Positions 1-64,000 of a stretch of DNA of 64,000 bases are shown piece by piece (positions within the stretch are counted from its first letter, which is position 1; each line of letters opens with the position of its first letter). The notes under the pieces are model-generated. The model was not told the origin of the DNA and ran no database searches. It saw only the letters and a list, made by a program, of their open reading frames with translations. Position numbers and translations under genes: made by a program. The DNA is from Urbifossiella limnaea. Lineage in GTDB: Bacteria > Planctomycetota > Planctomycetia > Gemmatales > Gemmataceae. The stretch spans positions 6,742,322 through 6,806,321 of the forward strand of contig NZ_CP036273.1 in NCBI RefSeq assembly GCF_007747215.1, read 5' to 3'.

Positions 1-1
1 T

Positions 2-649
2 AGCCCAATTACTCATCTCGACCCCACCGGCTTGACCACCATTGATGATGTCGAGGCGCTGTGGGAAGAGTTTCTTGATTCCAGTAATCAACACGTCTAC
101 GACATGCTACTCGACGCAATTCTTCTGCTCGACGTGCCCATCCCGCCGCAACAGCTCCGGGGCGCTCTTGCCCGTATGAAAAACTCGTTGTTTGAGATTA
201 CGACCCAGCATCCGGATAATCAATATTATGGCTTCATCGCGGCCTTTAACTGGATCATTTATAAGAATGAAATGGAGATTCGCTGGTTGCTTTTTCCTGG
301 TATGGCAGCATCACTAAGTGAGCTGAGCCGGATCTACGTTGGTTCTACCTGCAGCGATTGCGACGCAATTGCGAAAGCTACCAACAGCAAGATAAGAGAG
401 CTTGGGCATGATAATCCTGCCGTACGTGAAGCAGCGCAAGCATCTATTAGAAGTGATATCGATCTCTTTCTCATGAGCGGTAATAGGACCGGCATGAACT
501 GTCTCATCAGAACATTGCTGCAAGCCCTCGGGTCGGCTACCAGCCCTGAGGTGGCACGTAGGTTGCGTGCGTTAACAAGGGGCCCAAGCTTCTATACGCC
601 GACTCCGACTCCGCTTCCACCCGGGGACCGAGGAGTTCCTATCTTTTAG
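2..649 (+). CDS. Unknown protein, 5' end outside window
   Basis: The reading frame is open from base 2 to the TAG at 647-649, with about 215 residues visible. The first possible start inside the window is a TTG at 32, without a clear ribosome binding site, so the gene probably begins upstream. No known domain was recognised. The protein looks soluble and mostly helical, with a proline/threonine-rich tail (TPTPTPLPPG) near the end. Base composition is clearly less GC-rich than most of the window, as it is in the next gene, which suggests that both came in together or belong to an accessory region. A role cannot be given. Confidence 0.6.
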   Translation, partial: SPITHLDPTGLTTIDDVEALWEEFLDSSNQHVYDMLLDAILLLDVPIPPQQLRGALARMKNSLFEITTQHPDNQYYGFIAAFNWIIYKNEMEIRWLLFPGMAASLSELSRIYVGSTCSDCDAIAKATNSKIRELGHDNPAVREAAQASIRSDIDLFLMSGNRTGMNCLIRTLLQALGSATSPEVARRLRALTRGPSFYTPTPTPLPPGDRGVPIF

Positions 650-725
650 CGATATTCGCCAATGCCTGGATTTGTTGACCAAAACGCCAATCGCGCTACG
701 CGTCACGCAAAGGGAGCAGTCAGAC

Positions 726-1841
726 ATGTATGCAAAGTGCATCGTGCTGTTCACAATCGTCGTGGTGAGTACGTCTCAGCCAGTTCCTGCGACTGGCCAA
801 CCGCCGGCAAGGCCAATCAAGCTATGGTCAAGAAATCTATCAGTAGATGAAAATGTAAAAATGCAAGTCCAAAGCCTAATTTTTTCAAGGGAAGGCAATA
901 GCGTCGGAGTGTACAGTACGTATTTTGCTAAGTTCGATACTATTTATCGTGATTTTGCTAAGTTGTCCTTATTGAATTCGACGGATGGCACCATGCGAGC
1001 TAACGAGAGTATTGGCATGGTCCGGATCGCTGCAGACGATAGACGGCAGGTGGCATTTTTAGCCAACGAGCGATTGTTGTTTGCCGTGGACGGGCGTATG
1101 GTCATCATGAATAGTAGTAATGGGAAAATTGAGACTAGTTCCAAGAATGATGCGAAGCTCTACCTGAGCACCTGGTCAATAACCAACGGAAGCGTATTGA
1201 TGTTGTTGGCACAAAATGGAAAGGCCAAATTAAGCCTGAACAAAGAGATAAATGAAAATATGCATGCCAGGTCGCCTTTACGCGAGATCGGGTCGGCGAG
1301 CATCGCAATTAATACCGATCGGCTAGAAGAGGGCCTGTCTTACCTCGTATCAGTCAGTGCGAATGGCGCGTATCTAGCGGTGGGCGAGCTAAGCAATACG
1401 CCAGGCGGATCGCCACTGACACTATATAGAATTTCCACCGACAGCGGTGTTAAGGTGGACATCTTACACAGGACTAGCTCGACGGCCCCGTCTTGCGTTC
1501 GCCTTTCTCCAGCCGGCGACTTGCTTGCAATTGGTGCTAAAGATGGTGGCATAAAACTTCTTGGCACGAAGGTTGTTGATGGCAAATTGCTGGAATATGC
1601 CAGCTTCCGTCGTACGAATTGGACAATTGCAGACATTGCATTTTCGCCAAATGGCAAGTCCATGGCACTCTGCTCAACCGGGGACAAAGATGTGTGGTTG
1701 GTAGATATCGAGAAGAAGATTTCCACTGACAAGATTGCACTTACTGATATCCCAACTTCCTTAGCTTTTTCACCGAACGGCAAGACCTTGGCGATTGGTA
1801 CGTTTCAGGGACGTGTTGAACTATGGGGTATCAACAACTAG
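726..1841 (+). CDS. Secreted WD40-like beta-propeller protein
   Basis: The frame opens at 672, but ATG 726 is the better start: AGGGAG lies about 10 bases upstream, and the protein then begins with a signal peptide (MYAKCIVLFTIVVVS followed by a polar cleavage region). The mature part carries WD40/PQQ-type blades; the clearest are LSPAGDLLAIGAKDGGIKLL, FSPNGKSMALCSTGDKD and FSPNGKTLAIGTFQGRVELW near the C-terminus. In planctomycetes such propellers often follow a kinase or act as secreted scaffolds; here no kinase domain is attached. GC content falls well below the 68-70% typical of the rest of the window. The ligand or partner is unknown. Confidence 0.7.
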   Translation: MYAKCIVLFTIVVVSTSQPVPATGQPPARPIKLWSRNLSVDENVKMQVQSLIFSREGNSVGVYSTYFAKFDTIYRDFAKLSLLNSTDGTMRANESIGMVRIAADDRRQVAFLANERLLFAVDGRMVIMNSSNGKIETSSKNDAKLYLSTWSITNGSVLMLLAQNGKAKLSLNKEINENMHARSPLREIGSASIAINTDRLEEGLSYLVSVSANGAYLAVGELSNTPGGSPLTLYRISTDSGVKVDILHRTSSTAPSCVRLSPAGDLLAIGAKDGGIKLLGTKVVDGKLLEYASFRRTNWTIADIAFSPNGKSMALCSTGDKDVWLVDIEKKISTDKIALTDIPTSLAFSPNGKTLAIGTFQGRVELWGINN

Positions 1842-2150
1842 AGCCGGTATCCATTGCGCGCGAGGTACGACCACAGCCAGACTAGTGGATTCACCATCAC
1901 AACATCTCAGTCGAGCGAGGATCGCTCCCGCTCAGGCCGTAGCCTCGCCGCTTCAAGTTTACTTTGCCTGTCACACTGAGCGATTGAGAGGAGTATGGAC
2001 CGCCTCTCACGCGCACGGCGGTCGATAGGCACTGCCGGGCATTCTTCTTTCGTTCGCACGGCAAGGAGGCGCAGTACGCGCCAGGTGGATCACGTTATTG
2101 ACGGGTGGGATGTCTTCTCGGTTTGTTCCGTTCCCCCCGAGGACGCACCG
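1842..2150. other. Intergenic region, no convincing gene
   Basis: About 310 bases between the propeller gene and the IS66-type remnant. An ATG at 1995 with GAGAGGAG just before it opens a frame into the remnant, but the peptide in between has no recognisable features. I see no copy of the tRNA-Arg(CCG) 3' end here, so this is not an obvious left end for element 1. Confidence 0.4.
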
Positions 2151-2453
2151 ATGTCCGACCCCGTTGCTCCATCTGGCACCACTTCGGACCCACTCCGCCG
2201 CCGTGACCCGGCCGCCACCCATCAACGGTGGATTGAGCACCTCGACCGGGTTTGCACAGACGAGCAAACCGTCGCCGCGATCTGCGCCGCCGCGGGCGTG
2301 TCCGTCCCGGCCTTCTACCAGTGACGGCGCCAGCTCGCCGCCACGGTCGCGGGTCGAAGACAACAGGTCGTGTTTCCCCGCGCGTCGTCCGACCGATCCG
2401 CTCCGCTAACACCCCGATTTCGGACCACCAACCCCGACTCCGGTATGATGTAG
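2151..2453 (+). pseudogene. IS66-type accessory HTH protein, nonsense-interrupted
   Basis: From ATG 2151 the frame encodes a helix-turn-helix segment (HQRWIEHLDRVCTDEQTVAA then ICAAAGVSVPAFYQ) like the small TnpA-type proteins of planctomycete IS66 elements, where FYxWRR is the usual recognition-helix end. The expected Trp is replaced by TGA at 2322-2324. In the same frame RRQLAATVAGRRQQ follows and runs to a TAG at 2451. One G-to-A change would therefore explain the break. Nothing else of an IS66 element follows, so this is a relic. Confidence 0.55.
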
Positions 2454-2474
2454 CACTCTCGGAGGTGGCACCCT

Positions 2475-2612
2475 TTGGCAGCCCGTGGCAGACATTCCGC
2501 CGACGACGCGCTCGTCGCCGAGCTGGCGGCGGGCAAGACTGTCCGCGACGCGGCGACTGCCGCCGGCGTCGCCGAGCGGACCGCGTTCCGCCGGCTGAGG
2601 GGTAGGATGTAG
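2475..2612 (+). CDS. Small HTH protein, 45 aa (possibly a truncated terminase-small-like gene)
   Basis: This TTG-initiated frame is preceded by GGAGGTGG at 2461 and, further up, by TATGAT at 2444 as a possible -10 box. The product has one homeodomain-like HTH (ADDALVAELAAGKTVRDAAT then AAGVAERTAFRRLRG), the fold found at the N-terminus of phage terminase small subunits and of many planctomycete mobile-element regulators, such as the products at 36045-36440 and 42181-42561 here. It stops directly after the HTH, where the others continue with a helical oligomerisation part, so it may be a truncated relative. Short similar sequences (GGTATGATGTAG and GGTAGGATGTAG) end this frame and the preceding one. 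Confidence 0.4.
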   Translation: MAARGRHSADDALVAELAAGKTVRDAATAAGVAERTAFRRLRGRM

Positions 2613-2633
2613 TATCCCACGGGGGGCACAAGC

Positions 2634-2933
2634 ATGAACCAGATCACGACCAAAACCCCGGAACTGTTACCCAAGACGCTGCCGGGCGTGGTCTGCGCCC
2701 AGCGCGTGCGGTGCGGCAAGCTGGGCTGCCACTGCGCCCACGGGCCAGGCCATCTCGCCTTCTATCGCTTCTGGCGTGAAGGTGGCCGGCTACGAAAGTG
2801 CTACGTCCGACGCACCGAGTTGGCATCGGTTCGGGCCGCCTGTGAAGCCCGTCAACGGGAGCGCCGAGAGCTTGCCAAAGGTTGGCAGCAGTGGCGGGAA
2901 CTGGTACCCGTCGTGCGGGAGGTTTCGACATGA
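2634..2933 (+). CDS. DUF6788-like cysteine-motif protein
   Basis: ATG 2634 has GGGGGG about 8 bases upstream. The 99-residue product contains RVRCGKLGCHCAHGPGHLAF followed by YRFWREGGRLRKCYV, the CGKxxCxC...H...GRxxxxYV pattern of small DUF6788-type proteins found beside mobile genes in planctomycetes and other bacteria. The cysteines and histidine could bind zinc. The C-terminal third is a charged helix (ACEARQRERRELAKGW). The stop overlaps the next start as ATGA, so the two genes are translationally coupled. Function unknown. Confidence 0.6.
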   Translation: MNQITTKTPELLPKTLPGVVCAQRVRCGKLGCHCAHGPGHLAFYRFWREGGRLRKCYVRRTELASVRAACEARQRERRELAKGWQQWRELVPVVREVST

Positions 2934-3676
2934 GCGCGGTCGCAATCACACCGGCGGCACCGAACGAGGCGGGCGTGATCGCCGGGGAGTTGGTAAAGTC
3001 ATTCGGCCAGATGGTCCAGCTCTACGAGAAGCACTTCTCTCTGACGCGGGAGGAAGCGATTCAACGTGCCGCCGCGCCCCCAGCGGACGAAGGCGAGCGC
3101 GCCCTGAACGGGCCGCCCGATCAGGTCAGTTGGTTCGACCTGCACGGCATCGCCCACACCGATCCCGACCGCGCGACCACCCGCTGGGAGGAGATCAAAC
3201 GCGCCGCACTGGATGAACTCCGGACGGGCCACCGGGCGGCCGGAGCCGTTGAGACGGCCAACGACGGCGCCTGGCAGCGGGCGCAATTCCTGGCTTTGCG
3301 GGAGGACCTGTCGGCCGAGTGGCAGCCCCGCAACGGCGTCGAGCGACAGCTCATCGACACCATGGCGCAGGCGCAGCAGGGCTTCCTGCACTGGCTTCGG
3401 ACGTTGACGATCCGCACGACCCTGGAGAGTGTCACCAACGACCGGCGCCACAAGGAGGAGGGCCGGTGGGGGCCGCCGCGGCAGAGCGACGCCGACGCCC
3501 TCGACCAGGCCGCCGCCATGATGGACCGGTACAACCGTATCTTTCTGCGGACGCTCCGCGCCCTGTGCGACATGCGGCGGCACAGCGGCCCCGTGATCGT
3601 CAAGAAAGGCGGCCAGATGAACGTGGCCCAGCAACAGGTGAACGTGGTTACAGAACCGTCAGCTCAGCGACACTGA
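2930..3676 (+). CDS. Unknown helical mobile-element protein with QQQVNV tail
   Basis: ATG 2930 overlaps the preceding stop (ATGA), which decides the start over the longer open frame. The 248-residue product is rich in helix (long amphipathic stretches around residues 110-215), without signal peptide or membrane segment. It ends with IVKKGGQMNVAQQQVNV, a tail that I associate with proteins next to DUF6788 genes in planctomycete elements. The pair with the upstream gene looks like a fixed two-gene unit. A DNA-binding or packaging-type role would be a guess. Confidence 0.55.
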   Translation: MSAVAITPAAPNEAGVIAGELVKSFGQMVQLYEKHFSLTREEAIQRAAAPPADEGERALNGPPDQVSWFDLHGIAHTDPDRATTRWEEIKRAALDELRTGHRAAGAVETANDGAWQRAQFLALREDLSAEWQPRNGVERQLIDTMAQAQQGFLHWLRTLTIRTTLESVTNDRRHKEEGRWGPPRQSDADALDQAAAMMDRYNRIFLRTLRALCDMRRHSGPVIVKKGGQMNVAQQQVNVVTEPSAQRH

Positions 3677-3774
3677 CCCCCCTTCCCGATCGCCTACCGA
3701 CCTACCATTCGGGGCGCGCCCGCGCGTAGCATCGAGTTGGGTAGCCGCACGGCCCGCGAACCGTGTGGTGATTT

Positions 3775-3829
3775 GCAGTCGGGCGGTGCTTGTTGGGTGG
3801 TGTTCTCCCCGACGACACCGCCCGACTGC
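3775..3829. repeat. Perfect 14-bp inverted repeat ahead of the 591-aa gene
   Basis: The arms GCAGTCGGGCGGTG (3775-3788) and its exact complement (3816-3829) are separated by 27 bases. The structure ends 21 bases before the start at 3851, in a gap of about 170 bases after the preceding gene. It could be an attenuator hairpin, an operator for a dimeric regulator, or a recombination site. Confidence 0.6.
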
Positions 3830-3850
3830 CCCGACACGAGAACACCTACC

Positions 3851-5626
3851 ATGTCGGTCACGTCCTCCCGGTGGGAACCGGGGCGCAACCCCATTCACCG
3901 CCTGATTCAATGCCTCGACGTGTTGGCGATAGCCTTCAACCGGTTCCGTCAGCTCTCCTTCGCCTTGCCCAGGCACCGGGACGAAACGCCGCCCGAGCCC
4001 GGGACGGGTGCCGCGTACACCGCCGAGCGGAACCGCCTGTTGGCGGACTTCGAAGCCGTCCGGGACACCGTCCACCGGCCGGGGCAGTGGGGTGCCCCGG
4101 GTCACTTCGCACAACGGCTGAACGATGAAGCCGTCGCCGCGTTCGCCCGCGTCGGGCTGCGGGACGAGGGGACGCGACAAGCCGTCGGTGAGGCGGCCCA
4201 GTGGGTGAGTTACGTCCTCACGCCGTGGAGCATCGGCCCGACCGCTCGACCGTGGGACTACGGTTCCCACGAGTACGAGCGGCGGGGCGGATCACGAGAG
4301 AGCACGTTCGAGGCGGAAGGCGCGTTGTTGTTCCGCAGTACGTCGATCCGCGCCGCCTTGCTCGCCACGTTCGCGGTGGCCGGCGAAGTCGTCCCGATCG
4401 AAATCGACCAGCGCCGGCGCCTGATGCACGACTCCTGGCAACAGGCCGCTCCCATCACACAGGATGAGCTTCTCGCCATGGCACGGGAAACCCAACCCGG
4501 CGACCCCAGCAGGTCAACGAACACCCTCGCTGAGCGGGTCCGGACCCGCGAGGAGCAACTCGCCACCCACGAACGGGAGCGGGAGGAGCGCGCCCGGAAG
4601 CTCGAAGCGATGGCGATTCTCGACGTGACGACCGCGTGCCAGGTCGCCATGCCCCAGAACCGCCACGACCTCGAATCGCTCCGACGGGGGGAGCAACGGG
4701 CGTCCGCTCTCCCGCGGGTCGGCGAGATACCCCCGTACAGCGCGGCGGCAGAGCTGCCGCAGCACCACGTCGATGCGATCGTCGAGCGCGTCGCCGCGTA
4801 CCGTGCGGCCCTCCGCGGCGCCTACGGCCCGGACGAAGAACCACCGACTCCCCACATCGGTGCCTTCGGCTCCGAGCGCGCGTTGGACGGCGGGCTGCTG
4901 CCGCCGTCCGACGAGGACCGGACGCGGTGGGACGACGCCGTGCGCTGGCTCTACCACGCCGAGTTGGCCGACGTTCGCACCGAAGCCGCGGGGTTGGCGA
5001 CCACGCCCGCCGGCCGCGACGAACTCCGGGCACTCTGCGAGACGCTGTTCCACAGCGTCGTGTGGCGCGCCGCCCAAAACCTCCACCACCTCCTACCGCC
5101 CCTGCCGCCGGAACAGCCGACCGCGGCCGAGTTTGCCGAGCAGCAGCGTCTGTGGGCCGAGTTCGCGGAAGCGCTCGCCGCGCCGGCAGCAACTACCACC
5201 GCGGCCGACCCGCCACCGCCCGACGAGGTTTCTAAAGTAGGCGGGAATAGAGGCAACACGGGCGAGCGGAAGCCGTCGCCGGGTGACACGGGAGTTCTCG
5301 GCAGCCCGGGGCAGGGCGGAGAGGCAACGACACCGGCTGAGGCCACCGACGCTCTTGACGCGAAACTGAGCGGGCTGTCGAAGGGGAAACGCGCCGCGTA
5401 CCTGCAATACCGGATCGCCGCCCGGGACATGATCGACCCCACCGACCGGGCCGCTTACGACGCGACGAACGAAACCCTACCCGAAGGCGAGTCACTCCCG
5501 CCGTTCGACACGTGGGTGCGATACCTTCGGCAAGCGAGGAACCACCTCAATCAACAGAAGAACAAGCCGCGACGCCCGCCGAGCCCGTCGGAGGTGCGTT
5601 CCGCCAGACCTGCCGACCGCCAGTAA
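3851..5626 (+). CDS. Unknown 591-aa mobile-element protein
   Basis: The frame is open from 3737, but ATG 3851 is chosen because the upstream part lies over the inverted repeat at 3775-3829. The protein is acidic and helical. A coiled-coil stretch occurs near residues 225-265 (LAERVRTREEQLATHERERE). A low-complexity linker rich in Ala, Pro and Gly follows near residues 435-500, and a basic C-terminal helical domain (LQYRIAARDMIDPTDRAAYD) ends in a Lys/Arg/Pro tail. No catalytic motif was recognised. It lies between the coupled DUF6788 pair and the Xis-like genes of element 1, so it is probably an element-specific accessory protein. Confidence 0.55.
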   Translation: MSVTSSRWEPGRNPIHRLIQCLDVLAIAFNRFRQLSFALPRHRDETPPEPGTGAAYTAERNRLLADFEAVRDTVHRPGQWGAPGHFAQRLNDEAVAAFARVGLRDEGTRQAVGEAAQWVSYVLTPWSIGPTARPWDYGSHEYERRGGSRESTFEAEGALLFRSTSIRAALLATFAVAGEVVPIEIDQRRRLMHDSWQQAAPITQDELLAMARETQPGDPSRSTNTLAERVRTREEQLATHEREREERARKLEAMAILDVTTACQVAMPQNRHDLESLRRGEQRASALPRVGEIPPYSAAAELPQHHVDAIVERVAAYRAALRGAYGPDEEPPTPHIGAFGSERALDGGLLPPSDEDRTRWDDAVRWLYHAELADVRTEAAGLATTPAGRDELRALCETLFHSVVWRAAQNLHHLLPPLPPEQPTAAEFAEQQRLWAEFAEALAAPAATTTAADPPPPDEVSKVGGNRGNTGERKPSPGDTGVLGSPGQGGEATTPAEATDALDAKLSGLSKGKRAAYLQYRIAARDMIDPTDRAAYDATNETLPEGESLPPFDTWVRYLRQARNHLNQQKNKPRRPPSPSEVRSARPADRQ

Positions 5627-5633
5627 CTCGCGT

Positions 5634-5669
5634 CCGGTTTCCTCGAACCGGATTTCCGCCGGAATCCGG
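5634..5669. promoter_or_regulatory. Two overlapping small inverted repeats, probable operators
   Basis: CCGGTT-6-AACCGG (5634-5651) overlaps CCGGATT-8-AATCCGG (5648-5669), at the start of the 180-base gap before the two HTH genes; further CCGGTT boxes follow at about 5732-5745. This clustering in the leader of Xis/regulator genes fits binding sites for one of their products, but no footprint evidence is available. Confidence 0.4.
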
Positions 5670-5805
5670 TCCGCTGCCGCTCTTTGCATTTCCCCTGTCA
5701 TTTCTTGTCAACCGCGACCGGATGCCGTGCGTCCGGTTTTCTCCGGTTCGGGGCTATGTACGCGGGCTCGAACGGTGCGAGGCCGCTGCCCAACCGTACC
5801 CGGTG

Positions 5806-6039
5806 ATGACCACGACACCCTTACCCGACCCGGTCGCGCTCCTCAGCGTGGATGATGTTGCGGCGCTGCTCGGCGTCTCGCCGCGGACCGTGTGGCGCCT
5901 GCGCGACGGCGGACACCTCCCGCCCCCCGTTCGCGTCGGGTCGCTCGTCCGCTGGCGCCGGGCGACGCTGCTGATGTGGCTCGACGAAGCGACGGAACCC
6001 CGCCGTGACGGCCGGAAGGGGGGTCGCACCAATGACTGA
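5806..6039 (+). CDS. Excisionase-like HTH protein (HTH_17/MerR type)
   Basis: ATG 5806 gives a 77-residue protein. LLSVDDVAALLGVSPRTVWR then LRDGGHLPPPVRVG and LVRWRRATLLMWLDE is the standard winged-helix layout of AlpA/Xis-type DNA-binding proteins: helix, turn, recognition helix, a G-x-L/P wing and a final helix. Such proteins bend att DNA for excision or repress element promoters. It overlaps the next gene by 8 bases, and the neighbour is a second protein of the same kind. Confidence 0.7.
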   Translation: MTTTPLPDPVALLSVDDVAALLGVSPRTVWRLRDGGHLPPPVRVGSLVRWRRATLLMWLDEATEPRRDGRKGGRTND

Positions 6040-6325
6040 CATCTCATCCGACCCGGCCCCGACGACTCGCAAGTCCAAGAGTAGGCGCCGGCCGGTTGCG
6101 CCGCGGATGCTGGGCCGCGACGAGGCGGCCGAGTTCTGCGGCGTCGGCGGCGTCTCGACGTGGGACCGGCACACCGCCGCCGGGCTGAACCCGGCGCCGG
6201 TCCGGCTCGGCGGCGCGGTGCTGTGGAGCCGCGCCGAGTTGGCGGAGTGGTGCCGCCGCGGGTGCCCGCCGCGGACGGAGTGGGCGCCGATCTGGCGCGA
6301 GTTGTTGGCCCGCCGCGCGAAGTGA
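6032..6325 (+). CDS. Second Xis/HTH_17-like DNA-binding protein
   Basis: ATG 6032 follows GGAAGGGGGG and overlaps the preceding stop. The 97-residue product has a basic N-terminal arm (TTRKSKSRRRP) and then MLGRDEAAEFCGVGGVSTWD and LNPAPVRLGGAVLWSRAEL, the same HTH plus wing arrangement as its neighbour. Two small Xis-like proteins side by side suggest one excisionase and one regulator, a pairing seen in satellites and other integrative elements. Which does which cannot be told from sequence. Confidence 0.65.
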   Translation: MTDISSDPAPTTRKSKSRRRPVAPRMLGRDEAAEFCGVGGVSTWDRHTAAGLNPAPVRLGGAVLWSRAELAEWCRRGCPPRTEWAPIWRELLARRAK

Positions 6326-6399
6326 CACCCCACCCCCAAAACACAGTCGGGCCGGGTGCCGCCCTCGGAAGCTCGCACCCGACCCGATCGGAGAAACCG

Positions 6400-9060
6400 A
6401 TGGGCAATCTACCAGGCAGTCGGCCCGACAGGGAAGGCTGGATTCGCGTCAGCAAGTCTCAGCCGTGCCCGGTGTGCAAGAAGCCGGACTGGTGCATGGT
6501 CGCGCCCGACGGAAACGCCGCTATCTGCCAGCGCGTCGAAAAGGGAAGCACGAAGCCGTGCGGCGACGGCGGTTGGCTGCACCGCCTGACACGGGCCTCG
6601 ACCCGCCCGGGGCCGCAGGGGGCTCGGAAGGGGCGTACGGTCACGACCGACTGGACCGCACTGGCGGGCCGGCGCGCCGCCGAACTGAACCCTGCCCGGC
6701 GGAACGATCTCGCCCGCACGCTGGGGCTGCCGGCCGACGCCCTCGACGCGCTGCCGCTCCTCGGGTTCCACAACGACGCCCGCGGGGCGTACTACACGTT
6801 CCCGGAGGCGAACGCCGGCGGGACCGTCGTCGGGTTGAATCGCCGGTTCGCTGACGGCACGAAGAAGGCACTCCCCGGGAGCAAGCGCGGGCTGACCCTG
6901 CCGGCCGGGTGGCGGGAGCGACCCGGCCCGGTGTTCGTCGTCGAGGGGCCGACCGACGCGGCAGCGATGACCGCCGCCGGGCTGTCGGCCGTGGGGCGGC
7001 CGTCCAACACGGGAGGGGTGGCACACCTCGCCGAGCTGTTCGGCGACCTGGACGCCGGCCGGTCGGTCGTCGTGGTGGGCGAGAACGACCGGAAGGCCAG
7101 CGGCGAGTGGCCGGGTCGCACCGGCGCCGAGTCCGTCGCCCGCGGGCTCGCTGGGCGGCTCGGGCGGGCGGTCCAGTGGGCGCTGCCGCCCGAGGGCGCG
7201 AAGGACGTGCGGGAGTGGCTGACCGCGTCGGCCCCTGGCGAGACGCCGTGGCCCGACCGGGGCGTCGAGCTCGGCCGCCGTCTCGTCGCTGCGGCGGTCG
7301 GGATCGACCCGCCGCCGACCACCACGGCCGACGGTTCCCGGTCTGCGGTGCCGGACATCGTCATCGGCCCGGACGAACACCGGGTCAACGCCGAGGCGAC
7401 GGCCGCCCTCGCCGCCGAGGAGGACGTATATCAGCGCGGCGGGCTGCTGGTTCATGTCCTCCATCAATCGGACGACTCGGACCTCGACGCCGTGGTCCGC
7501 CGGCCGGTCGGCGCCCCGGTGGTGCGCGAGCTGGCCCGCCCGCTCCTGCGCGAACGGCTCACGCGGGTCGCGCGGTGGACGCAGTGGCGCGGGGCCGGCG
7601 AGAACGCCGAGTTGGTTGAGGCCCACCCGACGGACTGGTGCGTCGGCGCCGTCCACGCCCGCGGCGACTGGCCCGGCCTCCGCCGGCTCGACGCCGTCGT
7701 CACCCACCCGGTGCTGCTGCCGAGCGGCGACCTGTTGACCGCCAACGGGTATCACCGCGGCGTGCGATTGCTCGCCGCCCTGCCGGCTGACTTGGCGGTG
7801 ACGGTGCCCGACGCGCCGACCCGCCAGGACGTGGACGCCGCCGTGGCTGCGCTGCTCGACCCGCTGGCCGACTTCCCGTTCGAGACGCCGGCCCACCGGG
7901 CGGCACTGGTGGCCGGGCTCCTCACCCCGCTGGCGTGGTTCTTGTTCGACGGCCCGGCCCCGCTGTTCCTGATCGACGGGAACGTCCGCGGGGTCGGGAA
8001 AGGCTTGCTCGCCGACGTGGTGGCGCTGACGGTGACCGGCCGGCGGTTCCCGGTGATGAGCTACACGAACGACCGGGAGGAACTGCGGAAGAAGATCACC
8101 ACGCTGGCGATGGAGTGCGAGCGGCTGGTGCTGCTCGACAACCTGGCGGGCGCGGTCGGGAACGACATCCTCGACGCCGCCCTGACGACCGACCGGTGGA
8201 AGGACCGGGTGTTGGGCGGCAACCGGGTGTACGACGGCCCGCTCCACGTCGTGTGGTTCGGGACAGGGAACAACGTGCAGCTGGGCGCCGACACGTCCCG
8301 CCGGGTGTGCCACGCCCGGATGGAGTCGGCGGACGAGCGGCCGGAGATGAAGGAGGGGTTCCGCCATCCCGACCTGCGGGGGTACGTCCGGCGGGATCGG
8401 GGGCGGCTGTTGTCGGCGGCACTGACGATCCTCCGCGCGTGGGTGCGGGCCGGGCGGCCGAGGCACCAGCTGCGGCCGTGGGGCAGTTTCGAGGGTTGGT
8501 CGGGTGTCGTGCGCGAGGCGGTGGTGTTCGCCGGGCTGCCGGACCCGGGCGAGACGCGGGTGGCACTCCAGACGACAGCCGACCGGGACGCGGCCGCGAT
8601 GGCGGACGTGATCGCCGGGCTGATCCACCTGGACGACACGGGCCGGGGGTTGACGACGGCCGACATCGTCGGCCGCATCAAGGAGGCGGAGCGGGAGGCG
8701 CCGGCGGAGTGGATGTCGAACCTCCGGGCCGCGGTGGAAGACCTGTGCGGCAAGCTGTGCGGGCGGACGCTCGGCTACCGGTTTCGGCACTTCGCCCGCC
8801 GGAACTTCGGCGGCAAGGTGCTGGACAAGGCCGACGCCCCGCACGGGTCGAACCGGTGGGTCGTGCGGGACGTGAAGGGGCGAGCGGGTCGGGAGCATGT
8901 CCACCATGCCCACCATCACCACCCGGACCCGCGGCCGGCCGGTGGGGATGGTGGAGATGGTGGAGATGATTCCGCCCGGCCGGCCGCGGTTGAAGCCGCC
9001 CTGCCCCGTTCGCGGACGCGGTTCGTCAACGACGACACCCCGCACGACGTGAGGGGGTGA
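6400..9060 (+). CDS. Zinc-finger/TOPRIM/helicase replication protein
   Basis: ATG 6400 is chosen because it starts just before a zinc-binding segment (Cys23, Cys26, Cys32, Cys43: [10 protein letters not shown], then ICQRVEKGS), as in bacterial and phage primases. A TOPRIM-like part follows near residues 165-235 ([27 protein letters not shown]). The C-terminal half holds a P-loop-type ATPase ([19 protein letters not shown] near residue 525) in the position of the helicase domain of phage replication proteins; the loop is not a textbook GKT/S Walker A. A His-rich stretch (HVHHAHHHH) lies near the C-terminus. Probably starts replication of element 1 after excision. Confidence 0.7.
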
Positions 9061-9063
9061 GCG

Positions 9064-9402
9064 ATGCCGACCACTGCCGCGCCGGCGACCGTCGCGGACT
9101 TGCTCGCCGCCGTGTTGGCGTACCGGCCGACGGTGGAGGACGGGGCGTTGGCGTTTGCCGTCGAGTTGCCGACCGAGTTGGGGCGACGGCTCTGGGTGCT
9201 CCACACCGGCGTCCGCGCGGCGCTGGCCGGTCGGCCGTGGTATGGGTGCGGCTCGGAGCGCAAGGCCGCGGCGCCGCGGCCGCTCGACCCCGCGGCGCCT
9301 ATCCCGCCCGGTGTCACCCTCCTGTGCGTCGAGGGCGACCGGCGCTGGGACCGGATCGACCCCGACGCCCGGCTCGACCTGCCGGACCTGTTCGTGCCCT
9401 GA
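9064..9402 (+). CDS. Unknown 112-aa protein of element 1
   Basis: ATG 9064 lies three bases after the stop of the replication gene, so it is co-transcribed and probably coupled. The product has no signal peptide, membrane helix or known motif; it starts with a helical part ([19 protein letters not shown]) and ends with [13 protein letters not shown]. Third-position GC and the tight spacing support a real gene. A role in replication or integration is only suggested by position. Confidence 0.5.
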
Positions 9403-9415
9403 CAGTTACCAAGCT

Positions 9416-9442
9416 GGCGGCCGGTTGGCCGCCGGTTATACT
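9416..9442 (+). promoter_or_regulatory. Palindrome overlapping a -10 box ahead of the integrase
   Basis: GGCGGCC-GGTT-GGCCGCC (9416-9433) is a perfect 7-bp inverted repeat directly followed by TATACT (9437-9442), a good -10 match, about 75 bases before the integrase start. No clear -35 box is seen at 17 bases. A repressor on the palindrome would block this promoter. Confidence 0.4.
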
Positions 9443-9515
9443 CCTCATTCAATCGTTCGCTGGCGGGTTGCACCCAACCTCCCAACAGCGAGCGACGACA
9501 AGAAAGGTTGCTCCG

Positions 9516-11921
9516 ATGGCGACCCTGTTCAAGCCGACCCGCCCGTACCCGCTCCCGCCCGCCGCCGAGGTGGTCGAGAAAGACGGCCGCCCCCACGCCC
9601 GCGTCCGGGAGAAAGGGAAGGCGGTGCTGTACCCGCTGAGCGCGGACGGCACCGCGTACCTGAAGCCCGCCGCGAAGTGGGCGGCCGACGTGCGGTTCGC
9701 CGACGGCAGCCGGAAGCGCGTGCGGTTCTCCCCGAACCGCGACGCCGCCGCGCTCATGCTGGCCGAGCTGATGAAGCGCATCGAGAACGAGAAGGCCGGC
9801 ATCCGCGACGACTACGCCGACCACCGCAAGCGGCCGCTCCGCGACTTACTCACCGAATACGAGCAACACGTTCGGGACAAGGGTGCTACCGGGAAGGAAG
9901 CCGGCCAGGCCGCGCGTCGGTGCGAGCTCGTGTTCGATGCCGTCGGGTTCGTCACGCTGAAGGAGTTGGACGCGACCCCGGCGGAGCGCTGGCTGGCCGA
10001 GCGGCGTGCGATGCCGAAGGCGGACGGCGGGTTCGGGCCGGCCACCAGCAACCACTACCGGAAGTCGCTCGTCGCGTTCGGCAACTGGCTCGTGAAGGCC
10101 CGTCGCGCCGCCGAGAACCCGTTCCGGCACATCCCGAAGGTGAACGAAGACGTTGACGTGCGGCATGAGCGTCGGCCGCTGACGGCGGAGGAGTACGCCC
10201 GTGTTCTCGACGCCGCCCGCGGAGGGAAGGTGTACCGCAAGATGGCCGGCCCAGACCGACGGATGCTGTACCTCATCGGCGGCGCGACGGGGCTGCGGTC
10301 GGGCGAGTTGTCCAGCCTGACGCCGGGTTCGTTCGAGCTGACGGCAGACCCCCCGGCGGTCGTGGTCGAGGCCGCGTACTCCAAGCACCGCCGCCGGGAC
10401 ACGGTCCCGTTGCACCCCGACCTGATCCCGGAGCTGCGGTCGTGGTTGGCCGGCAAGCCGGCCGCGGCACCGGTATGGCCGGGTAAGTGGGCGAAGCACA
10501 CCGAGGCCGTGGACATGATCCGCCGCGACCTGGAGGTGGCCCGCGCCGTGTGGGTTGGCGAGGCGACGACCGCCGCCGAGCGGGGCGAGCGCGAGCGGTC
10601 GGACTTCCTGTGCTACCGCGACCGGAACGGCCGGGTCGCCGACTTCCACGCGCTGCGGCACACGTTCATCACCGAGCTGGTCCGCGCGGGGGTATCGCCG
10701 AAGGACGCGAAGGAGCTGGCGCGGCACTCGACCATTACCCTCACGATGGACCGGTACGCCCACGTCGGCATCCGCGACACGGCCGCCGCAGTCGCCAAGC
10801 TGAGCCTGCCAACCCACAACCCCGGGGGTGGTGAACCGGCTGCACTGCGTGCGACCGGCACGGATAACGGCCCGGGTTCGGGAGCAGCAACGGGAGCAGC
10901 AGCAGGCGGTAGCAGGCGGGGAGAATCGGGGACAAGTGAGGAAACGGACGGTACGGGGCGGACGACCCCGAGAACGAGTCAACCCCTGCGTTTGGCAGGG
11001 GTTGAGGACGATCGAGGACAATTGGGGGGAGTATGCCCGACAGGAGTTGAACCTGTAACCTTCGGCTCCGGAGGCCGACGCTCTATCCAGTTGAGCTACG
11101 GGCACGCACGTCTTCCAACCCGAATTCTAGCCGACCGCAGCGCGGTTTCAACCGCCGCCCCCGTTTTCACGGACTCAGCCCCGGGAACAGTTGCCGGCGC
11201 ACCTCGTCCCGGAACGGCGCCTCCGCGAACGTCCCGACCACGCGCTTCCGCGCCAGCCGGCAGTCGTACTGCCGCCGGCCCAGCCAGTAACCCGATACGA
11301 ACGACCGCTCCGGCTCCCAACCTGCCGGCTCCACCTTCCCAAACAGTGCGAACTCCGGCGGGCCCGCCAGCGGCGGTAACTCCACCCGGTCCAGCGGCTT
11401 CCCCGACTCGTCGAACAGGCCCACCGCCACGTCGCCGCGGCCGCGGTGCAGCAGGTGCCAGCGGAAGTGGATGCCCTCCTCGATGTTCAGCCCGCCGGCC
11501 GTGCTGTCGCCGCTCATCCAGGCGATCCGCGCGTCCGGCGGCGCCGTCGCCTCCACGTGGCGGACCGCGTCCCACAGCAGGTGCGCCCGGGCGGCGAACT
11601 TCTCCTGCTTCCCCACGCCGGCGACCGCCACCACCGCCAGGCCCGTACACACGCCCGCGAACGCCGCCTTCTTCCACGCCGTCAGCGGCAGCGCGATCAG
11701 CGCCGTCAGCAGCAGCGCGAACAGCACGTCCAGCCCCCACACGGCCGGCATCGCGTACCGGCCCGACATCATCGACAGCGGCAGGTACACCACCACGCCC
11801 GCGGCCACCAGCAGCAGCGCGGCGAGCACCGGCGGCGTGCCCAGCCGTTGCCACGACACGGCCTTCAGGACGCCGCCCTTCCACAGCGCCAGCGCCGCCA
11901 GCAGCAGGCCCGCGGCCATGA
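9516..11921 (+). CDS. Tyrosine recombinase (integrase) reading through its att site
   Basis: ATG 9516 has AGAAAGG upstream. Residues 1-100 form the arm-binding part, about 105-200 the SAM-like core-binding domain, and about 215-430 the catalytic domain: Arg in [11 protein letters not shown], His-x-x-Arg in HALRHTF, a second His in ARHSTITL, and the nucleophile Tyr (about 414) in MDRYAHVG. The frame stays open far beyond the catalytic domain, passing antisense through tRNA-Arg(CCG) and on into the antisense of the next gene until 11921. The native stop presumably lies on the other side of attP in the free element, so the last 300 residues are host-derived. Functional part roughly 9516-11000. 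Confidence 0.75.
11032..11105 (-). tRNA. tRNA-Arg(CCG)
   Basis: Read on the minus strand from 11105 to 11032: acceptor GTGCCCG pairs with CGGGCAT, D arm GCTC...GAGC, anticodon loop CTCCGGA with anticodon CCG, T arm ACAGG-TTCAACT-CCTGT, discriminator A; CCA is not encoded. All stems close. Its 3' end points at element 1, whose integrase is adjacent, so this is the element's target site. Confidence 0.92.
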
Positions 11922-12720
11922 ACTCCAGGCTCACCGCGCCCTTCAAGGCGCTCAGCATCCGGCCCAGCTGCGCCGCCGTCGGGCCGTGCGTCTCGTACTG
12001 ACCCGGGTGCCAGTGCGCCTTGAAGTACACGAAGTGCGCCGCCGGCAGCACCAGCGTCACGCCCAGCAGCAGCGACCGCGCCCCGTTCCGCTTCAGCGCC
12101 TCACGCAGGGTCATACCGTCCGGCCACATCCTCAGCAGGATTTGCACCGGCACCAGCGCCGCGAACGTGTTCTTGCACCCGAGCGCCACCAGCACCGCCA
12201 GCGCCGACAGCAGCTCCCACCGCAGCGGGGTCGCGCTCGTCGCCGCCTTCCGCGCCGCCACCAGCGCGAACAGCGCGTACGGCATCGCCACGCCCTCGGA
12301 GAGCGTCAGGCTCGTCCAGATCTCGTTGCGGTACGGGTTCCACATCGCCAGCGCCCCGGCCAGCAGCGCCGCGGCCGGGTGCGCGCCCAGCTCCGCCAGC
12401 AGCCACAAGAGTGCCGCCGCAGACAGGGCACACCACACGAAGCGGTACGCCCGCCACGCCACGGCGCTGCCGTCGAACAGGTTCGCCTGCACCTGCCAGT
12501 GAACCCACAGCGTCGGGCGGAACGGGCCGAGGTGTTCGTAGTTCGCTTCCACCTTCTCCCACCACAGCCCGACGTGCTCCCCCGCCGACAGGCCCGGCGT
12601 CGGGTAGACGAGGTTGCCGTCGTCCACGAAGTCGAACGGCGTGGCGAGCGTTGGGAGGTACAGGGCCGCCAGCAGCAGCCCGCCGAAGGGAATCCACCAG
12701 GGGGAACGGGGGGCGTCCAT
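11167..12720 (-). CDS. Multi-pass membrane protein, glycosyltransferase-like
   Basis: ATG at 12720. The 517-residue protein starts with a membrane helix ([20 protein letters not shown]) followed by an acidic [10 protein letters not shown] loop, and has about nine or ten further hydrophobic segments up to residue 370. A soluble domain of about 140 residues follows. The order (helix, acidic first loop, many helices, periplasmic tail) resembles PMT/ArnT-type lipid-linked glycosyltransferases and O-antigen-type membrane proteins, but no diagnostic motif was found. It is the first chromosomal gene to the right of tRNA-Arg(CCG), transcribed towards it. Confidence 0.6.
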
Positions 12721-12888
12721 GCGTGCGTCCGTGCGGCCGGGAACCGCCGGAGCCTAGCCCACCGGGCCGGGCGGCGCGAAGCCCAACCCGACGCTCAAGC
12801 CGGGGGCATTGTGTGTACGGCTCCCCCCCGGGGGGTCGAGGCACGCATTGAGTCCATGCCACAAAAGAGTGTTGAATCGACGGCGCGG

Positions 12889-14019
12889 TCAGTTCTTGAC
12901 CACCGCCGCGGCCACGGCGTTGGCCACCTCGCGGCGCAGGCGCCCCACGCTCCCCTTGTCGTCGGGGTGGACGCGGCTCGTCAGAATGATCACCGCCGTC
13001 TGCGAGCGCGGGTCCACCCACAGGCTCGTGCCGGTGAACCCGGTGTGGCCGTAGCCCTCGCCGCGCTTGAAGGCGTCGCCGCGCTGGCCGCTGAACGACG
13101 TGTCCACGTCCCAGCCGTAGCTGCGGAACTGCCGCGGCGGGTCTTCCTTCCCCTTCGCGGGCTGCGCCGGCACCTCGTGCGGCGCGGTGAACAGCTTCAC
13201 GGTGTCGGCCTTCAGTACGCGGGCGCCGTCCAGCTCGCCGCCGCGGAGGAGCATCCGGGCGTAGCGGCCGAGGTCGTCGGCGCTGCCGAACAGGCCCGCG
13301 TGACCGGCCACGCCGCCCATCTTGAACGCCCGCGGGTCGTGGACCTCGCCGCGGATCGTCAGCTTGTCGCGCAGCCCGGTCGGCGCCACGCGCTTCACGA
13401 GGTCGCCGGCGGGGCGGAAGCCGGTGTCGGTCATCTTCAGCGGGTCGAAGACGTGCGTCTTCGCGTACTGATCGACCGGCATCCCGCCGAGCTTCTCGAC
13501 CAGCTCGCCGAGGACGATGAAGCCCACGTCGCTGTAGCGGAAGCGGGTGCCGGGCGGGGCTTCGAGCTTCAGCGCGGCGACGCGCTCGAGCGCCTTCTCG
13601 CGGCCGTCGGCGTAGTCGGCGAGGGCGTTGTCGGCGGTCAGGCCGCTGGTGTGGAGGAGCAAGTGCGCGACGGTCACGTCCGCCTTGCCGAACGCCGGCC
13701 AGTGCTTTGCCACGGGGTCGTCGAGCTTCAACTTCCCCTGCTCGATCAGCCGCATGATGCTGGTGCCGGTGGCGGTCGGCTTGGTGAGCGAGGCGAGGTC
13801 GAAGACGGTGTCGGCGGTCATCGGTTCGGCGGCGGGGCGGACGGCGCGCCGGCCGTAGGCCTTGCGGTGAACGACCGCGTCGCGGTGAACCACGAGCACG
13901 ACGGCGCCGGGGCAGTCGTTCCGCGCCAGCGCCGCCTCGACGGCGGTGTCCACGGCGGCGAAGTCGGCGCGGGCGGGGAGCGGCGCGAGGAGCGCGGCGA
14001 GGACGAGGGGGGTACGCAT
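12889..14019 (-). CDS. Secreted serine hydrolase of the beta-lactamase/DD-peptidase family
   Basis: ATG 14019. A signal peptide (MRTPLVLAALLAPLPARA) is followed by a class C beta-lactamase fold: the active-site SxxK is SLTK (DLASLTKPTATG), the second motif is FRYSDVGF (YxN-like, with Asp in place of Asn), and YGHTGFTG stands at the third, HTG/KTG-type motif. Members of this family hydrolyse beta-lactams, D-amino-acid peptides or esters; the substrate cannot be read from sequence. Length (376 aa) is normal. A perfect hairpin sits just upstream (14041-14102), separating it from the next leftward gene pair. Confidence 0.75.
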   Translation of the reverse strand: MRTPLVLAALLAPLPARADFAAVDTAVEAALARNDCPGAVVLVVHRDAVVHRKAYGRRAVRPAAEPMTADTVFDLASLTKPTATGTSIMRLIEQGKLKLDDPVAKHWPAFGKADVTVAHLLLHTSGLTADNALADYADGREKALERVAALKLEAPPGTRFRYSDVGFIVLGELVEKLGGMPVDQYAKTHVFDPLKMTDTGFRPAGDLVKRVAPTGLRDKLTIRGEVHDPRAFKMGGVAGHAGLFGSADDLGRYARMLLRGGELDGARVLKADTVKLFTAPHEVPAQPAKGKEDPPRQFRSYGWDVDTSFSGQRGDAFKRGEGYGHTGFTGTSLWVDPRSQTAVIILTSRVHPDDKGSVGRLRREVANAVAAAVVKN

Positions 14020-14040
14020 GGGGAGATGATATTCAGGCTC

Positions 14041-14102
14041 GGGGTTCCGCCGCTTGCGGCGTAGCGGCGCTTGCGCCGCTACGCCGCAAGCGGCGGAACC
14101 CC
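14041..14102. terminator. 30-bp perfect hairpin
   Basis: Arms of 30 bases (14041-14070 and 14073-14102), exactly complementary, with a 2-base loop TT. It directly follows the stop of the small membrane gene (14105, minus strand) and precedes the serine hydrolase start. Position fits an end-of-transcript structure; there is no T-run, so it is not a classical intrinsic terminator. Confidence 0.6.
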
Positions 14103-14104
14103 GG

Positions 14105-14353
14105 TTACCGCGGCGCCGTGATGGCCGGCACGTCTCGGCCCGTCGATTGCGCGTACAGCACGCCCGCCGCGAACCCGGCTGCCATCAGGATGCCGGCGGC
14201 GAGCTGCCACAGCCGCAGCACGTTCCGCTGGCTCGCGGCGCCGGCGGCGAACATGAGCCGGTCGCGGTCGATCCGCGCCGGCGACGGCGCCAGCCGCGCC
14301 AGGGCGGCGGCAACGGCGGCGTCGGCCGGCGGGATGGGGGGCGGCGTGTTCAT
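14105..14353 (-). CDS. Small membrane protein, possible anti-sigma partner
   Basis: The start ATG (14351-14353) overlaps the stop of the ECF sigma gene as ATGA. The 82-residue product has a soluble N-terminal part (NTPPPIPPADAAVAAALARL) and one membrane helix (LWQLAAGILMAAGFAAGVLY). Coupling to a sigma gene and the single membrane span resemble a short anti-sigma factor or membrane anchor, though no zinc-binding HxxxCxxC motif is present. Confidence 0.6.
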   Translation of the reverse strand: MNTPPPIPPADAAVAAALARLAPSPARIDRDRLMFAAGAASQRNVLRLWQLAAGILMAAGFAAGVLYAQSTGRDVPAITAPR

Positions 14354-14841
14354 TTCGTCGGGGTCGGGCATTCGGCACCGAGTTTCTGGCGGAGGGCGGC
14401 GAGCCCCGCCGCGTACCGGCGGTAGCAGGTGGCGGCCGACGAGCCGAGCGTCTGGGCGATCTGCTCGAACGTCAGGCCGCCCCACAGGTGGGCGGTCACG
14501 ATCTCCCGCGTCTCGGCCGGGAGGCTCGTGAGGGCGTCGGCCGCGGCCCGGGCGTCGAGCCCGGTCGGGTCGTCGGGGGGCGAGAACCACGGGTCGGTGC
14601 GGTCGGCGGCGGCGGCCTCGTACTTCGTCCGCCGGCGGGCGGCCCGGCTGGCGTCGATGGCCCCGTTGCGGACGACCCGGTACAGCCAGGGTACCAGGTT
14701 GTCGGGGCGGGCGCGAAGGCGGACGAGTTTGAGGAACGCCGTTTGAACCACGTCCTCGGGGCTGCCGCACCACTGCCGGGCGTACAGCACCAGGGCGGCG
14801 GCGTGCCGGTCGACCAGTTCGGCCAGTTCGTCCGGTCCCAT
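14350..14841 (-). CDS. ECF RNA polymerase sigma factor
   Basis: ATG 14841 is chosen over the longer frame because the sequence upstream is low in coding character. The 163-residue protein has region 2 (LVDRHAAALVLYARQWCGSP, EDVVQTAFLKL, NLVPWLYRVVRNGAIDA) and region 4 (LPAETREIVTAHLWGGLTFE, QIAQTLGSSAATCYRRYAAG), the standard ECF layout. It presumably directs transcription of an unknown stress or envelope regulon and is paired with the membrane protein that overlaps its 3' end. Confidence 0.85.
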   Translation of the reverse strand: MGPDELAELVDRHAAALVLYARQWCGSPEDVVQTAFLKLVRLRARPDNLVPWLYRVVRNGAIDASRAARRRTKYEAAAADRTDPWFSPPDDPTGLDARAAADALTSLPAETREIVTAHLWGGLTFEQIAQTLGSSAATCYRRYAAGLAALRQKLGAECPTPTK

Positions 14842-14935
14842 CGCCAAGATGACGCCCCCGCGGCCGCGCCGTTTCAGGGCGGGAGTCTGATCCAGGGTTG
14901 ATGAACGGAATCGGCGGGGCGGCGGCAACCGGGCG

Positions 14936-15007
14936 GCGCGTTAGGCCGGGGCGCAAGCCCCGGTGTGCCCTCAACCCACCCGGGGCTTGCGCCCCGGCCT
15001 AACGCGC
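14936..15007. repeat. 28-bp perfect hairpin between divergent genes
   Basis: Arms 14936-14963 and 14980-15007 are exactly complementary (28 bp) with a 16-base loop. It lies between the sigma gene (minus strand) and the DUF1080 gene (plus strand), upstream of both, so here it cannot be a terminator for either. Each arm also contains a smaller self-complementary GGGGC-GCAA-GCCCC. Confidence 0.6.
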
Positions 15008-15069
15008 GGCTGGACTCCCGATCCCGCGATGCGGATACTACCCCCGCCCTTCCCTCCCCGGAGCCGCTC

Positions 15070-15831
15070 ATGCGCGCCCTCGCCGTCCCGCTCGCCTGCC
15101 TCGTCGCGCTCGTGCCCGCCAGCGCCCAGCCGCCCGCGCCGGAGAAGTTCTCCGACGCCGGCTTCGTCTCCATCTTCAACGGCAAGGACCTCACCGGCTG
15201 GACGGTGTCGGCCAAGACCGGCCACAGCGGCACCACCAAGAACAAGAGCGGCGGCAAGTGGGAGATCAAGGACGGCGCCATCGTCGGCAGCCAGGACGTG
15301 CCCGGCAACGGCGGCATCGTCATCACCGACAAGCAGTACGGCGACTTCGAGGTGGCGCTGGAGATGAAGAACGACGACGGCCCGGACAGCGGCCTGTTCC
15401 TGCGGAGCACCGACACCGGCAAGTGCTACCAGGCGATGATCGACTACCACAAGGGCGGCAACCTGATGGGCGTGTACGGCGAAGGCATTGGCGGCCGGCC
15501 GCACGTCCGCAACTTCGACTTCGGCAAGGACGTGAACGAGATCGTCGTCCCGAGCCGGCAGACGCCGGACTACAAGAGCCCGGTCAGCGCCGCCGACTGG
15601 AAGGCGTTCTGGAAGCACGGCGAGTGGAACGAGCTCCGCGCCCGCATCGAGGGGAACCCGCCGAAGATCACGACGTGGATCAAGGGGGTGAAGTTCCTGG
15701 AGTACCAGGACACCGAGAAGCGGCTCGCCGACACGGGCGGCATCGCGCTCCAGGTCCACGGCGGCGGCGACTACACGAAGCAGTTCGTGCGCTACCGCAA
15801 CATCCGGGTCCGCGACCTGTCGCGGAAATGA
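15070..15831 (+). CDS. Secreted DUF1080 (3-keto-disaccharide hydrolase-like) protein
   Basis: ATG 15070 begins a signal peptide (MRALAVPLACLVALVPASAQ). The rest is a single concanavalin-like DUF1080 domain, recognised by FVSIFNGKDLTGWTV near the start, GKWEIKDGAIVG, YGDFEVALEMKNDDGPDSGL and a late IALQVHGGGDYTKQFVRYRN. The family is greatly expanded in planctomycetes and includes 3-keto-glycoside hydrolases. Length (253 aa) is that of a complete single-domain member. The same domain appears inside the kinase at 27369-30977. Confidence 0.85.
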   Translation: MRALAVPLACLVALVPASAQPPAPEKFSDAGFVSIFNGKDLTGWTVSAKTGHSGTTKNKSGGKWEIKDGAIVGSQDVPGNGGIVITDKQYGDFEVALEMKNDDGPDSGLFLRSTDTGKCYQAMIDYHKGGNLMGVYGEGIGGRPHVRNFDFGKDVNEIVVPSRQTPDYKSPVSAADWKAFWKHGEWNELRARIEGNPPKITTWIKGVKFLEYQDTEKRLADTGGIALQVHGGGDYTKQFVRYRNIRVRDLSRK

Positions 15832-15898
15832 CGAATGACGAATGACGAATGACGAACCGGGTCATTCGTCATTCGTCATTCGTCATTCGTCATTTCCG
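15825..15898. repeat. 7-bp tandem repeats forming an inverted repeat at convergent stops
   Basis: Four copies of AATGACG on the left (about 15827-15853) face five copies of the complement CGTCATT on the right (about 15862-15895), giving a stem of about 30 bp. The DUF1080 stop (TGA 15829-15831) and the last codons of the DUF4240 gene on the other strand lie inside it, so the repeat encodes the TEMTNDE end of that protein. It can serve as a terminator in both directions. Confidence 0.65.
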
Positions 15899-16406
15899 TC
15901 AGGTACAGCGCCGCCAGCCGCGGGAAGCGCCGCCGCTGCTCGGCCGCGTCCTCGAAGTCCCAGTCGTCGCCCTCGGGCGGCGGCGGCGGGGCGTCCTTCT
16001 CGGCCTTGTCCAGCTGCTCGTAGAAGTCGCTCATCCCCGTCTTCGCCTCGTAAACCCGGATCGCCGCCGCGTCCAGGCCGAACCCGTCCACCGGGTCGCC
16101 GTCCAAAATGTCGGCGAGAGTGTCGGGGTTCTTCAGCGCCGCCTCGTAGGGGTGCCGGCCGCGGCCCACGAGCCACGCCCGGAAGTCGCGGAAGGCCTCG
16201 TCCGAGCAGCCGCCCTGGATGAGGTACGCGGCGCCCCACAGGTCGAGCCGGTTGGCGGCGGCGATCGCCTCGTCGAACCGGGCCTGGAACGCGACCACGG
16301 CGAACCACGGCAGCGCGTCGAGCTCGGCCTTCAGCGCCTCGAAGTGGTCGGGGCCGTCGGCCCGGTACGCGGACTCGAGAATCTTCCAGAAGTGCTTCCA
16401 CTCCAT
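15876..16406 (-). CDS. DUF4240 protein
   Basis: ATG 16406. The 176-residue protein begins MEWKHFWKILESAYRADG and carries LWGAAYLIQGGCSDEAFRDF and WLVGRGRHPYEAALKNPDTL, the hallmarks of DUF4240, whose members are found in bacteria with polymorphic-toxin or immunity-type neighbours; no function is established to my knowledge. It is followed by a proline-rich linker (KDAPPPPPEGDD) and a short helical end encoded partly by the 7-bp repeats. A paralogue lies directly upstream. Confidence 0.8.
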   Translation of the reverse strand: MEWKHFWKILESAYRADGPDHFEALKAELDALPWFAVVAFQARFDEAIAAANRLDLWGAAYLIQGGCSDEAFRDFRAWLVGRGRHPYEAALKNPDTLADILDGDPVDGFGLDAAAIRVYEAKTGMSDFYEQLDKAEKDAPPPPPEGDDWDFEDAAEQRRRFPRLAALYLTEMTNDE

Positions 16407-16424
16407 CGCCGGTCCTCCCGCCGT

Positions 16425-16970
16425 TCACTCCTCCCCGTCAAGATACGCGGCGGCGAGCCGCGGGAGGCGGCGGCGGACCTCGGCGTCGTCGTCGAAGTCC
16501 CACTCGGCCGCCAGCGGCGGCTCCGCCGGCGGGTGCGGGTGACGGAACCGCAGCGCCCGCGCGAACGCCTCGTACCCGTCGTCGTCCTTGGCGCGGCCGG
16601 TGGCGAGGAACCAGGCGTCGGTGCCGGGGTACACCTCCGCTTCCACCTCCGTCTCGCCGTCGAGCACTTCCGCCAGCGTGTCCGGGTCGGCGATCGCGGC
16701 GTCGAACGCGGCGCGGCCTTGCAGGACGAGCCACCAGCGGAAGTACTGGAAGCCGTCGTCCGAGCAGCCGCCGTTGACGAGGTACGCGGCGCCCCACAGG
16801 TCCTGCCGGTAGGCGCGGGCGCTGGCGGCGTCCCAGTGGTGAACGAAGTCGAGGATGTCGGGCTCAGGCAGTTCCGCGAGGCGGGCGGCGAGTTGGTCCG
16901 CGTGCGCCTCGGCGTCGTACCGGCGGGGGCGGGCGGCGTGGATGTGCGCCCAGAACTCGGGTTCGGTCAT
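16425..16970 (-). CDS. DUF4240 protein, paralogue of the downstream gene
   Basis: ATG 16970. It shares with the next gene FWxxxxxAR, LWGAAYLVNGGCSDDGFQYF, WWLVLQGRAAFDAAIADPDT and the ending WDFDDDAEVRRRLPRLAAAY. Identity is moderate, so the duplication is old. The gap to the next gene is 18 bases, and the upstream pseudokinase gene ends 6 bases before this start, so three genes form one leftward operon. Confidence 0.8.
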   Translation of the reverse strand: MTEPEFWAHIHAARPRRYDAEAHADQLAARLAELPEPDILDFVHHWDAASARAYRQDLWGAAYLVNGGCSDDGFQYFRWWLVLQGRAAFDAAIADPDTLAEVLDGETEVEAEVYPGTDAWFLATGRAKDDDGYEAFARALRFRHPHPPAEPPLAAEWDFDDDAEVRRRLPRLAAAYLDGEE

Positions 16971-16976
16971 CGGCGG

Positions 16977-18860
<1,884 letters not shown>

Positions 18861-19041
18861 ACCCGAGTGTAGTACACGAATTCCGGCCTCGCGTGAACTC
18901 AACTCCACGATCGCAATTACGTTTGGCCTCATCGAGCCCACCGAAGTCGGGTCTTGTGACCGCCTTGAGTGGGTTGAACGAATGAGCGTTGGGGCAACGC
19001 CGGGTGGCGACGGCGGCCGGGCCGCGGTATCATGCGGTCAC

Positions 19042-19118
19042 GCGCCCGTAGCTCAACTGGACAGAGCACCCGCCTTCTAAGCGGGATGTTCCGGGTTCGA
19101 GTCCCGGCGGGCGTACCA
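19042..19118 (+). tRNA. tRNA-Arg(UCU), island integration target
   Basis: Acceptor GCGCCCG pairs with CGGGCGT (one G-U), D arm GCTC...GAGC, anticodon stem CCCGC/GCGGG with loop CTTCTAA and anticodon TCT, T arm CCGGG-TTCGAGT-CCCGG, discriminator A at 19115 and an encoded CCA to 19118. It remains complete because the island carries a copy of the 3' part. TATCAT at 19028 may be its -10 box. Confidence 0.93.
19074..19115 (+). repeat. attL: tRNA-Arg(UCU) 3' part
   Basis: 42 bases, from the middle of the anticodon loop to the discriminator base, identical to 52272-52313. This is the common core of the island's attachment site. Confidence 0.9.
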
Positions 19119-19130
19119 ACTAAACTGTCA

Positions 19131-19175
19131 CGGCCACACCGTTTAGGTGTCCGCTCCCGATGGGGCGTGCGGCCG
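19131..19175 (+). promoter_or_regulatory. Structured 45-nt leader block, copy 1
   Basis: Folds as a three-way junction: outer stem CGGCC/GGCCG; hairpin ACACC-GTTTA-GGTGT; hairpin CGCTCC-CGAT-GGGGCG preceded by CC. The copy at 52329-52373 differs at four positions: one changes a G-U pair to G-C, the others lie in the loop. It begins 15 bases after the att core in both copies and lies between the tRNA and the integrase, so it would be transcribed by read-through from the tRNA. It could act as RNA or as DNA bound by integrase or Xis. Confidence 0.55.
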
Positions 19176-19186
19176 GAAGTGCCTGA

Positions 19187-19210
19187 GTTTCCGGTCCGCG
19201 GACCGGAAAC
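19187..19210 (+). promoter_or_regulatory. Perfect 24-bp palindrome before integrase 1
   Basis: Each arm is GTTTCCGGTCCG or its exact complement CGGACCGGAAAC, with no spacer. It ends 5 bases before the AGGAGG of the integrase. The half-site CGGACCGGAAAC recurs twice at the right end of the island (52134-52156). Likely a dimer-binding operator or arm-type site; as RNA it would be a hairpin just ahead of the ribosome binding site. Confidence 0.65.
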
Positions 19211-19228
19211 CTCACAGGAGGCTTCCCC

Positions 19229-20419
19229 GTGCCCCGTCCCAAGAACGTCGTCCCCACCTACTCCAAGCACCCCCGCAACAACACCGCCCGGGCGTGGATC
19301 GCCGGCCGGTGGGTTTCGCTGGGGCGGTACAACTCGCCGGAGAGCCGGGCCGAGTTCGCCCGGCTGTGTGCCGAGCTTGCGGCCACCTCCGACGCTGCCA
19401 CGTCGGCGCGATCGTCCACAGCGGGTCCGACGGTCGCGGAGGTCATCGCCGCGTTCAAGGAGCACGCCGAGGCCTTCTACCGGAAGCCCGACGGTACGCC
19501 GACCGGTGAGACGAAGGAGTACCAGCAGGCGTTGCGGATCGTCCGCGAGTTGTACGGCCACACCCAGGCCCGCGAGTTCGGGCCGGTGGCGCTCAAGACC
19601 GTTCGCACCGCGATGGTGGCGAAGGGGTGGTGCAGGTCGCGGGTCAACCGCCAAGTGGGGCGCGTCCGGCGGGTATGGAAGTGGGCGGCGGCCGAGGAGA
19701 TGGTCCCCGGGTCGCTCGTTCACGACCTCGCCTGCCTCGCGGGGCTCCGCACCGGCCGTTCGGCCGCACACGAGACGGAGCCGGTCGGGCCGGCCCCCGA
19801 AGCCGCATACCGGGCCGCACTCCCCCACATGACGCCGACGCTCCGGGCGATGGTGCAGGTTCAGAGGCTCGCCGGACTCCGGCCGTGCGAGGTCCGGCTC
19901 CTCACCCCCGCGGACCTTGACACCAGCGGGGAACTGTGGATCTACGCGCCGGCGGAGCACAAAATGAGCCACCTGGGCAGAACCAAGGCGGTGCCGCTGC
20001 CGCCGTCGGCCCGGGCGGTCATAGAGCCGTGGCTCGCCGGTCGCGAACCAGATCAAGTGCTCTTCAGCCCGCGGCAGGCGCAGCGGGAGCGGTTCGACGC
20101 CATGCGGGCAGCGCGGAAGTCGAAGGTGCAGCCGTCACAACTCGACCGCAGCAAGCCAATGACGGTGAAGGTGCGGCAGACGCGGGAACGCTACACCCGG
20201 TTTGCATACGGGCAGGCTGTGCGGCGGGCCTGTGAGCGGGCCGGGGTCGAGCCGTGGACGCCGGGCCAACTGAGGCACAGTTTTGCAACCGAGGTGCGGG
20301 CGAAGCACGGGTTGGAGGCGGCCCAAGTGCTGCTCGGCCACAAGAAGGCGGACGTGACCCAGGTGTACGCCGAGGCGACCCTGGCGAAGGGGATCGAGGC
20401 GGCACGCGCGATGGGGTGA
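19229..20419 (+). CDS. int: Tyrosine recombinase (island integrase)
   Basis: GTG 19229 with AGGAGG seven bases upstream. 396 residues. The N-terminal 60 residues (TYSKHPRNNTARAWIAGRWV, SLGRYNSPESRAEFARLC) form an arm-binding-like part. A core-binding domain covers about 65-165. The catalytic domain has Arg in AGLRPCEVRLL, Lys in the beta-hairpin around HLGRTKAVPL, His-x-x-Arg in LRHSFATEV, His in LLGHKKADVT and Tyr in TQVYAEATL. All are present, so it should be active. It catalyses integration at the tRNA-Arg(UCU) 3' end. A deleted close relative lies at 52429-53016. Confidence 0.9.
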   Translation: MPRPKNVVPTYSKHPRNNTARAWIAGRWVSLGRYNSPESRAEFARLCAELAATSDAATSARSSTAGPTVAEVIAAFKEHAEAFYRKPDGTPTGETKEYQQALRIVRELYGHTQAREFGPVALKTVRTAMVAKGWCRSRVNRQVGRVRRVWKWAAAEEMVPGSLVHDLACLAGLRTGRSAAHETEPVGPAPEAAYRAALPHMTPTLRAMVQVQRLAGLRPCEVRLLTPADLDTSGELWIYAPAEHKMSHLGRTKAVPLPPSARAVIEPWLAGREPDQVLFSPRQAQRERFDAMRAARKSKVQPSQLDRSKPMTVKVRQTRERYTRFAYGQAVRRACERAGVEPWTPGQLRHSFATEVRAKHGLEAAQVLLGHKKADVTQVYAEATLAKGIEAARAMG

Positions 20420-20477
20420 GTGGGCTGCATAATCGGCCCGACGCAACCCCGTACCGACCTGGCAACTGGTTGAACGC

Positions 20478-20506
20478 TTGTTGCGTTCTGGTTGAGTTCT
20501 TATAGT
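20478..20506 (+). promoter_or_regulatory. Candidate sigma-70-type promoter for the helicase gene
   Basis: TTGTTG (20478-20483), 17 bases, then TATAGT (20501-20506), 35 bases before the helicase ATG at 20542. Spacing is ideal and this short gap is AT-richer than its surroundings. Confidence 0.5.
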
Positions 20507-20541
20507 GCGGGGCTGACCGACCCGTTGCGAGATCTGGTTCC

Positions 20542-23500
20542 ATGCAGACCGAGACGCGGCTCCCCGAAGTCGGCCAGGCCGTCCGCGTTCGGAACCGCCT
20601 CGCCACCGTCCGGGCCGTTGATCCCTACGAAGGCCGTACAGAGGGCCGACTGCATCTGGTCGAGGTCGAGTACCTCGATGATTGTGTTTTCCCGGCCGCC
20701 GACCAGTTGCTTTGGGAGGCCGAGACGACCGCCCGCGTCCTCGGGGCGACCTCGCTCCCGGCCGTTGACGCCAACCGGCCCGACAACCCGGCCGCCCTCC
20801 GGGCGTTCGTCAACGCCCACCGCTGGACCCGGCTGAACCGCCTCCGGGCGGCCGACGCCATCGAGGACGAACCCCTCCTCGGCGTGTGGAACTCGGCCGT
20901 ACAGGTCCACTCCTACCAGATCGAGCCGGTCCTTCGGGCACTCCAGATGCACCGCGTCAGTCTGCTGCTCGCGGACGGGGTCGGCCTCGGGAAAACCATC
21001 CAGGCCGGTCTGGTGCTCGAGGAACTCCTGCTCCGCCGGCGAATCCGCCGCGTCCTCGTCGTCTGCCCGGCCATGCTGTCCCGCCAGTGGCAGTACGAGC
21101 TGCGGCGGAAGTTCAGCCTCGACTTTCAGGTGATCGACGCCGACTCGACCTTCCAGCTCCGCCGCCGGGTGGGGATCGACACCAACCCGTGGAAGGCGTT
21201 CCCCCGGGTCATCGCCTCGATGGACTACCTGCGGCAGCCGGACGTGCTCCAGCAGTTCTTGCAGGCGTCCGGTGCCGGTCCGGACGCCGAGACCGACACG
21301 AGGGCTGCGTCGGCCCACGCCGCCTGGGACTTGCTGATCGTGGACGAGGCCCACCACTTCGCCCCACAGGGGGGCGGCCGCGCGAGCCAGCGGACCCGGA
21401 TGCTCCGCGAAATCCGGTTCCTGTTCGAACACCGGCTGTTCTGCTCGGCGACGCCTCACAACGGCCGGACCGTGTCCTTCACCGGGCTGCTGGAACTGCT
21501 CGACCCGATCCGGTTCCAGATGACCGCCGAGATGGACGAGGGGGACCGGAAGCAACTCCGCGAGGTCCGCGTCCGCCGGCTCAAGGACGACATCAACCGG
21601 CAGTCCCTGAAGCCGCCGTTCGCGGACCAGAAGGAGCCGGTCGCCCTCCCCGTGAAGCTCTCCCCCCGGGAGGTCGAGCTGTACGCGGCCGTCCGGGAAT
21701 ACCGCCGGCACGGCCGGGCGGCACTCGACCGGGCCTCGGCACAGGAGCGGTGGCTCGGCCAGTTCGTGAGCGTCCTGCTGACCAAGCGACTACTCTCCTG
21801 CCCGTTCGCGTTCGCCCGGACGTGGTGGCGGCACACCCAGGAGGACGCCCCGGAGGACAGCGGGACGCTGTTCGACATGGCCCGCGTCTCCGCCGAGCGG
21901 GCCGAGGGCGAGGCCCGCAGCGACGACGAACGGTCCACCTTGGAGGACGACACGGCCCGGTACTCCGGGGCGTGGCTGCGGACCAGCGGCCGGGGGCTTG
22001 AAGGCCCGCAGCAGCGGGTCGATGCCGCCCTGGAGGCGCTTGGGTACGACCGGACACGGGTCGAGGACGCCGGCAAGGTGGCCGACCTCGCCCGGCGGTC
22101 GGACTCCAAGACGGACGCGCTCGTCGGGTGGATCAAGAAGAACCTCTTCAAGGGCCTGAAGCTCCGCGACGACGAGCGGCTGATCGTGTTCACCGAGTAC
22201 AAGGAGACTCTGTTCTACCTGGAACAGCGGCTGCTCCAGGAGGGGTTCGACAAGAACACCCTGCGGCTCCTCTACGGCGGCATGTCGGCCGACGAGTTCG
22301 AGTCGGTCAAGGGTGAGTTCGAGGACCCCGCCGCCCCGGTCCGGCTGCTACTGGCGACGGACGCGGCGTCGGAAGGCATCAACATGCAGGAGTCGTGTCG
22401 GTTCGTCCTCCACTACGACATCCCGTGGTCGCCCAGCCGACTCCAGCAGCGGAACGGGCGGGTGTCCCGCCACGGTCAGGTCCGCGACGTGTACGTCCAC
22501 TACTTCCGGTCGGACGAGGACGAGGACCTGGAGTTCCTCTACCAGGTCGCACAGAAAGTGGAACAAGTCCGGGAAGACCTGGGGAGCGTCGAACGCGTCT
22601 TTGACGCTGCCATCCAGCGGCACTTCCAGGGCGAGCCGACCCCGGTCCAACAGGTCGGGCTGGTCGTGGACCGGCAACTCGCCGCCAGCCCCGAGCGGCA
22701 GGAACTGGGTCGGTCCGGGGACGACGAGATCGTTGCTGCAGCACGCCGGGCCAGGGAGTTGCTGGAGGGCACCGAGACCCGGTTCGGGATCTCACCCGAC
22801 GCCCTGACCGACCTGATGCGGGCGGCCCTCGCCGTCGAGGGCCAGGGGGCCCTGGAGGAGATCGCCGACCGGCCCGGGTGCTTCCGGCTCAAGCCGCCGC
22901 CCCGGTGGGAAGGACTGGCCCGGCAGACGTTGACGGTCGGCACCCGCACCGACCGCATGGAGGTCGTGTTCGACGCCCGCCGGGTCACCGAGGAGATCGG
23001 CGGGCGGGAGATGATGCGGCTGAAGAAGCATCAGATCCTGATGCGGCTCGGCCACCCGGTCATGCGGCAGGCCATGTCCACCCTGACCCGGCAGCTGCAT
23101 GACCCCACCTCGCACGACCCCGTCTACCGCTGGTCGGTCGCGGCGCTGCCGAAAACCGGGTTCGAGGCCCTGCTCGTTTTCTACCACGCGGTCACGGTAG
23201 TCAACGAGCTCCGCGAGCCGCTCCACGACGAGGTGCTGTCCGCCGTCTTTCGGGTCGAGGGGGACAAGCTCGTTCCCGTCGAGGAGTCGTTCGGCCATGA
23301 GGTGGCGCGGAGCGAATTTCTACCCGTGAAGTCGGCCGACCGTCGCGACGACTGGGTCCGGATCTTCCGGGGGCGGTGGTTCAAGCACCGGGGCGAGCTG
23401 GAGGCCTACCGCCGCGGTCGGGAGGAGGCGCTCCTAGGGTCCATGCAGCAGCAGGCCGATCACGTCCGAGAGCGTGACACGGAGACGACCAAGGAGGGCT

Positions 23501-23832
23501 ACAAATACCGCCTCCGCGAGCTTCAGGACCGGAGCCGCGAGCAGGAACTCAACAAGCTGGCCCGCGAACTCGTCCGCCAGGAGGCCGAGGCCGCCCAGCC
23601 GAGCCTGTTCGAGGAGTTCAACCAGGAGACCAAACTGCGGCTCGGTGAGATCGAGGCCCAGATGGGGCTCCTCAAGCAGGACGTGGATCGGACCCGCGAG
23701 ATCCTGACCCGCGAGCGGGACCGCCGGCTCAAAGTGACACTGCCCCGCCGGTACACCCTCCGTGAGGTGCGGGTGTTACCCCTGGCCCTCGCGTACCTGG
23801 TGCCGGCGACGCCCGAGGACACCCGCCGGTGA
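20542..23832 (+). CDS. SNF2-family helicase, DISARM DrmD-like
   Basis: ATG 20542, 1096 residues. An N-terminal beta-rich part (VGQAVRVRNRLATVRAV) precedes a SNF2/RapA-type motor: motif I LADGVGLGKTIQAGLVLEEL (about 145-165), motif II DEAHHFAP (about 267), motif III FCSATPHNG, then RecA lobe 2 with LIVFTEYKETLFYL, ATDAASEGINMQ and WSPSRLQQRNGRVSRHGQ. A long coiled-coil-rich C-terminal part follows (about 950-1070). The gene overlaps the methyltransferase gene by 4 bases (GTGA). A SNF2 helicase directly followed by an Eco57I-class adenine methyltransferase is the pairing of class 1 DISARM (DrmD with DrmMI); other RapA-like defence helicases are an alternative. DrmA, DrmB and DrmC are absent. 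Confidence 0.75.
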   Translation: MQTETRLPEVGQAVRVRNRLATVRAVDPYEGRTEGRLHLVEVEYLDDCVFPAADQLLWEAETTARVLGATSLPAVDANRPDNPAALRAFVNAHRWTRLNRLRAADAIEDEPLLGVWNSAVQVHSYQIEPVLRALQMHRVSLLLADGVGLGKTIQAGLVLEELLLRRRIRRVLVVCPAMLSRQWQYELRRKFSLDFQVIDADSTFQLRRRVGIDTNPWKAFPRVIASMDYLRQPDVLQQFLQASGAGPDAETDTRAASAHAAWDLLIVDEAHHFAPQGGGRASQRTRMLREIRFLFEHRLFCSATPHNGRTVSFTGLLELLDPIRFQMTAEMDEGDRKQLREVRVRRLKDDINRQSLKPPFADQKEPVALPVKLSPREVELYAAVREYRRHGRAALDRASAQERWLGQFVSVLLTKRLLSCPFAFARTWWRHTQEDAPEDSGTLFDMARVSAERAEGEARSDDERSTLEDDTARYSGAWLRTSGRGLEGPQQRVDAALEALGYDRTRVEDAGKVADLARRSDSKTDALVGWIKKNLFKGLKLRDDERLIVFTEYKETLFYLEQRLLQEGFDKNTLRLLYGGMSADEFESVKGEFEDPAAPVRLLLATDAASEGINMQESCRFVLHYDIPWSPSRLQQRNGRVSRHGQVRDVYVHYFRSDEDEDLEFLYQVAQKVEQVREDLGSVERVFDAAIQRHFQGEPTPVQQVGLVVDRQLAASPERQELGRSGDDEIVAAARRARELLEGTETRFGISPDALTDLMRAALAVEGQGALEEIADRPGCFRLKPPPRWEGLARQTLTVGTRTDRMEVVFDARRVTEEIGGREMMRLKKHQILMRLGHPVMRQAMSTLTRQLHDPTSHDPVYRWSVAALPKTGFEALLVFYHAVTVVNELREPLHDEVLSAVFRVEGDKLVPVEESFGHEVARSEFLPVKSADRRDDWVRIFRGRWFKHRGELEAYRRGREEALLGSMQQQADHVRERDTETTKEGYKYRLRELQDRSREQELNKLARELVRQEAEAAQPSLFEEFNQETKLRLGEIEAQMGLLKQDVDRTREILTRERDRRLKVTLPRRYTLREVRVLPLALAYLVPATPEDTRR

Positions 23833-26800
23833 CGCCCAACGATTCCCACGCCTGGTGGTCGCGACTCCGCCACCAGGGGCTGCTCTTGTCGCCGGTCGTC
23901 ATGCTGGAGCGTTTCCCCGACGCCCCGGCCGCGGCGCCGTTCCACGTCACGAACAAACTGCGGGACGCCGCCGCCCGGTTCGCCTCGGCGCCCGACGGGC
24001 CGGACTCAGAGAGGGTCACACTGGTCACACTCGCCTGGGTGGACGCGCTGCTGGAGCAGTACTTGGGGCACAAGCAGGGGCGACTGGCGAAGTCGAACGA
24101 CATCCCGGTTCGGCTGACGACAACGGTTCGCATCGGCACCCGCACCGAGACGCTCCGGCCTCACCGCGTCGTCTTCGCGGACGCCGAGGGCACGACGCCG
24201 GCCCTGCTGGTGATGACCGACCCCTCCCCGCACGTCGGCCGGGGCCGGGGCCGCACCTCGTACGCCCGGTTTCTGGAACTCCTGCGGGGCACCGGACACC
24301 GCCTCGGGCTGCTGACCAACGGCCGACAGTTCCGGCTCGTCTACGCCGGCCTCGACTTCGAGTCGTGGTGCGAGTGGGAAGCCGACCGCTGGTTCGACGA
24401 CGGCGACGGTAGCCAGGAGTTGGCCGGGCTTCGGCTCCTGCTGTCGCCCGACAGCCTGAAGCCGGTCCGGGACGGCGTGTCCGGGTTGCTGGAGGCCGTC
24501 GAGGACTCCCGCAAGCGGCAGGCCGACCTGTCGAGCGTCCTCCGCGAGAACGTCCGCCAGGCGGTCGAACTGCTACTTGACGAGGCCTCGTCGGCCAACC
24601 GCACGGCCGAGAACCTGTTCGCCCCGCTGGTCGCCGCCGACTCGACCCGCCCGCTGACCGACGCCGAGGCCCACGAGGCTCTGCTCCAGGCGACCGTCCG
24701 CGTCGTGATGCGGCTCGTCGTCTGCCTGTTCGCCGAGTCGCGGGGGCTCCTCCCGGTCAACGACCCGGTGTACGCCTCGTCCTACGGCGTCCGGTCGCTG
24801 TACGAGTTGCTGGAGGAGGCCACCCGGAACGAGGGCGGCACCCAGGGGCTGATGAACCGGGAGACCGCGTGGCCCCGGCTCATGGCGCTGTTCCGCCTGA
24901 TCCACGGCGGGTCGGCCCACGGGCAGTTCCCGCTCCGGGCCTACGGTGGCGTGCTGTTCCGACCCGGGAAGGAGGATTCATCCGTCCCGGTCGTGCGTGC
25001 CCTGCACGTTCTGGAACACGGCGTGGTCGTGACCGACGCCACCGTGTTCGCCGTCCTCCGCAAGCTACTCCGGGGGCCGCTCCCGGTGATCCGGGGACGG
25101 GCGAAGACCTTCGTGGAGGGGCCGGTGGACTACACCGACCTCCGCACCGAGTTCATCGGCCTCATTTACGAAGGTCTGCTCGACTACCGGCTGAAGCGGA
25201 CGGACGCGGCGGTCGGCCCGCAGGTGTTCCTCAACCTCGGCCGCGAACCCGTGCTGCCACTGTCCCGCCTCCGGGAGATGCTGGAGAAGGACCGGAAGGG
25301 GCTGAAGGACCTTCTCACCACGCTGAAGAAGGAAAAGGTCACCGGCGGCGGGAAGGCGGACGAGGCCGAGGAAGAGGGCGACGAACAGGAACCGGCCGGC
25401 GAGGAAGTGGACGCCGAGGCCGACGCCCCTGACGAGGTGGAGGCCGCGGCCCCGGCCGAACCCGAGGGCGTCCACGGCGGCGATTACCTCGACGCGGTTG
25501 AGGCCGCGAAGCGGTGGGCCGCTGAGGCGGTCGTCCTGGCCGGACTGGTGACCAAGCAGGGGCGGCGGGAAACCAACACCGAGTACCAGGCCCGCATCGG
25601 CGGCGTGGCCGACCGGCTCATCAAGCGGGTGGTCGCAACTGGCGAGTTCTACCTCGTTAGGGCCGGCAACACCCGTAAGGGCACGGGCACCTTCTACACC
25701 CGGCCACAACTGGCCGTGCCGACCGTCCACCGCACGTTGGAGCCGCTCTGCTACGACAAGGCCGACGACGGCACCCTCACCCCGAAGCGGCCGGAGGTGA
25801 TCCTCGGGCTGAAGGTCTGCGACCCGGCGTGCGGCTCGGCGTCGTTCCTCGTCGCGGCCCTCCACTACCTGACCGAGGCCCTGTACCGCTCCCTCTGCTT
25901 CCACATGAAGCTAGACGACCCGGCCGAGGCGAACAAGGTCACGCTCCCCTACGGCCGGCCCCGGGAGGGGCAGGCGGACGAGGAAGTCGTCCGATTCTTC
26001 CCCGACGACCCGCAGCAAGGTGAGTTCTTTGCCGACCGGGTGAAAGCCCTGCTCCGGCGGCACGTCGTGGAGCGGTGCATCTACGGGGTGGACATCAACC
26101 CGCTCGCGGTGGAGTTCGCCCGCGTGTCCCTCTGGGTCGAGACGCTCGACCCCGGCCTGCCGTTCTCGTTCCTCGACCACAAAATCAAGGTCGGCAACGC
26201 ACTCGTCGGCTGCTGGCTCGATCGCGTAGCGGACTACCCGCTGTGTGCCTGGGAACGGGAGGGCGGCGACGGCAAGGACGGCCCCCGCACCCAGCGGATC
26301 GAGACGTTCCTGAAGGGGCCGAAGGTCGGCAACCGCCGCTCGGGGGACGGCGTCGTCAAGCGGGAGATGCGTGACGTACTCACCGACATCAAGAACGCGA
26401 CGAAGAAGACGCCGACGCTCTTCAACTACGAGCAACTGGCGACCGAGAAGGTCATCGCCCAGGCCCGGGCGGACTACGAGAAGCTGCACGACATCCCGAG
26501 CCACGAGCCAGCGGAACGCGAGGAGTACTACCGCGACCACGTCGTGAATAGCCCCGCCGACGCCGCGAACCCATACACCCTCTTCGACCTGACCGCCGGC
26601 CGCCGCCAGGAGTTCCCGCAGGCGTTCCTCGCCGGCTACCGCGGGTTCGTCCACGCCGACGCCTACGACGGGTACAACGCCGTCCACAACGACGTGCGGC
26701 ACCTCGGCTGCTGGATGCACGCCCGGCGGTACTTCGTGGACGCCGAGCCGACCGACCCGCGGGCGGTCGAGGCCCTGGCCTTCGTCCGCACGCTTTACGC

Positions 26801-27302
26801 CGTCGAACGCGAGATCACGCTTGCACGGGAGAAACCGGGCGAGACGTTCACTGCCGCCGACGTGGTGCGGGTGCGACGCACGCGGGCCGGGCCGATCCTG
26901 GCCGTGTTCGCCGGCTGGCTCGACGAGCAGCACCGCTCCGCGACGCCGAAGAGCCTGTTCGGTCAGGCCGTCGGGTACGCCCGGAACCAGTGGGCGAGTT
27001 TGGTTCGTTACCTCGACGACGCGAGGTTCGCCCTCGACAACGGGGCGGCCGAACGCGCCATCCGTCCGCTCGCGATCGGCCGCACCAACTGGCTGCACGT
27101 CGGCGGTGACGGCGGGTTGAAGACCGCGTCCGTGCTGCTCAGCGTCTGCGCCAGCGCGACCCGGCATCGCCTCGACCCGTGGTCGTACCTGACGCACGTC
27201 CTGTCGGAGTTGCCCGCCCGGCGGGCCGGGGCTGACCTGGGAGACCTGTTGCCGGATGCGTGGGCGAAGGCCCGCGGCGAGCCGCGTCACCGAGAGGGGT
27301 GA
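23829..27302 (+). pseudogene. Adenine methyltransferase (DrmMI-like) truncated and fused to IS66 transposase tail
   Basis: GTG 23829 overlaps the helicase stop. Residues 1 to about 905 are an Eco57I-type N6-adenine DNA methyltransferase: long N-terminal domain, an acidic linker near 505-555 (EAEEEGDEQEPAGEE), GNTRKGTGTFYTRPQLA near 620, motif I VCDPACGSASFLVAALHYL near 665 and GVDINPLAVEFARVSLWVE near 752. The catalytic motif IV (NPPF/Y/W) should follow after the KVGNALVGCW segment but is not reached. Instead the frame passes, near base 26553, into an IS66 transposase C-terminus. The single 1157-residue frame is therefore a chimera that cannot methylate. The stop and spacing fit the IS66 part. 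Confidence 0.75.
26553..27302 (+). mobile_element. IS66 transposase C-terminal fragment
   Basis: From about NPYTLFDLTAGRRQEF the frame shows FLAGYRGFVHADAYDGYNAV, CWMHARRYFVDA, and the closing DNGAAERAIRPLAIGRTNWL with GGLKTASVLLSVCASATRH, which are the DDE core and the IS66 C-terminal domain. The N-terminal half with its zinc finger and first Asp is missing. No terminal inverted repeats were found next to it. Confidence 0.7.
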
Positions 27303-27368
27303 CGGCGGACGGCGTTATCCCAATGCGAGGGACGGCGGCGAGGAGAACGGTCGGCGGCCGCCGCGACG

Positions 27369-30300
27369 CTACTCCTTGAACTCCCCCTTGTCGTAGCGCT
27401 CCCAGAACTCCGCCGCCGGCCAGATTTTTTCAGGAAAATAGTGGATGCCGATCGTTTTGAGGCTCTTCATGTCGCGGAGGATGTCCAGGCCCTGGGTGAT
27501 GTTCTTGGGGGTCAGGCGGATGTCCTCCAACTGCATCCCTTTCAGAGGCGACAGGTCGGTCACGCTGGATTCATACATACTCAAAGACTTCAGCGGCATG
27601 CCTTGTAGCGGTGTCAGGTCCTGGATCTGAGTACGATAGATCTTGAGTGTTTTGAGCGGCATGCCCTTGAGCGGCGTTAGATCAGACGTTTTGGTTCCAC
27701 CCATATCTAGACGCTGAAGGGGCATTCCCTTCAGCGGCGAAAGATCGGTAACGGCTGTGTTTCTAATGTCCAAGTGTTTCAACTTCATATCTTTCAGTGG
27801 CGTCAAGTCGTCCACCGGTGCGGTGTTGCACCAAAAAACTACCAGCGGCATCCCTTTTAGCGGGGATAGATCTTTAACGAGATTATTGTAGATTTTGAGA
27901 GACTCCAGCGGCATCCCCTTGAGCGGCGACAGGTCGGTCACGTCTGTATGTTCAAGGTATAGCGAGGTGAGTGCCATGCCCTTGAGAGGGGAAAGGTCGG
28001 CGACTTTTGAATTACTGATGTTTAGCGAGGTGAGTGCCATGCCCTTGAGCGGCGAAAGGTCACTCAGCTTCCCTTTGACCTCTTTGATGCCGCTGCAATC
28101 GAGAGAAACGAGCCCCTTCAGCGCCCGCACGGGGGCGACGTTGTCCACCTCGTCGGTGTTGAATTTCAGTCCGGTGACTACGTTCTTTTTTATGGTAGGC
28201 TCGATCTTGCCGTCGAAACCGGGGTTGAGTCGCTTCAACTCCTTGCGGACTTCCTCGACCTGCCCGGCGGCCGGCGGCGCGGCGATGCGCTGGACGTCGG
28301 CATCGGTGAACGGGGCGACGGCGAGCGAGGGTGTCTTCGCTTCGGGCGACGGAACGCGGGCCAGACGCAAGCCGAGGACTTTCATCTGTCCCACCGCCCG
28401 GAAAATGCCGCCGACCCTCGCCCCCCATCTCCGGGAGTCGTCGAGCCAGCAGCCACCGCGGAGGCCTTTGGCTGTAGCCGTGGCGTGGGGACTTTCTTCA
28501 CACCATTCCGCGACGTTGCCATGCATATCGAAAAGACCAAGTCTGTTCGGGCTGTACGAGCCGACCTTGCACGGCCGCTTGAGCCCAGTGAGTTGAGTGT
28601 TCGCCTGTTCCGACAACAGGGTATTCGTCGGCTTCGTGAGATAGAAGTCGAAGGCGCTGTCTAGCTTGTCCGCCATCGGTCCGCCCCGGCAGGCGTACTC
28701 CCATTCCGTCGCCGTCGGCAGCCGATAAACCCAGCCCGTCTCCTTCTCACGCTGGTTCAGCTTCGCCACAAAGATCTGGCACTGGTCCCACGACACGTTT
28801 TCTACCGGGAACCGTTTCATATCGGCGTCAGAGATATCTTTCACCACGTCCTTGCCGTCGCCTGCGCGCGAGAAGTAGCTGGGGTTCGCGCCCATCACCT
28901 TCTGCCACTCCTCCTGCGTGACCTCGTACTTGCCCAGGTAGAAGTCGGCCGGGATCTCCACCTCCTTGTCGCCCAGCTTGCCGTTGCCGCCGCCCAGCCA
29001 CGATTTGCCTTTCGGCACGATCACGAACTCCATGCCGATGCTGTTCTTGAACGTTGACAGCTGCGGCAACTCCTTGATCTCGATCTTGCGGAACTGGACG
29101 AAGGAACTGCGAATCGGCTCCAGGAGTTGAAGTGCTATGTGTCCGAACTGATGCGCGGGCTCCGGGTGGGTGAAGTCCACAACTACGACCCCGTTGATCT
29201 TCGCCATAAACCGTGGGCCAACCACGATAATGTCAACCGTTCGCCACTCGTGCGCCGTCTCTGCGGTCCGCACACTCCGGATGAGTAATTTGCCCGTCGG
29301 CGGCGCCTCGTACAGGGAACCATCATAGTCGTGACCCAGGGAAAATTCGTACCCGGGAGGATAGGTGCGGGAAACGTCGAAGCCGCACCGGAAGTATATG
29401 CCACTATCCGTTTTCTGATGGTCCGCGCGGCACTCGAGGCGCAGGTGGAAATCGCGGTAGTCGCTCCGCTCGGTGAACAGGTGGGAAATCTTGGGACCGC
29501 GACCGATCAGTACTCCATCTTTCACGAGCCAATTCCCAGGCTGATCGGGATGCCTTTTCCACCCCGTCAGGTCTTTGCCGTTGAAGAGTTGCACCCAGCC
29601 GTCGGTGTCCGGCATTCTGTTTGCGGCTATCGGCGTCGGATCGCCACTAGGTTTGATCGGGTCAGTCGTTACCTGCGACCGGAATAGATGCGTCACCCCG
29701 GTGAACTCAGTCACGGCGAGCGCGATCAGGGGAAGCAACAGCACCGCCGCGGCGACCCACTTCCACCGTCCTGATTTTCCCGCAGCGGGCTGCTTGCTCC
29801 GGGGAATGCGGCTGAAATCCTTCAACTTCGAATTGGCTTTGAGTTGGGCCTCGCAGTCGGCGAGTACGTCGGCCACCTCGCGGGCCGACTGGTAGCGGTC
29901 CTCCGGGTTCTTGGCGTGCAGCTTGGAAATGATGTCGCAAAGCCACTGCGGCGTTTCCGGGATGATCTCGCGGATGGCGCGCGGCGTTTCCTCGGCGACC
30001 CGCTTCAAGACCGCCACCGTGCTGTTCGCCCGGAACGGCGGGCGGCCGGCGGCCATCTGGTACAGCACGCTGCCGAGGCTGAACAGGTCGGCCCGCTGGT
30101 CCAGCGTTTCCCCCTTGGCCTGCTCCGGGGCCATGTACATCGGCGTGCCGGCGATGAGGCCGCTTTGCGAGATGCTGGCGTCGTCCGCCGCGCGAGCCAG
30201 GCCGAAGTCCGTTATCTTCACCCGCCCGGCCCCGCCCTCCAGCAGGATGTTGCCCGGCTTGATGTCGCGATGGATCAGGTCGGTGGCATGGGCGGCGGTC

Positions 30301-30977
30301 AGCCCTTCGGCCACCTGCCGGCCGATCCGTACGATGTCGGCCACCTCCAGCGGCCCGGTGCGGTTCAGCTTGTCCTGCAGCGTCTCGCCGGGGATGAATT
30401 CCATCACGAGATAGGGCAGTGGCTGTTCGACGACTTCGTAGACCTGCACGACGTTTTCGTTCCGGACCGCCGCCGAGGACCGCGCTTCGCGCAGGAAACG
30501 CTTGCGGGCCGGCGAGGTGGCCGCGATCTGCGGGGCCATCACCTTCACCGCCACGACGCGTTGGAGCTCGTCGTCAAACGCCCGGAAGACGGTGCCGAAA
30601 CCGCCCTTGCCGAGCACTTGCAGCACCTCGTAATGCCCCAGCCGGCCAAGCGAATCGGGCCGCTTGGTCGGGGCCAGGAAGTGCAAGCTTTCAGCTTCCT
30701 CCGAACGCTTGGAGGAAGGCGCGGCATCCCCCGCGAAGGTCACGGTTCTGTCGTCGGTGGATTCCGCCCGGAGTTCCGTTTTGTCGAGGGTTGATCCGTC
30801 GCGCAGTTCCGTCCCATCCTGGGATTGCAGGAACGCGCCGCTGCGGAAATGGGCGGCCAGCAGATCCTCCACACGCTGGCGCGTTTTCGCGTCACCACAG
30901 GCCTTGGCCAGGTAGGCGTCCCGCGAGGCGGCATCCGGTTTGTCCAGGGCGGCCTGAAAGATCTCTTCCAAGGTCAT
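27369..30977 (-). CDS. Receptor-type Ser/Thr kinase with DUF1080, FGE-like and LRR domains
   Basis: ATG 30977 (MTLEEIFQAALDKPDAASRD) is preferred: GGGAG lies 8 bases upstream. In order: a short helical leader; kinase domain about 115-385 (GKGGFGTVFRAF, AVKVMAPQ, HRDIKPGNILLE, DFGLARAADD, GTPMYMAPEQAKGE), all catalytic residues present; one membrane helix (WVAAAVLLLPLIALAV) near 410; a DUF1080 domain (GWVQLFNGKDLTGWKRH); a formylglycine-generating-enzyme-like domain (YLGKYEVTQEEWQKVMGANP) without the catalytic Cys pair; and at least ten leucine-rich units of about 21-24 residues (DLSPLKGM). The outer domains would be periplasmic sensors. Tandem duplicate of the next gene's kinase. Confidence 0.85.
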   Translation of the reverse strand: MTLEEIFQAALDKPDAASRDAYLAKACGDAKTRQRVEDLLAAHFRSGAFLQSQDGTELRDGSTLDKTELRAESTDDRTVTFAGDAAPSSKRSEEAESLHFLAPTKRPDSLGRLGHYEVLQVLGKGGFGTVFRAFDDELQRVVAVKVMAPQIAATSPARKRFLREARSSAAVRNENVVQVYEVVEQPLPYLVMEFIPGETLQDKLNRTGPLEVADIVRIGRQVAEGLTAAHATDLIHRDIKPGNILLEGGAGRVKITDFGLARAADDASISQSGLIAGTPMYMAPEQAKGETLDQRADLFSLGSVLYQMAAGRPPFRANSTVAVLKRVAEETPRAIREIIPETPQWLCDIISKLHAKNPEDRYQSAREVADVLADCEAQLKANSKLKDFSRIPRSKQPAAGKSGRWKWVAAAVLLLPLIALAVTEFTGVTHLFRSQVTTDPIKPSGDPTPIAANRMPDTDGWVQLFNGKDLTGWKRHPDQPGNWLVKDGVLIGRGPKISHLFTERSDYRDFHLRLECRADHQKTDSGIYFRCGFDVSRTYPPGYEFSLGHDYDGSLYEAPPTGKLLIRSVRTAETAHEWRTVDIIVVGPRFMAKINGVVVVDFTHPEPAHQFGHIALQLLEPIRSSFVQFRKIEIKELPQLSTFKNSIGMEFVIVPKGKSWLGGGNGKLGDKEVEIPADFYLGKYEVTQEEWQKVMGANPSYFSRAGDGKDVVKDISDADMKRFPVENVSWDQCQIFVAKLNQREKETGWVYRLPTATEWEYACRGGPMADKLDSAFDFYLTKPTNTLLSEQANTQLTGLKRPCKVGSYSPNRLGLFDMHGNVAEWCEESPHATATAKGLRGGCWLDDSRRWGARVGGIFRAVGQMKVLGLRLARVPSPEAKTPSLAVAPFTDADVQRIAAPPAAGQVEEVRKELKRLNPGFDGKIEPTIKKNVVTGLKFNTDEVDNVAPVRALKGLVSLDCSGIKEVKGKLSDLSPLKGMALTSLNISNSKVADLSPLKGMALTSLYLEHTDVTDLSPLKGMPLESLKIYNNLVKDLSPLKGMPLVVFWCNTAPVDDLTPLKDMKLKHLDIRNTAVTDLSPLKGMPLQRLDMGGTKTSDLTPLKGMPLKTLKIYRTQIQDLTPLQGMPLKSLSMYESSVTDLSPLKGMQLEDIRLTPKNITQGLDILRDMKSLKTIGIHYFPEKIWPAAEFWERYDKGEFKE

Positions 30978-31060
30978 GGCGTCGGCTCCCATTCGGGCTC
31001 GAATTGCGGCTCCTACAACAGTGCGTATTCCGGGCGGAATTCCGGCCACGGAAAATCCAA

Positions 31061-31346
31061 TTATTTTTCCGCCCCTTCGACCGCATCCCGCAGCCAGGCC
31101 CGGGCGAAGGTCCAGTGGCGGCGGGCCGTGCGTTCCGGCATGCCCAGCGCGGCGGCCGCCTCCGGAAGGGAAAGGCCGCCGAAAAAGCGGAGTTTGACGA
31201 GTTCCGCCTTCATCGGATCCTCCTCCGCGAGACGGTCGAGCGTCTCATCCAACGCAAGCAGGTCCTCCCGCGTCTCCTTGGCGGCGATACCGGGAAGCCG
31301 CAAGCCGACCTTCCGCTTCCCGCCAAGAGGTATGGGACGACCGGGT
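31061..31346 (-). pseudogene. ECF sigma factor, N-terminal half lost
   Basis: Only the linker and region 4 remain: GGKRKVGLRLPGIAAKETRE, DLLALDETLDRLAEEDPMKA, KLRFFGGLSLPEAAAALG, then RRHWTFARAWLRDAVEGAEK. Region 2 and any start codon are missing; a stop lies just upstream. It matches the intact sigma gene at 33758-34324 and stands in the same position relative to a kinase gene, so it is the decayed partner of the upstream copy in a duplicated sigma-kinase pair. Confidence 0.7.
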
Positions 31347-31402
31347 AGTTACGGCCCGAAAGGTCGGAAGAAGGGGATGCTTCAAAGGCACGGTTCTCCA
31401 AG

Positions 31403-33679
31403 TTACTTCGTGAACTCCCCCTTGTCGTAGCGCTCCCAATACTCCGCCGCCGGCCAGAATATACCGTATTGGATTCCGATGGATTTGATGCTTTTCATGT
31501 CGCGGAGAAGAGCCAGGCCCTTGGTGATGCTCTTCGGGGTCAGGCAGATTTCTTCCAGCGGCATGCCTTGCAGGGGAGTCAGGTCGGTGATGCCGGTTGA
31601 ATTGATCGCCAACTCATTCAGAGGCATGCCCTTGAAGTGGGCCAGGCCCGCATCGCCCACCTGCGTTCGGTTCAGGTGCAGGTGCGTCAGGTTCTTGCAG
31701 TCCTTGAAGTGGGCCAAGCCCGTGTCGCTCACCTTCGTGAAACTCAAATAGAGGCGATTCAGGCCCTTGCAGTCCTGGAAGTGGGCTAGGCCCGCGTCGC
31801 CCACCCACGTGTGACTCAGTTTGAGGTTCGCCAGGTTCTTGCAGTCCTTGAAGTGGGCCAGCCCCCGGTCGCTCACGTCCGTTCCGTCGAGATGGAGGTG
31901 CGTCAGGGCCTTGCAGTCCTTGAAATTGACCATCCCGGCGTCGTTCACCTGAGTATCCGTCAGAATCAACTGCGTCAGCCGCGCCAGGTTCATTCCCGTC
32001 AACGGCGACAGGTCGGTCAACGGAGAGAACGCCTTTTTATTGACGGATCTGGCACTCAAATCGAGCGTTCGCAGGGCGTTGAAGACCCGGATCGGGGAAA
32101 TGTCCGTCACCTTGGGCGTCACCATCTTTAATTCCGTGACGACGCCGTCCTCGATCTTGTGCTCCACCTTGCCGTCGAAGCCGGGGTTGCGGCGCATCAG
32201 TTCCTTGCGGACTTCCTCGACTTGCTCGGCGGCCGCCAGAGCGGCGATCCGCTGGACGTCGGCATCGGTGAACGGGGCGATGGTGGTCGGGGCGATGGCG
32301 GCCGGGGCGATGGCGGTCGGCGGCGTCTTCACTTCGGACTGAGCAACAGGCGTGATCGGGTCCGTCGTCGCCTGCGGCCGGAACAACTGCGTCACCCCGG
32401 CGAACTCCGAGACCGCCAGCGCGAGCACGGGAAGCAGCAGGACGGCCGCCGCGGCCCACTTCCAACTGCCGGACTTCCTTGTGGTGGGTTGCTTGCTGAG
32501 CGGAATGCGGCTGAAATCCTTCAACTTCGAATTGGCTTTCAGTTGCGCCTCGCAGTCGGCGAAGACATCGGCGACTTCCCGCGCCGATTGAAAGCGTTCG
32601 TCCGGGTTCTTGGCGTGCAGTTTCGTGATGATGTCGCAAAGCCACTGCGGCGTTTCCGGAATGATCTCGCGGATGGACCGTGGCGTCTCCTCCGCGACCC
32701 GCTTCAATACCGCCACCGTGCTGTTCGCCCGGAACGGCGGCCGGCCCGACGCCATTTGGTACAGCACGCTGCCGAGGCTGAAAAGATCGGCCCGCTGGTC
32801 CAGCGTCTCCCCCGTGGCCTGCTCCGGGGCCATGTACATCGGCGTGCCGGCGATGAGGCCGCTTTGCGAGATGCTGGCGTCGTCCGCCGCCCGGGCCAGG
32901 CCGAAGTCCGTTATCTTGACGGTTTTCCGCGCGCCGCTTTCGATCAACACGTTGCCCGGCTTGATGTCCCGGTGAATCAGGTCGGTGGCATGGGCGGCGG
33001 CCAGCCCCTCGGCGATCTGCCGGCCGATCCGGACGATGTCGGCCACCTCCAGCGGCCCGGTGCGGTTCAGCTTGTCCTGCAGCGTCTCGCCGGGGATGAA
33101 TTCCATCACGAGATAGGGCAGTGGCTGTTCGACGACTTTATAGACCTGCACCACGTTTTCGTGCCGGACCGCGGCCGAGGATCGCGCTTCGCGCAGGAAC
33201 CGCTTCCGCGCCGGCGAAGTGGCCGCGATCTGCGGGGCCATCACTTTCACCGCCACGACCCGTTGGAGCACGTCGTCGAACGCACGGAAGACGATGCCGA
33301 AACCGCCCTTGCCGAGCACTTGCAGCACCTCGTAATGCCCCAGCCGGCCAAGCGAATCGGGCCTCTGGGTCGGGACCAGGAACCCGAGCGGCACCTCGTC
33401 GTCGGTGGGGGCGGAGCCGCCGCCGGTGCGGGTGGCGGCATGATCCGGGTCCGGTTCGAACGCCCGGGTGGCGGCGGCGTCCGGGTCCGGAACCACGGCC
33501 GCCGGGGTGCCCAGGAAACTCCCCTCCGGGTCGTGGGACCGGAGCAGCACCTCGACCCGCCCCCGAAGGTCGGCGTCGCCCCCGCAGGAGCGGTCGAGAA
33601 ATGCGGACCGGGCGGCCCCGTCGGGCAGTTCGGCCGCCTCCAGGAAGACCTCCTTGACGCGCTTCGGGTCGGCGGGCAT
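31403..33679 (-). CDS. Receptor-type Ser/Thr kinase with LRR tail
   Basis: ATG 33679 (MPADPKRVKEVFLEAAELPD) is the likely start of the longer frame. 758 residues: helical leader; kinase domain about 120-390 (GKGGFGIVFRAF, HRDIKPGNVLIE, DFGLARAADD, YMAPEQATGE); membrane helix near 420 (WAAAAVLLLPVLALAV); an Ala/Pro/Thr linker; then leucine-rich units of the type GLAHFKDCKNLTHLHLNRTQ. The kinase part is nearly identical in sequence to the neighbouring kinase, while the sensor part differs, and both proteins end with a common WERYDKGEF box. This indicates a tandem duplication followed by exchange of the outer domain. An ECF sigma gene lies directly upstream. Confidence 0.85.
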   Translation of the reverse strand: MPADPKRVKEVFLEAAELPDGAARSAFLDRSCGGDADLRGRVEVLLRSHDPEGSFLGTPAAVVPDPDAAATRAFEPDPDHAATRTGGGSAPTDDEVPLGFLVPTQRPDSLGRLGHYEVLQVLGKGGFGIVFRAFDDVLQRVVAVKVMAPQIAATSPARKRFLREARSSAAVRHENVVQVYKVVEQPLPYLVMEFIPGETLQDKLNRTGPLEVADIVRIGRQIAEGLAAAHATDLIHRDIKPGNVLIESGARKTVKITDFGLARAADDASISQSGLIAGTPMYMAPEQATGETLDQRADLFSLGSVLYQMASGRPPFRANSTVAVLKRVAEETPRSIREIIPETPQWLCDIITKLHAKNPDERFQSAREVADVFADCEAQLKANSKLKDFSRIPLSKQPTTRKSGSWKWAAAAVLLLPVLALAVSEFAGVTQLFRPQATTDPITPVAQSEVKTPPTAIAPAAIAPTTIAPFTDADVQRIAALAAAEQVEEVRKELMRRNPGFDGKVEHKIEDGVVTELKMVTPKVTDISPIRVFNALRTLDLSARSVNKKAFSPLTDLSPLTGMNLARLTQLILTDTQVNDAGMVNFKDCKALTHLHLDGTDVSDRGLAHFKDCKNLANLKLSHTWVGDAGLAHFQDCKGLNRLYLSFTKVSDTGLAHFKDCKNLTHLHLNRTQVGDAGLAHFKGMPLNELAINSTGITDLTPLQGMPLEEICLTPKSITKGLALLRDMKSIKSIGIQYGIFWPAAEYWERYDKGEFTK

Positions 33680-33757
33680 GGGCGCTCCGGGTTCGGGTTC
33701 ATCCCCCAATGCGAGGACTCCGCCCGTTCGTCTCACGGAATCCGGAAAAAAAGTTCG

Positions 33758-34324
33758 TCAGCCCGGGTCGGCCCCGGCGACGGCGTCCTTGAGCCAGGCC
33801 CGGGCGTAGGTCCAGTGGCGGTAGGCGGTGGCCCGGGACAGGCCGAGGGCGGCGGCCGCATCCTCGACCGACAGGCCGGCGAAGTGCCGGAGCTCGACCA
33901 CCCGGGCGGCGACCGGGTCCTCGGCGGCCAGCCGGGTGAGGGCCGCGTCCAGGGCGAGCAGCCGCTCGCCGTCGACCTCGGGCTCGGCCGGCACGTCGGT
34001 CAACTCGACCCGCCGGCGGTCGCCGCCGTGCTTCTCGGCCCCCTTTCGCCGTGCGGCTTCCACCAGGATGCGGCGCATGGCCTCGGCGGCCGCGGCGAAG
34101 AAGTGCCCGCGGTTGTCCCAGCGGATCGCGTCGGCCGGGCCGACCAGCCGGAGGTAGGCCTCGTGGACCAGGGCGGTGGGTTGGAGGGTGTGGTCCGGCG
34201 ACTCGGCGGCCATGCGGGCGGTGGCGAGCTTCCGCAACTCGTCGTATACGAGCGGGAGCAGGTCGGCGGCGGCCCGGCGGTCGCCGGCCGCGGCGGCGTC
34301 GAGCAGGTGGGTGACGTCGGCCAT
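33758..34324 (-). CDS. ECF sigma factor (planctomycete ECF subtype)
   Basis: ATG 34324, 188 residues. Region 2: DLLPLVYDELRKLATARMAA, TALVHEAYLRLVG, RGHFFAAAAEAMRRILVEAA. Region 4: LAAEDPVAARVVELRHFAGL, SVEDAAAALGLSRATAYRHW, TYARAWLKDAV. This subtype typically stands before Ser/Thr kinase genes, as here (79 bases to the kinase start). The kinase may regulate the sigma factor or the two may share a signal. Confidence 0.9.
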   Translation of the reverse strand: MADVTHLLDAAAAGDRRAAADLLPLVYDELRKLATARMAAESPDHTLQPTALVHEAYLRLVGPADAIRWDNRGHFFAAAAEAMRRILVEAARRKGAEKHGGDRRRVELTDVPAEPEVDGERLLALDAALTRLAAEDPVAARVVELRHFAGLSVEDAAAALGLSRATAYRHWTYARAWLKDAVAGADPG

Positions 34325-34448
34325 GACCGCCGAGTGTACCGGTGCGCGGCGGCCGGGTCAGCCGGAAACGGGTCCGGGTGCGCGATTCGCACTCCCGGTG
34401 TCGGTCATTGAACCGCGACCCCGACTGTAACCAGCCCCGAGAGCGTCA

Positions 34449-34877
34449 TTTCACCGTACGGCTACGATCTACCGCCAGGACACGGGCGGGATGCTGCTGC
34501 GGTTCGTGGACGGTCGGCCGGTCAGCCAGGTGACCGAGGACTTCCTGGGGTGGGCGTGTGGGGTGTTCGCGGGCGAGGGGAAGAAGGTGTTCGTGCTGGT
34601 CTGGGATAACGCCGCGTGGCACGTCAGCAAGCGGGTCCGGCGGTGGATCGAGACACACAACCGGCGGGTCCCGCGGACCAAGCGGGGGTGCCGCATCCGG
34701 GTGTGTGGGTTGCCGGTCAAGGCCCAGTGGCTGAACCCGATCGAGCCCAAGTGGATGCACGGCAAGCGAGCCATCGTCGAGCCCGACCGGAAACTCACCG
34801 CCGACGAGGTCAAGGACCGGGTGTGTTCCCACTTCGGGTGCGCACCCACCGAACCGCTCAAACAGCATGTCACCTGA
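34449..34877 (+). pseudogene. IS630-family transposase, C-terminal fragment
   Basis: The frame is open before the first ATG (34491), reading ATIYRQDTGGMLLRFVDGRP. It continues with VFVLVWDNAAWHVSKRVRRW and LPVKAQWLNPIEPKWMHGKR, the last two catalytic segments of the IS630 DDE domain (D...N-P-I-E). The N-terminal HTH domains and first Asp are missing, so it is inactive. It separates the kinase cluster from the satellite-like module. Confidence 0.75.
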
Positions 34878-35004
34878 GACTGCACTAGGCTACCGGACGC
34901 AGAACACGCGGGGACGAAGTGACGGTGACCGTCCTGGAGCCTTCGCTCGTCTACCCGACACCCACCGGGTTCGGCTAGGGATCTGGTGGGGCACCCGGCC
35001 GACC

Positions 35005-35172
35005 TCAGGGGTGGGCGGTAATCGCCAGCCCCGACGGGCCCAGCCGCTGCTTGAGCCTCGCCAGCACGGCCGGGTCGGGCGCGGGGCCGTCGAACATTAC
35101 CGTCGCCACGCTCCTGTCGGTGTTGAAGTGAACGCCGTGTGGTTGCTCGTCGTCCAACCGTCCGCGGATCAT
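35005..35172 (-). CDS. Small unknown protein, 55 aa
   Basis: ATG 35172 overlaps the stop of the preceding gene (ATGA). The product (MIRGRLDDEQPHGVHFNTDR, then SVATVMFDGPAPDPAVLARL) has no recognised motif. It is the last gene of a five-gene leftward string in which every start overlaps the previous stop; this regular coupling is the main support for it being real. Confidence 0.5.
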   Translation of the reverse strand: MIRGRLDDEQPHGVHFNTDRSVATVMFDGPAPDPAVLARLKQRLGPSGLAITAHP

Positions 35173-35384
35173 CGAGCCCCTTCCACGCCGATCCGGGCGA
35201 TCAGCAGCGCCGCCGCGTACGCCACGGCGTTCAACTGGTCGTAGTCCGTCCGGTCGAAGTCCTCCATCCGCACCGTGCCGTCCCGCAGCCCGGTGAGCAG
35301 CGCCGCCGGGTCGGTCGGCACCCCCTTCGGCCGCCGCCCCGGCAGCCGCCGGCTCAGCCTCGCCACCCGGCCGTGCAAGGTCAT
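35169..35384 (-). CDS. Small unknown protein, 71 aa
   Basis: ATG 35384 overlaps the preceding stop by 4 bases. The N-terminus is strongly basic (MTLHGRVARLSRRLPGRRPK) and the rest helical (FDRTDYDQLNAVAYAAALLI). Such a protein could bind nucleic acid, but there is no known family. Coupled on both sides. Confidence 0.5.
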   Translation of the reverse strand: MTLHGRVARLSRRLPGRRPKGVPTDPAALLTGLRDGTVRMEDFDRTDYDQLNAVAYAAALLIARIGVEGAR

Positions 35385-35848
35385 GGCGGCGGCTCCGTGT
35401 ACCAGTTGGCGGCGTGGGATGTGACCCCGCCGCACGCCGGGCACGTCGGGAAGACGACGATGGTGGGCGGCGGGGCGGGGTCGTTCGACCAGGTAGAGAG
35501 CAGCGGCACCCCGAGCCCGCACCGCTCGCAACTGTGACCCAGGAACCAGGCGTGTGGCCGGGCCAGGAGCCACTCGACCAGCGCCCTCGGGAACTGGAAC
35601 CCGGCCGGGATGCTGGCCCAGCTGGCGAACGGCCGGGACACCCACGAGTGGAGGGCGTCGTCACCGTCGGGGTCGCGCAGGGCGATCCCGACCGCCATCC
35701 GCAGGTCCTCGGGGACCATCATCAGGAACGCCACCCGCTCGGCGTGCCCCGCGTCCACCACCGCGGCGACGGCTGCGTGGCGCTCGGCCGCGGCGGCCTG
35801 GCGGCGGGCGAGGTCGGCGAGGCGGCGGCCGAGGGCGCGGGTGCTCAT
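35381..35848 (-). CDS. Unknown protein with C-terminal zinc ribbon, 155 aa
   Basis: ATG 35848 overlaps the stop of the upstream gene. A helical, alanine-rich N-terminal part (LADLARRQAAAAERHAAVAA) is followed by a globular middle (PEDLRMAVGIALRDPDGDDA) and then two CxxC pairs (GHSCERCGLGVPLL and VFPTCPACGGVTSH) that should bind one zinc ion. The family is not known to me. It is the largest member of the short-gene string. Confidence 0.55.
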   Translation of the reverse strand: MSTRALGRRLADLARRQAAAAERHAAVAAVVDAGHAERVAFLMMVPEDLRMAVGIALRDPDGDDALHSWVSRPFASWASIPAGFQFPRALVEWLLARPHAWFLGHSCERCGLGVPLLSTWSNDPAPPPTIVVFPTCPACGGVTSHAANWYTEPPP

Positions 35849-36051
35849 GCGGGCTCCTCCGTCGCGGCAGAGTCGTCGTCGGCGTACAGGACGAGGACGG
35901 CCTTCCCCCCGGGCATCGGGTAGCGGCCCGGCACCTCGGTCCCGCCGTCCTTGACCGGCAGCCACACCTCCGTCGGCGGGGCGGCCGCGACCGCCACGAC
36001 GGCGTCCAGAGCCGCTCGCAACCGGCTGAGCCGGGCATGCCGGGTCACCAC
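35845..36051 (-). CDS. Small unknown protein, 68 aa
   Basis: Two adjacent GTG codons (36051 and 36048) are possible starts; the second overlaps the preceding TGA as GTGA and fits the coupling pattern of the string. The product has a helical start (LSRLRAALDAVVAVAAAPPT) and a beta-rich end (VWLPVKDGGTEVPGRYPMPG, KAVLVLYADDDS). No family recognised. Confidence 0.5.
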   Translation of the reverse strand: MVTRHARLSRLRAALDAVVAVAAAPPTEVWLPVKDGGTEVPGRYPMPGGKAVLVLYADDDSAATEEPA

Positions 36052-36440
36052 GTCCGCACCTCCCGCGGCGGGCCGAGGGCCTTGATATTCGCCTCCAGTT
36101 CGCGGAGCTCGGCCTCGAGCTCGGCCAACTCACGGACCTTGATCCCGAGCTCCAGTACGGCCTTCGCGGCGCCGAGTCGCACCGACGGCGGGGCCGACTC
36201 CTTCATCAGCGCCAGCAGCGTCTGCACCGCCTCGCCCGACGCCGCCGACAGCAGCCCCGCCGACCGCCGGACGAGGTCGGTCCGGGCCTCCTTCACCCGC
36301 TTCTGGAACTCGGGGTCGCGGAGCCGGGTGTAGACCGTCCGCTCGGACACCCCGCCCTGCTTCGCGGCGGCCTCGACCGTCGCCCCGCAGGCGAGGGCGA
36401 GGACCACCGCGTCGTCGTTCTTCTTCCGCTGCGCAGCCAT
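36045..36440 (-). CDS. Terminase-small-like HTH and coiled-coil protein
   Basis: ATG 36440. 131 residues: a homeodomain-like HTH (VLALACGATVEAAAKQGGVS, ERTVYTRLRDPEFQKRVKEA) as in phage terminase small subunits, then a helical oligomerisation part (LLSAASGEAVQTLLALMKES) and a coiled coil (ELAELEAELRELEANIKALG). No large terminase is present. The upstream leader holds three CTGCAA boxes spaced 10-11 bases apart (within 36463-36490). It heads the short-gene string and could be its DNA-binding regulator. Confidence 0.6.
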   Translation of the reverse strand: MAAQRKKNDDAVVLALACGATVEAAAKQGGVSERTVYTRLRDPEFQKRVKEARTDLVRRSAGLLSAASGEAVQTLLALMKESAPPSVRLGAAKAVLELGIKVRELAELEAELRELEANIKALGPPREVRTW

Positions 36441-36526
36441 GGCACCCCCTCCGTCCGGCCCGAGTTGCAGACTTTTGCAGCCCTGTTGCAGGGTTCCGGG
36501 CGATTTCCCGTCCCGGACGACGCCCC

Positions 36527-36715
36527 TTACGCCGCGGCCGCCTCGGCCCGGCGGCGGGCCGCCACGTCCGCGTACCCGACCTCGGCCCCGCCCTCGACCA
36601 GCCGGATCGGCACGCCGTCGCCGAACGTCGCTGCGGCGCGGGCCAACACCACGTCCGCGTACTTCGGTCCAGTTCGAGCAGCAGGCCCGACCGCCGCTCG
36701 TCGGCGAAGGGGGGG
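36527..36715 (-). pseudogene. DNA methyltransferase C-terminus, frameshifted relic
   Basis: The frame ending at 36527 reads PKYADVVLARAAATFGDGVP. The sequence immediately before, in another frame, reads ERRSGLLLELD. Together they give GLLLELDPKYADVV, the closing motif of phage-type site-specific DNA methyltransferases, if one C is restored in GAACTGGACCGAAG. The rest of the enzyme is missing, replaced by the inverted-repeat region 36718-36811. Confidence 0.5.
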
Positions 36716-36717
36716 AT

Positions 36718-36811
36718 GGGTGGGGGATGGGAGGCGGTTTTGGGTTGACTCCCCTATAGGGGGTGAGTCTCGCGAGGGATTAACCCCAAACCGCCTTTCG
36801 AACCCCCACCC
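36718..36811. repeat. Nested inverted repeats next to the primase gene, origin-like
   Basis: Three nested layers: GGGTGGGGG (36718-36726) with CCCCCACCC (36803-36811); a 15-bp arm AGGCGGTTTTGGGTT (36732-36746) with 36782-36796 (one G-T mismatch); and a near-palindrome centred on CCCCTATAGGGG (36747-36769). The block ends 14 bases before the stop of the primase-helicase gene. It may be a replication origin, as in P4-type elements where origin and primase are neighbours, or a strong transcript-end structure. Confidence 0.5.
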
Positions 36812-36825
36812 ACGCACCACCACCC

Positions 36826-39669
36826 CTAGCCGAGGAGCGCGTCCCACCCCTCGACGGTTCGCGCCCGATCCTCTTTCGGGCGTGCGGGCTCGGGCCGCTC
36901 CTCGACGGGAATCTTGCCGAGCAGCGGGCGCACCGCGACTGCGTAGTAGTCGAGGCCGCTGACGGTCTTCCGCTGGAACACCGCGGCCGCCCGCTCGCCG
37001 AACGCCTTCGACCCGACGCGACCCACCTCATTCGGGTCGATCTCGACCTTGAACCAGTCGAGGTACGCCTTGTAGAACTGCCCGCCCCTCACGCGCCACT
37101 CGGGGCCCCGGTTGTCGCCCGCGGGCACGCAGCACGACGAGAAGAACCGGCCCACGGAGTCCTCGGCGCGGCGGTAGGTCTGGACCGCCTCGGCCAGCAC
37201 CGGCGGGACCGGGACCTCCTTCCCGCGGGCGTAGAAGAGCCCGGCGTGCTCCACCATGTCGGCCAGGATGCCCTCGGCCTCGGCGGCCAACTTCTCCGGC
37301 AGCAGCGGGTCGGCCCGGAGCTCGGGTGGGTACTCCCCGTCCGGGCCGCGGAAGCGGTCGAGGTCGGTCCAGAACTGTACCGCGAAGTGGACCACCCGCA
37401 CCCGCCGCCAGGTGGCGTGGTCGTTGGACTTGACACGCGGTAGCGGGTTGGTGGCCAGGACGAGCTTGTGGGTCGGGGGGAACTCGCTGAAGTTCTCCCG
37501 CATCCCCCGGGCCTGGACCCGGGACGCGCCGGTCAGCGCCTTCACCCGCTTGGCGTCGATCGCCTCGTCGTCGTCCGTCTCCTGGCACACCGCCAGCCGG
37601 GCCCCGCGGAGGACGGTCTTCTCGACCGGGTGGCGGGTCTCGCCCCCGCCGACGATCAACTCGGGCGGGGCGGTGACGGCGTACTGGCCGGCCCCGAGTA
37701 CCCCGACCCAGGCCTCCAGGAGGGTCGTCTTCCCGTTCGCCCCGGTGCCATGGCAGATGAGGAGCGACTGGTCCATCACCTCCCCGGTGGCGACGTACCC
37801 GCTCAGGTAGCGGATGTACCCGGCGAGGTCCGGGTCGGGGAGTACCGACGCGAGGAACGCCCGGTACGCCGGCGCGACCGCCCCGGACACGTACCGGGTG
37901 GGGCACAGCTTGGTGATCATGTCCTCGCGGCGGTGCCCCAGCAGCTCCCCGGTCTTCAGGTTGACCGTCCCGTTCGTGCAGTTCAGGAGCCACGGCTGGG
38001 TGTCGAACACGTCCCCGGCGTTCGGGATGCGGAGGTGGACCCGGGCGAGGGCGACCATGCTCCGGATCGGCTTCTCGTTGCACGAGCCCTTCGCCCAGCG
38101 GAGGTCCGCCTCGGCCTTCGCCTTGACCCGATCTGCCGCCTTCTTCTCGTCCTCGGTGACAGCCGCAGCCACGGCCAGCGCCGCGTCGCCCACCCGCCTC
38201 GCGGCGGCCAACGCCATCCGCCGGACGGTCTGCTGGGCCAGCCGCCCGGCGATGTTGCCGTTCGGGTCACGCTCCCAGACCTTCCCGTTGAAGACGAAGT
38301 AGCACTTCAGGTCGTCGGCGAAGATGACGTTGTCCCGGTGGTCGGCCACGAACTGCCGGGCGTTGGCCAGGTCGGTGTGCTCGGGCGTCCCTTCGAAATG
38401 GTCCCCCGCGGGTGCGGCTGCCGCGGCCGGCGGTGGGGGCGCGGCCCCCCCGCCGGCCGTGCCGTCGTCGTGCCCGCCGGGGCTGCTCTCGGCCTTGTCC
38501 CACCCGAGCTCCCCTCGCAGTCGAGCCGCGAACTCCCGCATCGTGCGGGTGTCGCACGCCCCCTTCTCGTAGAAGCACCGGACCTGCGACGGGCCGAGCC
38601 CGTCGTTGTGCGGGATGCCGGCGTTGGACGAGAAGTTGTACGTCACCGGGACGCCGTCCCGGACAGCGACGTTAAAGCTGTTCCCGCCCCCGTCCTTCCC
38701 GCCCCGCCGGAACTCGACCCGGTCGACCCCCCGGCCCGTCACCTCGTGCCCGCCCAGCTGCTCGTGCCAGGCGACGACCATGCCGAGTTCGACTCGCCGG
38801 TTGTACTCCGCGAACACGTCGCGCGGGTGGACCTGCGGCTCGAACTGCACCCCGGCGGTGGTGTGGACGACGGACAGCCGCTTCGGCCGCTCGGGCTTCG
38901 GGACGGGCGCCGCCCCGGGCGGGATCAGTGCGACCGGGCTACGCGGGAGGGAGAGGACGTGTTCGACCGCGGCCGCGCCCTGGACCCAGCCCTCCCCGTC
39001 GAACACGATCGCCCACACGTCCCGGGTGTGGTGCCGGCCGGGGAACCGGAGGAAGTTCCCGAACTTCGGGATCGACGGCTTCTTGGGGTTCGACTCTGGC
39101 GGCCCGGGAATCCCGAAGGCCTCGTGATCCGCGACGAGCCACCGCCCGAACGCGTGCAGGATCGGGCCGGGAACCTTCCCGTCGATGAAGACCCACAGGT
39201 GATACCCCCCTCCGCCCCAGGTGCAGAGCAGCGGGCGGAACCCGAGGCCGATGAGTCGGCGGTAGACGTGGAGGACGTGGCGGAGATTCCGGGCCGCGAC
39301 CTCGGGGAGGTGGTCGTGGTTGTCCCAGTCGATCCCGACCCACTTCCCGACGCAGGGGTCGGTCTCGGTCGGGGCGGTGAGCGGGTAGCCGCCGGCCACA
39401 TCGCCCGAGCCCCGCGCCTCGAAGTGTTGCTTGAGGACGGCCTTGTTGAAGGCGTGGGGCTGTGGCCCCTGCGGGGGCTTCGCGCACTTCTCGACGCGTC
39501 CGTCCTTGACGTAGTACCCGCCGTAGCGGTCCACCCTCACCGCGAGCCGGTCCCACGCCCACTCGGTGAGGCGGTCGGCCGCGGCGTGCCATGCGGCGGC
39601 GGCCGTCGGGTCCGGTTCGGGCACATCCGATGAGGAGGCCGCGCCGTCGTCGGTGTTGGTTCGAACCAT
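36826..39669 (-). CDS. AEP-type primase fused to D5/P4-like helicase
   Basis: ATG 39669, 947 residues. Around residues 110-170 lie VGKWVGIDWDNHDHLPEVAA and LLCTWGGGGYHLWVFIDGKV, a pattern of archaeo-eukaryotic-type primase/polymerase domains (acidic metal site followed by a GGxH motif). A D5-type middle region (about 460-600) is followed by a superfamily 3 helicase: LLICHGTGANGKTTLLEAWV (Walker A, about 640), AVCQETDDDEAIDAKRVKAL (Walker B region) and KLVLATNPLPRVKSNDHATW (sensor 1). P4, D5 and many satellite elements use such proteins to start their own replication. Oriented with the short-gene string and the DUF1580/HTH genes. Confidence 0.8.
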   Translation of the reverse strand: MVRTNTDDGAASSSDVPEPDPTAAAAWHAAADRLTEWAWDRLAVRVDRYGGYYVKDGRVEKCAKPPQGPQPHAFNKAVLKQHFEARGSGDVAGGYPLTAPTETDPCVGKWVGIDWDNHDHLPEVAARNLRHVLHVYRRLIGLGFRPLLCTWGGGGYHLWVFIDGKVPGPILHAFGRWLVADHEAFGIPGPPESNPKKPSIPKFGNFLRFPGRHHTRDVWAIVFDGEGWVQGAAAVEHVLSLPRSPVALIPPGAAPVPKPERPKRLSVVHTTAGVQFEPQVHPRDVFAEYNRRVELGMVVAWHEQLGGHEVTGRGVDRVEFRRGGKDGGGNSFNVAVRDGVPVTYNFSSNAGIPHNDGLGPSQVRCFYEKGACDTRTMREFAARLRGELGWDKAESSPGGHDDGTAGGGAAPPPPAAAAAPAGDHFEGTPEHTDLANARQFVADHRDNVIFADDLKCYFVFNGKVWERDPNGNIAGRLAQQTVRRMALAAARRVGDAALAVAAAVTEDEKKAADRVKAKAEADLRWAKGSCNEKPIRSMVALARVHLRIPNAGDVFDTQPWLLNCTNGTVNLKTGELLGHRREDMITKLCPTRYVSGAVAPAYRAFLASVLPDPDLAGYIRYLSGYVATGEVMDQSLLICHGTGANGKTTLLEAWVGVLGAGQYAVTAPPELIVGGGETRHPVEKTVLRGARLAVCQETDDDEAIDAKRVKALTGASRVQARGMRENFSEFPPTHKLVLATNPLPRVKSNDHATWRRVRVVHFAVQFWTDLDRFRGPDGEYPPELRADPLLPEKLAAEAEGILADMVEHAGLFYARGKEVPVPPVLAEAVQTYRRAEDSVGRFFSSCCVPAGDNRGPEWRVRGGQFYKAYLDWFKVEIDPNEVGRVGSKAFGERAAAVFQRKTVSGLDYYAVAVRPLLGKIPVEERPEPARPKEDRARTVEGWDALLG

Positions 39670-39769
39670 GAGGCAACTCGACCTCGGTGCCTGTCTCAGG
39701 TGCCACCCGCCCGCCGCCGGTGGCAGCGGCCGTTACGCCACCGGCCTGCCCGCAGCCGTCGTCGCAGGG

Positions 39770-40090
39770 CTACCACCCCGCGGCGATGAGCGCCCGCTCG
39801 GCCGCCTCCGACTCCCGGCGGCGCTCGGCCGGCGTTCTCGCCGGGGTGACCGGCCCACTGGCCGCCGCCGTCGTCGCGGCCCGGAACCGGGCCAGCGCCT
39901 CCCGGCTCGTCACCCAGTTACCACCGCTGCGCACCGCCTCCAGCCGCACGACCACGCCGCCGACCCGAACCCCGCGGGTCGCCCAGCGGACCAAGCGGTA
40001 GCGGCTGGCATGAGCCGCGCCCTTGGCGCCGGGCTCCTCCCGGGCGGCCTGGGCGATCGTCAGCACCGTCTCGGCGAGGATGTCGGTCAC
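39770..40090 (-). CDS. DUF1580 protein
   Basis: GTG 40090 overlaps the preceding stop (GTGA), which decides the start. 106 residues: AETVLTIAQAAREEPGAKGA, RYRLVRWATRGVRVGGVVVR and EAVRSGGNWVTSREALARFR follow the DUF1580 pattern described from planctomycetes. The layout (HTH, R-x-x-RW, then xxGxxWxTSxEALxRF) suggests a winged-helix DNA binder, similar in shape to Xis proteins. Confidence 0.75.
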   Translation of the reverse strand: MTDILAETVLTIAQAAREEPGAKGAAHASRYRLVRWATRGVRVGGVVVRLEAVRSGGNWVTSREALARFRAATTAAASGPVTPARTPAERRRESEAAERALIAAGW

Positions 40091-40347
40091 GCCGTGGCCC
40101 CCGCGGCGGTCGAGGCGACGATCGGCGGGTGCCCCGCCGCGGTGGCCGCGGCCCGGACCACGCCGAGGTCGGCCAAGCTGAAGCTCCAGAACTTGCCGCA
40201 CCGGACCGCCGGCACCTCGCCCCGCTCGGCGAGCGCGCGAAGGAGGGCCGTCGTCACCCCGGCGCGGATCGACATCTCCGAGATCAGCACCCGTCGCTCG
40301 CCCGCGAGCGGTTCCGGGATCAGAACCTGCTGTCGCCTCGTCGGCAT
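40087..40347 (-). CDS. HTH regulator or Xis-like protein, 86 aa
   Basis: ATG 40347. The product has an HTH near the middle (LISEMSIRAGVTTALLRALA) and ERGEVPAVRCGKFWSFSLAD as wing and final helix, i.e. the excisionase-like fold. First gene of the leftward module (HTH, DUF1580, primase-helicase). The 377-base gap upstream holds several palindromes that could be its operators. Confidence 0.65.
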   Translation of the reverse strand: MPTRRQQVLIPEPLAGERRVLISEMSIRAGVTTALLRALAERGEVPAVRCGKFWSFSLADLGVVRAAATAAGHPPIVASTAAGATA

Positions 40348-40724
40348 CGTCTACCTCCTGGATGGCCCGTTCCCGACACCCGTCGGGCGTCATGAGTCAG
40401 TCTCGACGCTACGCGGGGCACCTGCGGTCCCCGCCCCGTGCGCGGACCGCGGTACGCACCGCGACCGGCACCGGTCGCGGTGTCGCAACCAGCGTGTCAT
40501 CCACGCCCTAACTCAGCTAAAGCAACGACTTACCGCACGGCCGAAAGGCTCCCCACCCCCACTACTATCCGTGATCGGCGCGTGCCTCGATCCTTCACAC
40601 CCCCGACGCCCGACGCCCGTCGGGTGTCACGTCCCGAATGCACTGTAACAGGCTGTCGGAGGGGGGCGGGCTCGACGCTGAGACTTCTGGCCCTAGGAAA
40701 TGACGGATCGAGCCCGGGGGACGA
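40348..40724. promoter_or_regulatory. Divergent control region with palindromes
   Basis: No gene. An 11-bp perfect inverted repeat, ACCGCGACCGG-CA-CCGGTCGCGGT (40458-40481), lies between two related sites GACACCCGTCGGGCGTC (40375-40391) and GACGCCCGTCGGGTGTC (40612-40628), each imperfectly palindromic and nearly complementary to each other. The two outer sites flank the divergent start region. This looks like an operator arrangement allowing looping or cooperative binding by the HTH protein. Confidence 0.5.
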
Positions 40725-41450
40725 ATGACGCTCGGCGAACTGCTCGCGCTGGACTACGTCAGCGACCTCACCAACTCCTATATGGTCGCGCAGTTCTTTA
40801 CATACCCGAGCGTGTTTGACTTCGTCCCACTTGGACCTGCGGCCGTGGAGGAGATCAGGTTCCTCACGCGGTATGCCGCGGCGGCGTGCTACAGCAGCTC
40901 GGCCGCGCGGGGCGTGGATGACGCTTGGAATGTGTGGAAGCGGGTGGTCTATTCAATCCGGGCCCTCCTCCGGACGCCGCCCGAGTGGCGCAACCCGTAC
41001 GCCGACCGTCGGGCGCTCGCCGTGAGTGCCCTCGCACAATTCGCGTGGGCGCCCCCGGTCGCCCGCCAAGTCGCACGACCGGGCGCGATCCCTGGCAACG
41101 CGTTGGTCTGCGCCGTGATCGGTGAGAATAAGCCGTCCGAGGAAGTGGAGCGGGTGATTCGATTTCTGACCGATGCGTTGACCTCAGGGGGCGAAGAAGG
41201 GGCGTTCCTTGACCCCGGAGAGGTGTGTGTTTCCTACACGCCCGACCTAGCCGGGCTAATGTGCCAACAGTGTCACGCCCTGATTCCACTGACCAAGACT
41301 GGCCGAATCCCCCGCCGCGTCCGGTGCGAGCCGTGCCAGAAGGCGAAGGAGTACGCGTCGTGGAAGGCGCGCGACCCGGAGAAGGCCCGGGCGTTGTGGA
41401 GGAATTCCAAGAGCACCGACCGCCGGCAGCCGCCACCGGTGAGGGGTTAG
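40725..41450 (+). CDS. Unknown protein with C-terminal zinc ribbon, 241 aa
   Basis: ATG 40725. The N-terminal 160 residues are mixed helix and sheet without known motif (LGELLALDYVSDLTNSYMVA). Near residue 180, LMCQQCHALIPLTKTGR and VRCEPCQKAKEYASWKARDP make a four-cysteine zinc ribbon of the kind found in HNH-type or phage-associated proteins, but no HNH motif follows. Transcribed divergently from the replication module, so it may be its cargo or a partner regulator. Confidence 0.5.
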   Translation: MTLGELLALDYVSDLTNSYMVAQFFTYPSVFDFVPLGPAAVEEIRFLTRYAAAACYSSSAARGVDDAWNVWKRVVYSIRALLRTPPEWRNPYADRRALAVSALAQFAWAPPVARQVARPGAIPGNALVCAVIGENKPSEEVERVIRFLTDALTSGGEEGAFLDPGEVCVSYTPDLAGLMCQQCHALIPLTKTGRIPRRVRCEPCQKAKEYASWKARDPEKARALWRNSKSTDRRQPPPVRG

Positions 41451-41472
41451 CGTTCGAACCTTGGGTAGGTGC

Positions 41473-41991
41473 TTACCCGCGGAGCCGCGCCAGGAGCTCG
41501 CGGCGCGTCTCCCTGTCCGCCCCCAAGGCGACGCCGAGATGGTTCAGGAGCCGCTGGTCCTGGTGCGCTTCCTGGGCACTCCGGTACGTCAGGTCGTGGC
41601 ACGTTCGGCAGCCGAAGTACCGCGAGCCCGGGGGGAGGTACAACTTGCCCGCGCGCCGGTTGCAGGCCACGCCGCGCACGACCAGCGGACAGGTGAACCA
41701 CCAGCGCGAGCCGCCGAACGGCGTGGGCGTCCTCTCCAACCAGACCAAGATCCGCACGTCCTCGGCGTCGCGCCAGCGGTAGCTCAGGGTGATCGAGGGC
41801 GCGTCGTTGTTCCAGGTTACGACGTAGCCGATGGACGATCTGGCACCGCTCGACGAGGTCCAGGCGAGCGCGCCGGCCGCGGTTTGGTAGAGCGACTTGC
41901 GGAAGTCCCTCAGGGACAGCGTCAGCGACTCCTCGACGGTCGATTTCCGGGACTGCCAGCGCCACCAGTTCCCGCTGCCCCGCCCGCCCAT
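41473..41991 (-). CDS. MGGRGSG-family mobile-element protein with zinc ribbon
   Basis: ATG 41991. It begins MGGRGSGNWWRWQSRKSTVE and has LTLSLRDFRKSL, a beta-rich middle and a zinc-ribbon-like part: WFTCPLVVRGVACNRRAGKL, then YLPPGSRYFGCRTCHDLTYR, ending in a helix. I know this as a recurrent uncharacterised family on phages and integrative elements. It probably binds nucleic acid. Convergent with the 241-aa gene. Confidence 0.6.
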   Translation of the reverse strand: MGGRGSGNWWRWQSRKSTVEESLTLSLRDFRKSLYQTAAGALAWTSSSGARSSIGYVVTWNNDAPSITLSYRWRDAEDVRILVWLERTPTPFGGSRWWFTCPLVVRGVACNRRAGKLYLPPGSRYFGCRTCHDLTYRSAQEAHQDQRLLNHLGVALGADRETRRELLARLRG

Positions 41992-42180
41992 CGCCGCCTC
42001 GGATTATGCCAAAATCAATTGGGTGTCCGACGCCCCGCTTCGAGGCGGGATGTCTGCGCTTCCACAGCATAGCGGCTGCGCGGACGGGGGTCTGGGGCGA
42101 TGGCCTGCGCGGGTCGAAGCGGACCGTTGAAGGGCGCTGCATCTGGCGCGGTCCGTGTGCAACACCCCGGCGTGACCCCG

Positions 42181-42561
42181 CTACCGCCGCTTGGCGGCCC
42201 GGGCGCGGGCCAGGTAGTCGCACCGCATGGGGTGGCGCGCCCGCTCGCGGGCCGCCCGCCAGACCTCCCGCTCGGCCTCCGCCGCCAGCACCCGCGCCTG
42301 GACGTTCGCGAAGAACACCTCGGCCGCGTCCCGCATCGCGGCGGCGAAGACGGGGTCGGACCGCCACCTGTAGACGCTCGCCCGGTGGACCCCCGCGAGG
42401 CGGGCGGCCGGGGCGACGGCCAGCCGCTCCTGGTACGCCGCGAGGAACCGCCGCTGCCGGTCGCTCAGCGGCGGCACCTTAGCATTTCTCAACAATGTGT
42501 CGCATGTGTCGCACGCTGCCGGGTGGGCGGCTTCGGGAGGGTCAGGGTCGGGCTGGGACAC
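42181..42561 (-). CDS. Terminase-small-like HTH protein, 126 aa
   Basis: ATG 42561. After a leader with a duplicated CDTCDT motif comes a homeodomain-like HTH (PPLSDRQRRFLAAYQERLAV, AARLAGVHRASVYRWRSDPV) and a helical part (AEVFFANVQARVLAAEAERE). LSDRQRRFLxAY opens many terminase small subunits, but no large subunit is encoded nearby. It is the second such protein in the island, and the third in the window counting the 45-aa version at 2475. Confidence 0.6.
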   Translation of the reverse strand: MSQPDPDPPEAAHPAACDTCDTLLRNAKVPPLSDRQRRFLAAYQERLAVAPAARLAGVHRASVYRWRSDPVFAAAMRDAAEVFFANVQARVLAAEAEREVWRAARERARHPMRCDYLARARAAKRR

Positions 42562-42709
42562 GAGTGGGCCTCCGGGTGACGGCGGGCGGGGTGCCGATCC
42601 CCCACGATAAACCCTACCGCCGCTGCCACGCCGACCGGCCCGCTGTCGGCTCCGTTGTGGCCAGTCGGCGGCTTAACCTTTCTTAACTTGGTGTCGCAGG
42701 TGTCGCACG
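42485..42709. repeat. 31-bp imperfect direct repeat spanning the HTH gene start
   Basis: The segments 42485-42515 and 42679-42709 (TTTCTYAAC...GTGTCGCA.GTGTCGCACG) differ at few positions and lie 194 bases apart. The first encodes, on the minus strand, the CDTCDTLLRN leader of the HTH protein; the second encodes a CDTCDTKLRK peptide with no HTH gene behind it. Each unit itself contains a doubled GTGTCGCA box. Confidence 0.55.
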
Positions 42710-42889
42710 GCGTTATCCGCACAACCGCCGGGCTTCGCTACTTTTTGCTACTTTTGCAAACGGCTGCTGCGTACCTGCCGGGTCTGCGGCCACGAGCCGA
42801 GGCCCGGGCGGCCCCTGCCGACACAAACCCCGCACCCCGGTGTTGCGGTGGGATCTCGGTGCCCCGCCGGCCCAGGCCCGTATGCGGTC

Positions 42890-43117
42890 ATGGTGAGTGC
42901 CGCCGGCCGGAGCCCTACAGCATCAGTCACGACACAATTCGGCTGGCCCGACCCGCTCCGCGGTCACGTCCACCTGATCTACGCCACCGACGACGACGAG
43001 CGCGCCTGGGAGTTCACGTCACGCGGTGCGAAATGTGCGAAACTGGTCGGGTTTACGTGCTGGCGGGAGGCACGGTTCCGACGCACAATGGGCCCACCTC
43101 CCGGAGCCCGCCCGTGA
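42890..43117 (+). CDS. Possible small protein, 75 aa
   Basis: ATG 42890 opens a frame coding GWPDPLRGHVHLIYATDDDE and RAWEFTSRGAKCAKLVGFTC before overlapping the sulfatase start by 4 bases. The composition is plausible for a real protein, but there is no good ribosome binding site and no family. The remaining part of the 42562-43113 gap holds the direct repeat and otherwise nothing I can identify. Confidence 0.3.
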   Translation: MVSAAGRSPTASVTTQFGWPDPLRGHVHLIYATDDDERAWEFTSRGAKCAKLVGFTCWREARFRRTMGPPPGARP

Positions 43118-44469
43118 TCCGCTACCTCGCCCCGCTCGCGCTCGTCGTCACACTCGCGGGGTTCGCGGAGGCCCAGCCCTCCCGCAAACCGAACATCGTC
43201 GTGGTCGTCGCCGACGACCTCGGGTACGCCGATGTCGGCTTCCAGGGGTGCCGCGACATCCCTACGCCGCACCTCGACGCGCTGGCGCGGGGCGGGGTCG
43301 TCTGCACCAGCGGGTATGTTACCCACCCGTTCTGCTCGCCGACCCGGGCCGGGCTGCTGACGGGCCGTTACCAGCAGCGGTTCGGCCACGAGAACAACCC
43401 GGCGTGGCTCCCTGACAACGCTACCGTCGGGCTTCCGCTCGACCAGACGACGCTCGCCGACGCGCTGCGACGGGCCGGGTACAAGACCGGGGCCGTCGGC
43501 AAGTGGCACCTCGGGGCGCACCCGTCGTACCACCCGAACCGCCGCGGGTTCGAGTCGTACTTCGGGCTGCTCGGCGGCGGGCACCAGTACTTCGACCACA
43601 ACCAGTTCCGCACCAACCCGGCCCGCGCCCGGCAGGAATACTTCATACCCCTCGTCCGTAACTCCGAGCCGGTCGAGGAGAGCGACTACCTCACCGACGC
43701 CATCGGCCGGGAGGCGGCGGCGTTCGTGGACCGGCACCGCGGCGACCCGTTCTTCCTGTACCTCGCGTTCAACGCCCCGCACACGCCGCTCCAGGCACCG
43801 CCGGCGTACCTCGACCGCGTCCGCGGTATCGCCGACGAGAAGCTCCGCACCTACGCCGCCATGGTGTGCGGGCTCGACGACGCCGTCGGCCGGGTGGTGG
43901 CGCGGCTGAAGGCGCACGGGATCGCCGACGACACGCTCGTCGTCTTTTTCAGCGACAACGGCGGGCCGGTCGGGGTGACGAACTGCCGGAACACCCCGCT
44001 CCGGGGTGCGAAGGGGCAGGTGTACGAGGGCGGCGTGCGGGTGCCGTTCTTCGTGTCGTGGCCAGCGGCGCTGAAGCCGGGCCGGTTCGAGCACCCGGTG
44101 AGTTCGCTCGACGTGTTCCCGACCGCCGTCGCCGCCGCGGGCGGGCAGCCGGCGGCCGGGCTCGACGGCGTGAACCTCCTCCCCCACCTCCGCCGTGACA
44201 CGACGGCGGGGCTTGCCGACCGCACCCTGTTCTGGCGGACCGGCGGCGGGCAGAACTTCGCGGTGCGGCGCGGGGTTTACAAGCTCGTGCGGGTCGGCAA
44301 GGCGCCGGCCGAGCTGTACCACCTCGGCGACGACATCGCCGAATCGCGCGACCTCGCCGCGACCCGGTCGGACACGGTCGCCGCGCTGCAGCGCGAGCTC
44401 GACGCCTGGAACGCGACGCTCGTCGCCCCGCGGTGGCAGAACCCGCAGCCGGCCAAGAAGAAGTCGTAA
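43114..44469 (+). CDS. Secreted arylsulfatase-type sulfatase
   Basis: GTG 43114 starts a signal peptide (VIRYLAPLALVVTLAGFAEA). The domain opens with KPNIVVVVADDLGYADVGFQ (two metal-binding Asp), carries the formylglycine motif CSPTRAG (C-x-P-x-R) in HPFCSPTRAGLLTGRYQQRF, then VGKWHLGAHPSYHP, and ends with the metal site VVFFSDNGGPVG. All catalytic elements of family S1 are present. 451 residues is usual. Needs formylglycine conversion before or during export. Probably acts on sulfated polysaccharide; the substrate is unknown. A second sulfatase follows after 18 bases. Confidence 0.9.
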   Translation: MIRYLAPLALVVTLAGFAEAQPSRKPNIVVVVADDLGYADVGFQGCRDIPTPHLDALARGGVVCTSGYVTHPFCSPTRAGLLTGRYQQRFGHENNPAWLPDNATVGLPLDQTTLADALRRAGYKTGAVGKWHLGAHPSYHPNRRGFESYFGLLGGGHQYFDHNQFRTNPARARQEYFIPLVRNSEPVEESDYLTDAIGREAAAFVDRHRGDPFFLYLAFNAPHTPLQAPPAYLDRVRGIADEKLRTYAAMVCGLDDAVGRVVARLKAHGIADDTLVVFFSDNGGPVGVTNCRNTPLRGAKGQVYEGGVRVPFFVSWPAALKPGRFEHPVSSLDVFPTAVAAAGGQPAAGLDGVNLLPHLRRDTTAGLADRTLFWRTGGGQNFAVRRGVYKLVRVGKAPAELYHLGDDIAESRDLAATRSDTVAALQRELDAWNATLVAPRWQNPQPAKKKS

Positions 44470-44487
44470 CGCCCCGGAGTCCCCCCG

Positions 44488-46893
44488 ATGCTCCGCCTCC
44501 TCTCCGCCGCCGTCGTGGTCGCGGCCGCCGCAGGCCCGGCCGCCGCCCAGCCGCGCAAGCCGAACGTCGTCGTCATCCTGGCCGACGACCTCGGGTACGG
44601 CGACGTGTCGTGCTACAACCCGGACCGCGGTCGCATCCCGACGCCACACATCGACTCCCTCGCCCGTGACGGGATGCGGTTCACCGACGCCCACTCGTCG
44701 TCCGGCGTGTGCTCGCCGACCCGGTACTCGCTCCTCACCGGCCGCTACCACTGGCGGACGCGGCTGCAAGCCGGCATCGTGGGCGTGTGGGGCGCCCCGC
44801 TGATCGCCCCGGACCGGCTGACGGTCGCCGGCCTCGCCCGGCAGCACGGCTACCACACCGCGTGCGTCGGCAAGTGGCACCTCGGCTGGGACTGGCCGAT
44901 CACGGCGGACCAGAAGAAGCACTTCCAGGGGCTTGGCGGCAAGGCCGGCGGAGGCGGGAAGGCGGTCGAGGCGACGACGCCCGAGATGGTCGCGGCGTGG
45001 AAGGACGTATTCGCCCGAAACATCCCCGGCGGGCCGACGACGCGCGGCTTCGCCGAATACTTCGGGACGTGCGTGCCGAACTGGCCGCCGTACTGCTTCA
45101 TCGAGAATGACCGCACCGTCGGTGTGCCGTCGCGGCTGCTGCCGGCGGCGCAGCTGGTGCGGAACCGGGCCAGCCTGCAAGGACCGGCGCTGCCCGACTG
45201 GAAGCTCGAAGACGTGCTCCCGGCGCTGGCCGACCGGGCGTGCGACGTGATCGCCCGCGGCGCGAAGGCGAAGCAGCCGTTTCTCCTGTACCTGCCGCTG
45301 ACCGCCCCGCACACGCCGATCGCCATCGCCCGCGAGTGGCAAGGCCGCAGCGCGATCGGCCACCCCTACGCCGATTTCGTGATGCAGACCGACGCGGTGA
45401 TCGGCCGGGTGCTCGACGCGCTGCGGACGAACGGCGTCGCCGACGACACCCTCGTGATCTTCACCAGCGACAACGGCTGCGCGGCGTACATCGGCGTGCC
45501 GCAGTTGGAAGCCGCCGGGCACTTCCCGAGCGGCCCGCTGCGGGGGTACAAGGCCGACGCCTGGGAAGGCGGGCACCGCGTCCCGTTCATCGTCCGCTGG
45601 CCCGGTGTCGTCCGGCCGGGGACGACGTGTTCGCAGACGATCTGTTCGGTGGACATCATGGCGACGCTCGCGGAGGCGCTCGGGGCGACGCTCCCGCCGA
45701 CCGCCGGCGAGGACAGCGTCAGCCTGATGTCACTGCTGCGCGGCGGCGACCGGCCGATTCACGAGGCGGTCGTGCATCACTCGTCGTCGGGCGTTTTCGC
45801 CGTGCGATCGGGGAAGATGAAGCTGATCTTCGGCCCCGGTAGCGGCGCCCCGGACGGAACCCGCCCGCACCTGTACGACCTCACCGCCGACCTCAGTGAG
45901 CGCCGCGACCTAGCCACCGAGCAGCCCGACGAGGTGCGGCGGATCACGGCGCTGATGGAGAAGATGGTCGCCGACGGCCGAAGCACCCCGGGCGCGGCAC
46001 AGAAGAACGACCTGCCCGTGGCGATCATCCGACAGCCGAAGACGGACGCGCCGCCGAAGACGGACGCGCCGCCGAAGACGGACGCGCCGCCGAAGACGGA
46101 CGCGCCGCCGAAGACGGACGCCCCGGCCCCGCCGCGCGACCTCATTTACCGCGAGGCGTCAGACGACAAACTCAAGCTCCACGTCTTCGACCCGCCGGAC
46201 CTGATGGCCGGCGACGGGCGGACGGCGGTCGTGTTCTTCTTCGGCGGCGGGTGGAACGCCTGGAACCCGTCGCAATTCGACTCATTCGCCCGGCACTTCG
46301 CCGCGAAGGGGTGCGTCGCCATCTGCGCCGACTACCGCGTCGCGTCGAAGCACAAGACGACGCCGGCGGATGCGGTCCGCGACGCGAAGGCGGCGATCCG
46401 CTACGTCCGCGCCCACGCCCGCGAGCTCGGCGTGGACCCGAAGCGGATCGTCGCGGCCGGCGGGTCAGCCGGCGGGCACCTCGCGGCCTGTACGACGATC
46501 GTGCCAGGTTTCACCGACGGGAGAGACGAGGAGGCCGCGGCCGACGGGCTGGTGCTGTTCAACCCAGTGCTCGACCTCCTCAGCCTGAAGCGCGGTGACG
46601 ACCTCAAGGTCATCTCCCCGCAGCAACACGTCCGCCGCGGGCTACCGCCCACAATCGTGTTCCACGGCACCGCCGACACCACGGTGCCGTTCGCTCAGGT
46701 GACGGCGTTCGAGAAGGCGATGGCCGCCGCCGGGAACGTGTGCGAGGTGGCGGCGTTCGACGGCCGCGGGCACGGGTTCTTCAACAGCCCCGAGTTCCGC
46801 AAGACGCTCAAAAGCGACGACTACGAGGAATGTCTGCGGAGGATGACCGCGTTCCTCGAACGACACCGCTTCCTGCCGGCCCGCACCCCCTGA
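44488..46893 (+). CDS. Secreted sulfatase fused to an alpha/beta-hydrolase
   Basis: ATG 44488 with CCGGAG upstream. A signal peptide (MLRLLSAAVVVAAAAGPAAA) leads to an S1 sulfatase (RKPNVVVILADDLGYGDVSC, formylglycine motif GVCSPTRYSLLTGRY, CVGKWHLGWD, VIFTSDNGCAA) up to about residue 515. A linker of five PPKTDA-type repeats follows, then an esterase/deacetylase-like domain of about 250 residues: VFFFGGGWNAWNPSQF, nucleophile in AAGGSAGGHLAA (G-x-S-x-G), Asp near FHGTADTTVPF and His in DGRGHGFFN. The fusion suggests removal of sulfate and acyl groups from one secreted or imported polysaccharide. Confidence 0.88.
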   Translation: MLRLLSAAVVVAAAAGPAAAQPRKPNVVVILADDLGYGDVSCYNPDRGRIPTPHIDSLARDGMRFTDAHSSSGVCSPTRYSLLTGRYHWRTRLQAGIVGVWGAPLIAPDRLTVAGLARQHGYHTACVGKWHLGWDWPITADQKKHFQGLGGKAGGGGKAVEATTPEMVAAWKDVFARNIPGGPTTRGFAEYFGTCVPNWPPYCFIENDRTVGVPSRLLPAAQLVRNRASLQGPALPDWKLEDVLPALADRACDVIARGAKAKQPFLLYLPLTAPHTPIAIAREWQGRSAIGHPYADFVMQTDAVIGRVLDALRTNGVADDTLVIFTSDNGCAAYIGVPQLEAAGHFPSGPLRGYKADAWEGGHRVPFIVRWPGVVRPGTTCSQTICSVDIMATLAEALGATLPPTAGEDSVSLMSLLRGGDRPIHEAVVHHSSSGVFAVRSGKMKLIFGPGSGAPDGTRPHLYDLTADLSERRDLATEQPDEVRRITALMEKMVADGRSTPGAAQKNDLPVAIIRQPKTDAPPKTDAPPKTDAPPKTDAPPKTDAPAPPRDLIYREASDDKLKLHVFDPPDLMAGDGRTAVVFFFGGGWNAWNPSQFDSFARHFAAKGCVAICADYRVASKHKTTPADAVRDAKAAIRYVRAHARELGVDPKRIVAAGGSAGGHLAACTTIVPGFTDGRDEEAAADGLVLFNPVLDLLSLKRGDDLKVISPQQHVRRGLPPTIVFHGTADTTVPFAQVTAFEKAMAAAGNVCEVAAFDGRGHGFFNSPEFRKTLKSDDYEECLRRMTAFLERHRFLPARTP
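46036..46125 (+). repeat. 18-bp coding repeat, five units
   Basis: CCGAAGACGGACGCGCCG occurs five times without gaps; the last unit has one change. It encodes the PKTDAP linker between sulfatase and esterase. Identical units suggest recent expansion or ongoing length variation by slippage. Confidence 0.85.
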
Positions 46894-47379
46894 CCCCGAG
46901 CCCGCACATGACGCGCCTCCGCCTCGCGGCCGTCGCGGCGGTGTCTTGCGCGCCCGCCGGCGCGCCCAGCCCGCTACGCGGCCGGCGAGCGTCGTGGCCA
47001 TCCTCGCCGGCGATAACCGCAACTTCCCAGACGGACGCCCCGCCATAGGCCCGAAACGGCACCGGCTTTCGTGCCACCGTCACCGGCCCCCGCCGCCGCC
47101 CGGCCAGATCGCCGAGTGCCACGACGCCCCACCTCCCCGACGCCTGCCCGCACTGCCGGGGCCGCCTCGACCGCCAGCGAGCAACGGCTGAACGACCTGC
47201 GGAAGGCCGGCGACCTGAAGTGGTTCCAGGTCTGGGACACGGCCGGGGCGATGCCGACCGCGGGCGGGGAGGGAGGCGGGCGACGGGGGGGGCGGGCCGA
47301 GTGCCGGGCCGACATCCTGGAGATTGTCCGCCGGGTGTGGACGTGATAGCATCGGTGCGACTTCCCGGGACTCGCACCC
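46894..47379. other. Degraded coding-like gap
   Basis: About 490 bases without a convincing gene. A short frame from ATG 46908 starts like a signal peptide (MTRLRLAAVAAVSCAPAG). In another frame ASVVAILAGDNRNF faintly recalls the start of a sulfatase, and AEQRLNDLRKAGDLKWFQVW-like coding appears at about 47180. These may be pieces of a decayed third gene; none has an intact frame. Confidence 0.3.
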
Positions 47380-50300
47380 ATGCCTGCCGACCCGCCCGAC
47401 CTCACCGCGCGGACGCCCGACCCGGACGTTACCACCCGCCGCGGCGACTCGCTCCCGCCTCTCGCCATCACCCCACCGGCCGGCGGGCGGTACGTCCTCG
47501 GCGCCGAGATCGCCCGCGGCGGCATGGGCGCCGTCTACCGGGCCACCGACACGGCGCTGGGCCGCGAGGTGGCGGTGAAGCTGCTCCAGGAGCAGTTCGG
47601 CCCGGACAGTGGCACCGCCCGCCGCTTCGCCGACGAGGCCCACATCGCCGGCCAGCTCCAGCACCCGGGCATCCCTCCGGTCCACGACTTCGGCACCCTC
47701 CCCGACGGCCGCCCGTTCCTCGCCATGAAGCTCATCAAGGGCGACACCCTCGACCAGCTCTTGCGCACCCGCCGCGACCCGGGCGACGACCGCGGCCGGT
47801 TCGTGGCGGTGTTCGAGGCGGTGTGCCAGGCGGTCGGGTACGCCCACGCCCACGACGTGATCCACCGCGACCTGAAGCCGGCGAACGTGATGGTCGGCGC
47901 GTTCGGCGAGGTGCAGGTCATGGACTGGGGGTTGGCGAAGGTGCTGCGGCCCGGGGGCGCGGCCGACGGGACGGTCGCCGACGCAGGCGCCACGGCCCCG
48001 AACACCGAGGTGCGCTCCCTCCGCGGCTCGGACGGGCACCACACGCAGGCCGGGGCGGTGATGGGGACGCCGGCGTACATGCCACCGGAGCAGGCGGCGG
48101 GGGCGGCGCACAAGGTGACACCGCGGAGCGACGTGTTCGGCCTCGGCGCGGTGATGGCGGTTATCCTGACCGGTCGGCCGCCGTTCGAGGCGGGGTCGGC
48201 GGAGACGACGCGGGTGAAGGCCGCGCAGGGGGACGTGGCCGACTGTCTGTCGCGGCTGGACGCCTGCGGGGCGGAGCCGGAGCTGGTGGCGCTGTGCAAG
48301 CGGTGCCTGAGCCCGCGCCCGGCCGACCGCCCGGCGAACGCCGGGGAGGTGGCGGCGGCGGTGGCCGACTTCCGGGCGCAGGCGGAGGCGCGGGCGCGTC
48401 AGGCGGAGCTCGACCGGGTGAAGGCGGAGGGCGAGCGGGCGACGGCCGAGGCGAAGGCGGAGGCGGAGGCAATCACCCGCCGCGAGGCGGAGGCGCGGGC
48501 GGCGGAGCAGCGGAAGCGGCGGCGGGTGCAGGTGTGGCTGGCGGCGGCGGCGGTGCTGCTGGTGGCCGGGGCCGGCGGCGTGGCCGTGTGGCGGGTGGAC
48601 GAGGAGGGGAAGAAGCGGACCGAGGCCGCACGGTTGGAGGGCGAGGAGGGCGAGCGGAAGTCGCGGGCGGCGGACGCGGTGGGGGACCTGCTGGACCGGA
48701 CGAAGGCGGTACTCGAAGCGGGCGACGCCGCCCGCGCCGCCCCGCTCCTCGACCAGGCCGACCGCCGCGCCGCCGACGACGCCGTGGCCGAACACGCCGA
48801 CCGCCGAGCCGCCTACGCCCGCGATTTGGCGATGCTCCGCACCCTGGACGGGGTGAACGACTTCCGCTGGACGGTGCTGGACTCAAAAACACTCCCGCTG
48901 CCGGAGCGGGTGGTGGAGCGGTGGGCGGCGGCGTTCGCCGGGTACGGGATCGTACCGGGCACCACTCCGCCGGCCGAGGCCGCCGCGCGCATCAACGCCT
49001 CACCCATCCGAACTGCGCTGCTTGCTGGCCTGGACGGTTGGCTGGCCCGGTCGCGGTCGGCGGCGGTCCGCGATCTTTTGTCCACGGCCGACCCGGACCC
49101 GTTCCGGGATGATGTGCGGCAGCGGATGGCGGCCGGGGACGTGGCCGGACTGTCGGCACTGGTCGGGCGGCACGAGTGGGCAGCCCAGCCGTCGGGGCTG
49201 GTGTTGGCGTACAGCGGCTCTCCGGCGATGCCGACCGCGCCCGCCCGGCAGCTCCTACTCCGGTTCGCGGTGGCGCGGCGGACGGACTTCGCCCTGCTGA
49301 TGCAACTCGGCGATACCTACCTGATCAAAACCTCTGATAAGGCCGGCGAGCGGGTCCGGTGGTATCAAGCCGCGGCGGCACTCCAACCTGAGAATGCGAC
49401 CGCGCTCTACAACCTGGGGAACGTCCTCCTTGACCGGAAGGACCTGGACGGGGCGGCGGCGGCGTACCGGGAGGCCATCCGCCTCGACCCCAAGTATGCC
49501 CTCCCGCACAACAACCTGGGGATCGTCCTCTACGAGCGGAAGGACCTGGACGGGGCGGCGGCGGCGTACCGGGAGGCCATCCGCCTCGACCCCAAGCACG
49601 CCCGCCCGCACAACAACCTGGGGATCGTCCTCTACAAGCGGAAGGACCTGGACGGGGCGGCGGCGGCGTACCGGGAGGCCATCCGCCTCGACCCCAAGTA
49701 CGCCCTCCCGCACTACGGCCTGGGGAACGTCCTCTTCGACCGGAAGGACCTGGACGGGGCGGCGGCGGCGTACCGCGAGGCCGCCCGGCTTGACCCCAAT
49801 CTCACTCCCCCGCCCCTCGGCCTGGGGAACGTCCTCCGCGACCGTAAGGACCTGGACGGGGCGGCGGCGGCATACCGGGAGGCCATCCGCCTCGTCCCCG
49901 TGTTCGCCGTCCCGCACAAGGGCCTGGGGATCGTCATCCGCGACCGTAAGGACCTGGACGGGGCGGCGGCGGCGCTCCGTGAGGCCATCCGCCTCGATCC
50001 CAAGCACGCCAACTGGCACAACCACCTGGGGATGGTCCTCCGGGCCAAGGGGGAGTTGGACGGGGCGGCGGCGGCGTACCGGGAGGCCATCCGCCTCGAC
50101 CCCAAGTACGCCCTCCCGCACCACGGCCTGGGGACCCTCCTCCGCGACCGGAAGGACCTGGACGGGGCGGCTGCGGCGCTCCGTGAGGCCATCCACCTCG
50201 ACCCCGCGCTCGCCCAACCACACCACAGCCTAGGGACCGTCCTCCAAGCCAAGGGAGACCTGGACGGGGCGGCGGCGGCGTTCCGGGAGGCCGCCCGGCT

Positions 50301-50607
50301 CAATCCGAAAGACGCGGTCGCGGTCAACAACCTCGGTGATGTGCTCGAACGCCAGGGTGACCTGACGGGTGCGGAGGAGCGGTACAGGGAGGCACTTCGG
50401 ATCGACCCGAAGTACGCCGTCGCGTTCGTCGGGGTCGGTGACGTGCGGCGGAAGTGGGGGCGGTACGACGAGGCCATAGCCGCCTACCGGGCGGCCCTCG
50501 GTGTTCAGCCGACGCTCGGCTCCGCCCGGGAGGGGCTCGACTACTGCCTGCGGGTGCAGCGCGGCGAGGTGCCGACCGCCCCGCCGCCGCGAGCGGTGAC
50601 CCGGTGA
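47380..50607 (+). CDS. Ser/Thr kinase with periplasmic TPR array
   Basis: ATG 47380, 1075 residues. Kinase domain about 37-300: IARGGMGAVYRATDTALGRE, VAVKLL, HRDLKPANVMVG, VMDWGLAKVL in place of DFG (a common planctomycete variant), GTPAYMPPEQAAG, and DVFGLGAVMAVILTGRPPFE. A charged coiled coil (about 325-380) precedes a membrane helix (VWLAAAAVLLVAGAGGVAVW). Outside follow a helical region and about eleven TPRs (about 675-1050; unit LGNVLxDRKDLDGAAAAYRE). TPR arrays bind peptides or partner proteins, so this is likely a signal receptor or an assembly platform. Confidence 0.88.
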   Translation: MPADPPDLTARTPDPDVTTRRGDSLPPLAITPPAGGRYVLGAEIARGGMGAVYRATDTALGREVAVKLLQEQFGPDSGTARRFADEAHIAGQLQHPGIPPVHDFGTLPDGRPFLAMKLIKGDTLDQLLRTRRDPGDDRGRFVAVFEAVCQAVGYAHAHDVIHRDLKPANVMVGAFGEVQVMDWGLAKVLRPGGAADGTVADAGATAPNTEVRSLRGSDGHHTQAGAVMGTPAYMPPEQAAGAAHKVTPRSDVFGLGAVMAVILTGRPPFEAGSAETTRVKAAQGDVADCLSRLDACGAEPELVALCKRCLSPRPADRPANAGEVAAAVADFRAQAEARARQAELDRVKAEGERATAEAKAEAEAITRREAEARAAEQRKRRRVQVWLAAAAVLLVAGAGGVAVWRVDEEGKKRTEAARLEGEEGERKSRAADAVGDLLDRTKAVLEAGDAARAAPLLDQADRRAADDAVAEHADRRAAYARDLAMLRTLDGVNDFRWTVLDSKTLPLPERVVERWAAAFAGYGIVPGTTPPAEAAARINASPIRTALLAGLDGWLARSRSAAVRDLLSTADPDPFRDDVRQRMAAGDVAGLSALVGRHEWAAQPSGLVLAYSGSPAMPTAPARQLLLRFAVARRTDFALLMQLGDTYLIKTSDKAGERVRWYQAAAALQPENATALYNLGNVLLDRKDLDGAAAAYREAIRLDPKYALPHNNLGIVLYERKDLDGAAAAYREAIRLDPKHARPHNNLGIVLYKRKDLDGAAAAYREAIRLDPKYALPHYGLGNVLFDRKDLDGAAAAYREAARLDPNLTPPPLGLGNVLRDRKDLDGAAAAYREAIRLVPVFAVPHKGLGIVIRDRKDLDGAAAALREAIRLDPKHANWHNHLGMVLRAKGELDGAAAAYREAIRLDPKYALPHHGLGTLLRDRKDLDGAAAALREAIHLDPALAQPHHSLGTVLQAKGDLDGAAAAFREAARLNPKDAVAVNNLGDVLERQGDLTGAEERYREALRIDPKYAVAFVGVGDVRRKWGRYDEAIAAYRAALGVQPTLGSAREGLDYCLRVQRGEVPTAPPPRAVTR
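49405..50530 (+). repeat. 102-bp tandem repeats encoding TPRs
   Basis: About eleven 102-bp units; the first eight share near-identical stretches such as GGACCTGGACGGGGCGGCGG, while the last two are divergent. The identity at DNA level points to recent amplification or gene conversion inside the gene. Confidence 0.8.
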
Positions 50608-50849
50608 GTGCTCCCGGTCATGGCTCGGGGATCGGGGGAGGGGGCCGCCGCTGGACGGGCGGGGAATTTTCTGTGAGCGGTTCACGACACCTTCATGTGT
50701 GGCAAGTCGGCAAGTCTAACAGAGCTAAAGCGCGAACAGACGGAAACCGATTCGGCACCTGGCCCGGCGGGCGGGTAGGCTTTGTCTGGTGCCTCACCCG
50801 CCGAGTCCCGCCGATAGATGTGTTCATGTCCCGCCTTGGAGTCGCACCC

Positions 50850-52052
50850 ATGCTCGGCTGGTTCCGGCGGTACGTTTGGAGGGCCGGCCGGGCGGCTGGG
50901 GCGCCGGTCCGGCCGGTGTCCCCTGGCGAAGGGTCGGCGGCGGACGACCTGGACACGCTCCGGGCGTGGCTGGGTGCCCTCTCGACCTGGCATAGTACAG
51001 TTATCGAGAGCCCCCCCGTCATCGGCCTCGACCCAACCCTGATCGACGCCGAGTTCGGCCGTGCGCTCGTTGCCGCCGAGGAAGAACTAGCCGCGCGCTC
51101 CGCAGAGGAAGAAGCAGACGGTTACACCGCGAAGTACACTGGGTCGGACGCGGCGGCCGCAGGGGCCAGGTACGTAGTGCGGAACCTACGGGTGGCCCGC
51201 GAGGCCGTAACCCGGGTGGGGCTGACGCGCCCCGTCCGGCAGACCTTGGATGGGGCACCGGAGGGGGCGACCCTGGCAGCCCTGACCGACCCCCGGTCCA
51301 GCGCCGGACTAGTCCGAGCGACCCTCGCCGATCTCGGCCCCAGGGACCACGGCCTAGCCCCTGCTCTCGTCCGCATGCTCTCGGAGGACGACGAGCCGTG
51401 CCCGCCATTCTCGCTCATGACCCGGCACGGGGTGGCCCGGGAGGCGATTCGGCAGATCGGCCCCGCGTCCCTGGGCCCGCTGCTGGCCAGCGTGCTGGAC
51501 GACGGGGTGGGCGGCCGTCCCACGGCCATCCGGGAGGCCGTCCGGGAGTTCGGCGGCGAAGCCATCGAGCCCCTGCTCGCCACCCTCCACCGGGTGCAGG
51601 CGGGTGGAGCCGCGTCCGACTGGGTCGCTGACCTTCTCGTCGCCGTGGACGCTGCCGACCGAATGGTGGTTGCGCTGGCCGACAGATGTCGAGCGAGCTA
51701 CGGGGCAGCCCGCGAATGGACCCTCGCTCGCCTGCTCCGACACGCCGGCGACTCGACACCCGTCGGCCCACTATTGACCCTGGGAACCGAGCACGCCTAC
51801 CAGCGGGAGCGGGCGATCCAGCTGGCGTTACAGGAGGTGGCCGGCGACGGGCCTGGAACCGCGGAGTTCCTCATCGACGCCCTTGAGGGACCCGATCCGG
51901 CGGTGCGGAAGCTCGCACTGGTCGGACTCTACCGCCTCGGCCCGCGGGGGGCTCCGGCCCTCTCGGCGCTACGTGCCGCGGCAGCCGACCCCGACCCGGT
52001 GGTCGCCCGGATGGTGGGGAATGCCATCCGGGCGGTCGGGCACGGAGGCTGA
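50850..52052 (+). CDS. HEAT-like repeat protein
   Basis: ATG 50850 has TTGGAG eight bases upstream; ATG 50826 in the same frame is an alternative. About 400 residues. A basic N-terminus (MLGWFRRYVWRAGRAAG) is followed by helical repeats in the second half: LAPALVRMLSEDDE, AIRQIGPASLGPLLASVLDD, LQEVAGDGPGTAEFLIDALE, VRKLALVGLYRLGPRGAPAL, the pattern of HEAT/PBS-lyase-type repeats. No membrane helix. Such proteins bind other proteins; the partner may be the kinase-TPR product encoded just upstream. The 240-base gap before it has no other gene. Confidence 0.65.
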   Translation: MLGWFRRYVWRAGRAAGAPVRPVSPGEGSAADDLDTLRAWLGALSTWHSTVIESPPVIGLDPTLIDAEFGRALVAAEEELAARSAEEEADGYTAKYTGSDAAAAGARYVVRNLRVAREAVTRVGLTRPVRQTLDGAPEGATLAALTDPRSSAGLVRATLADLGPRDHGLAPALVRMLSEDDEPCPPFSLMTRHGVAREAIRQIGPASLGPLLASVLDDGVGGRPTAIREAVREFGGEAIEPLLATLHRVQAGGAASDWVADLLVAVDAADRMVVALADRCRASYGAAREWTLARLLRHAGDSTPVGPLLTLGTEHAYQRERAIQLALQEVAGDGPGTAEFLIDALEGPDPAVRKLALVGLYRLGPRGAPALSALRAAAADPDPVVARMVGNAIRAVGHGG

Positions 52053-52133
52053 AATGCTCATGGTTGATGTGGCAAGAGTCGAATCGACCTGCTTTCGACG
52101 AGCAGCTTAGGGGTTCGGTCCGCGGTCCGTGAA

Positions 52134-52156
52134 CGGACCGGAAACGGACCGGAAAC
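52134..52156 (+). repeat. Two overlapping CGGACCGGAAAC motifs at the island right end
   Basis: Copies at 52134-52145 and 52145-52156, 11 bases apart (one helical turn), about 115 bases inside the right att. The motif is exactly one half of the palindrome ahead of integrase 1 (19187-19210). Next to it, CGGTCCGT-GA-ACGGACCG forms an 8-bp inverted repeat (52117-52140 region). These are candidate arm-type or Xis binding sites. Confidence 0.55.
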
Positions 52157-52271
52157 CCGGTTTCGAGGCACCATTTTGAGCGGAATGAGCGGCTTGCACG
52201 CCCCGCCTTATTGATGTAAATTGCTAGGAATGCAGGCACTTCGCGGTGGTTAAGTCGGTTGCCCGACGGGA

Positions 52272-52313
52272 CTTCTAAGCGGGATGTTCCGGGTTCGAGT
52301 CCCGGCGGGCGTA
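52272..52313 (+). repeat. attR: duplicate of the tRNA-Arg(UCU) 3' part
   Basis: Identical over 42 bases to 19074-19115. The 5' half of the tRNA is missing, so it is not a tRNA gene. It is the right end of the island and also the left att site of the second, decayed element that follows. Confidence 0.9.
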
Positions 52314-52328
52314 TCTGACAAGTCGATT

Positions 52329-52373
52329 CGGCCACACCGTTTAGGTGTCCGCCCCGCGTGGGGCGTGCGGCCG
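52329..52373 (+). promoter_or_regulatory. Structured 45-nt leader block, copy 2
   Basis: Same three-way fold as 19131-19175: CGGCC/GGCCG, ACACC-GTTTA-GGTGT, CGCCCC-GCGT-GGGGCG. It starts 15 bases after the att core, as copy 1 does, although the 15-base spacers are unrelated in sequence. Confidence 0.55.
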
Positions 52374-52383
52374 GGATAGCCAA

Positions 52384-52410
52384 GGTTTACGGAACGTCGT
52401 TCCGTAAACC
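52384..52410 (+). promoter_or_regulatory. Near-perfect palindrome before integrase 2
   Basis: Arms GGTTTACGGAACG and its complement with one central base (13+1+13). It has the same position and size as the palindrome of integrase 1, but a different sequence. It ends 18 bases before ATG 52429, the same distance as in copy 1. Confidence 0.65.
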
Positions 52411-52428
52411 CCTTCCCGGGGGTTCCGC

Positions 52429-53016
52429 ATGCCTCGTCCCAGAAGCAAGTTCCCCACGTACTGCAAGCACCCGCAGCAGAACTCTGCCCGCTGCTGGGTC
52501 GGCGGCCGGTGGGTCGCGCTCGGCCGGTACGACAGCCCTGAGAGCCGGGCCGAATTCGCACGGCTGTGCGGCGAACTTGCCGCCGGCACCCCGGCCGCGG
52601 TCGGCGCCCGATCGGCGACGACGCCGCCCCACCGGCGAGGCCGACGAATACCGGCAGGCGCTGCGCGTCGTCCGCGAGCGCTACGGCCACACGTGGCCCT
52701 GCGCGCGGCGCGGAAGTCGAAGGTACAGCCGTCGCAGGTGGACCGCTCGAAGCCGGACGCGGAGACGGTGCGGAAGACCGGCACGGAGTTCACCCACGAC
52801 AGCTACGCCGCCTTCGTCCACCGGGCGTGCGAGCGGGCCGGCGTGCCGCCGTGGTCGCCGGGTCAGCTGCGGCACAGTTTCGCCACCGAGGTGCGGTCGC
52901 GGTTCGGCCTGGAGGCCGCGCAGGTGCTGCTGGGACACAAGCGGGCGGACGTGACCCAGGTGTACGCCGAGACCGCGTTGGCGAATGCGGTGGAGGCGGC
53001 GAAGGCGATGGGGTGA
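52429..53016 (+). pseudogene. Second integrase, internally deleted
   Basis: The start (MPRPRSKFPTYCKHPQQNSA) and the end (RHSFATEVRSRFGLEAAQVL, LLGHKRADVTQVYAETALAN) match the island integrase closely. Between them a small deletion shifts the frame (GEADEYRQALRVVRERYGHT is now in another frame), and a large deletion of about 140 codons removes most of the core-binding domain and the first catalytic Arg. The 195-residue frame that remains open keeps the last His, Arg and Tyr but cannot be a working recombinase. Confidence 0.85.
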
Positions 53017-53119
53017 GGTGCCGGCACACCCCGCGCGAAAACAGTAATCGGTGGTGGCAGGTTTGCGAGGTTCGATCCGCTTAGGGGGTAGGCATCCCGG
53101 GCAAGGTGTGGAGTCTCGC

Positions 53120-53566
53120 ATGACCGCTTACCGAATTGGCACCGGCCTGATGGTCCTCGGTTGCTTGCTCTACGGGGCGGCGTGCGTCGTTCCCGTTTCC
53201 CCAGGCGTGCCGGGGGTCATGCTGTTAACACTGCCTTTCGTCTTCGCGCCCGCGGCGGTCGCGATCGAGGGCGTGGCAGTCAAGTACTTCTGCGGAGTCG
53301 GACTCTGGCTCGCCAACCCGCTCGCGGCTGTCGCCATGCTCCAGGCTTACCGACGCGAGTACTACGCGGCCGCTTTCCTCAGTTTCTGGGCGGCGATTCT
53401 GGCGATGGCGGCCGTACTCGTGCTCCCGCCGGTCCATCTGGCTGGCTGCCTGTGGGCCGGTAGCATGGTCGTCTTGGCAGTCGCCCACCCGGTTCGGGGG
53501 CGTGCGATAAAGAAGGCTCGCCGCGCCGACTGGCGGGGTGAGGCGGGTTGGACACGACCGGGGTAA
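53120..53566 (+). CDS. Small integral membrane protein
   Basis: ATG 53120, 148 residues, four or five membrane segments (LMVLGCLLYGAACVVPVSPG, VMLLTLPFVFAPAAVAIEGV, LANPLAAVAMLQAYRREYYA, AILAMAAVLVLPPVHLAGCL, SMVVLAVAHPV) and a basic cytoplasmic tail. No family recognised. First gene after the integrase relic; it may be chromosomal or a leftover of the second element. Confidence 0.6.
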   Translation: MTAYRIGTGLMVLGCLLYGAACVVPVSPGVPGVMLLTLPFVFAPAAVAIEGVAVKYFCGVGLWLANPLAAVAMLQAYRREYYAAAFLSFWAAILAMAAVLVLPPVHLAGCLWAGSMVVLAVAHPVRGRAIKKARRADWRGEAGWTRPG

Positions 53567-53658
53567 AGTGCTGGTGTCCGTGGCATTCCAGCACCGCCCC
53601 GGGCGGGTGTCACCCGGCGCCCGGGGGTTGTCCCTCCCGGGCGTTCGGCGTTCGTGGG

Positions 53659-53855
53659 TCAGTCGAACGTGCTGTTGAGCGGCGCGAACGGCACCCGCCG
53701 GTAGCGCTTGAAAGTCAGGAACTGCGCGCCGATGGTGCGGTCGGCGATCTGCGCCGGCGTCGGCGGCACCTCGGGCACTCGGGCGCGTACATCACGCGGT
53801 ACACCGTGCCCGCGAGGTGCACGCCGTAGCCTGCGAAACCGGTAAAGAATTGAAG
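53659..53855 (-). pseudogene. Frameshifted C-terminal gene fragment
   Basis: On the minus strand one frame codes GFAGYGVHLAGTVYRVMYAP and breaks off at ECPR. A neighbouring frame continues PTPAQIADRTIGAQFLTFKR then YRRVPFAPLNSTFD before a stop. The two parts join smoothly with a single-base shift. The 5' side ends in an AT-rich stretch (about 53840-53895). The parent family is not known to me. Confidence 0.4.
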
Positions 53856-53939
53856 ATTCTGCAATCTTAAAAACCACCAAGCGTATAATTAAATCCCGCG
53901 GCCGGCCGGACCCCGCGATTCCTACCCCGGACGAACGCC

Positions 53940-54137
53940 ATGCGTCACGAACGCCGGCCGGACCAACAACACATCTCCGACCTGCCCGTCTCGGTTGCGT
54001 CCGCGGCCCGCGTACCAGCTCCGGGAACGGCGGCGCCCGCGCCCGCCCTCGCGCCGCGCGTTCCCGACGCGACGGTCCTTCGGGTCTACACCAGGGTCGG
54101 CGGCCCCCTGGACGGCACCTGCCCGCTCGGCGTCTAA
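53940..54137 (+). CDS. Possible small protein, 65 aa
   Basis: ATG 53940 follows an AT-rich stretch of about 60 bases that could be a promoter. The product (MRHERRPDQQHISDLPVSVA) is proline- and alanine-rich and shows no motif. The next possible small gene starts 19 bases later. Low support. Confidence 0.3.
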   Translation: MRHERRPDQQHISDLPVSVASAARVPAPGTAAPAPALAPRVPDATVLRVYTRVGGPLDGTCPLGV

Positions 54138-54155
54138 CGGCACGGGCACCTGGGA

Positions 54156-54347
54156 GTGGCGATGCGCGACAACCCGAAGCACCGAAGCCGGGCAAAGCTG
54201 CTGTACCCGGCCCTGTCCCCGGAGGCCGCGGCCCTGATGCGGCGCCGGGTGACCCTGATACTCGGGTTCGTCCCCCTTCCCGAGATGACTCAAGCGGAGA
54301 CGGACTGGGTGTTCCACCAGTCTCAGCGGGCGGCCGACGACCAGTAG
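54156..54347 (+). CDS. Possible small protein, 63 aa
   Basis: Starts at GTG 54156 or ATG 54162. The product (MRDNPKHRSRAKLLYPALSP, EAAALMRRRVTLILGFVPLP) has natural-looking composition with a basic start and one hydrophobic stretch, and ends at TAG 54345-54347. No family; it may be the end of a decayed gene beginning at 53940. Confidence 0.35.
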   Translation: MAMRDNPKHRSRAKLLYPALSPEAAALMRRRVTLILGFVPLPEMTQAETDWVFHQSQRAADDQ

Positions 54348-54571
54348 CAACGCCCGCCGCCCGCCCCGATCCCAACACCAACGGAGCGGAGCACGATCTC
54401 GGCCCACACCACCTCCCCCGCGACGACCCACAGCCGCCACCCGTTCACCACGGCCCCCGAGCCCGGGGACCGGCTGCACGCCCCTGCGGCGGGCCGGTAG
54501 CCGGAGCACCGCGGGGTGGGAGGCCGGCCCCGCGCCGGCGGCTCGCCCCTCTCGCCCCCGGAAGGAATCGC

Positions 54572-55261
54572 GTGTGCTTCTCGACCGAGGTGAGTGCCGG
54601 GGTGGCCGTCGTACTGTTGCCGGTCGGCGGGTACTGCCTCGCCGCGGCCGCGGTCAAGGACCGGGCGTACCTCCCCCTGGCCGCACTCCCCCTCCTGTTC
54701 GGGGTCCAGCAGGTGTTCGAGGGCGCGGTCTGGTTCGCGGTCGGGCGGCACGACCCGGTACTCGCCCGGGCGGCGAGCGGCGCGTTCCTGTTCTTCGCCC
54801 TCGCCGTCTGGCCGGTCGGGGTGCCGCTTGCCGCCGCCGCCCTGGAGCGCCCCGGCCGGCGGCGTCGGGCGTTCGTGGGGCTCGCGGCCGCCGGGCTGGC
54901 CGTCGCCGCCGCGTACTTCGTCCCGGTCGCGGCCGGCGGGTGGGAGGGGCCGCGGGTCGTCGGCCACTCCCTCCGGTACGACCTGCCGGACCCCGGCCCG
55001 GTGTGGCCGGCTGCCTATCTGGCGGCCGTGTGCGTCCCCCTGGCCGCGTCCCGCGTGCCCGCCGTCCGCCCACTCGGGTGGCTGGCCCTGGCCGCCGCCG
55101 GGGTGTCCTACGTCGCCTTCCGGGAGGCGTTCGCGTCCGTGTGGTGCTTCCTGGCCGCGGCCCTGTCGGGCTACCTGGCGTACGTGTTGTGCCGGGTTCC
55201 AGACCCCCGGGCGTGGAATCTCGGCACCGAGTCCCGGCCGCCGGCCCTCCAACCCACATGA
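54572..55261 (+). CDS. DUF6629-like integral membrane protein
   Basis: GTG 54572 with GGAAGGA upstream. The start MCFSTEVSAGVAVVLLPVGG followed by LPLLFGVQQVFEGAVW is the signature of DUF6629 membrane proteins. About seven membrane helices in 229 residues. The conserved QxxEG motif in helix 2 is present. Function unknown; it precedes the desaturase gene by about 90 bases and may be co-transcribed. Confidence 0.7.
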   Translation: MCFSTEVSAGVAVVLLPVGGYCLAAAAVKDRAYLPLAALPLLFGVQQVFEGAVWFAVGRHDPVLARAASGAFLFFALAVWPVGVPLAAAALERPGRRRRAFVGLAAAGLAVAAAYFVPVAAGGWEGPRVVGHSLRYDLPDPGPVWPAAYLAAVCVPLAASRVPAVRPLGWLALAAAGVSYVAFREAFASVWCFLAAALSGYLAYVLCRVPDPRAWNLGTESRPPALQPT

Positions 55262-55353
55262 CCGCCTGAGACACCGTGCGGCGGGTCGGTCCGGAAGTTG
55301 CCCTGACGATTTCCTACTCGCTCGAACAAGAGCCGGATTCGCGGAGGGGTGTC

Positions 55354-56349
55354 GTGACCGAGAAAGCCGTGGTTCCCGTCGCCGAGCCCGCTGCCGAACT
55401 CCCGACGGCCCCACCGGGCCGTGCCCCGGTCCTGGTCCAGGCGGTCATCCTCCTCGTCATCGTCGTCCCCCTCCTCGGGCTCGTCGCCGCACCGTTCTTC
55501 CTCTGGGGGTGGGGCTTCTCCTGGACCGACCTGGGCCTCCTACTCGGGATGTACCTGGCCACCGCCCTGGGCATCACCGTCGGGTTCCACCGCCTGTTCG
55601 TGCACCGCTCGTTCGAGACGTACACCTGGGTGAAGGTGGTGTTCGCCGCCCTCGGGTCGATGGCCCTCCAGGGGTCGCTGTTCAAGTGGGTGGCGTACCA
55701 CCGCCGGCACCACCAGCACAGCGACTCGGCCGACGACCCGCACACCCCGCACCACGCCGGGGGCGGCGTTCTCGGGGCGCTCCGCGGGGCGTGGCACTCC
55801 CACGTCGGCTGGTTCTTCCGGGCCGACCCGCCGGACCTGTACGACTACGTCAAGGACCTGCAGAAGAGTCGCGCCCTCCGGGTCGCGGACGCCCTGTGGC
55901 CGCTGTGGGTCGTCCTCGGGCTGGTCATCCCCGGCCTCATCGGGGGCCTGGTGAAGATGAGCTGGGTCGGGGTGTGGTCGGGCATCGTCTGGGGCGGGCT
56001 GGCGCGCATCTTCCTCGTCCACCACGTCACCTGGAGCGTCAACTCGGCCTGCCACCTGTGGGGGTTCCGGCCGTACCGGAGCGCGGACGAGAGCCGCAAC
56101 AACGTGGTGTTCGGGATCCTCGCCCTGGGCGAGGGGTGGCACAACGCCCACCACGCGTTCCCCACGTCGGCCCGCCACGGGCTCTCGTGGTGGCAGGTGG
56201 ACGTGAGCTACTACCTGATCCGCGTGATGAGCTGGGTCGGCCTCGCCTGGGGCGTGAAGGTGCCGACCCACGAGGCGATCGCGCGGGCCGGCTGGAAGAC
56301 ACCGGCCGAGCCCGTGACGTCGGCTCAGCCCGCCGCCGACGCGACGTAA
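55354..56349 (+). CDS. Acyl-CoA/fatty-acid desaturase
   Basis: GTG 55354 is preferred to GTG 55276, because GGAGGGG lies 6 bases upstream. 331 residues with four main membrane helices and the three histidine boxes of the membrane di-iron desaturases: GFHRLFVH, YHRRHHQHSD and EGWHNAHHAF. The arrangement is that of the stearoyl-CoA desaturase (delta-9) family. It introduces a double bond into saturated acyl chains in the membrane. Confidence 0.88.
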   Translation: MTEKAVVPVAEPAAELPTAPPGRAPVLVQAVILLVIVVPLLGLVAAPFFLWGWGFSWTDLGLLLGMYLATALGITVGFHRLFVHRSFETYTWVKVVFAALGSMALQGSLFKWVAYHRRHHQHSDSADDPHTPHHAGGGVLGALRGAWHSHVGWFFRADPPDLYDYVKDLQKSRALRVADALWPLWVVLGLVIPGLIGGLVKMSWVGVWSGIVWGGLARIFLVHHVTWSVNSACHLWGFRPYRSADESRNNVVFGILALGEGWHNAHHAFPTSARHGLSWWQVDVSYYLIRVMSWVGLAWGVKVPTHEAIARAGWKTPAEPVTSAQPAADAT

Positions 56350-56351
56350 GT

Positions 56352-56552
56352 TCAGGCCACCGGTTGCGCCCGGATCGCCCACCCGGTCGGGTCCTGCTTC
56401 GGCTCTCCCGCGTCCCCGCCGGGAACCACGAACCAGGTGTTACACCGCGGGCACCGGCACCTCCACCCCGCGGTCGGCGGCTCCGTCTCCACCGTCTCGA
56501 CGTGGAGCGAGTTCCCGCACTTCGTGCAACACAGTGTCATCAGTCGAAACAC
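56352..56552 (-). CDS. Small zinc-ribbon protein
   Basis: ATG 56552 or ATG 56540. 66 residues with two CxxC pairs (LCCTKCGNSLHVETVE and WRCRCPRCNTWFVVPG), a compact zinc ribbon. Convergent with the desaturase (2 bases between stops) and divergent from the kinase gene. Possibly a regulator; no known family. Confidence 0.6.
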   Translation of the reverse strand: MFRLMTLCCTKCGNSLHVETVETEPPTAGWRCRCPRCNTWFVVPGGDAGEPKQDPTGWAIRAQPVA

Positions 56553-56613
56553 GGCTCATCTCCACGCGGGACGGGCCCTACCGAATGGTCCGGACCCGCG
56601 GTGCCTCGTGCAA

Positions 56614-57747
56614 ATGTGCAGCCGCCGGGTGCTCGACGTCTCGGTCACCGCCACGCTCCTGCGGCCGGTCGACGGCGCCGCCCCGGCGGTCAGCCTCACC
56701 GAGCGGGACCTGACCGCGCGCAAGCGACTGGAACAAGACCTCCGGGAGCGGAGCGACCGAACCACGGCGATCCTGGAGGCGGCGGCCGACCCGATCATCA
56801 CCTTCGCCGGGTCGGGAGTGGTCGAGTCCGTCAACCGGGCCGCCGAGCGGGCATTCGGGTGGCCGGCGGCCGAGCTGGTCGGCCGGAGCCTCGACACGCT
56901 GCTGGCCCGGTGCGACCGAACCCGCCACGAGTCGTACGTCACGGCCCTCATGAACGCCGGGGCCGAGAAGGCCGGGGGCGGCGACCGCGAGGTCGCCTGC
57001 GTCCGGCGGGACGGCACGACGTTCCCGGCCGACCTCACGGTCGGCCGGGTAGACCACCTCGACCGGTTCGTGGCCGTCATTCGGGACACCACTGAGCGGG
57101 AGCGGCTGGAGCGGGAGGTGCTGGAGATCGCCGCCGCCGAGCAGGAGCGGATCGGCCGCGAGCTCCACGACTCGGTCGGCCAGGAGCTGACCGGCCTCCG
57201 GCTGATGACCGAGGCGCTGGTGGGCGACCTCCGGGATCGGGGGGCCGAGGAACTGGGCCTCGCGGTCCGGGTCAGCGACGGCCTGCGGGACGCGCTCGCC
57301 CGGGTGCGCGCGCTATCCCGCGGGCTGGTGGCCGCCGAGGTGGACGCGGCCGGCCTCGGCCCGGCCCTCGCGGCGTTGGCCGACCGCGTCCGCGAGACGA
57401 CGCGCGTGGGGTGTACGTTCGAGCCCGCCGGCACGCCCCGGCTCCCGGACGCGGCCGCCTCGCACCTGCTGCGGATCGCCGAGGAGGCCGTCACCAACGC
57501 CCTCCGGCACGCGGGCGCCACCCGGGTCTGGATCACCCTGACCGCCGGCGACGCCGCGACCGAACTCCGGGTCGGTGACGACGGCCGGGGGTTCACCACC
57601 GCGGAGGCCGAGGCGGCCGGCGGGCTCGGGCTAAAACTCATGCGCTACCGGGCCGGGCGGATCGGGGCGTCGTTCCGCCTCGACACCGGACCGGCCGGCA
57701 CCCTCGTCGTCTGCTCCCTCCTGGCCGGGGCCGCCGATGCCCGATAA
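56614..57747 (+). CDS. PAS sensor histidine kinase (NarX/HisKA_3 type), N-terminus truncated
   Basis: ATG 56614 (or GTG 56608) opens directly inside the end of a PAS-like domain (VSVTATLLRPVDGAAPAVSL, TERDLTARKRLEQDLRERSD), so most of a first PAS domain is missing. A complete second PAS follows (ILEAAADPIITFAGSGVVES to VAVIRDTTERERLEREVLEI). The HisKA_3 dimerisation helix has the phospho-His in QERIGRELHDSVGQELTGLR. The ATPase domain has EEAVTNALRHAGAT, GDDGRGFTT and GGLGLKLMRYRA. It would phosphorylate the LuxR-type regulator encoded next, with which it overlaps by 11 bases. Confidence 0.8.
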   Translation: MCSRRVLDVSVTATLLRPVDGAAPAVSLTERDLTARKRLEQDLRERSDRTTAILEAAADPIITFAGSGVVESVNRAAERAFGWPAAELVGRSLDTLLARCDRTRHESYVTALMNAGAEKAGGGDREVACVRRDGTTFPADLTVGRVDHLDRFVAVIRDTTERERLEREVLEIAAAEQERIGRELHDSVGQELTGLRLMTEALVGDLRDRGAEELGLAVRVSDGLRDALARVRALSRGLVAAEVDAAGLGPALAALADRVRETTRVGCTFEPAGTPRLPDAAASHLLRIAEEAVTNALRHAGATRVWITLTAGDAATELRVGDDGRGFTTAEAEAAGGLGLKLMRYRAGRIGASFRLDTGPAGTLVVCSLLAGAADAR

Positions 57748-58195
57748 GCCCGCCGCCGCCGCCGCGCCCCCGATCCGCGTCCTGATCGTGGACGACCACC
57801 CGGTCACGCGGGAGGGGCTGGCGATCCGCCTGTCCCGGGAGCCCGACATCCGCGTGTGCGGGGAGGCGGCCGACATTCCGGAGGGGATCCTTCGGGCGAC
57901 CGAGATCGCCCCCGACGTGGTGATCGTGGACGTGTCCTTGAAGGGCGGGGACGGGATCGAGCTGGTGAAGCGGCTCCGCGCTCGCCTCCCCGCGGCCCGG
58001 GCGCTGGTGTGGTCGAAACTGGAGGTGTTCCGGCTACTCGGGGAAGGGCTGAGCACCAACGAAATCGCCGGCCAGATCCACCTGAGCCCCAAGACCGTCG
58101 AGACGTACCGGGCGCGGATCCGGGCGAAACTCGGCGCGGACTCCGGGTCGGAGGTGCTCCGGCAGGCCATCCGCTGGGTGATCGAGAACAGCTGA
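57737..58195 (+). CDS. NarL/FixJ-type response regulator with shortened receiver
   Basis: ATG 57737 overlaps the kinase gene. The receiver starts normally (IRVLIVDDHPVTREGLAIRL, phospho-acceptor Asp in PDVVIVDVSLKGGDG), but after LRARLPAARALVWS it jumps straight into the LuxR HTH (KLEVFRLLGEGLSTNEIAGQ, IHLSPKTVETYRARIRAKLG). About 50-60 residues, including the conserved Thr/Ser and Lys of the receiver and the linker, are missing. 152 residues instead of about 210. DNA binding should be kept, but phospho-control is probably lost. Confidence 0.8.
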   Translation: MPDKPAAAAAPPIRVLIVDDHPVTREGLAIRLSREPDIRVCGEAADIPEGILRATEIAPDVVIVDVSLKGGDGIELVKRLRARLPAARALVWSKLEVFRLLGEGLSTNEIAGQIHLSPKTVETYRARIRAKLGADSGSEVLRQAIRWVIENS

Positions 58196-58308
58196 CCCGA
58201 CGGGCGACAGCCGCGCGGCCGGATCGCGCTTCTGCCCCCGAACCGACACTCCGCCACTACCGCCGAATCATTTCCGACCCCGCGCCGCGGCCGCACTAGA
58301 ATGACCGC

Positions 58309-59412
58309 ATGGAACGGCTCAACAAATTCCTGGCCCACGCCGGCGTCGGGTCGCGGCGGCACTGCGACGACCTCATCGCCGCCGGCCGCGTCAAGGTCAA
58401 CGGCCGGAAGGTCGTGGACCTCGGCCTCAAGATCGACCCCGCCAGCCACGACGTGTCCGTCGACGACCACCCGGTCAAGACCGAGCGGCCGGTGTACTGG
58501 GCCGTCAACAAGCCCGTCGGCTACCTCTGCACCAACGACGACCCCGACGGCCGCCCGCGCGCCGTCGAGTTGCTGCCGCACGTCGAGCAGCGCGTGTATA
58601 CGGTCGGCCGGCTCGACGAGGCCAGCGAAGGCCTCCTGCTGATGACCAACGACGGCGAGCTGGCGCACGCGCTGACGCACCCGCGGTTCAGCATCCCCAA
58701 GACGTACCTCGTGCTCGTCGCCGGCAAGCCCGGACCTGACGACCTGCAGAAGCTGCTCGACGGCGTGTGGCTGTCCGACGGCAAGGTGCGGGCGTCGGAC
58801 GTGCGGCGGCTCAAGCCGCAGGGCGACAGCACGTGGCTGCGCATCGTGCTGACGGAAGGGAAGAACCGCGAGATCCGGCGGATGCTGGCGGAGCAGGGGC
58901 ACAAGGTGCTGAAGCTCCGCCGCGTGGCGATCGGCCCGGTGAAGCTGGACAAGCTGGCGAAGGGGAAGGCGCGGCGGGTGAGCGAGCCCGAGCTGGTCGA
59001 GCTGCGGCGGTGGGTGGCGCTGGCGTCGGAGCGCATCGCCAAGCTGAAGGAGAAGGCGGCCAAGGCGATCCCGGACGGGATGAAGCTGACGCCCCGGCCC
59101 AAGCCCACCGGCCCGCGCCCCGGCGCCGCGTTCAAGCCCGCCGGCCCGCGGCCGGGTGCCGCGTTCAAGCCCGCCGGTCCCAGGCCGGGCGGCGCGTTCC
59201 GACCCGCCGCGCCGAAGCCCGGCGCCGCGCCCCAGCCCGCCGGGCCGCGGCCGGGCGGCGCGTTCAAGCCGGCCGGCCCCAAGCCCAGCGCCGCGGGGAA
59301 GCCCGTGGCCGCGAAGCCGGGCGCCGCGTTCAAGCCCGCCGGCCCGCGGCCCGGCCCGGCCCGGTCGCCGGCCCGCCCCAAGGGCTGGCGTCCGCTGCCG
59401 AAGTCGCGCTGA
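58309..59412 (+). CDS. rluB: 23S rRNA pseudouridine synthase, RluB/RsuA family
   Basis: ATG 58309, 367 residues. S4 RNA-binding domain first (MERLNKFLAHAGVGSRRHCD, LIAAGRVKVNGRKV), then the synthase domain with the catalytic Asp in GRLDEASEGLLLMTNDGELA and HPRFSIPKTYLV, REIRRMLAEQGHKVLKLRRV. After about residue 245 comes a 110-residue low-complexity tail of Pro/Ala/Gly/Lys repeats (GPRPGAAFKPA, eight or so units), which is not part of the enzyme and is positively charged, perhaps for RNA binding. It makes a pseudouridine in rRNA; the exact site cannot be read. Confidence 0.85.
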   Translation: MERLNKFLAHAGVGSRRHCDDLIAAGRVKVNGRKVVDLGLKIDPASHDVSVDDHPVKTERPVYWAVNKPVGYLCTNDDPDGRPRAVELLPHVEQRVYTVGRLDEASEGLLLMTNDGELAHALTHPRFSIPKTYLVLVAGKPGPDDLQKLLDGVWLSDGKVRASDVRRLKPQGDSTWLRIVLTEGKNREIRRMLAEQGHKVLKLRRVAIGPVKLDKLAKGKARRVSEPELVELRRWVALASERIAKLKEKAAKAIPDGMKLTPRPKPTGPRPGAAFKPAGPRPGAAFKPAGPRPGGAFRPAAPKPGAAPQPAGPRPGGAFKPAGPKPSAAGKPVAAKPGAAFKPAGPRPGPARSPARPKGWRPLPKSR

Positions 59413-59438
59413 CCGCTCCTTCCTCCGCCGCACCCGCC

Positions 59439-60248
59439 ATGTTCCAGCGCACCGCCCGCGTTCTCGAACACGTCCGCCTCGCCGAGCGGACGTACCGCGT
59501 CCGCCTGCACTGCCCCGACGTGGCGGCGGCGGTGCGGCCGGGGCAGTTCGTCATGCTGCGGCTGCCGGGCACGTCCGACCCGCTGCTCGGCCGCCCGTTC
59601 GCGCTCTACGACCTGTCGCCGGACAGCGCCGCGCTCGACGTGGTGTACCTCGTCGTCGGCAAGATGACGGGCCGGCTGGTGGACGTGCAGGCGGGCGAGG
59701 CGCTGGAGGTGTGGGGGCCGCTGGGGAAGCCGTTCCCGGAAGTCGGCAGCGTGGACGAGGTGCGGCTCGTCGCCGGCGGCATCGGGCAGACGCCGTTCCT
59801 GGCGTACGCGCGGGAACTGCTCGGCGCGCGCGGCTACAGCGGTGACGCCCCACGCCGGCGGGCGCGGCGGGTGACGCTGTACTACGGCGTCCGCACCGCG
59901 GCGCTGGCGGCGGGCGTGGACGACTTCCGCGCCGCGGGCGTGACCGTGAAGCTCGCCAGCGACGACGGCTCGCTCGGCACGAAGGGGTTCGTGACCCAGT
60001 TGCTCGCCGCCGAAGGCCCGGGCGGGCCGGTGGTGGGTTGCGGCCCCGAGCCGATGCTGCACGCGCTGGCGAAGTTGACGGCCGGGTGGGGCGTGTCGTG
60101 TCACGTGTCGCTGGAAACGCCGATGGCGTGCGGCGTGGGGGCGTGCTTCAGCTGCGTGACGAAGGTGAAGACGGCCGACGGGTGGGACTACAAGCGGGTG
60201 TGCGTGGACGGCCCCGTCTTCGACGCCGCGGCGCTGGCGTGGGAGTAA
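59439..60248 (+). CDS. pyrK: Dihydroorotate dehydrogenase electron-transfer subunit-like (PyrK)
   Basis: ATG 59439, 269 residues. The FAD domain has VRPGQFVMLRL and the RPFALYDL flavin motif (RPFxxY); the NAD domain has LVAGGIGQTPFLAYARELL and a closing VVGCGPEPMLHAL. The C-terminal 2Fe-2S cysteines stand in CGVGACFSCVTKVK with a fourth in KRVCVDGPVF, as in PyrK. The enzyme passes electrons from dihydroorotate dehydrogenase to NAD. No pyrD gene is adjacent, so a related flavin reductase remains possible. Confidence 0.85.
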   Translation: MFQRTARVLEHVRLAERTYRVRLHCPDVAAAVRPGQFVMLRLPGTSDPLLGRPFALYDLSPDSAALDVVYLVVGKMTGRLVDVQAGEALEVWGPLGKPFPEVGSVDEVRLVAGGIGQTPFLAYARELLGARGYSGDAPRRRARRVTLYYGVRTAALAAGVDDFRAAGVTVKLASDDGSLGTKGFVTQLLAAEGPGGPVVGCGPEPMLHALAKLTAGWGVSCHVSLETPMACGVGACFSCVTKVKTADGWDYKRVCVDGPVFDAAALAWE

Positions 60249-60270
60249 AGCGACACGCGTGAATGCAACC

Positions 60271-60352
60271 GAGCGGGGTCGCGTCAGCGCCCCGTGCGAC
60301 CGCGGAGCATGCTAGCTCCGCGGTCGCACGGGGCGCTGACGCGACCCCGCTC
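60271..60352. terminator. 38-bp perfect hairpin between convergent genes
   Basis: Arms 60271-60308 and 60315-60352 are exactly complementary over 38 bases, with a 6-base loop ATGCTA. It lies 22 bases after the pyrK-like stop and 13 bases from the stop of the convergent gene, so it can end both transcripts. No T-run. Confidence 0.7.
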
Positions 60353-60365
60353 ATGGCGTTGATAT

Positions 60366-61124
60366 TTAACCCCGCGTCGCCCGCAGCCGTGCGAGGTGCG
60401 GCCGCGGTGCCGACACCACGTCGCTGCGCCAGCCCTCGGCGCCCACGACGCGGAGGAACGGGAGCAGGGGGCGGCCTTCCCTGGCCGCATGCGCATCCTG
60501 CGCGCCCCTGTGGCTCCGTTGCGACTGCCGCGCCGCCTCGAACCGCACCTGGTTCCACAACCCCGCCACCGACGCGCACGCCGGCCGCAGGAACCGCGCC
60601 TTCAGGACCACCCGCTGCGCCGCGGCCGAGCGCCCCGCTTCGAGCAGGCCGCTCACCACCAGCCGCAGCACCGTCAGATCACCCGCCGCCAGAGCGGCCG
60701 CGGCTTCCAGCTCGCGGGCGCCGGCGTTCACCAGGTTCGCCCGCACCAGCGCCCGGCCGAAGGCGGCACGGTAGTTGGCGTTCGTCGGCTCCAGTTCGCT
60801 CGCCCGGCGGAACCGCACCGCGGCCCGGCGGTCGTCGCCGGCCGGGTCGCGCTCGGACGCCAGGCCGGCCAGGTAGAACGTCGCGGCGCAGCCGGGCTCC
60901 AGCCCGAGCGCGGCACGCAGGTGCCGCCGGGCCGCGCCGAAACGGTCGAAGTCGATCAGGAGTTCCGCCGCCAATCGGTGCGCCTCGGCGGCGGCCGCCG
61001 GAGCCACGTCCGACCCTGCGAGCAGCTGCCGCAGGCGGGTCAGCGCTTCCGGGCGGCGGCCGCGGCGGATCAGTTCCCGCGCGGCCGTCAACCCGCCGTG
61101 AACCAGGCTGAGCGTCCTGCTCAT
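60366..61124 (-). CDS. TPR-like helical protein
   Basis: ATG 61124 (MSRTLSLVHGGLTAARELIR) is chosen; the frame upstream lies in a lower-GC promoter-like stretch. 252 residues of helical repeats: PEALTRLRQLLAG, FGAARRHLRAALGLEPGCAA, RAAVRFRRASELEPTNANYR, LEAGRSAAAQRVVLKARFLR, which follow the TPR spacing. The last 50 residues are basic and less ordered. No signal peptide. A cytoplasmic scaffold is likely. Confidence 0.7.
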   Translation of the reverse strand: MSRTLSLVHGGLTAARELIRRGRRPEALTRLRQLLAGSDVAPAAAAEAHRLAAELLIDFDRFGAARRHLRAALGLEPGCAATFYLAGLASERDPAGDDRRAAVRFRRASELEPTNANYRAAFGRALVRANLVNAGARELEAAAALAAGDLTVLRLVVSGLLEAGRSAAAQRVVLKARFLRPACASVAGLWNQVRFEAARQSQRSHRGAQDAHAAREGRPLLPFLRVVGAEGWRSDVVSAPRPHLARLRATRG

Positions 61125-61368
61125 GCGCGGCCTCCGTGCCATCCGCCCCGCGGCGGGTCGTGTTGAGAGATCGAAACTATACCGAGACGTGCTGCGGCGC
61201 CAAGAGAGAAGTTGAATGCCGTTCGCGCCGAAATTCCGCGGAAAATCCGGCACAATCTGCGCAACACGCGGCGCCAACCACTTGCGCCTCAAGCCCCGCC
61301 GCGACCGCCGCCGATAACCCCGTGGGGAATCATTCCGGCCTCACGCCTCGCGCGAAAAAGGTGGCGAC

Positions 61369-62313
61369 GTGGATTGGTCGCACTTCGGGTTGGCCCGCCG
61401 CCCGTTCCGTCCCGCGGCCGACCCGCTCGCCTATTTCCCCGCGCCCACCCACGAGGCCGCCGCGGCCGACCTCGACGCCGCGCTGTCGCGCCGCGAGCCG
61501 TTCGTGCTGCTCGACGGCCTCCCCGGTACCGGCAAGACGCTCGTCGCGCGGCGCTGGCTGAGCCGCCTCCCGACGGCGGTGCCGCGTGCGGTGCTGCCGA
61601 CCGTTCACGCCGCCCGCCCCGCCGACCTGCTGCAGGCCATCCTCTTCGACCTGAACCAGCCGTACCAGGGGCTGAACGAGCAGGAACTCCGCCTCGCCGT
61701 CACGGCGCACATTCTCGCCGCGGCCGAGGGCGGCCTGCCCACCGTGCTGCTCGTCGACGAGGCGCAGCACCTCACGGCCGAGGCGCTCGAAGAACTGCGG
61801 CTCCTGGCGAACCTCGACACGCCGGCCGGCGCCGCGGCGGTGGCCGTGCTCGTGGCGCAGCCGGTGTTGCGCGAGATGCTGGCGAAGCCGGCGCACGCGG
61901 CGCTGGCGCAGCGGGTGGCGGCGCGGCCGCACCTCGAACCGTTGACCGCGGAGCAGTCCGTGAAGTACCTGCGGCATCAGATCGAAGCGGCGGGCGGGCG
62001 TCCGCTCGAAGTGTTCGACCTGGAGGCGCTCGACCTACTGGCCCGCGCCTGCGGCGGCATGCCGCGGGTCCTGAACCAGGCGGCGGCCGTCGCCGGCGAG
62101 CTGGCCGCGGCCGTCGGCAGCGACACGGTGGACACCGAGGCGGCGGTCGAGGCGCTGGGGCGGTTGAGCATTCCCGTGCCGGAGGAACAACCGGCGGAAC
62201 CGGCGCCGGCGGCGCGGCCGGCGGGGAAAACCTTACGGGCGCGGCCGGCGGCCGGTGATGCGGGGCCGGCGCGCGGGACGAAGCAAAAGGCGGCACGGAA
62301 GCGGTCGGCCTGA
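61369..62313 (+). CDS. ExeA/GspA-type AAA ATPase
   Basis: GTG 61369 (MDWSHFGLARRPFRPAADPL) matches the family opening xxxFGLxxxPF. Walker A is LLDGLPGTGKTLVARRWL, Walker B TVLLVDEAQHLTAEALEELR, and sensor 1 AVAVLVAQPVLREML. The middle domain follows (LTAEQSVKYLRHQIEAAGG) and the C-terminus is a basic Ala/Pro-rich tail (TKQKAARKRSA). Proteins of this class support type II secretion assembly or polysaccharide export; next to a CpsD-like ATPase the second is more likely here. Confidence 0.8.
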   Translation: MDWSHFGLARRPFRPAADPLAYFPAPTHEAAAADLDAALSRREPFVLLDGLPGTGKTLVARRWLSRLPTAVPRAVLPTVHAARPADLLQAILFDLNQPYQGLNEQELRLAVTAHILAAAEGGLPTVLLVDEAQHLTAEALEELRLLANLDTPAGAAAVAVLVAQPVLREMLAKPAHAALAQRVAARPHLEPLTAEQSVKYLRHQIEAAGGRPLEVFDLEALDLLARACGGMPRVLNQAAAVAGELAAAVGSDTVDTEAAVEALGRLSIPVPEEQPAEPAPAARPAGKTLRARPAAGDAGPARGTKQKAARKRSA

Positions 62314-62358
62314 CGGCAGGGGGAGCCGGGGTCGGACCGGGCCGCACGGGGGCAGGGA

Positions 62359-63318
62359 ATGAGCCGGATGTTCAGCGCGTGGAACGGCCCGACGACGGGA
62401 GGCGGCGGCGGGGCGCCGTCCGTCCCGTGGGCGGCGCCCCGCCCCGCGCCCGCCGACGACTTCATCCCCGCGACCGACGACGCGCCGTTCGTCGAGGTCG
62501 GCGCCCCGGGCGGGGCGGTCTTCTCGCCCGGCCCCGCGGTCGTCAAGTTCCCGCCGCTGCCGGCCACGGCGAAGGCCGAACCCGCGGCCGACGCACGGCC
62601 GTTCCCGCGCCTCGCGACGGACACGCCGCGCTACCTCTCGGTCAGCTTCCACGACCTGTCGGGCCGCGTGCGGGCGCCGGAGCCGAGCGAGGGGCCGGAC
62701 GCGGCGCTCGTGGCCTTCCACCACCCGGACCACCCCGTCAGCGGCGAGTACCGCGTGCTCCGCGACGAGGTGAAGGCGCAGTTCGCTGACCACGCCCCGC
62801 GGGTGCTGTTCTTCACCGCCGCGGCCGGCGAGTCGGGCACCACCACGGTGGCGCTCAACCTCGCCGTCACGCTGGCGCGCGAGACGCCCGGCCGCGTGTT
62901 GATCGCCGACGCCAACATCACACGCCCGGGCGTGGCGCGCATGATGGGGCTGAAGGCCGCGCCGGGGCTGGTCGAGGTGCTGGGGCACACGGTGCCGCTG
63001 GCGTGGGCGGCGCAAGCGACGGCCGTGCCGAACCTGCAGGTGCTGGCCGCGGGCGGGAACCCGGCCGCGCCGCCGCCCGGCATCGCCGACGACTTGCCGA
63101 AGCTGACCGAGCAGTTGCGGCAGTGGTACGACTGGGTGCTGATCGACGCCGGCGTGTGGGGCGTGCTGCCGGACCGCGACGCGGCCTGCCCGGCGGCCGA
63201 CGCCGTGTACCTGGTGGCCCGCGAGGCGGCCGTGGACCGGACCGAGTTCGCCGGCCTGCGCGGCTGGGTGAAGGAACTCGGCGGGCTGCTGCGGGGCTAC
63301 GTCACGACGCGGGGGTAA
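62359..63318 (+). CDS. CpsD/CapB-like tyrosine-autokinase-type ATPase
   Basis: ATG 62359, 319 residues. A Pro/Gly/Ala-rich N-terminal 110 residues precede a P-loop domain of the BY-kinase/ParA class: SGEYRVLRDEVKAQF, the modified Walker A FFTAAAGESGTTTVALNLAV, Walker A' RVLIADANITRPGVARMMGL and Walker B DWVLIDAGVWG. The usual GK(S/T) lysine is replaced by Thr. The Tyr-rich C-terminal cluster of true BY-kinases is missing. Probably part of exopolysaccharide export regulation together with the preceding ATPase gene (45 bases apart). Confidence 0.75.
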   Translation: MSRMFSAWNGPTTGGGGGAPSVPWAAPRPAPADDFIPATDDAPFVEVGAPGGAVFSPGPAVVKFPPLPATAKAEPAADARPFPRLATDTPRYLSVSFHDLSGRVRAPEPSEGPDAALVAFHHPDHPVSGEYRVLRDEVKAQFADHAPRVLFFTAAAGESGTTTVALNLAVTLARETPGRVLIADANITRPGVARMMGLKAAPGLVEVLGHTVPLAWAAQATAVPNLQVLAAGGNPAAPPPGIADDLPKLTEQLRQWYDWVLIDAGVWGVLPDRDAACPAADAVYLVAREAAVDRTEFAGLRGWVKELGGLLRGYVTTRG

Positions 63319-63320
63319 GA

Positions 63321-63389
63321 GAGTCTTCGGGAGTGGAGGAGTAACGCCAGGTTCTAACTCCTCCACTCCCACCGACTCCCGAAGACTCC
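63321..63389. terminator. Long inverted repeat between convergent genes
   Basis: GAGTCTTCGGGAGT and GGAGTGGAGGAGT on the left face ACTCCTCCACTCC and ACTCCCGAAGACTC on the right, with a short bulge and about 11 bases of loop. It follows the CpsD-like stop by 2 bases and ends at the stop of the convergent small gene. Confidence 0.65.
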
Positions 63390-63656
63390 TCACTCCTTCC
63401 CCGAAAGCTCCTTCACCAGCGTCGCCACCATCTCCGGCTTCTTCTGCGCCAGCAGGTGGTCGATGCGGCTCTGCGGCACGCCGAGCTTCTGCATACACCC
63501 CGCGGCCGCCTCCCACGCCTTCGCCAGCTTCTTGCCGGTGGCCAGGTACAGGTCGCCGACCAACTCGGCGAGGCGCTGCAGCGAGATCTGGTCGATGTTC
63601 TCGTAGTACCGCTTGATGATCTTCTGCTGGTTCGCCGTGTAGTCCTGCATGCCCAT
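63390..63656 (-). CDS. Conserved helical protein, 88 aa
   Basis: ATG 63656 gives MGMQDYTANQQKIIKRYYEN and IDQISLQRLAELVGDLYLAT, then GKKLAKAWEAAAGCMQKLGV and a closing HLLAQKKPEMVATLVKELSG. Fully helical, no membrane part. I have the impression that similar short proteins are common in planctomycetes, but no function is established. The longer upstream frame is not needed. Confidence 0.65.
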   Translation of the reverse strand: MGMQDYTANQQKIIKRYYENIDQISLQRLAELVGDLYLATGKKLAKAWEAAAGCMQKLGVPQSRIDHLLAQKKPEMVATLVKELSGKE

Positions 63657-64000
63657 CGCGTCCGGCCCTCGGTGTGGTCCCTTCAGCAAACGGCATCGGC
63701 CCCCCGGCGCCAACCCCAGTTGCCCCGCTCGCGGCACCTGTTTTCGCCTTCGTAACAACCCCGCTTCTCTCACCCCCCTCTCACCCCCGCGGCCCGGAAG
63801 AACTGGTAAACTGGGCGTAGATTAAAAACTGCTGGCGACGGCAGTTCTCCGTTGCTTACCCCGGCGGCGGACGGTAAACACCCGCGACACGTTCGTGACG
63901 ACTTGTAGGCGGCCGGCCGCGCACCGTGGGGGAACGGGGCGCGCCGCGGCTGCGGCCCTTCGGCCGCCGCCGACCCGCCCGCAGTCGGATGGGGGAAGTC
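63657..64000. other. Promoter-like intergenic region to window end
   Basis: No gene is visible. An AT-richer stretch at about 63808-63835 (GGTAAACTGGGCGTAGATTA) may hold a promoter. GC-rich sequence follows to the end without an open frame that looks coded. Confidence 0.35.

Follow-up and report, generated by a model that had tools for sequence, protein, structure and literature searches.

A planctomycete integrase gene that appears to span its own attachment site and to be split by integration

In phages Mx8 and Mx9, attP lies within int, and after integration the gene has a different 3′ end, which alters the activity of the integrase without abolishing it (excerpts of PMC6070905). Archaeal SSV-type (“suicidal”) integrases also have the att site in the integrase gene, which is split on integration into tRNA targets. 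In a 2021 review (PMC8371274), the catalytic domain is placed on the C-terminal fragment of these integrases, the split halves are called inactive, the Phage_integr_3 domain (PF16795) serves to define the type, and self-gene-disrupting integrases are regarded as confined to archaea. In the integration-dependent immunity of the BPs/Brujita type, integration at a tRNA gene removes the C-terminus of a protein (PMC9262239, in part). Islander makes provision for integrases reaching across attP, with reference to Mx8 and SSV (excerpts of PMC4383910). Among bacteria, the precedents for which we found a description are phages Mx8 and Mx9 (PMC6070905, same excerpts), and the open-licence literature, covered mainly by titles and abstracts, yielded no description of this arrangement in Planctomycetes.

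Ends and gene content of the element

The window analysed here is a stretch of 64,000 nucleotides from Urbifossiella limnaea, and negative positions lie ahead of its first letter. The target tRNA-Arg(CCG) gene, restored by integration, was found by ARAGORN at 11031..11105 on the minus strand. Its 3′ end is covered by an att repeat (11030..11075), of which a second copy, a perfect 46-bp direct repeat, lies 27.7 kb before the window at G000:C1:6714652-6714697 (window -27669 to -27624). This is the upstream copy that the initial annotation had proposed to look for, and the sole other full copy within the 50,321 bases scanned, in which no nearer left att was present. The whole element spans G000:C1:6714652-6753396 (window -27669 to 11075), with its right part at 1..11075 of the window. 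The restored tRNA gene, the 3′ fragment at the opposite end and the integrase within identify it as a tRNA-targeted integrative element, as had been proposed. The earlier estimate of about 9 kb is refuted by the distance of 38,699 bp between the att copies. The element is also not “minimal”, but a composite of two modules that are related to each other and carry giant genes of the Rhs type. A left att excluding the HTH and DUF6788 genes would have counted against the initial proposal; these genes lie inside the element.

All genes of the right module described here are on the plus strand. Behind its Rhs-type gene lies a low-GC gene (672..1841; GC about 0.50) with WD40-type repeats. The predicted HTH protein corresponds to a small ORF of 45 aa (2475..2612) with weak HTH matches below cutoff. 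Only one member of the presumed DUF6788 pair was confirmed (2634..2933; 34.4 bits, cutoff 27.2); the second gene (2930..3676) encodes a 248-aa protein without a DUF6788 match in the Pfam and PHROGs scans. The large protein (3851..5626; 591 aa) had no Pfam match above cutoff. It is followed by the two expected Xis-like HTH proteins, one with a clear HTH_17 match (5806..6039; 49.2 bits) and one with a weak match below cutoff (6107..6325; 19.4 bits). The replication protein is primase/helicase-like (6472..9060; PHROG 19930 DNA polymerase/primase, E = 5.7e-20) and also matches PHROGs of unknown function (E about 1e-50). A 112-aa protein (9064..9402) is 57% identical to its left-module homologue and had no Pfam or PHROG matches. 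The integrase starts at 9516. In agreement with the initial annotation, no structural phage genes were found among the proteins scanned, which included part of the small ORFs.

Searches for an empty site gave none among the loci reached through the flanking genes. Homologues of the right-flank gene occurred in five of the six genus genomes and those of the left-flank gene in five of 41 genomes (own genome included in both cases), and in the four other loci examined in each set no tRNA lay near the homologue.

An integrase frame across the attachment site

The tRNA-side fragment of the integrase gene (9516..11921, plus strand) encodes the catalytic domain and a linker. Its frame is stop-free from 9516 to 11918; it crosses att as well as the antisense tRNA and terminates in host DNA at 11921. 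The att copy at the far end of the element is followed, in frame, by a detached tail, and when the two ends were joined in silico at att, the integrase frame ran on for 60 codons into this tail. Judged from the sequence, attP lies within the integrase gene, so that integration would remove a C-terminal tail. The initial annotation did not mention the crossing of the attachment site by this frame.

The PF00589 match (45 bits, cutoff 27.1) covers residues 222-417, wholly upstream of att. At E ≤ 0.01 it was the only Pfam match, apart from HTH_17 in two of three integrases, and PF16795 did not match these integrases at that threshold. In 30 aligned rows K347, H417, R420, H443 and Y452 were invariant and R320 nearly so; we take these to be the catalytic residues of a tyrosine recombinase. 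By its Pfam match and these residues, the protein is a tyrosine recombinase of the PF00589 type. The same genome encodes two other integrases of the family, whose frames cross tRNA-Lys and tRNA-Cys and have their cognate tails in frame.

Recurrence in relatives and conservation of the tail

Integrase/tail pairs from 15 genomes were chosen by eye among the matches listed. In 27 of the 28 comparisons, again among the matches listed, integrase and tail had a common repeat that was stop-free and in frame on both sides. The failing pair (G048:C393) had only 22 nt in common, out of frame. The pairs did not include G011, whose tails lie at least 200 kb from the integrase, G010, where the two are far apart, G024:C8, where the contig begins with the integrase and ends with the tail, G053:C8, where the tail lies 0.6 kb ahead of an integrase that occupies two frames, and tails for which no integrase was listed on their own contig and strand. 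At 49 of 56 loci the integrase frame was open through the antisense tRNA end, compared with four and two loci for the other two frames; in an overlapping sample these numbers were 20, 0 and 0 of 22. On this evidence the arrangement appears widespread in Planctomycetota elements.

A stop precedes the tRNA end at seven of the 56 loci, and some integrases (L187, L219 and L233) end at most 8 codons past the catalytic domain. Among 17 distant relatives on viral contigs, the tail was attached in one and detached in one, and nine integrases end within 17 codons. For two single-contig genomes (G072 and G075), the matches listed include integrases but, at E ≤ 0.001, no tail.

Uninterrupted integrase genes were found at L169 and L198 and on a viral contig that also carries a terminase gene (L296), and the integrase frame is rejoined between tandem copies in L237. 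Two contigs with uninterrupted integrases had no end overlap, so that their form may be circular, tandem or of another kind. In the phage and plasmid collections no record covered 80% of the uninterrupted integrase. Long tail-covering frames in G017, G021:C101, G008:C121, G024:C9, G061 and G067 contained no integrase match in the stretch examined.

Seen from the tail side, an antisense T-arm motif lies upstream of 40 of 60 tails (downstream control: 0 of 60). Of these 40 tails, 39 are open in the tail frame, and 7 and 8 in the other frames. The median dN/dS of the tail was 0.21 (frame+1 control, 1.96), indicating purifying selection on the tail. In a structural model the tail is predicted to form a hairpin of two helices, attached to a linker that is disordered; the top fold match of the model is the Brujita integrase. 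The tails, which contain an invariant L and W, are hydrophobic and rich in alanine and often extend beyond the conserved block. The att peptide varies with the tRNA targeted.

Possible roles of the tail and relation to known systems

The in-frame attP, the detached tail, the in-frame rejoining, the uninterrupted forms and the selection on the tail are all supported at the sequence level. We consider it probable that this is an attP-containing integrase split by integration, in which loss of the tail would report and lock the state of the element; the switch is the inferred part. In a circle or free phage, one frame would encode the catalytic domain, a flexible linker containing the att peptide, and the tail. 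By recombining with a tRNA gene at its 3′ end, the element would restore the tRNA and cut the integrase gene. The catalytic part would then stay beside the tRNA and read its antisense strand, with a stop provided by the tRNA or by host DNA, while the tail would stay behind at the opposite end of the element. The frame would be rejoined by excision or by the presence of a tandem second copy. The integrating form would be the full-length protein and the tail-less enzyme may be weaker, more stable or biased to excision, by which the enzyme would report and lock the integrated state. The occurrence of the arrangement in many related elements suggests that a switch between free and inserted states is built in. 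In a more specific form, which we put forward tentatively, the integrase would act as a state sensor: the full-length protein, made only from circles or tandems, would integrate, the tail-less protein would be quiescent or excision-biased, a tandem arrival would re-arm the system, and orphan tails would be fossils of old events in host genomes.

A rather doubtful alternative is compact packaging without regulation, where attP would sit in a tolerant linker, the tail would be constitutive and its loss would have no role. The predicted disorder of the linker, the tRNA-specific att peptide and some relatives without an extension fit this explanation, whereas the retention of the frame to either side of att in 27 of 28 pairs (among the matches listed) and the purifying selection on the tail argue against it. 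Frame retention and selection imply that the full-length form matters; that loss of the tail is important does not follow. It is unlikely that the tail is a degradation signal, which would make the integrase of the free element short-lived and that of the integrated element stable. Mycobacteriophage repressors lose C-terminal ssrA-like tags by integration (excerpts of PMC9262239), and the hydrophobic, alanine-rich tails are compatible with such a signal, but the conserved block is often not terminal and the hairpin is modelled as folded. That the tail lies outside the integrase, as a small gene of its own or as DNA of an attP arm at the left end, is very improbable in our view: most matched tails lie in frames of less than about 300 codons (among the matches listed), but the uninterrupted genes, the frame fixed across att and the codon-level selection argue against it. 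Hardly credible is the minimal 9-kb element of one lineage with the nearby tRNA-Arg(UCU) island, as initially proposed, because, although the genes from 2475 to 11105 resemble a small module for replication and integration, the sole matching copy of att lies 38.7 kb away, a second tail puts an internal boundary at window -9486 and not near 2475, the integrases give no support, and at E ≤ 0.01 the called proteins have in common with that island only an HTH protein of the terminase-small type (41% over 88 aa) and, marginally, an integrase (34% over 73 aa, E = 0.006).

These genes would form a large bacterial family of self-splitting integrases with a whole catalytic domain and a conserved, detachable tail; the role of the tail would therefore be open to a simple comparison of two forms. 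Tail matches may serve as a practical marker for the left ends of planctomycete islands and for orphan footprints of past integrations. Annotation of such integrase ends can err, because the last residues are translated antisense tRNA.

Like the Mx8 integrase (Int/IntP), the planctomycete integrase is bacterial, appears to have attP inside int and would receive a new C-terminus upon integration. In Mx8 Int, the T-arm peptide GLEPVLLG lies near residue 416 and is followed by a tail of about 110 residues. In a two-sequence comparison the proteins resembled each other only weakly, where the catalytic domain ends (25% over 89 aa, E = 3e-4), and the tail model did not match the Mx8 tail. Unlike Mx8, the planctomycete family has many tRNA targets and a tail conserved in many elements. 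With the SSV-type integrases it shares attP inside int and the splitting of the gene by integration, but its catalytic domain is whole on the N-terminal, tRNA-side fragment. As in the BPs/Brujita type, the C-terminus of a protein would be lost on integration at a tRNA gene; in mycobacteriophage immunity, however, attP lies in the repressor gene, whereas here att lies in the integrase frame. Finally, the element resembles Islander-type islands in having an intact tRNA gene at one end, a tRNA fragment at the other and an integrase inside, and differs from them in that each of its two ends holds a part of the integrase frame.

Ends of the element and the integrase reading frame

The window (G000:C1:6742322-6806321) is part of a single-contig genome of 7.8 Mb. 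The genes that the initial annotation had assigned to an integrative element between 2475 and 11105 were present. It had also proposed looking upstream of the window for a second tRNA-Arg(CCG) 3′ end, and searching with the tRNA region revealed one at 6714652, at a distance of 38,699 bp from the tRNA gene's own copy. The two att copies are identical over 46 bp and in direct orientation, and no further full copy was found in the 50,321 bases scanned. Therefore, the element extends from window position -27669 (upstream of the window start) to 11075.

The integrase frame begins with an ATG at 9516 (+), is stop-free up to att, passes through the antisense tRNA and ends at 11921 in host DNA. When the att copies were joined as in the circle, the frame ran for 60 more codons past att into ...ADPELAALVAAWPNLPGHIRAAIRALVGAATKG, followed by a stop. 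The conserved C-terminal segment thus detached at the far end of the element is called the tail. The genome encodes three integrases of this family; the other two adjoin tRNA-Lys(TTT) and tRNA-Cys(GCA), and both read into the tRNA. Searches of the genome found seven places with the tail peptide (E ≤ 1) and eight with the tail alignment (E ≤ 0.001). By coordinates, none of the seven places has an integrase of the family closer than 19 kb. In the Lys element, the tail lies 23 kb upstream of the integrase, and the att peptide is shared between the two and in frame. The att peptide of the Cys element also matches in frame, but its tail is 177 kb away, and the repeat extends over the integrase linker too (115 nt at 90%). 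Two of the three integrases contain an HTH_17 (excisionase-type) domain N-terminal of the catalytic domain (residues 181-225 at locus L013 and 180-226 at L016), and the integrase in the window is without an internal one.

Integrases and tails across the phylum

In genomes of the family, the tail was detected in 54 of 95 (E ≤ 0.001) and the integrase in 63 (E ≤ 1e-25). Among the matches listed, an integrase was paired with a tail if the tail lay upstream of it, in the same orientation and on one contig. The sample of 26 integrases from 14 genomes, one of them set against two tails, made 28 comparisons in 15 genomes together with G048:C393. In 27 of the 28, a repeat behind the catalytic domain recurred ahead of the tail; it was stop-free and kept the frame of both integrase and tail. 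The G052_6.51M pair was in frame and stop-free, and at G021_C121 the match was to its second tail copy, in frame. At G048:C393, the shared stretch was only 22 nt of T-arm sequence and out of frame; the integrase and tail there probably do not belong together. Tail distances were mostly 7 to 50 kb; three were 120, 177 and 250 kb, and these tails need not bound a single element. The repeat overlapped an ARAGORN-called tRNA at the integrase locus in 22 of the 27. Two att repeats at loci lacking such a tRNA measured 32 nt (G052:C1, 2.19 Mb) and 21 nt (G053:C7), the latter an imperfect palindrome that gives the impression of a dif site. As a control, 644 comparisons between different genomes gave a longest shared word of median 10 nt, reaching at least 20 nt in 32 and at least 40 nt in six. 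These six paired elements that have near-identical att sequences and share a tRNA type, Arg or Asp.

A scan of named genomes yielded 212 relatives, the best 80 of which were analysed. Their titles indicated Planctomycetota of several groups (Gemmataceae, Phycisphaerae, Pirellulales, Singulisphaera, Schlesneria), apart from a few named just "bacterium" and one MAG labelled Bacteroidales (L187). At 56 loci, an antisense tRNA followed the catalytic domain at no more than 600 nt, and these loci were counted; the other 24 were left out. Over the final 45 nt of the tRNA, the integrase frame was open in 49 of 56 loci, and the other two frames in 4 and 2. At the ten loci with linker GC below 0.56 the numbers were 9 versus 0 and 1, and among 30 integrase loci from the 95-genome search, which overlap the phylum set, 20 of 22 versus 0 and 0. 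The 49 open loci represented sixteen anticodon types; at 19 loci the frame stops within the tRNA gene and at 30 only past it. The frame stopped before the tRNA end in 7 of the 56, and the integrases of L187, L219 and L233 stop within 8 codons after the catalytic domain, which speaks against universality of the read-through. At L229, L238 and L299, integrase and downstream tRNA-Arg share one strand, which suggests that the target is used in the opposite sense.

With a wider tail model, 63 of 294 genomes sampled from the phylum had tails (E ≤ 1e-4). The antisense T-arm motif occurred within 200 nt upstream of 40 of 60 tails taken from this and the 95-genome search, compared with 0 of 60 in the equal downstream stretch, and the stretch from motif to tail was open in the tail frame in 39 of 40 (other frames, 7 and 8). 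Differences at codon positions 1, 2 and 3 numbered 1395, 902 and 3324 (269 pairs, 82 distinct tails). Median dN/dS was 0.21 (92 pairs) versus 1.96 in frame +1 (42 pairs), to be read as a sign and not a rate because the pairs are non-independent and the tails have 27 codons. This pattern and the uninterrupted genes described below indicate that the tail is protein.

Uninterrupted genes and proposed tandem arrangements

An uninterrupted gene, with catalytic domain, att-like peptide and tail, was found at G053:C66 (same sequence as L169) and at G047:C122 (L198), where the N-terminal part is outside that frame. In G008:C257, the last part of the catalytic domain runs through att into the tail and the earlier part is in another frame; L209 has a C-terminal tail and lacks a peptide recognisable as tRNA. 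The model of the L169 protein had a mean pLDDT of 80, with a confident recombinase part, a linker (475 to 581) mostly below 50 and a tail (582-607) forming a two-helix hairpin with block means of 74 to 91. Its top Foldseek matches were Brujita, lambda and Xer-type recombinases. The model does not give a docking place for the hairpin.

The IMG/VR set comprised 17 loci of distant relatives. In L296, an uninterrupted integrase with a T-arm-like peptide and tail is followed by a gene for a terminase large subunit; this contig is linear according to the IMG/VR classification of its ends and may therefore be a fragment. The tail of L299 is at the other end of its contig, and nine of the 17 integrases stop within 17 codons past the catalytic domain. 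In L291, the C-terminal tail behind the integrase and T-arm-like peptide is of another kind, with no match to the tail model, and perhaps represents a second tail type.

At L237, a piece of catalytic domain is followed by an att copy and tail in one frame, and 7 kb further on a second integrase adjoins tRNA-Ser. Judged from this arrangement, L237 is a tandem junction reuniting the tail with the catalytic domain, with the N-terminal part of the first integrase out of frame. Several tails are clustered within a few kb at L143 (G088:C251) and L144 (G007:C650), with no integrase match in the stretch read, and are possibly piled-up leftovers of earlier integrations.

The element in the window itself contains two related modules between its ends. 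Common to both are a 99-aa protein with 96% identity between the copies, another that matches at 92% over 243 aa, and one of 112-119 aa at 57% identity. The second of these looks glycosyltransferase-like to the eye; the sole Pfam hit is a methyltransferase domain, confined to the longer of the two copies. Each module has a replication protein (DUF3987 in the left, primase-like in the right) and a giant gene of Rhs type. As called, these genes encode 1885 and 2347 aa, and the RHS repeat was found in the first and fell below cutoff in the second. In the stretch from -27000 to 1841, the two giant genes are 66% identical over an aligned 1479 aa. The call of the second one ends at -685, although its DNA remains similar to the first until about -211; beyond it comes low-GC DNA carrying a WD40-type gene. 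A DDE_3 transposase stands after the last shared gene of the left module, at the place expected for an integrase. A second tail sequence at -9486 marks the start of the right module; the antisense T-arm motif is absent from the preceding 400 bases. We infer that the element is a decayed tandem of two elements.

Role of the tail and comparison with known integrases

As follows from the DNA, integration strips the tail from the encoded integrase, and excision or a tandem copy can restore it. We favour an effect of tail loss on the direction or activity of the integrase, by analogy with the myxophage Mx8, in which, according to passages of PMC6070905, the new int 3′ end changes activity without abolishing it. 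In the main alternative, the tail would be a degradation signal, an analogy drawn from passages on integration-dependent immunity (PMC9262239).

The family works like Mx8 Int and the SSV-type integrases of archaea, and on the tests run it is a member of neither. Unlike the SSV-type, it lacks PF16795 and carries the catalytic domain on the N-terminal fragment. Its similarity to Mx8 Int is weak and located where the catalytic domain ends, and the Mx8 tail is unrelated. Integrases of the self-splitting kind are called exclusively archaeal in a passage of PMC8371274, a statement that Mx8 and the present data contradict.
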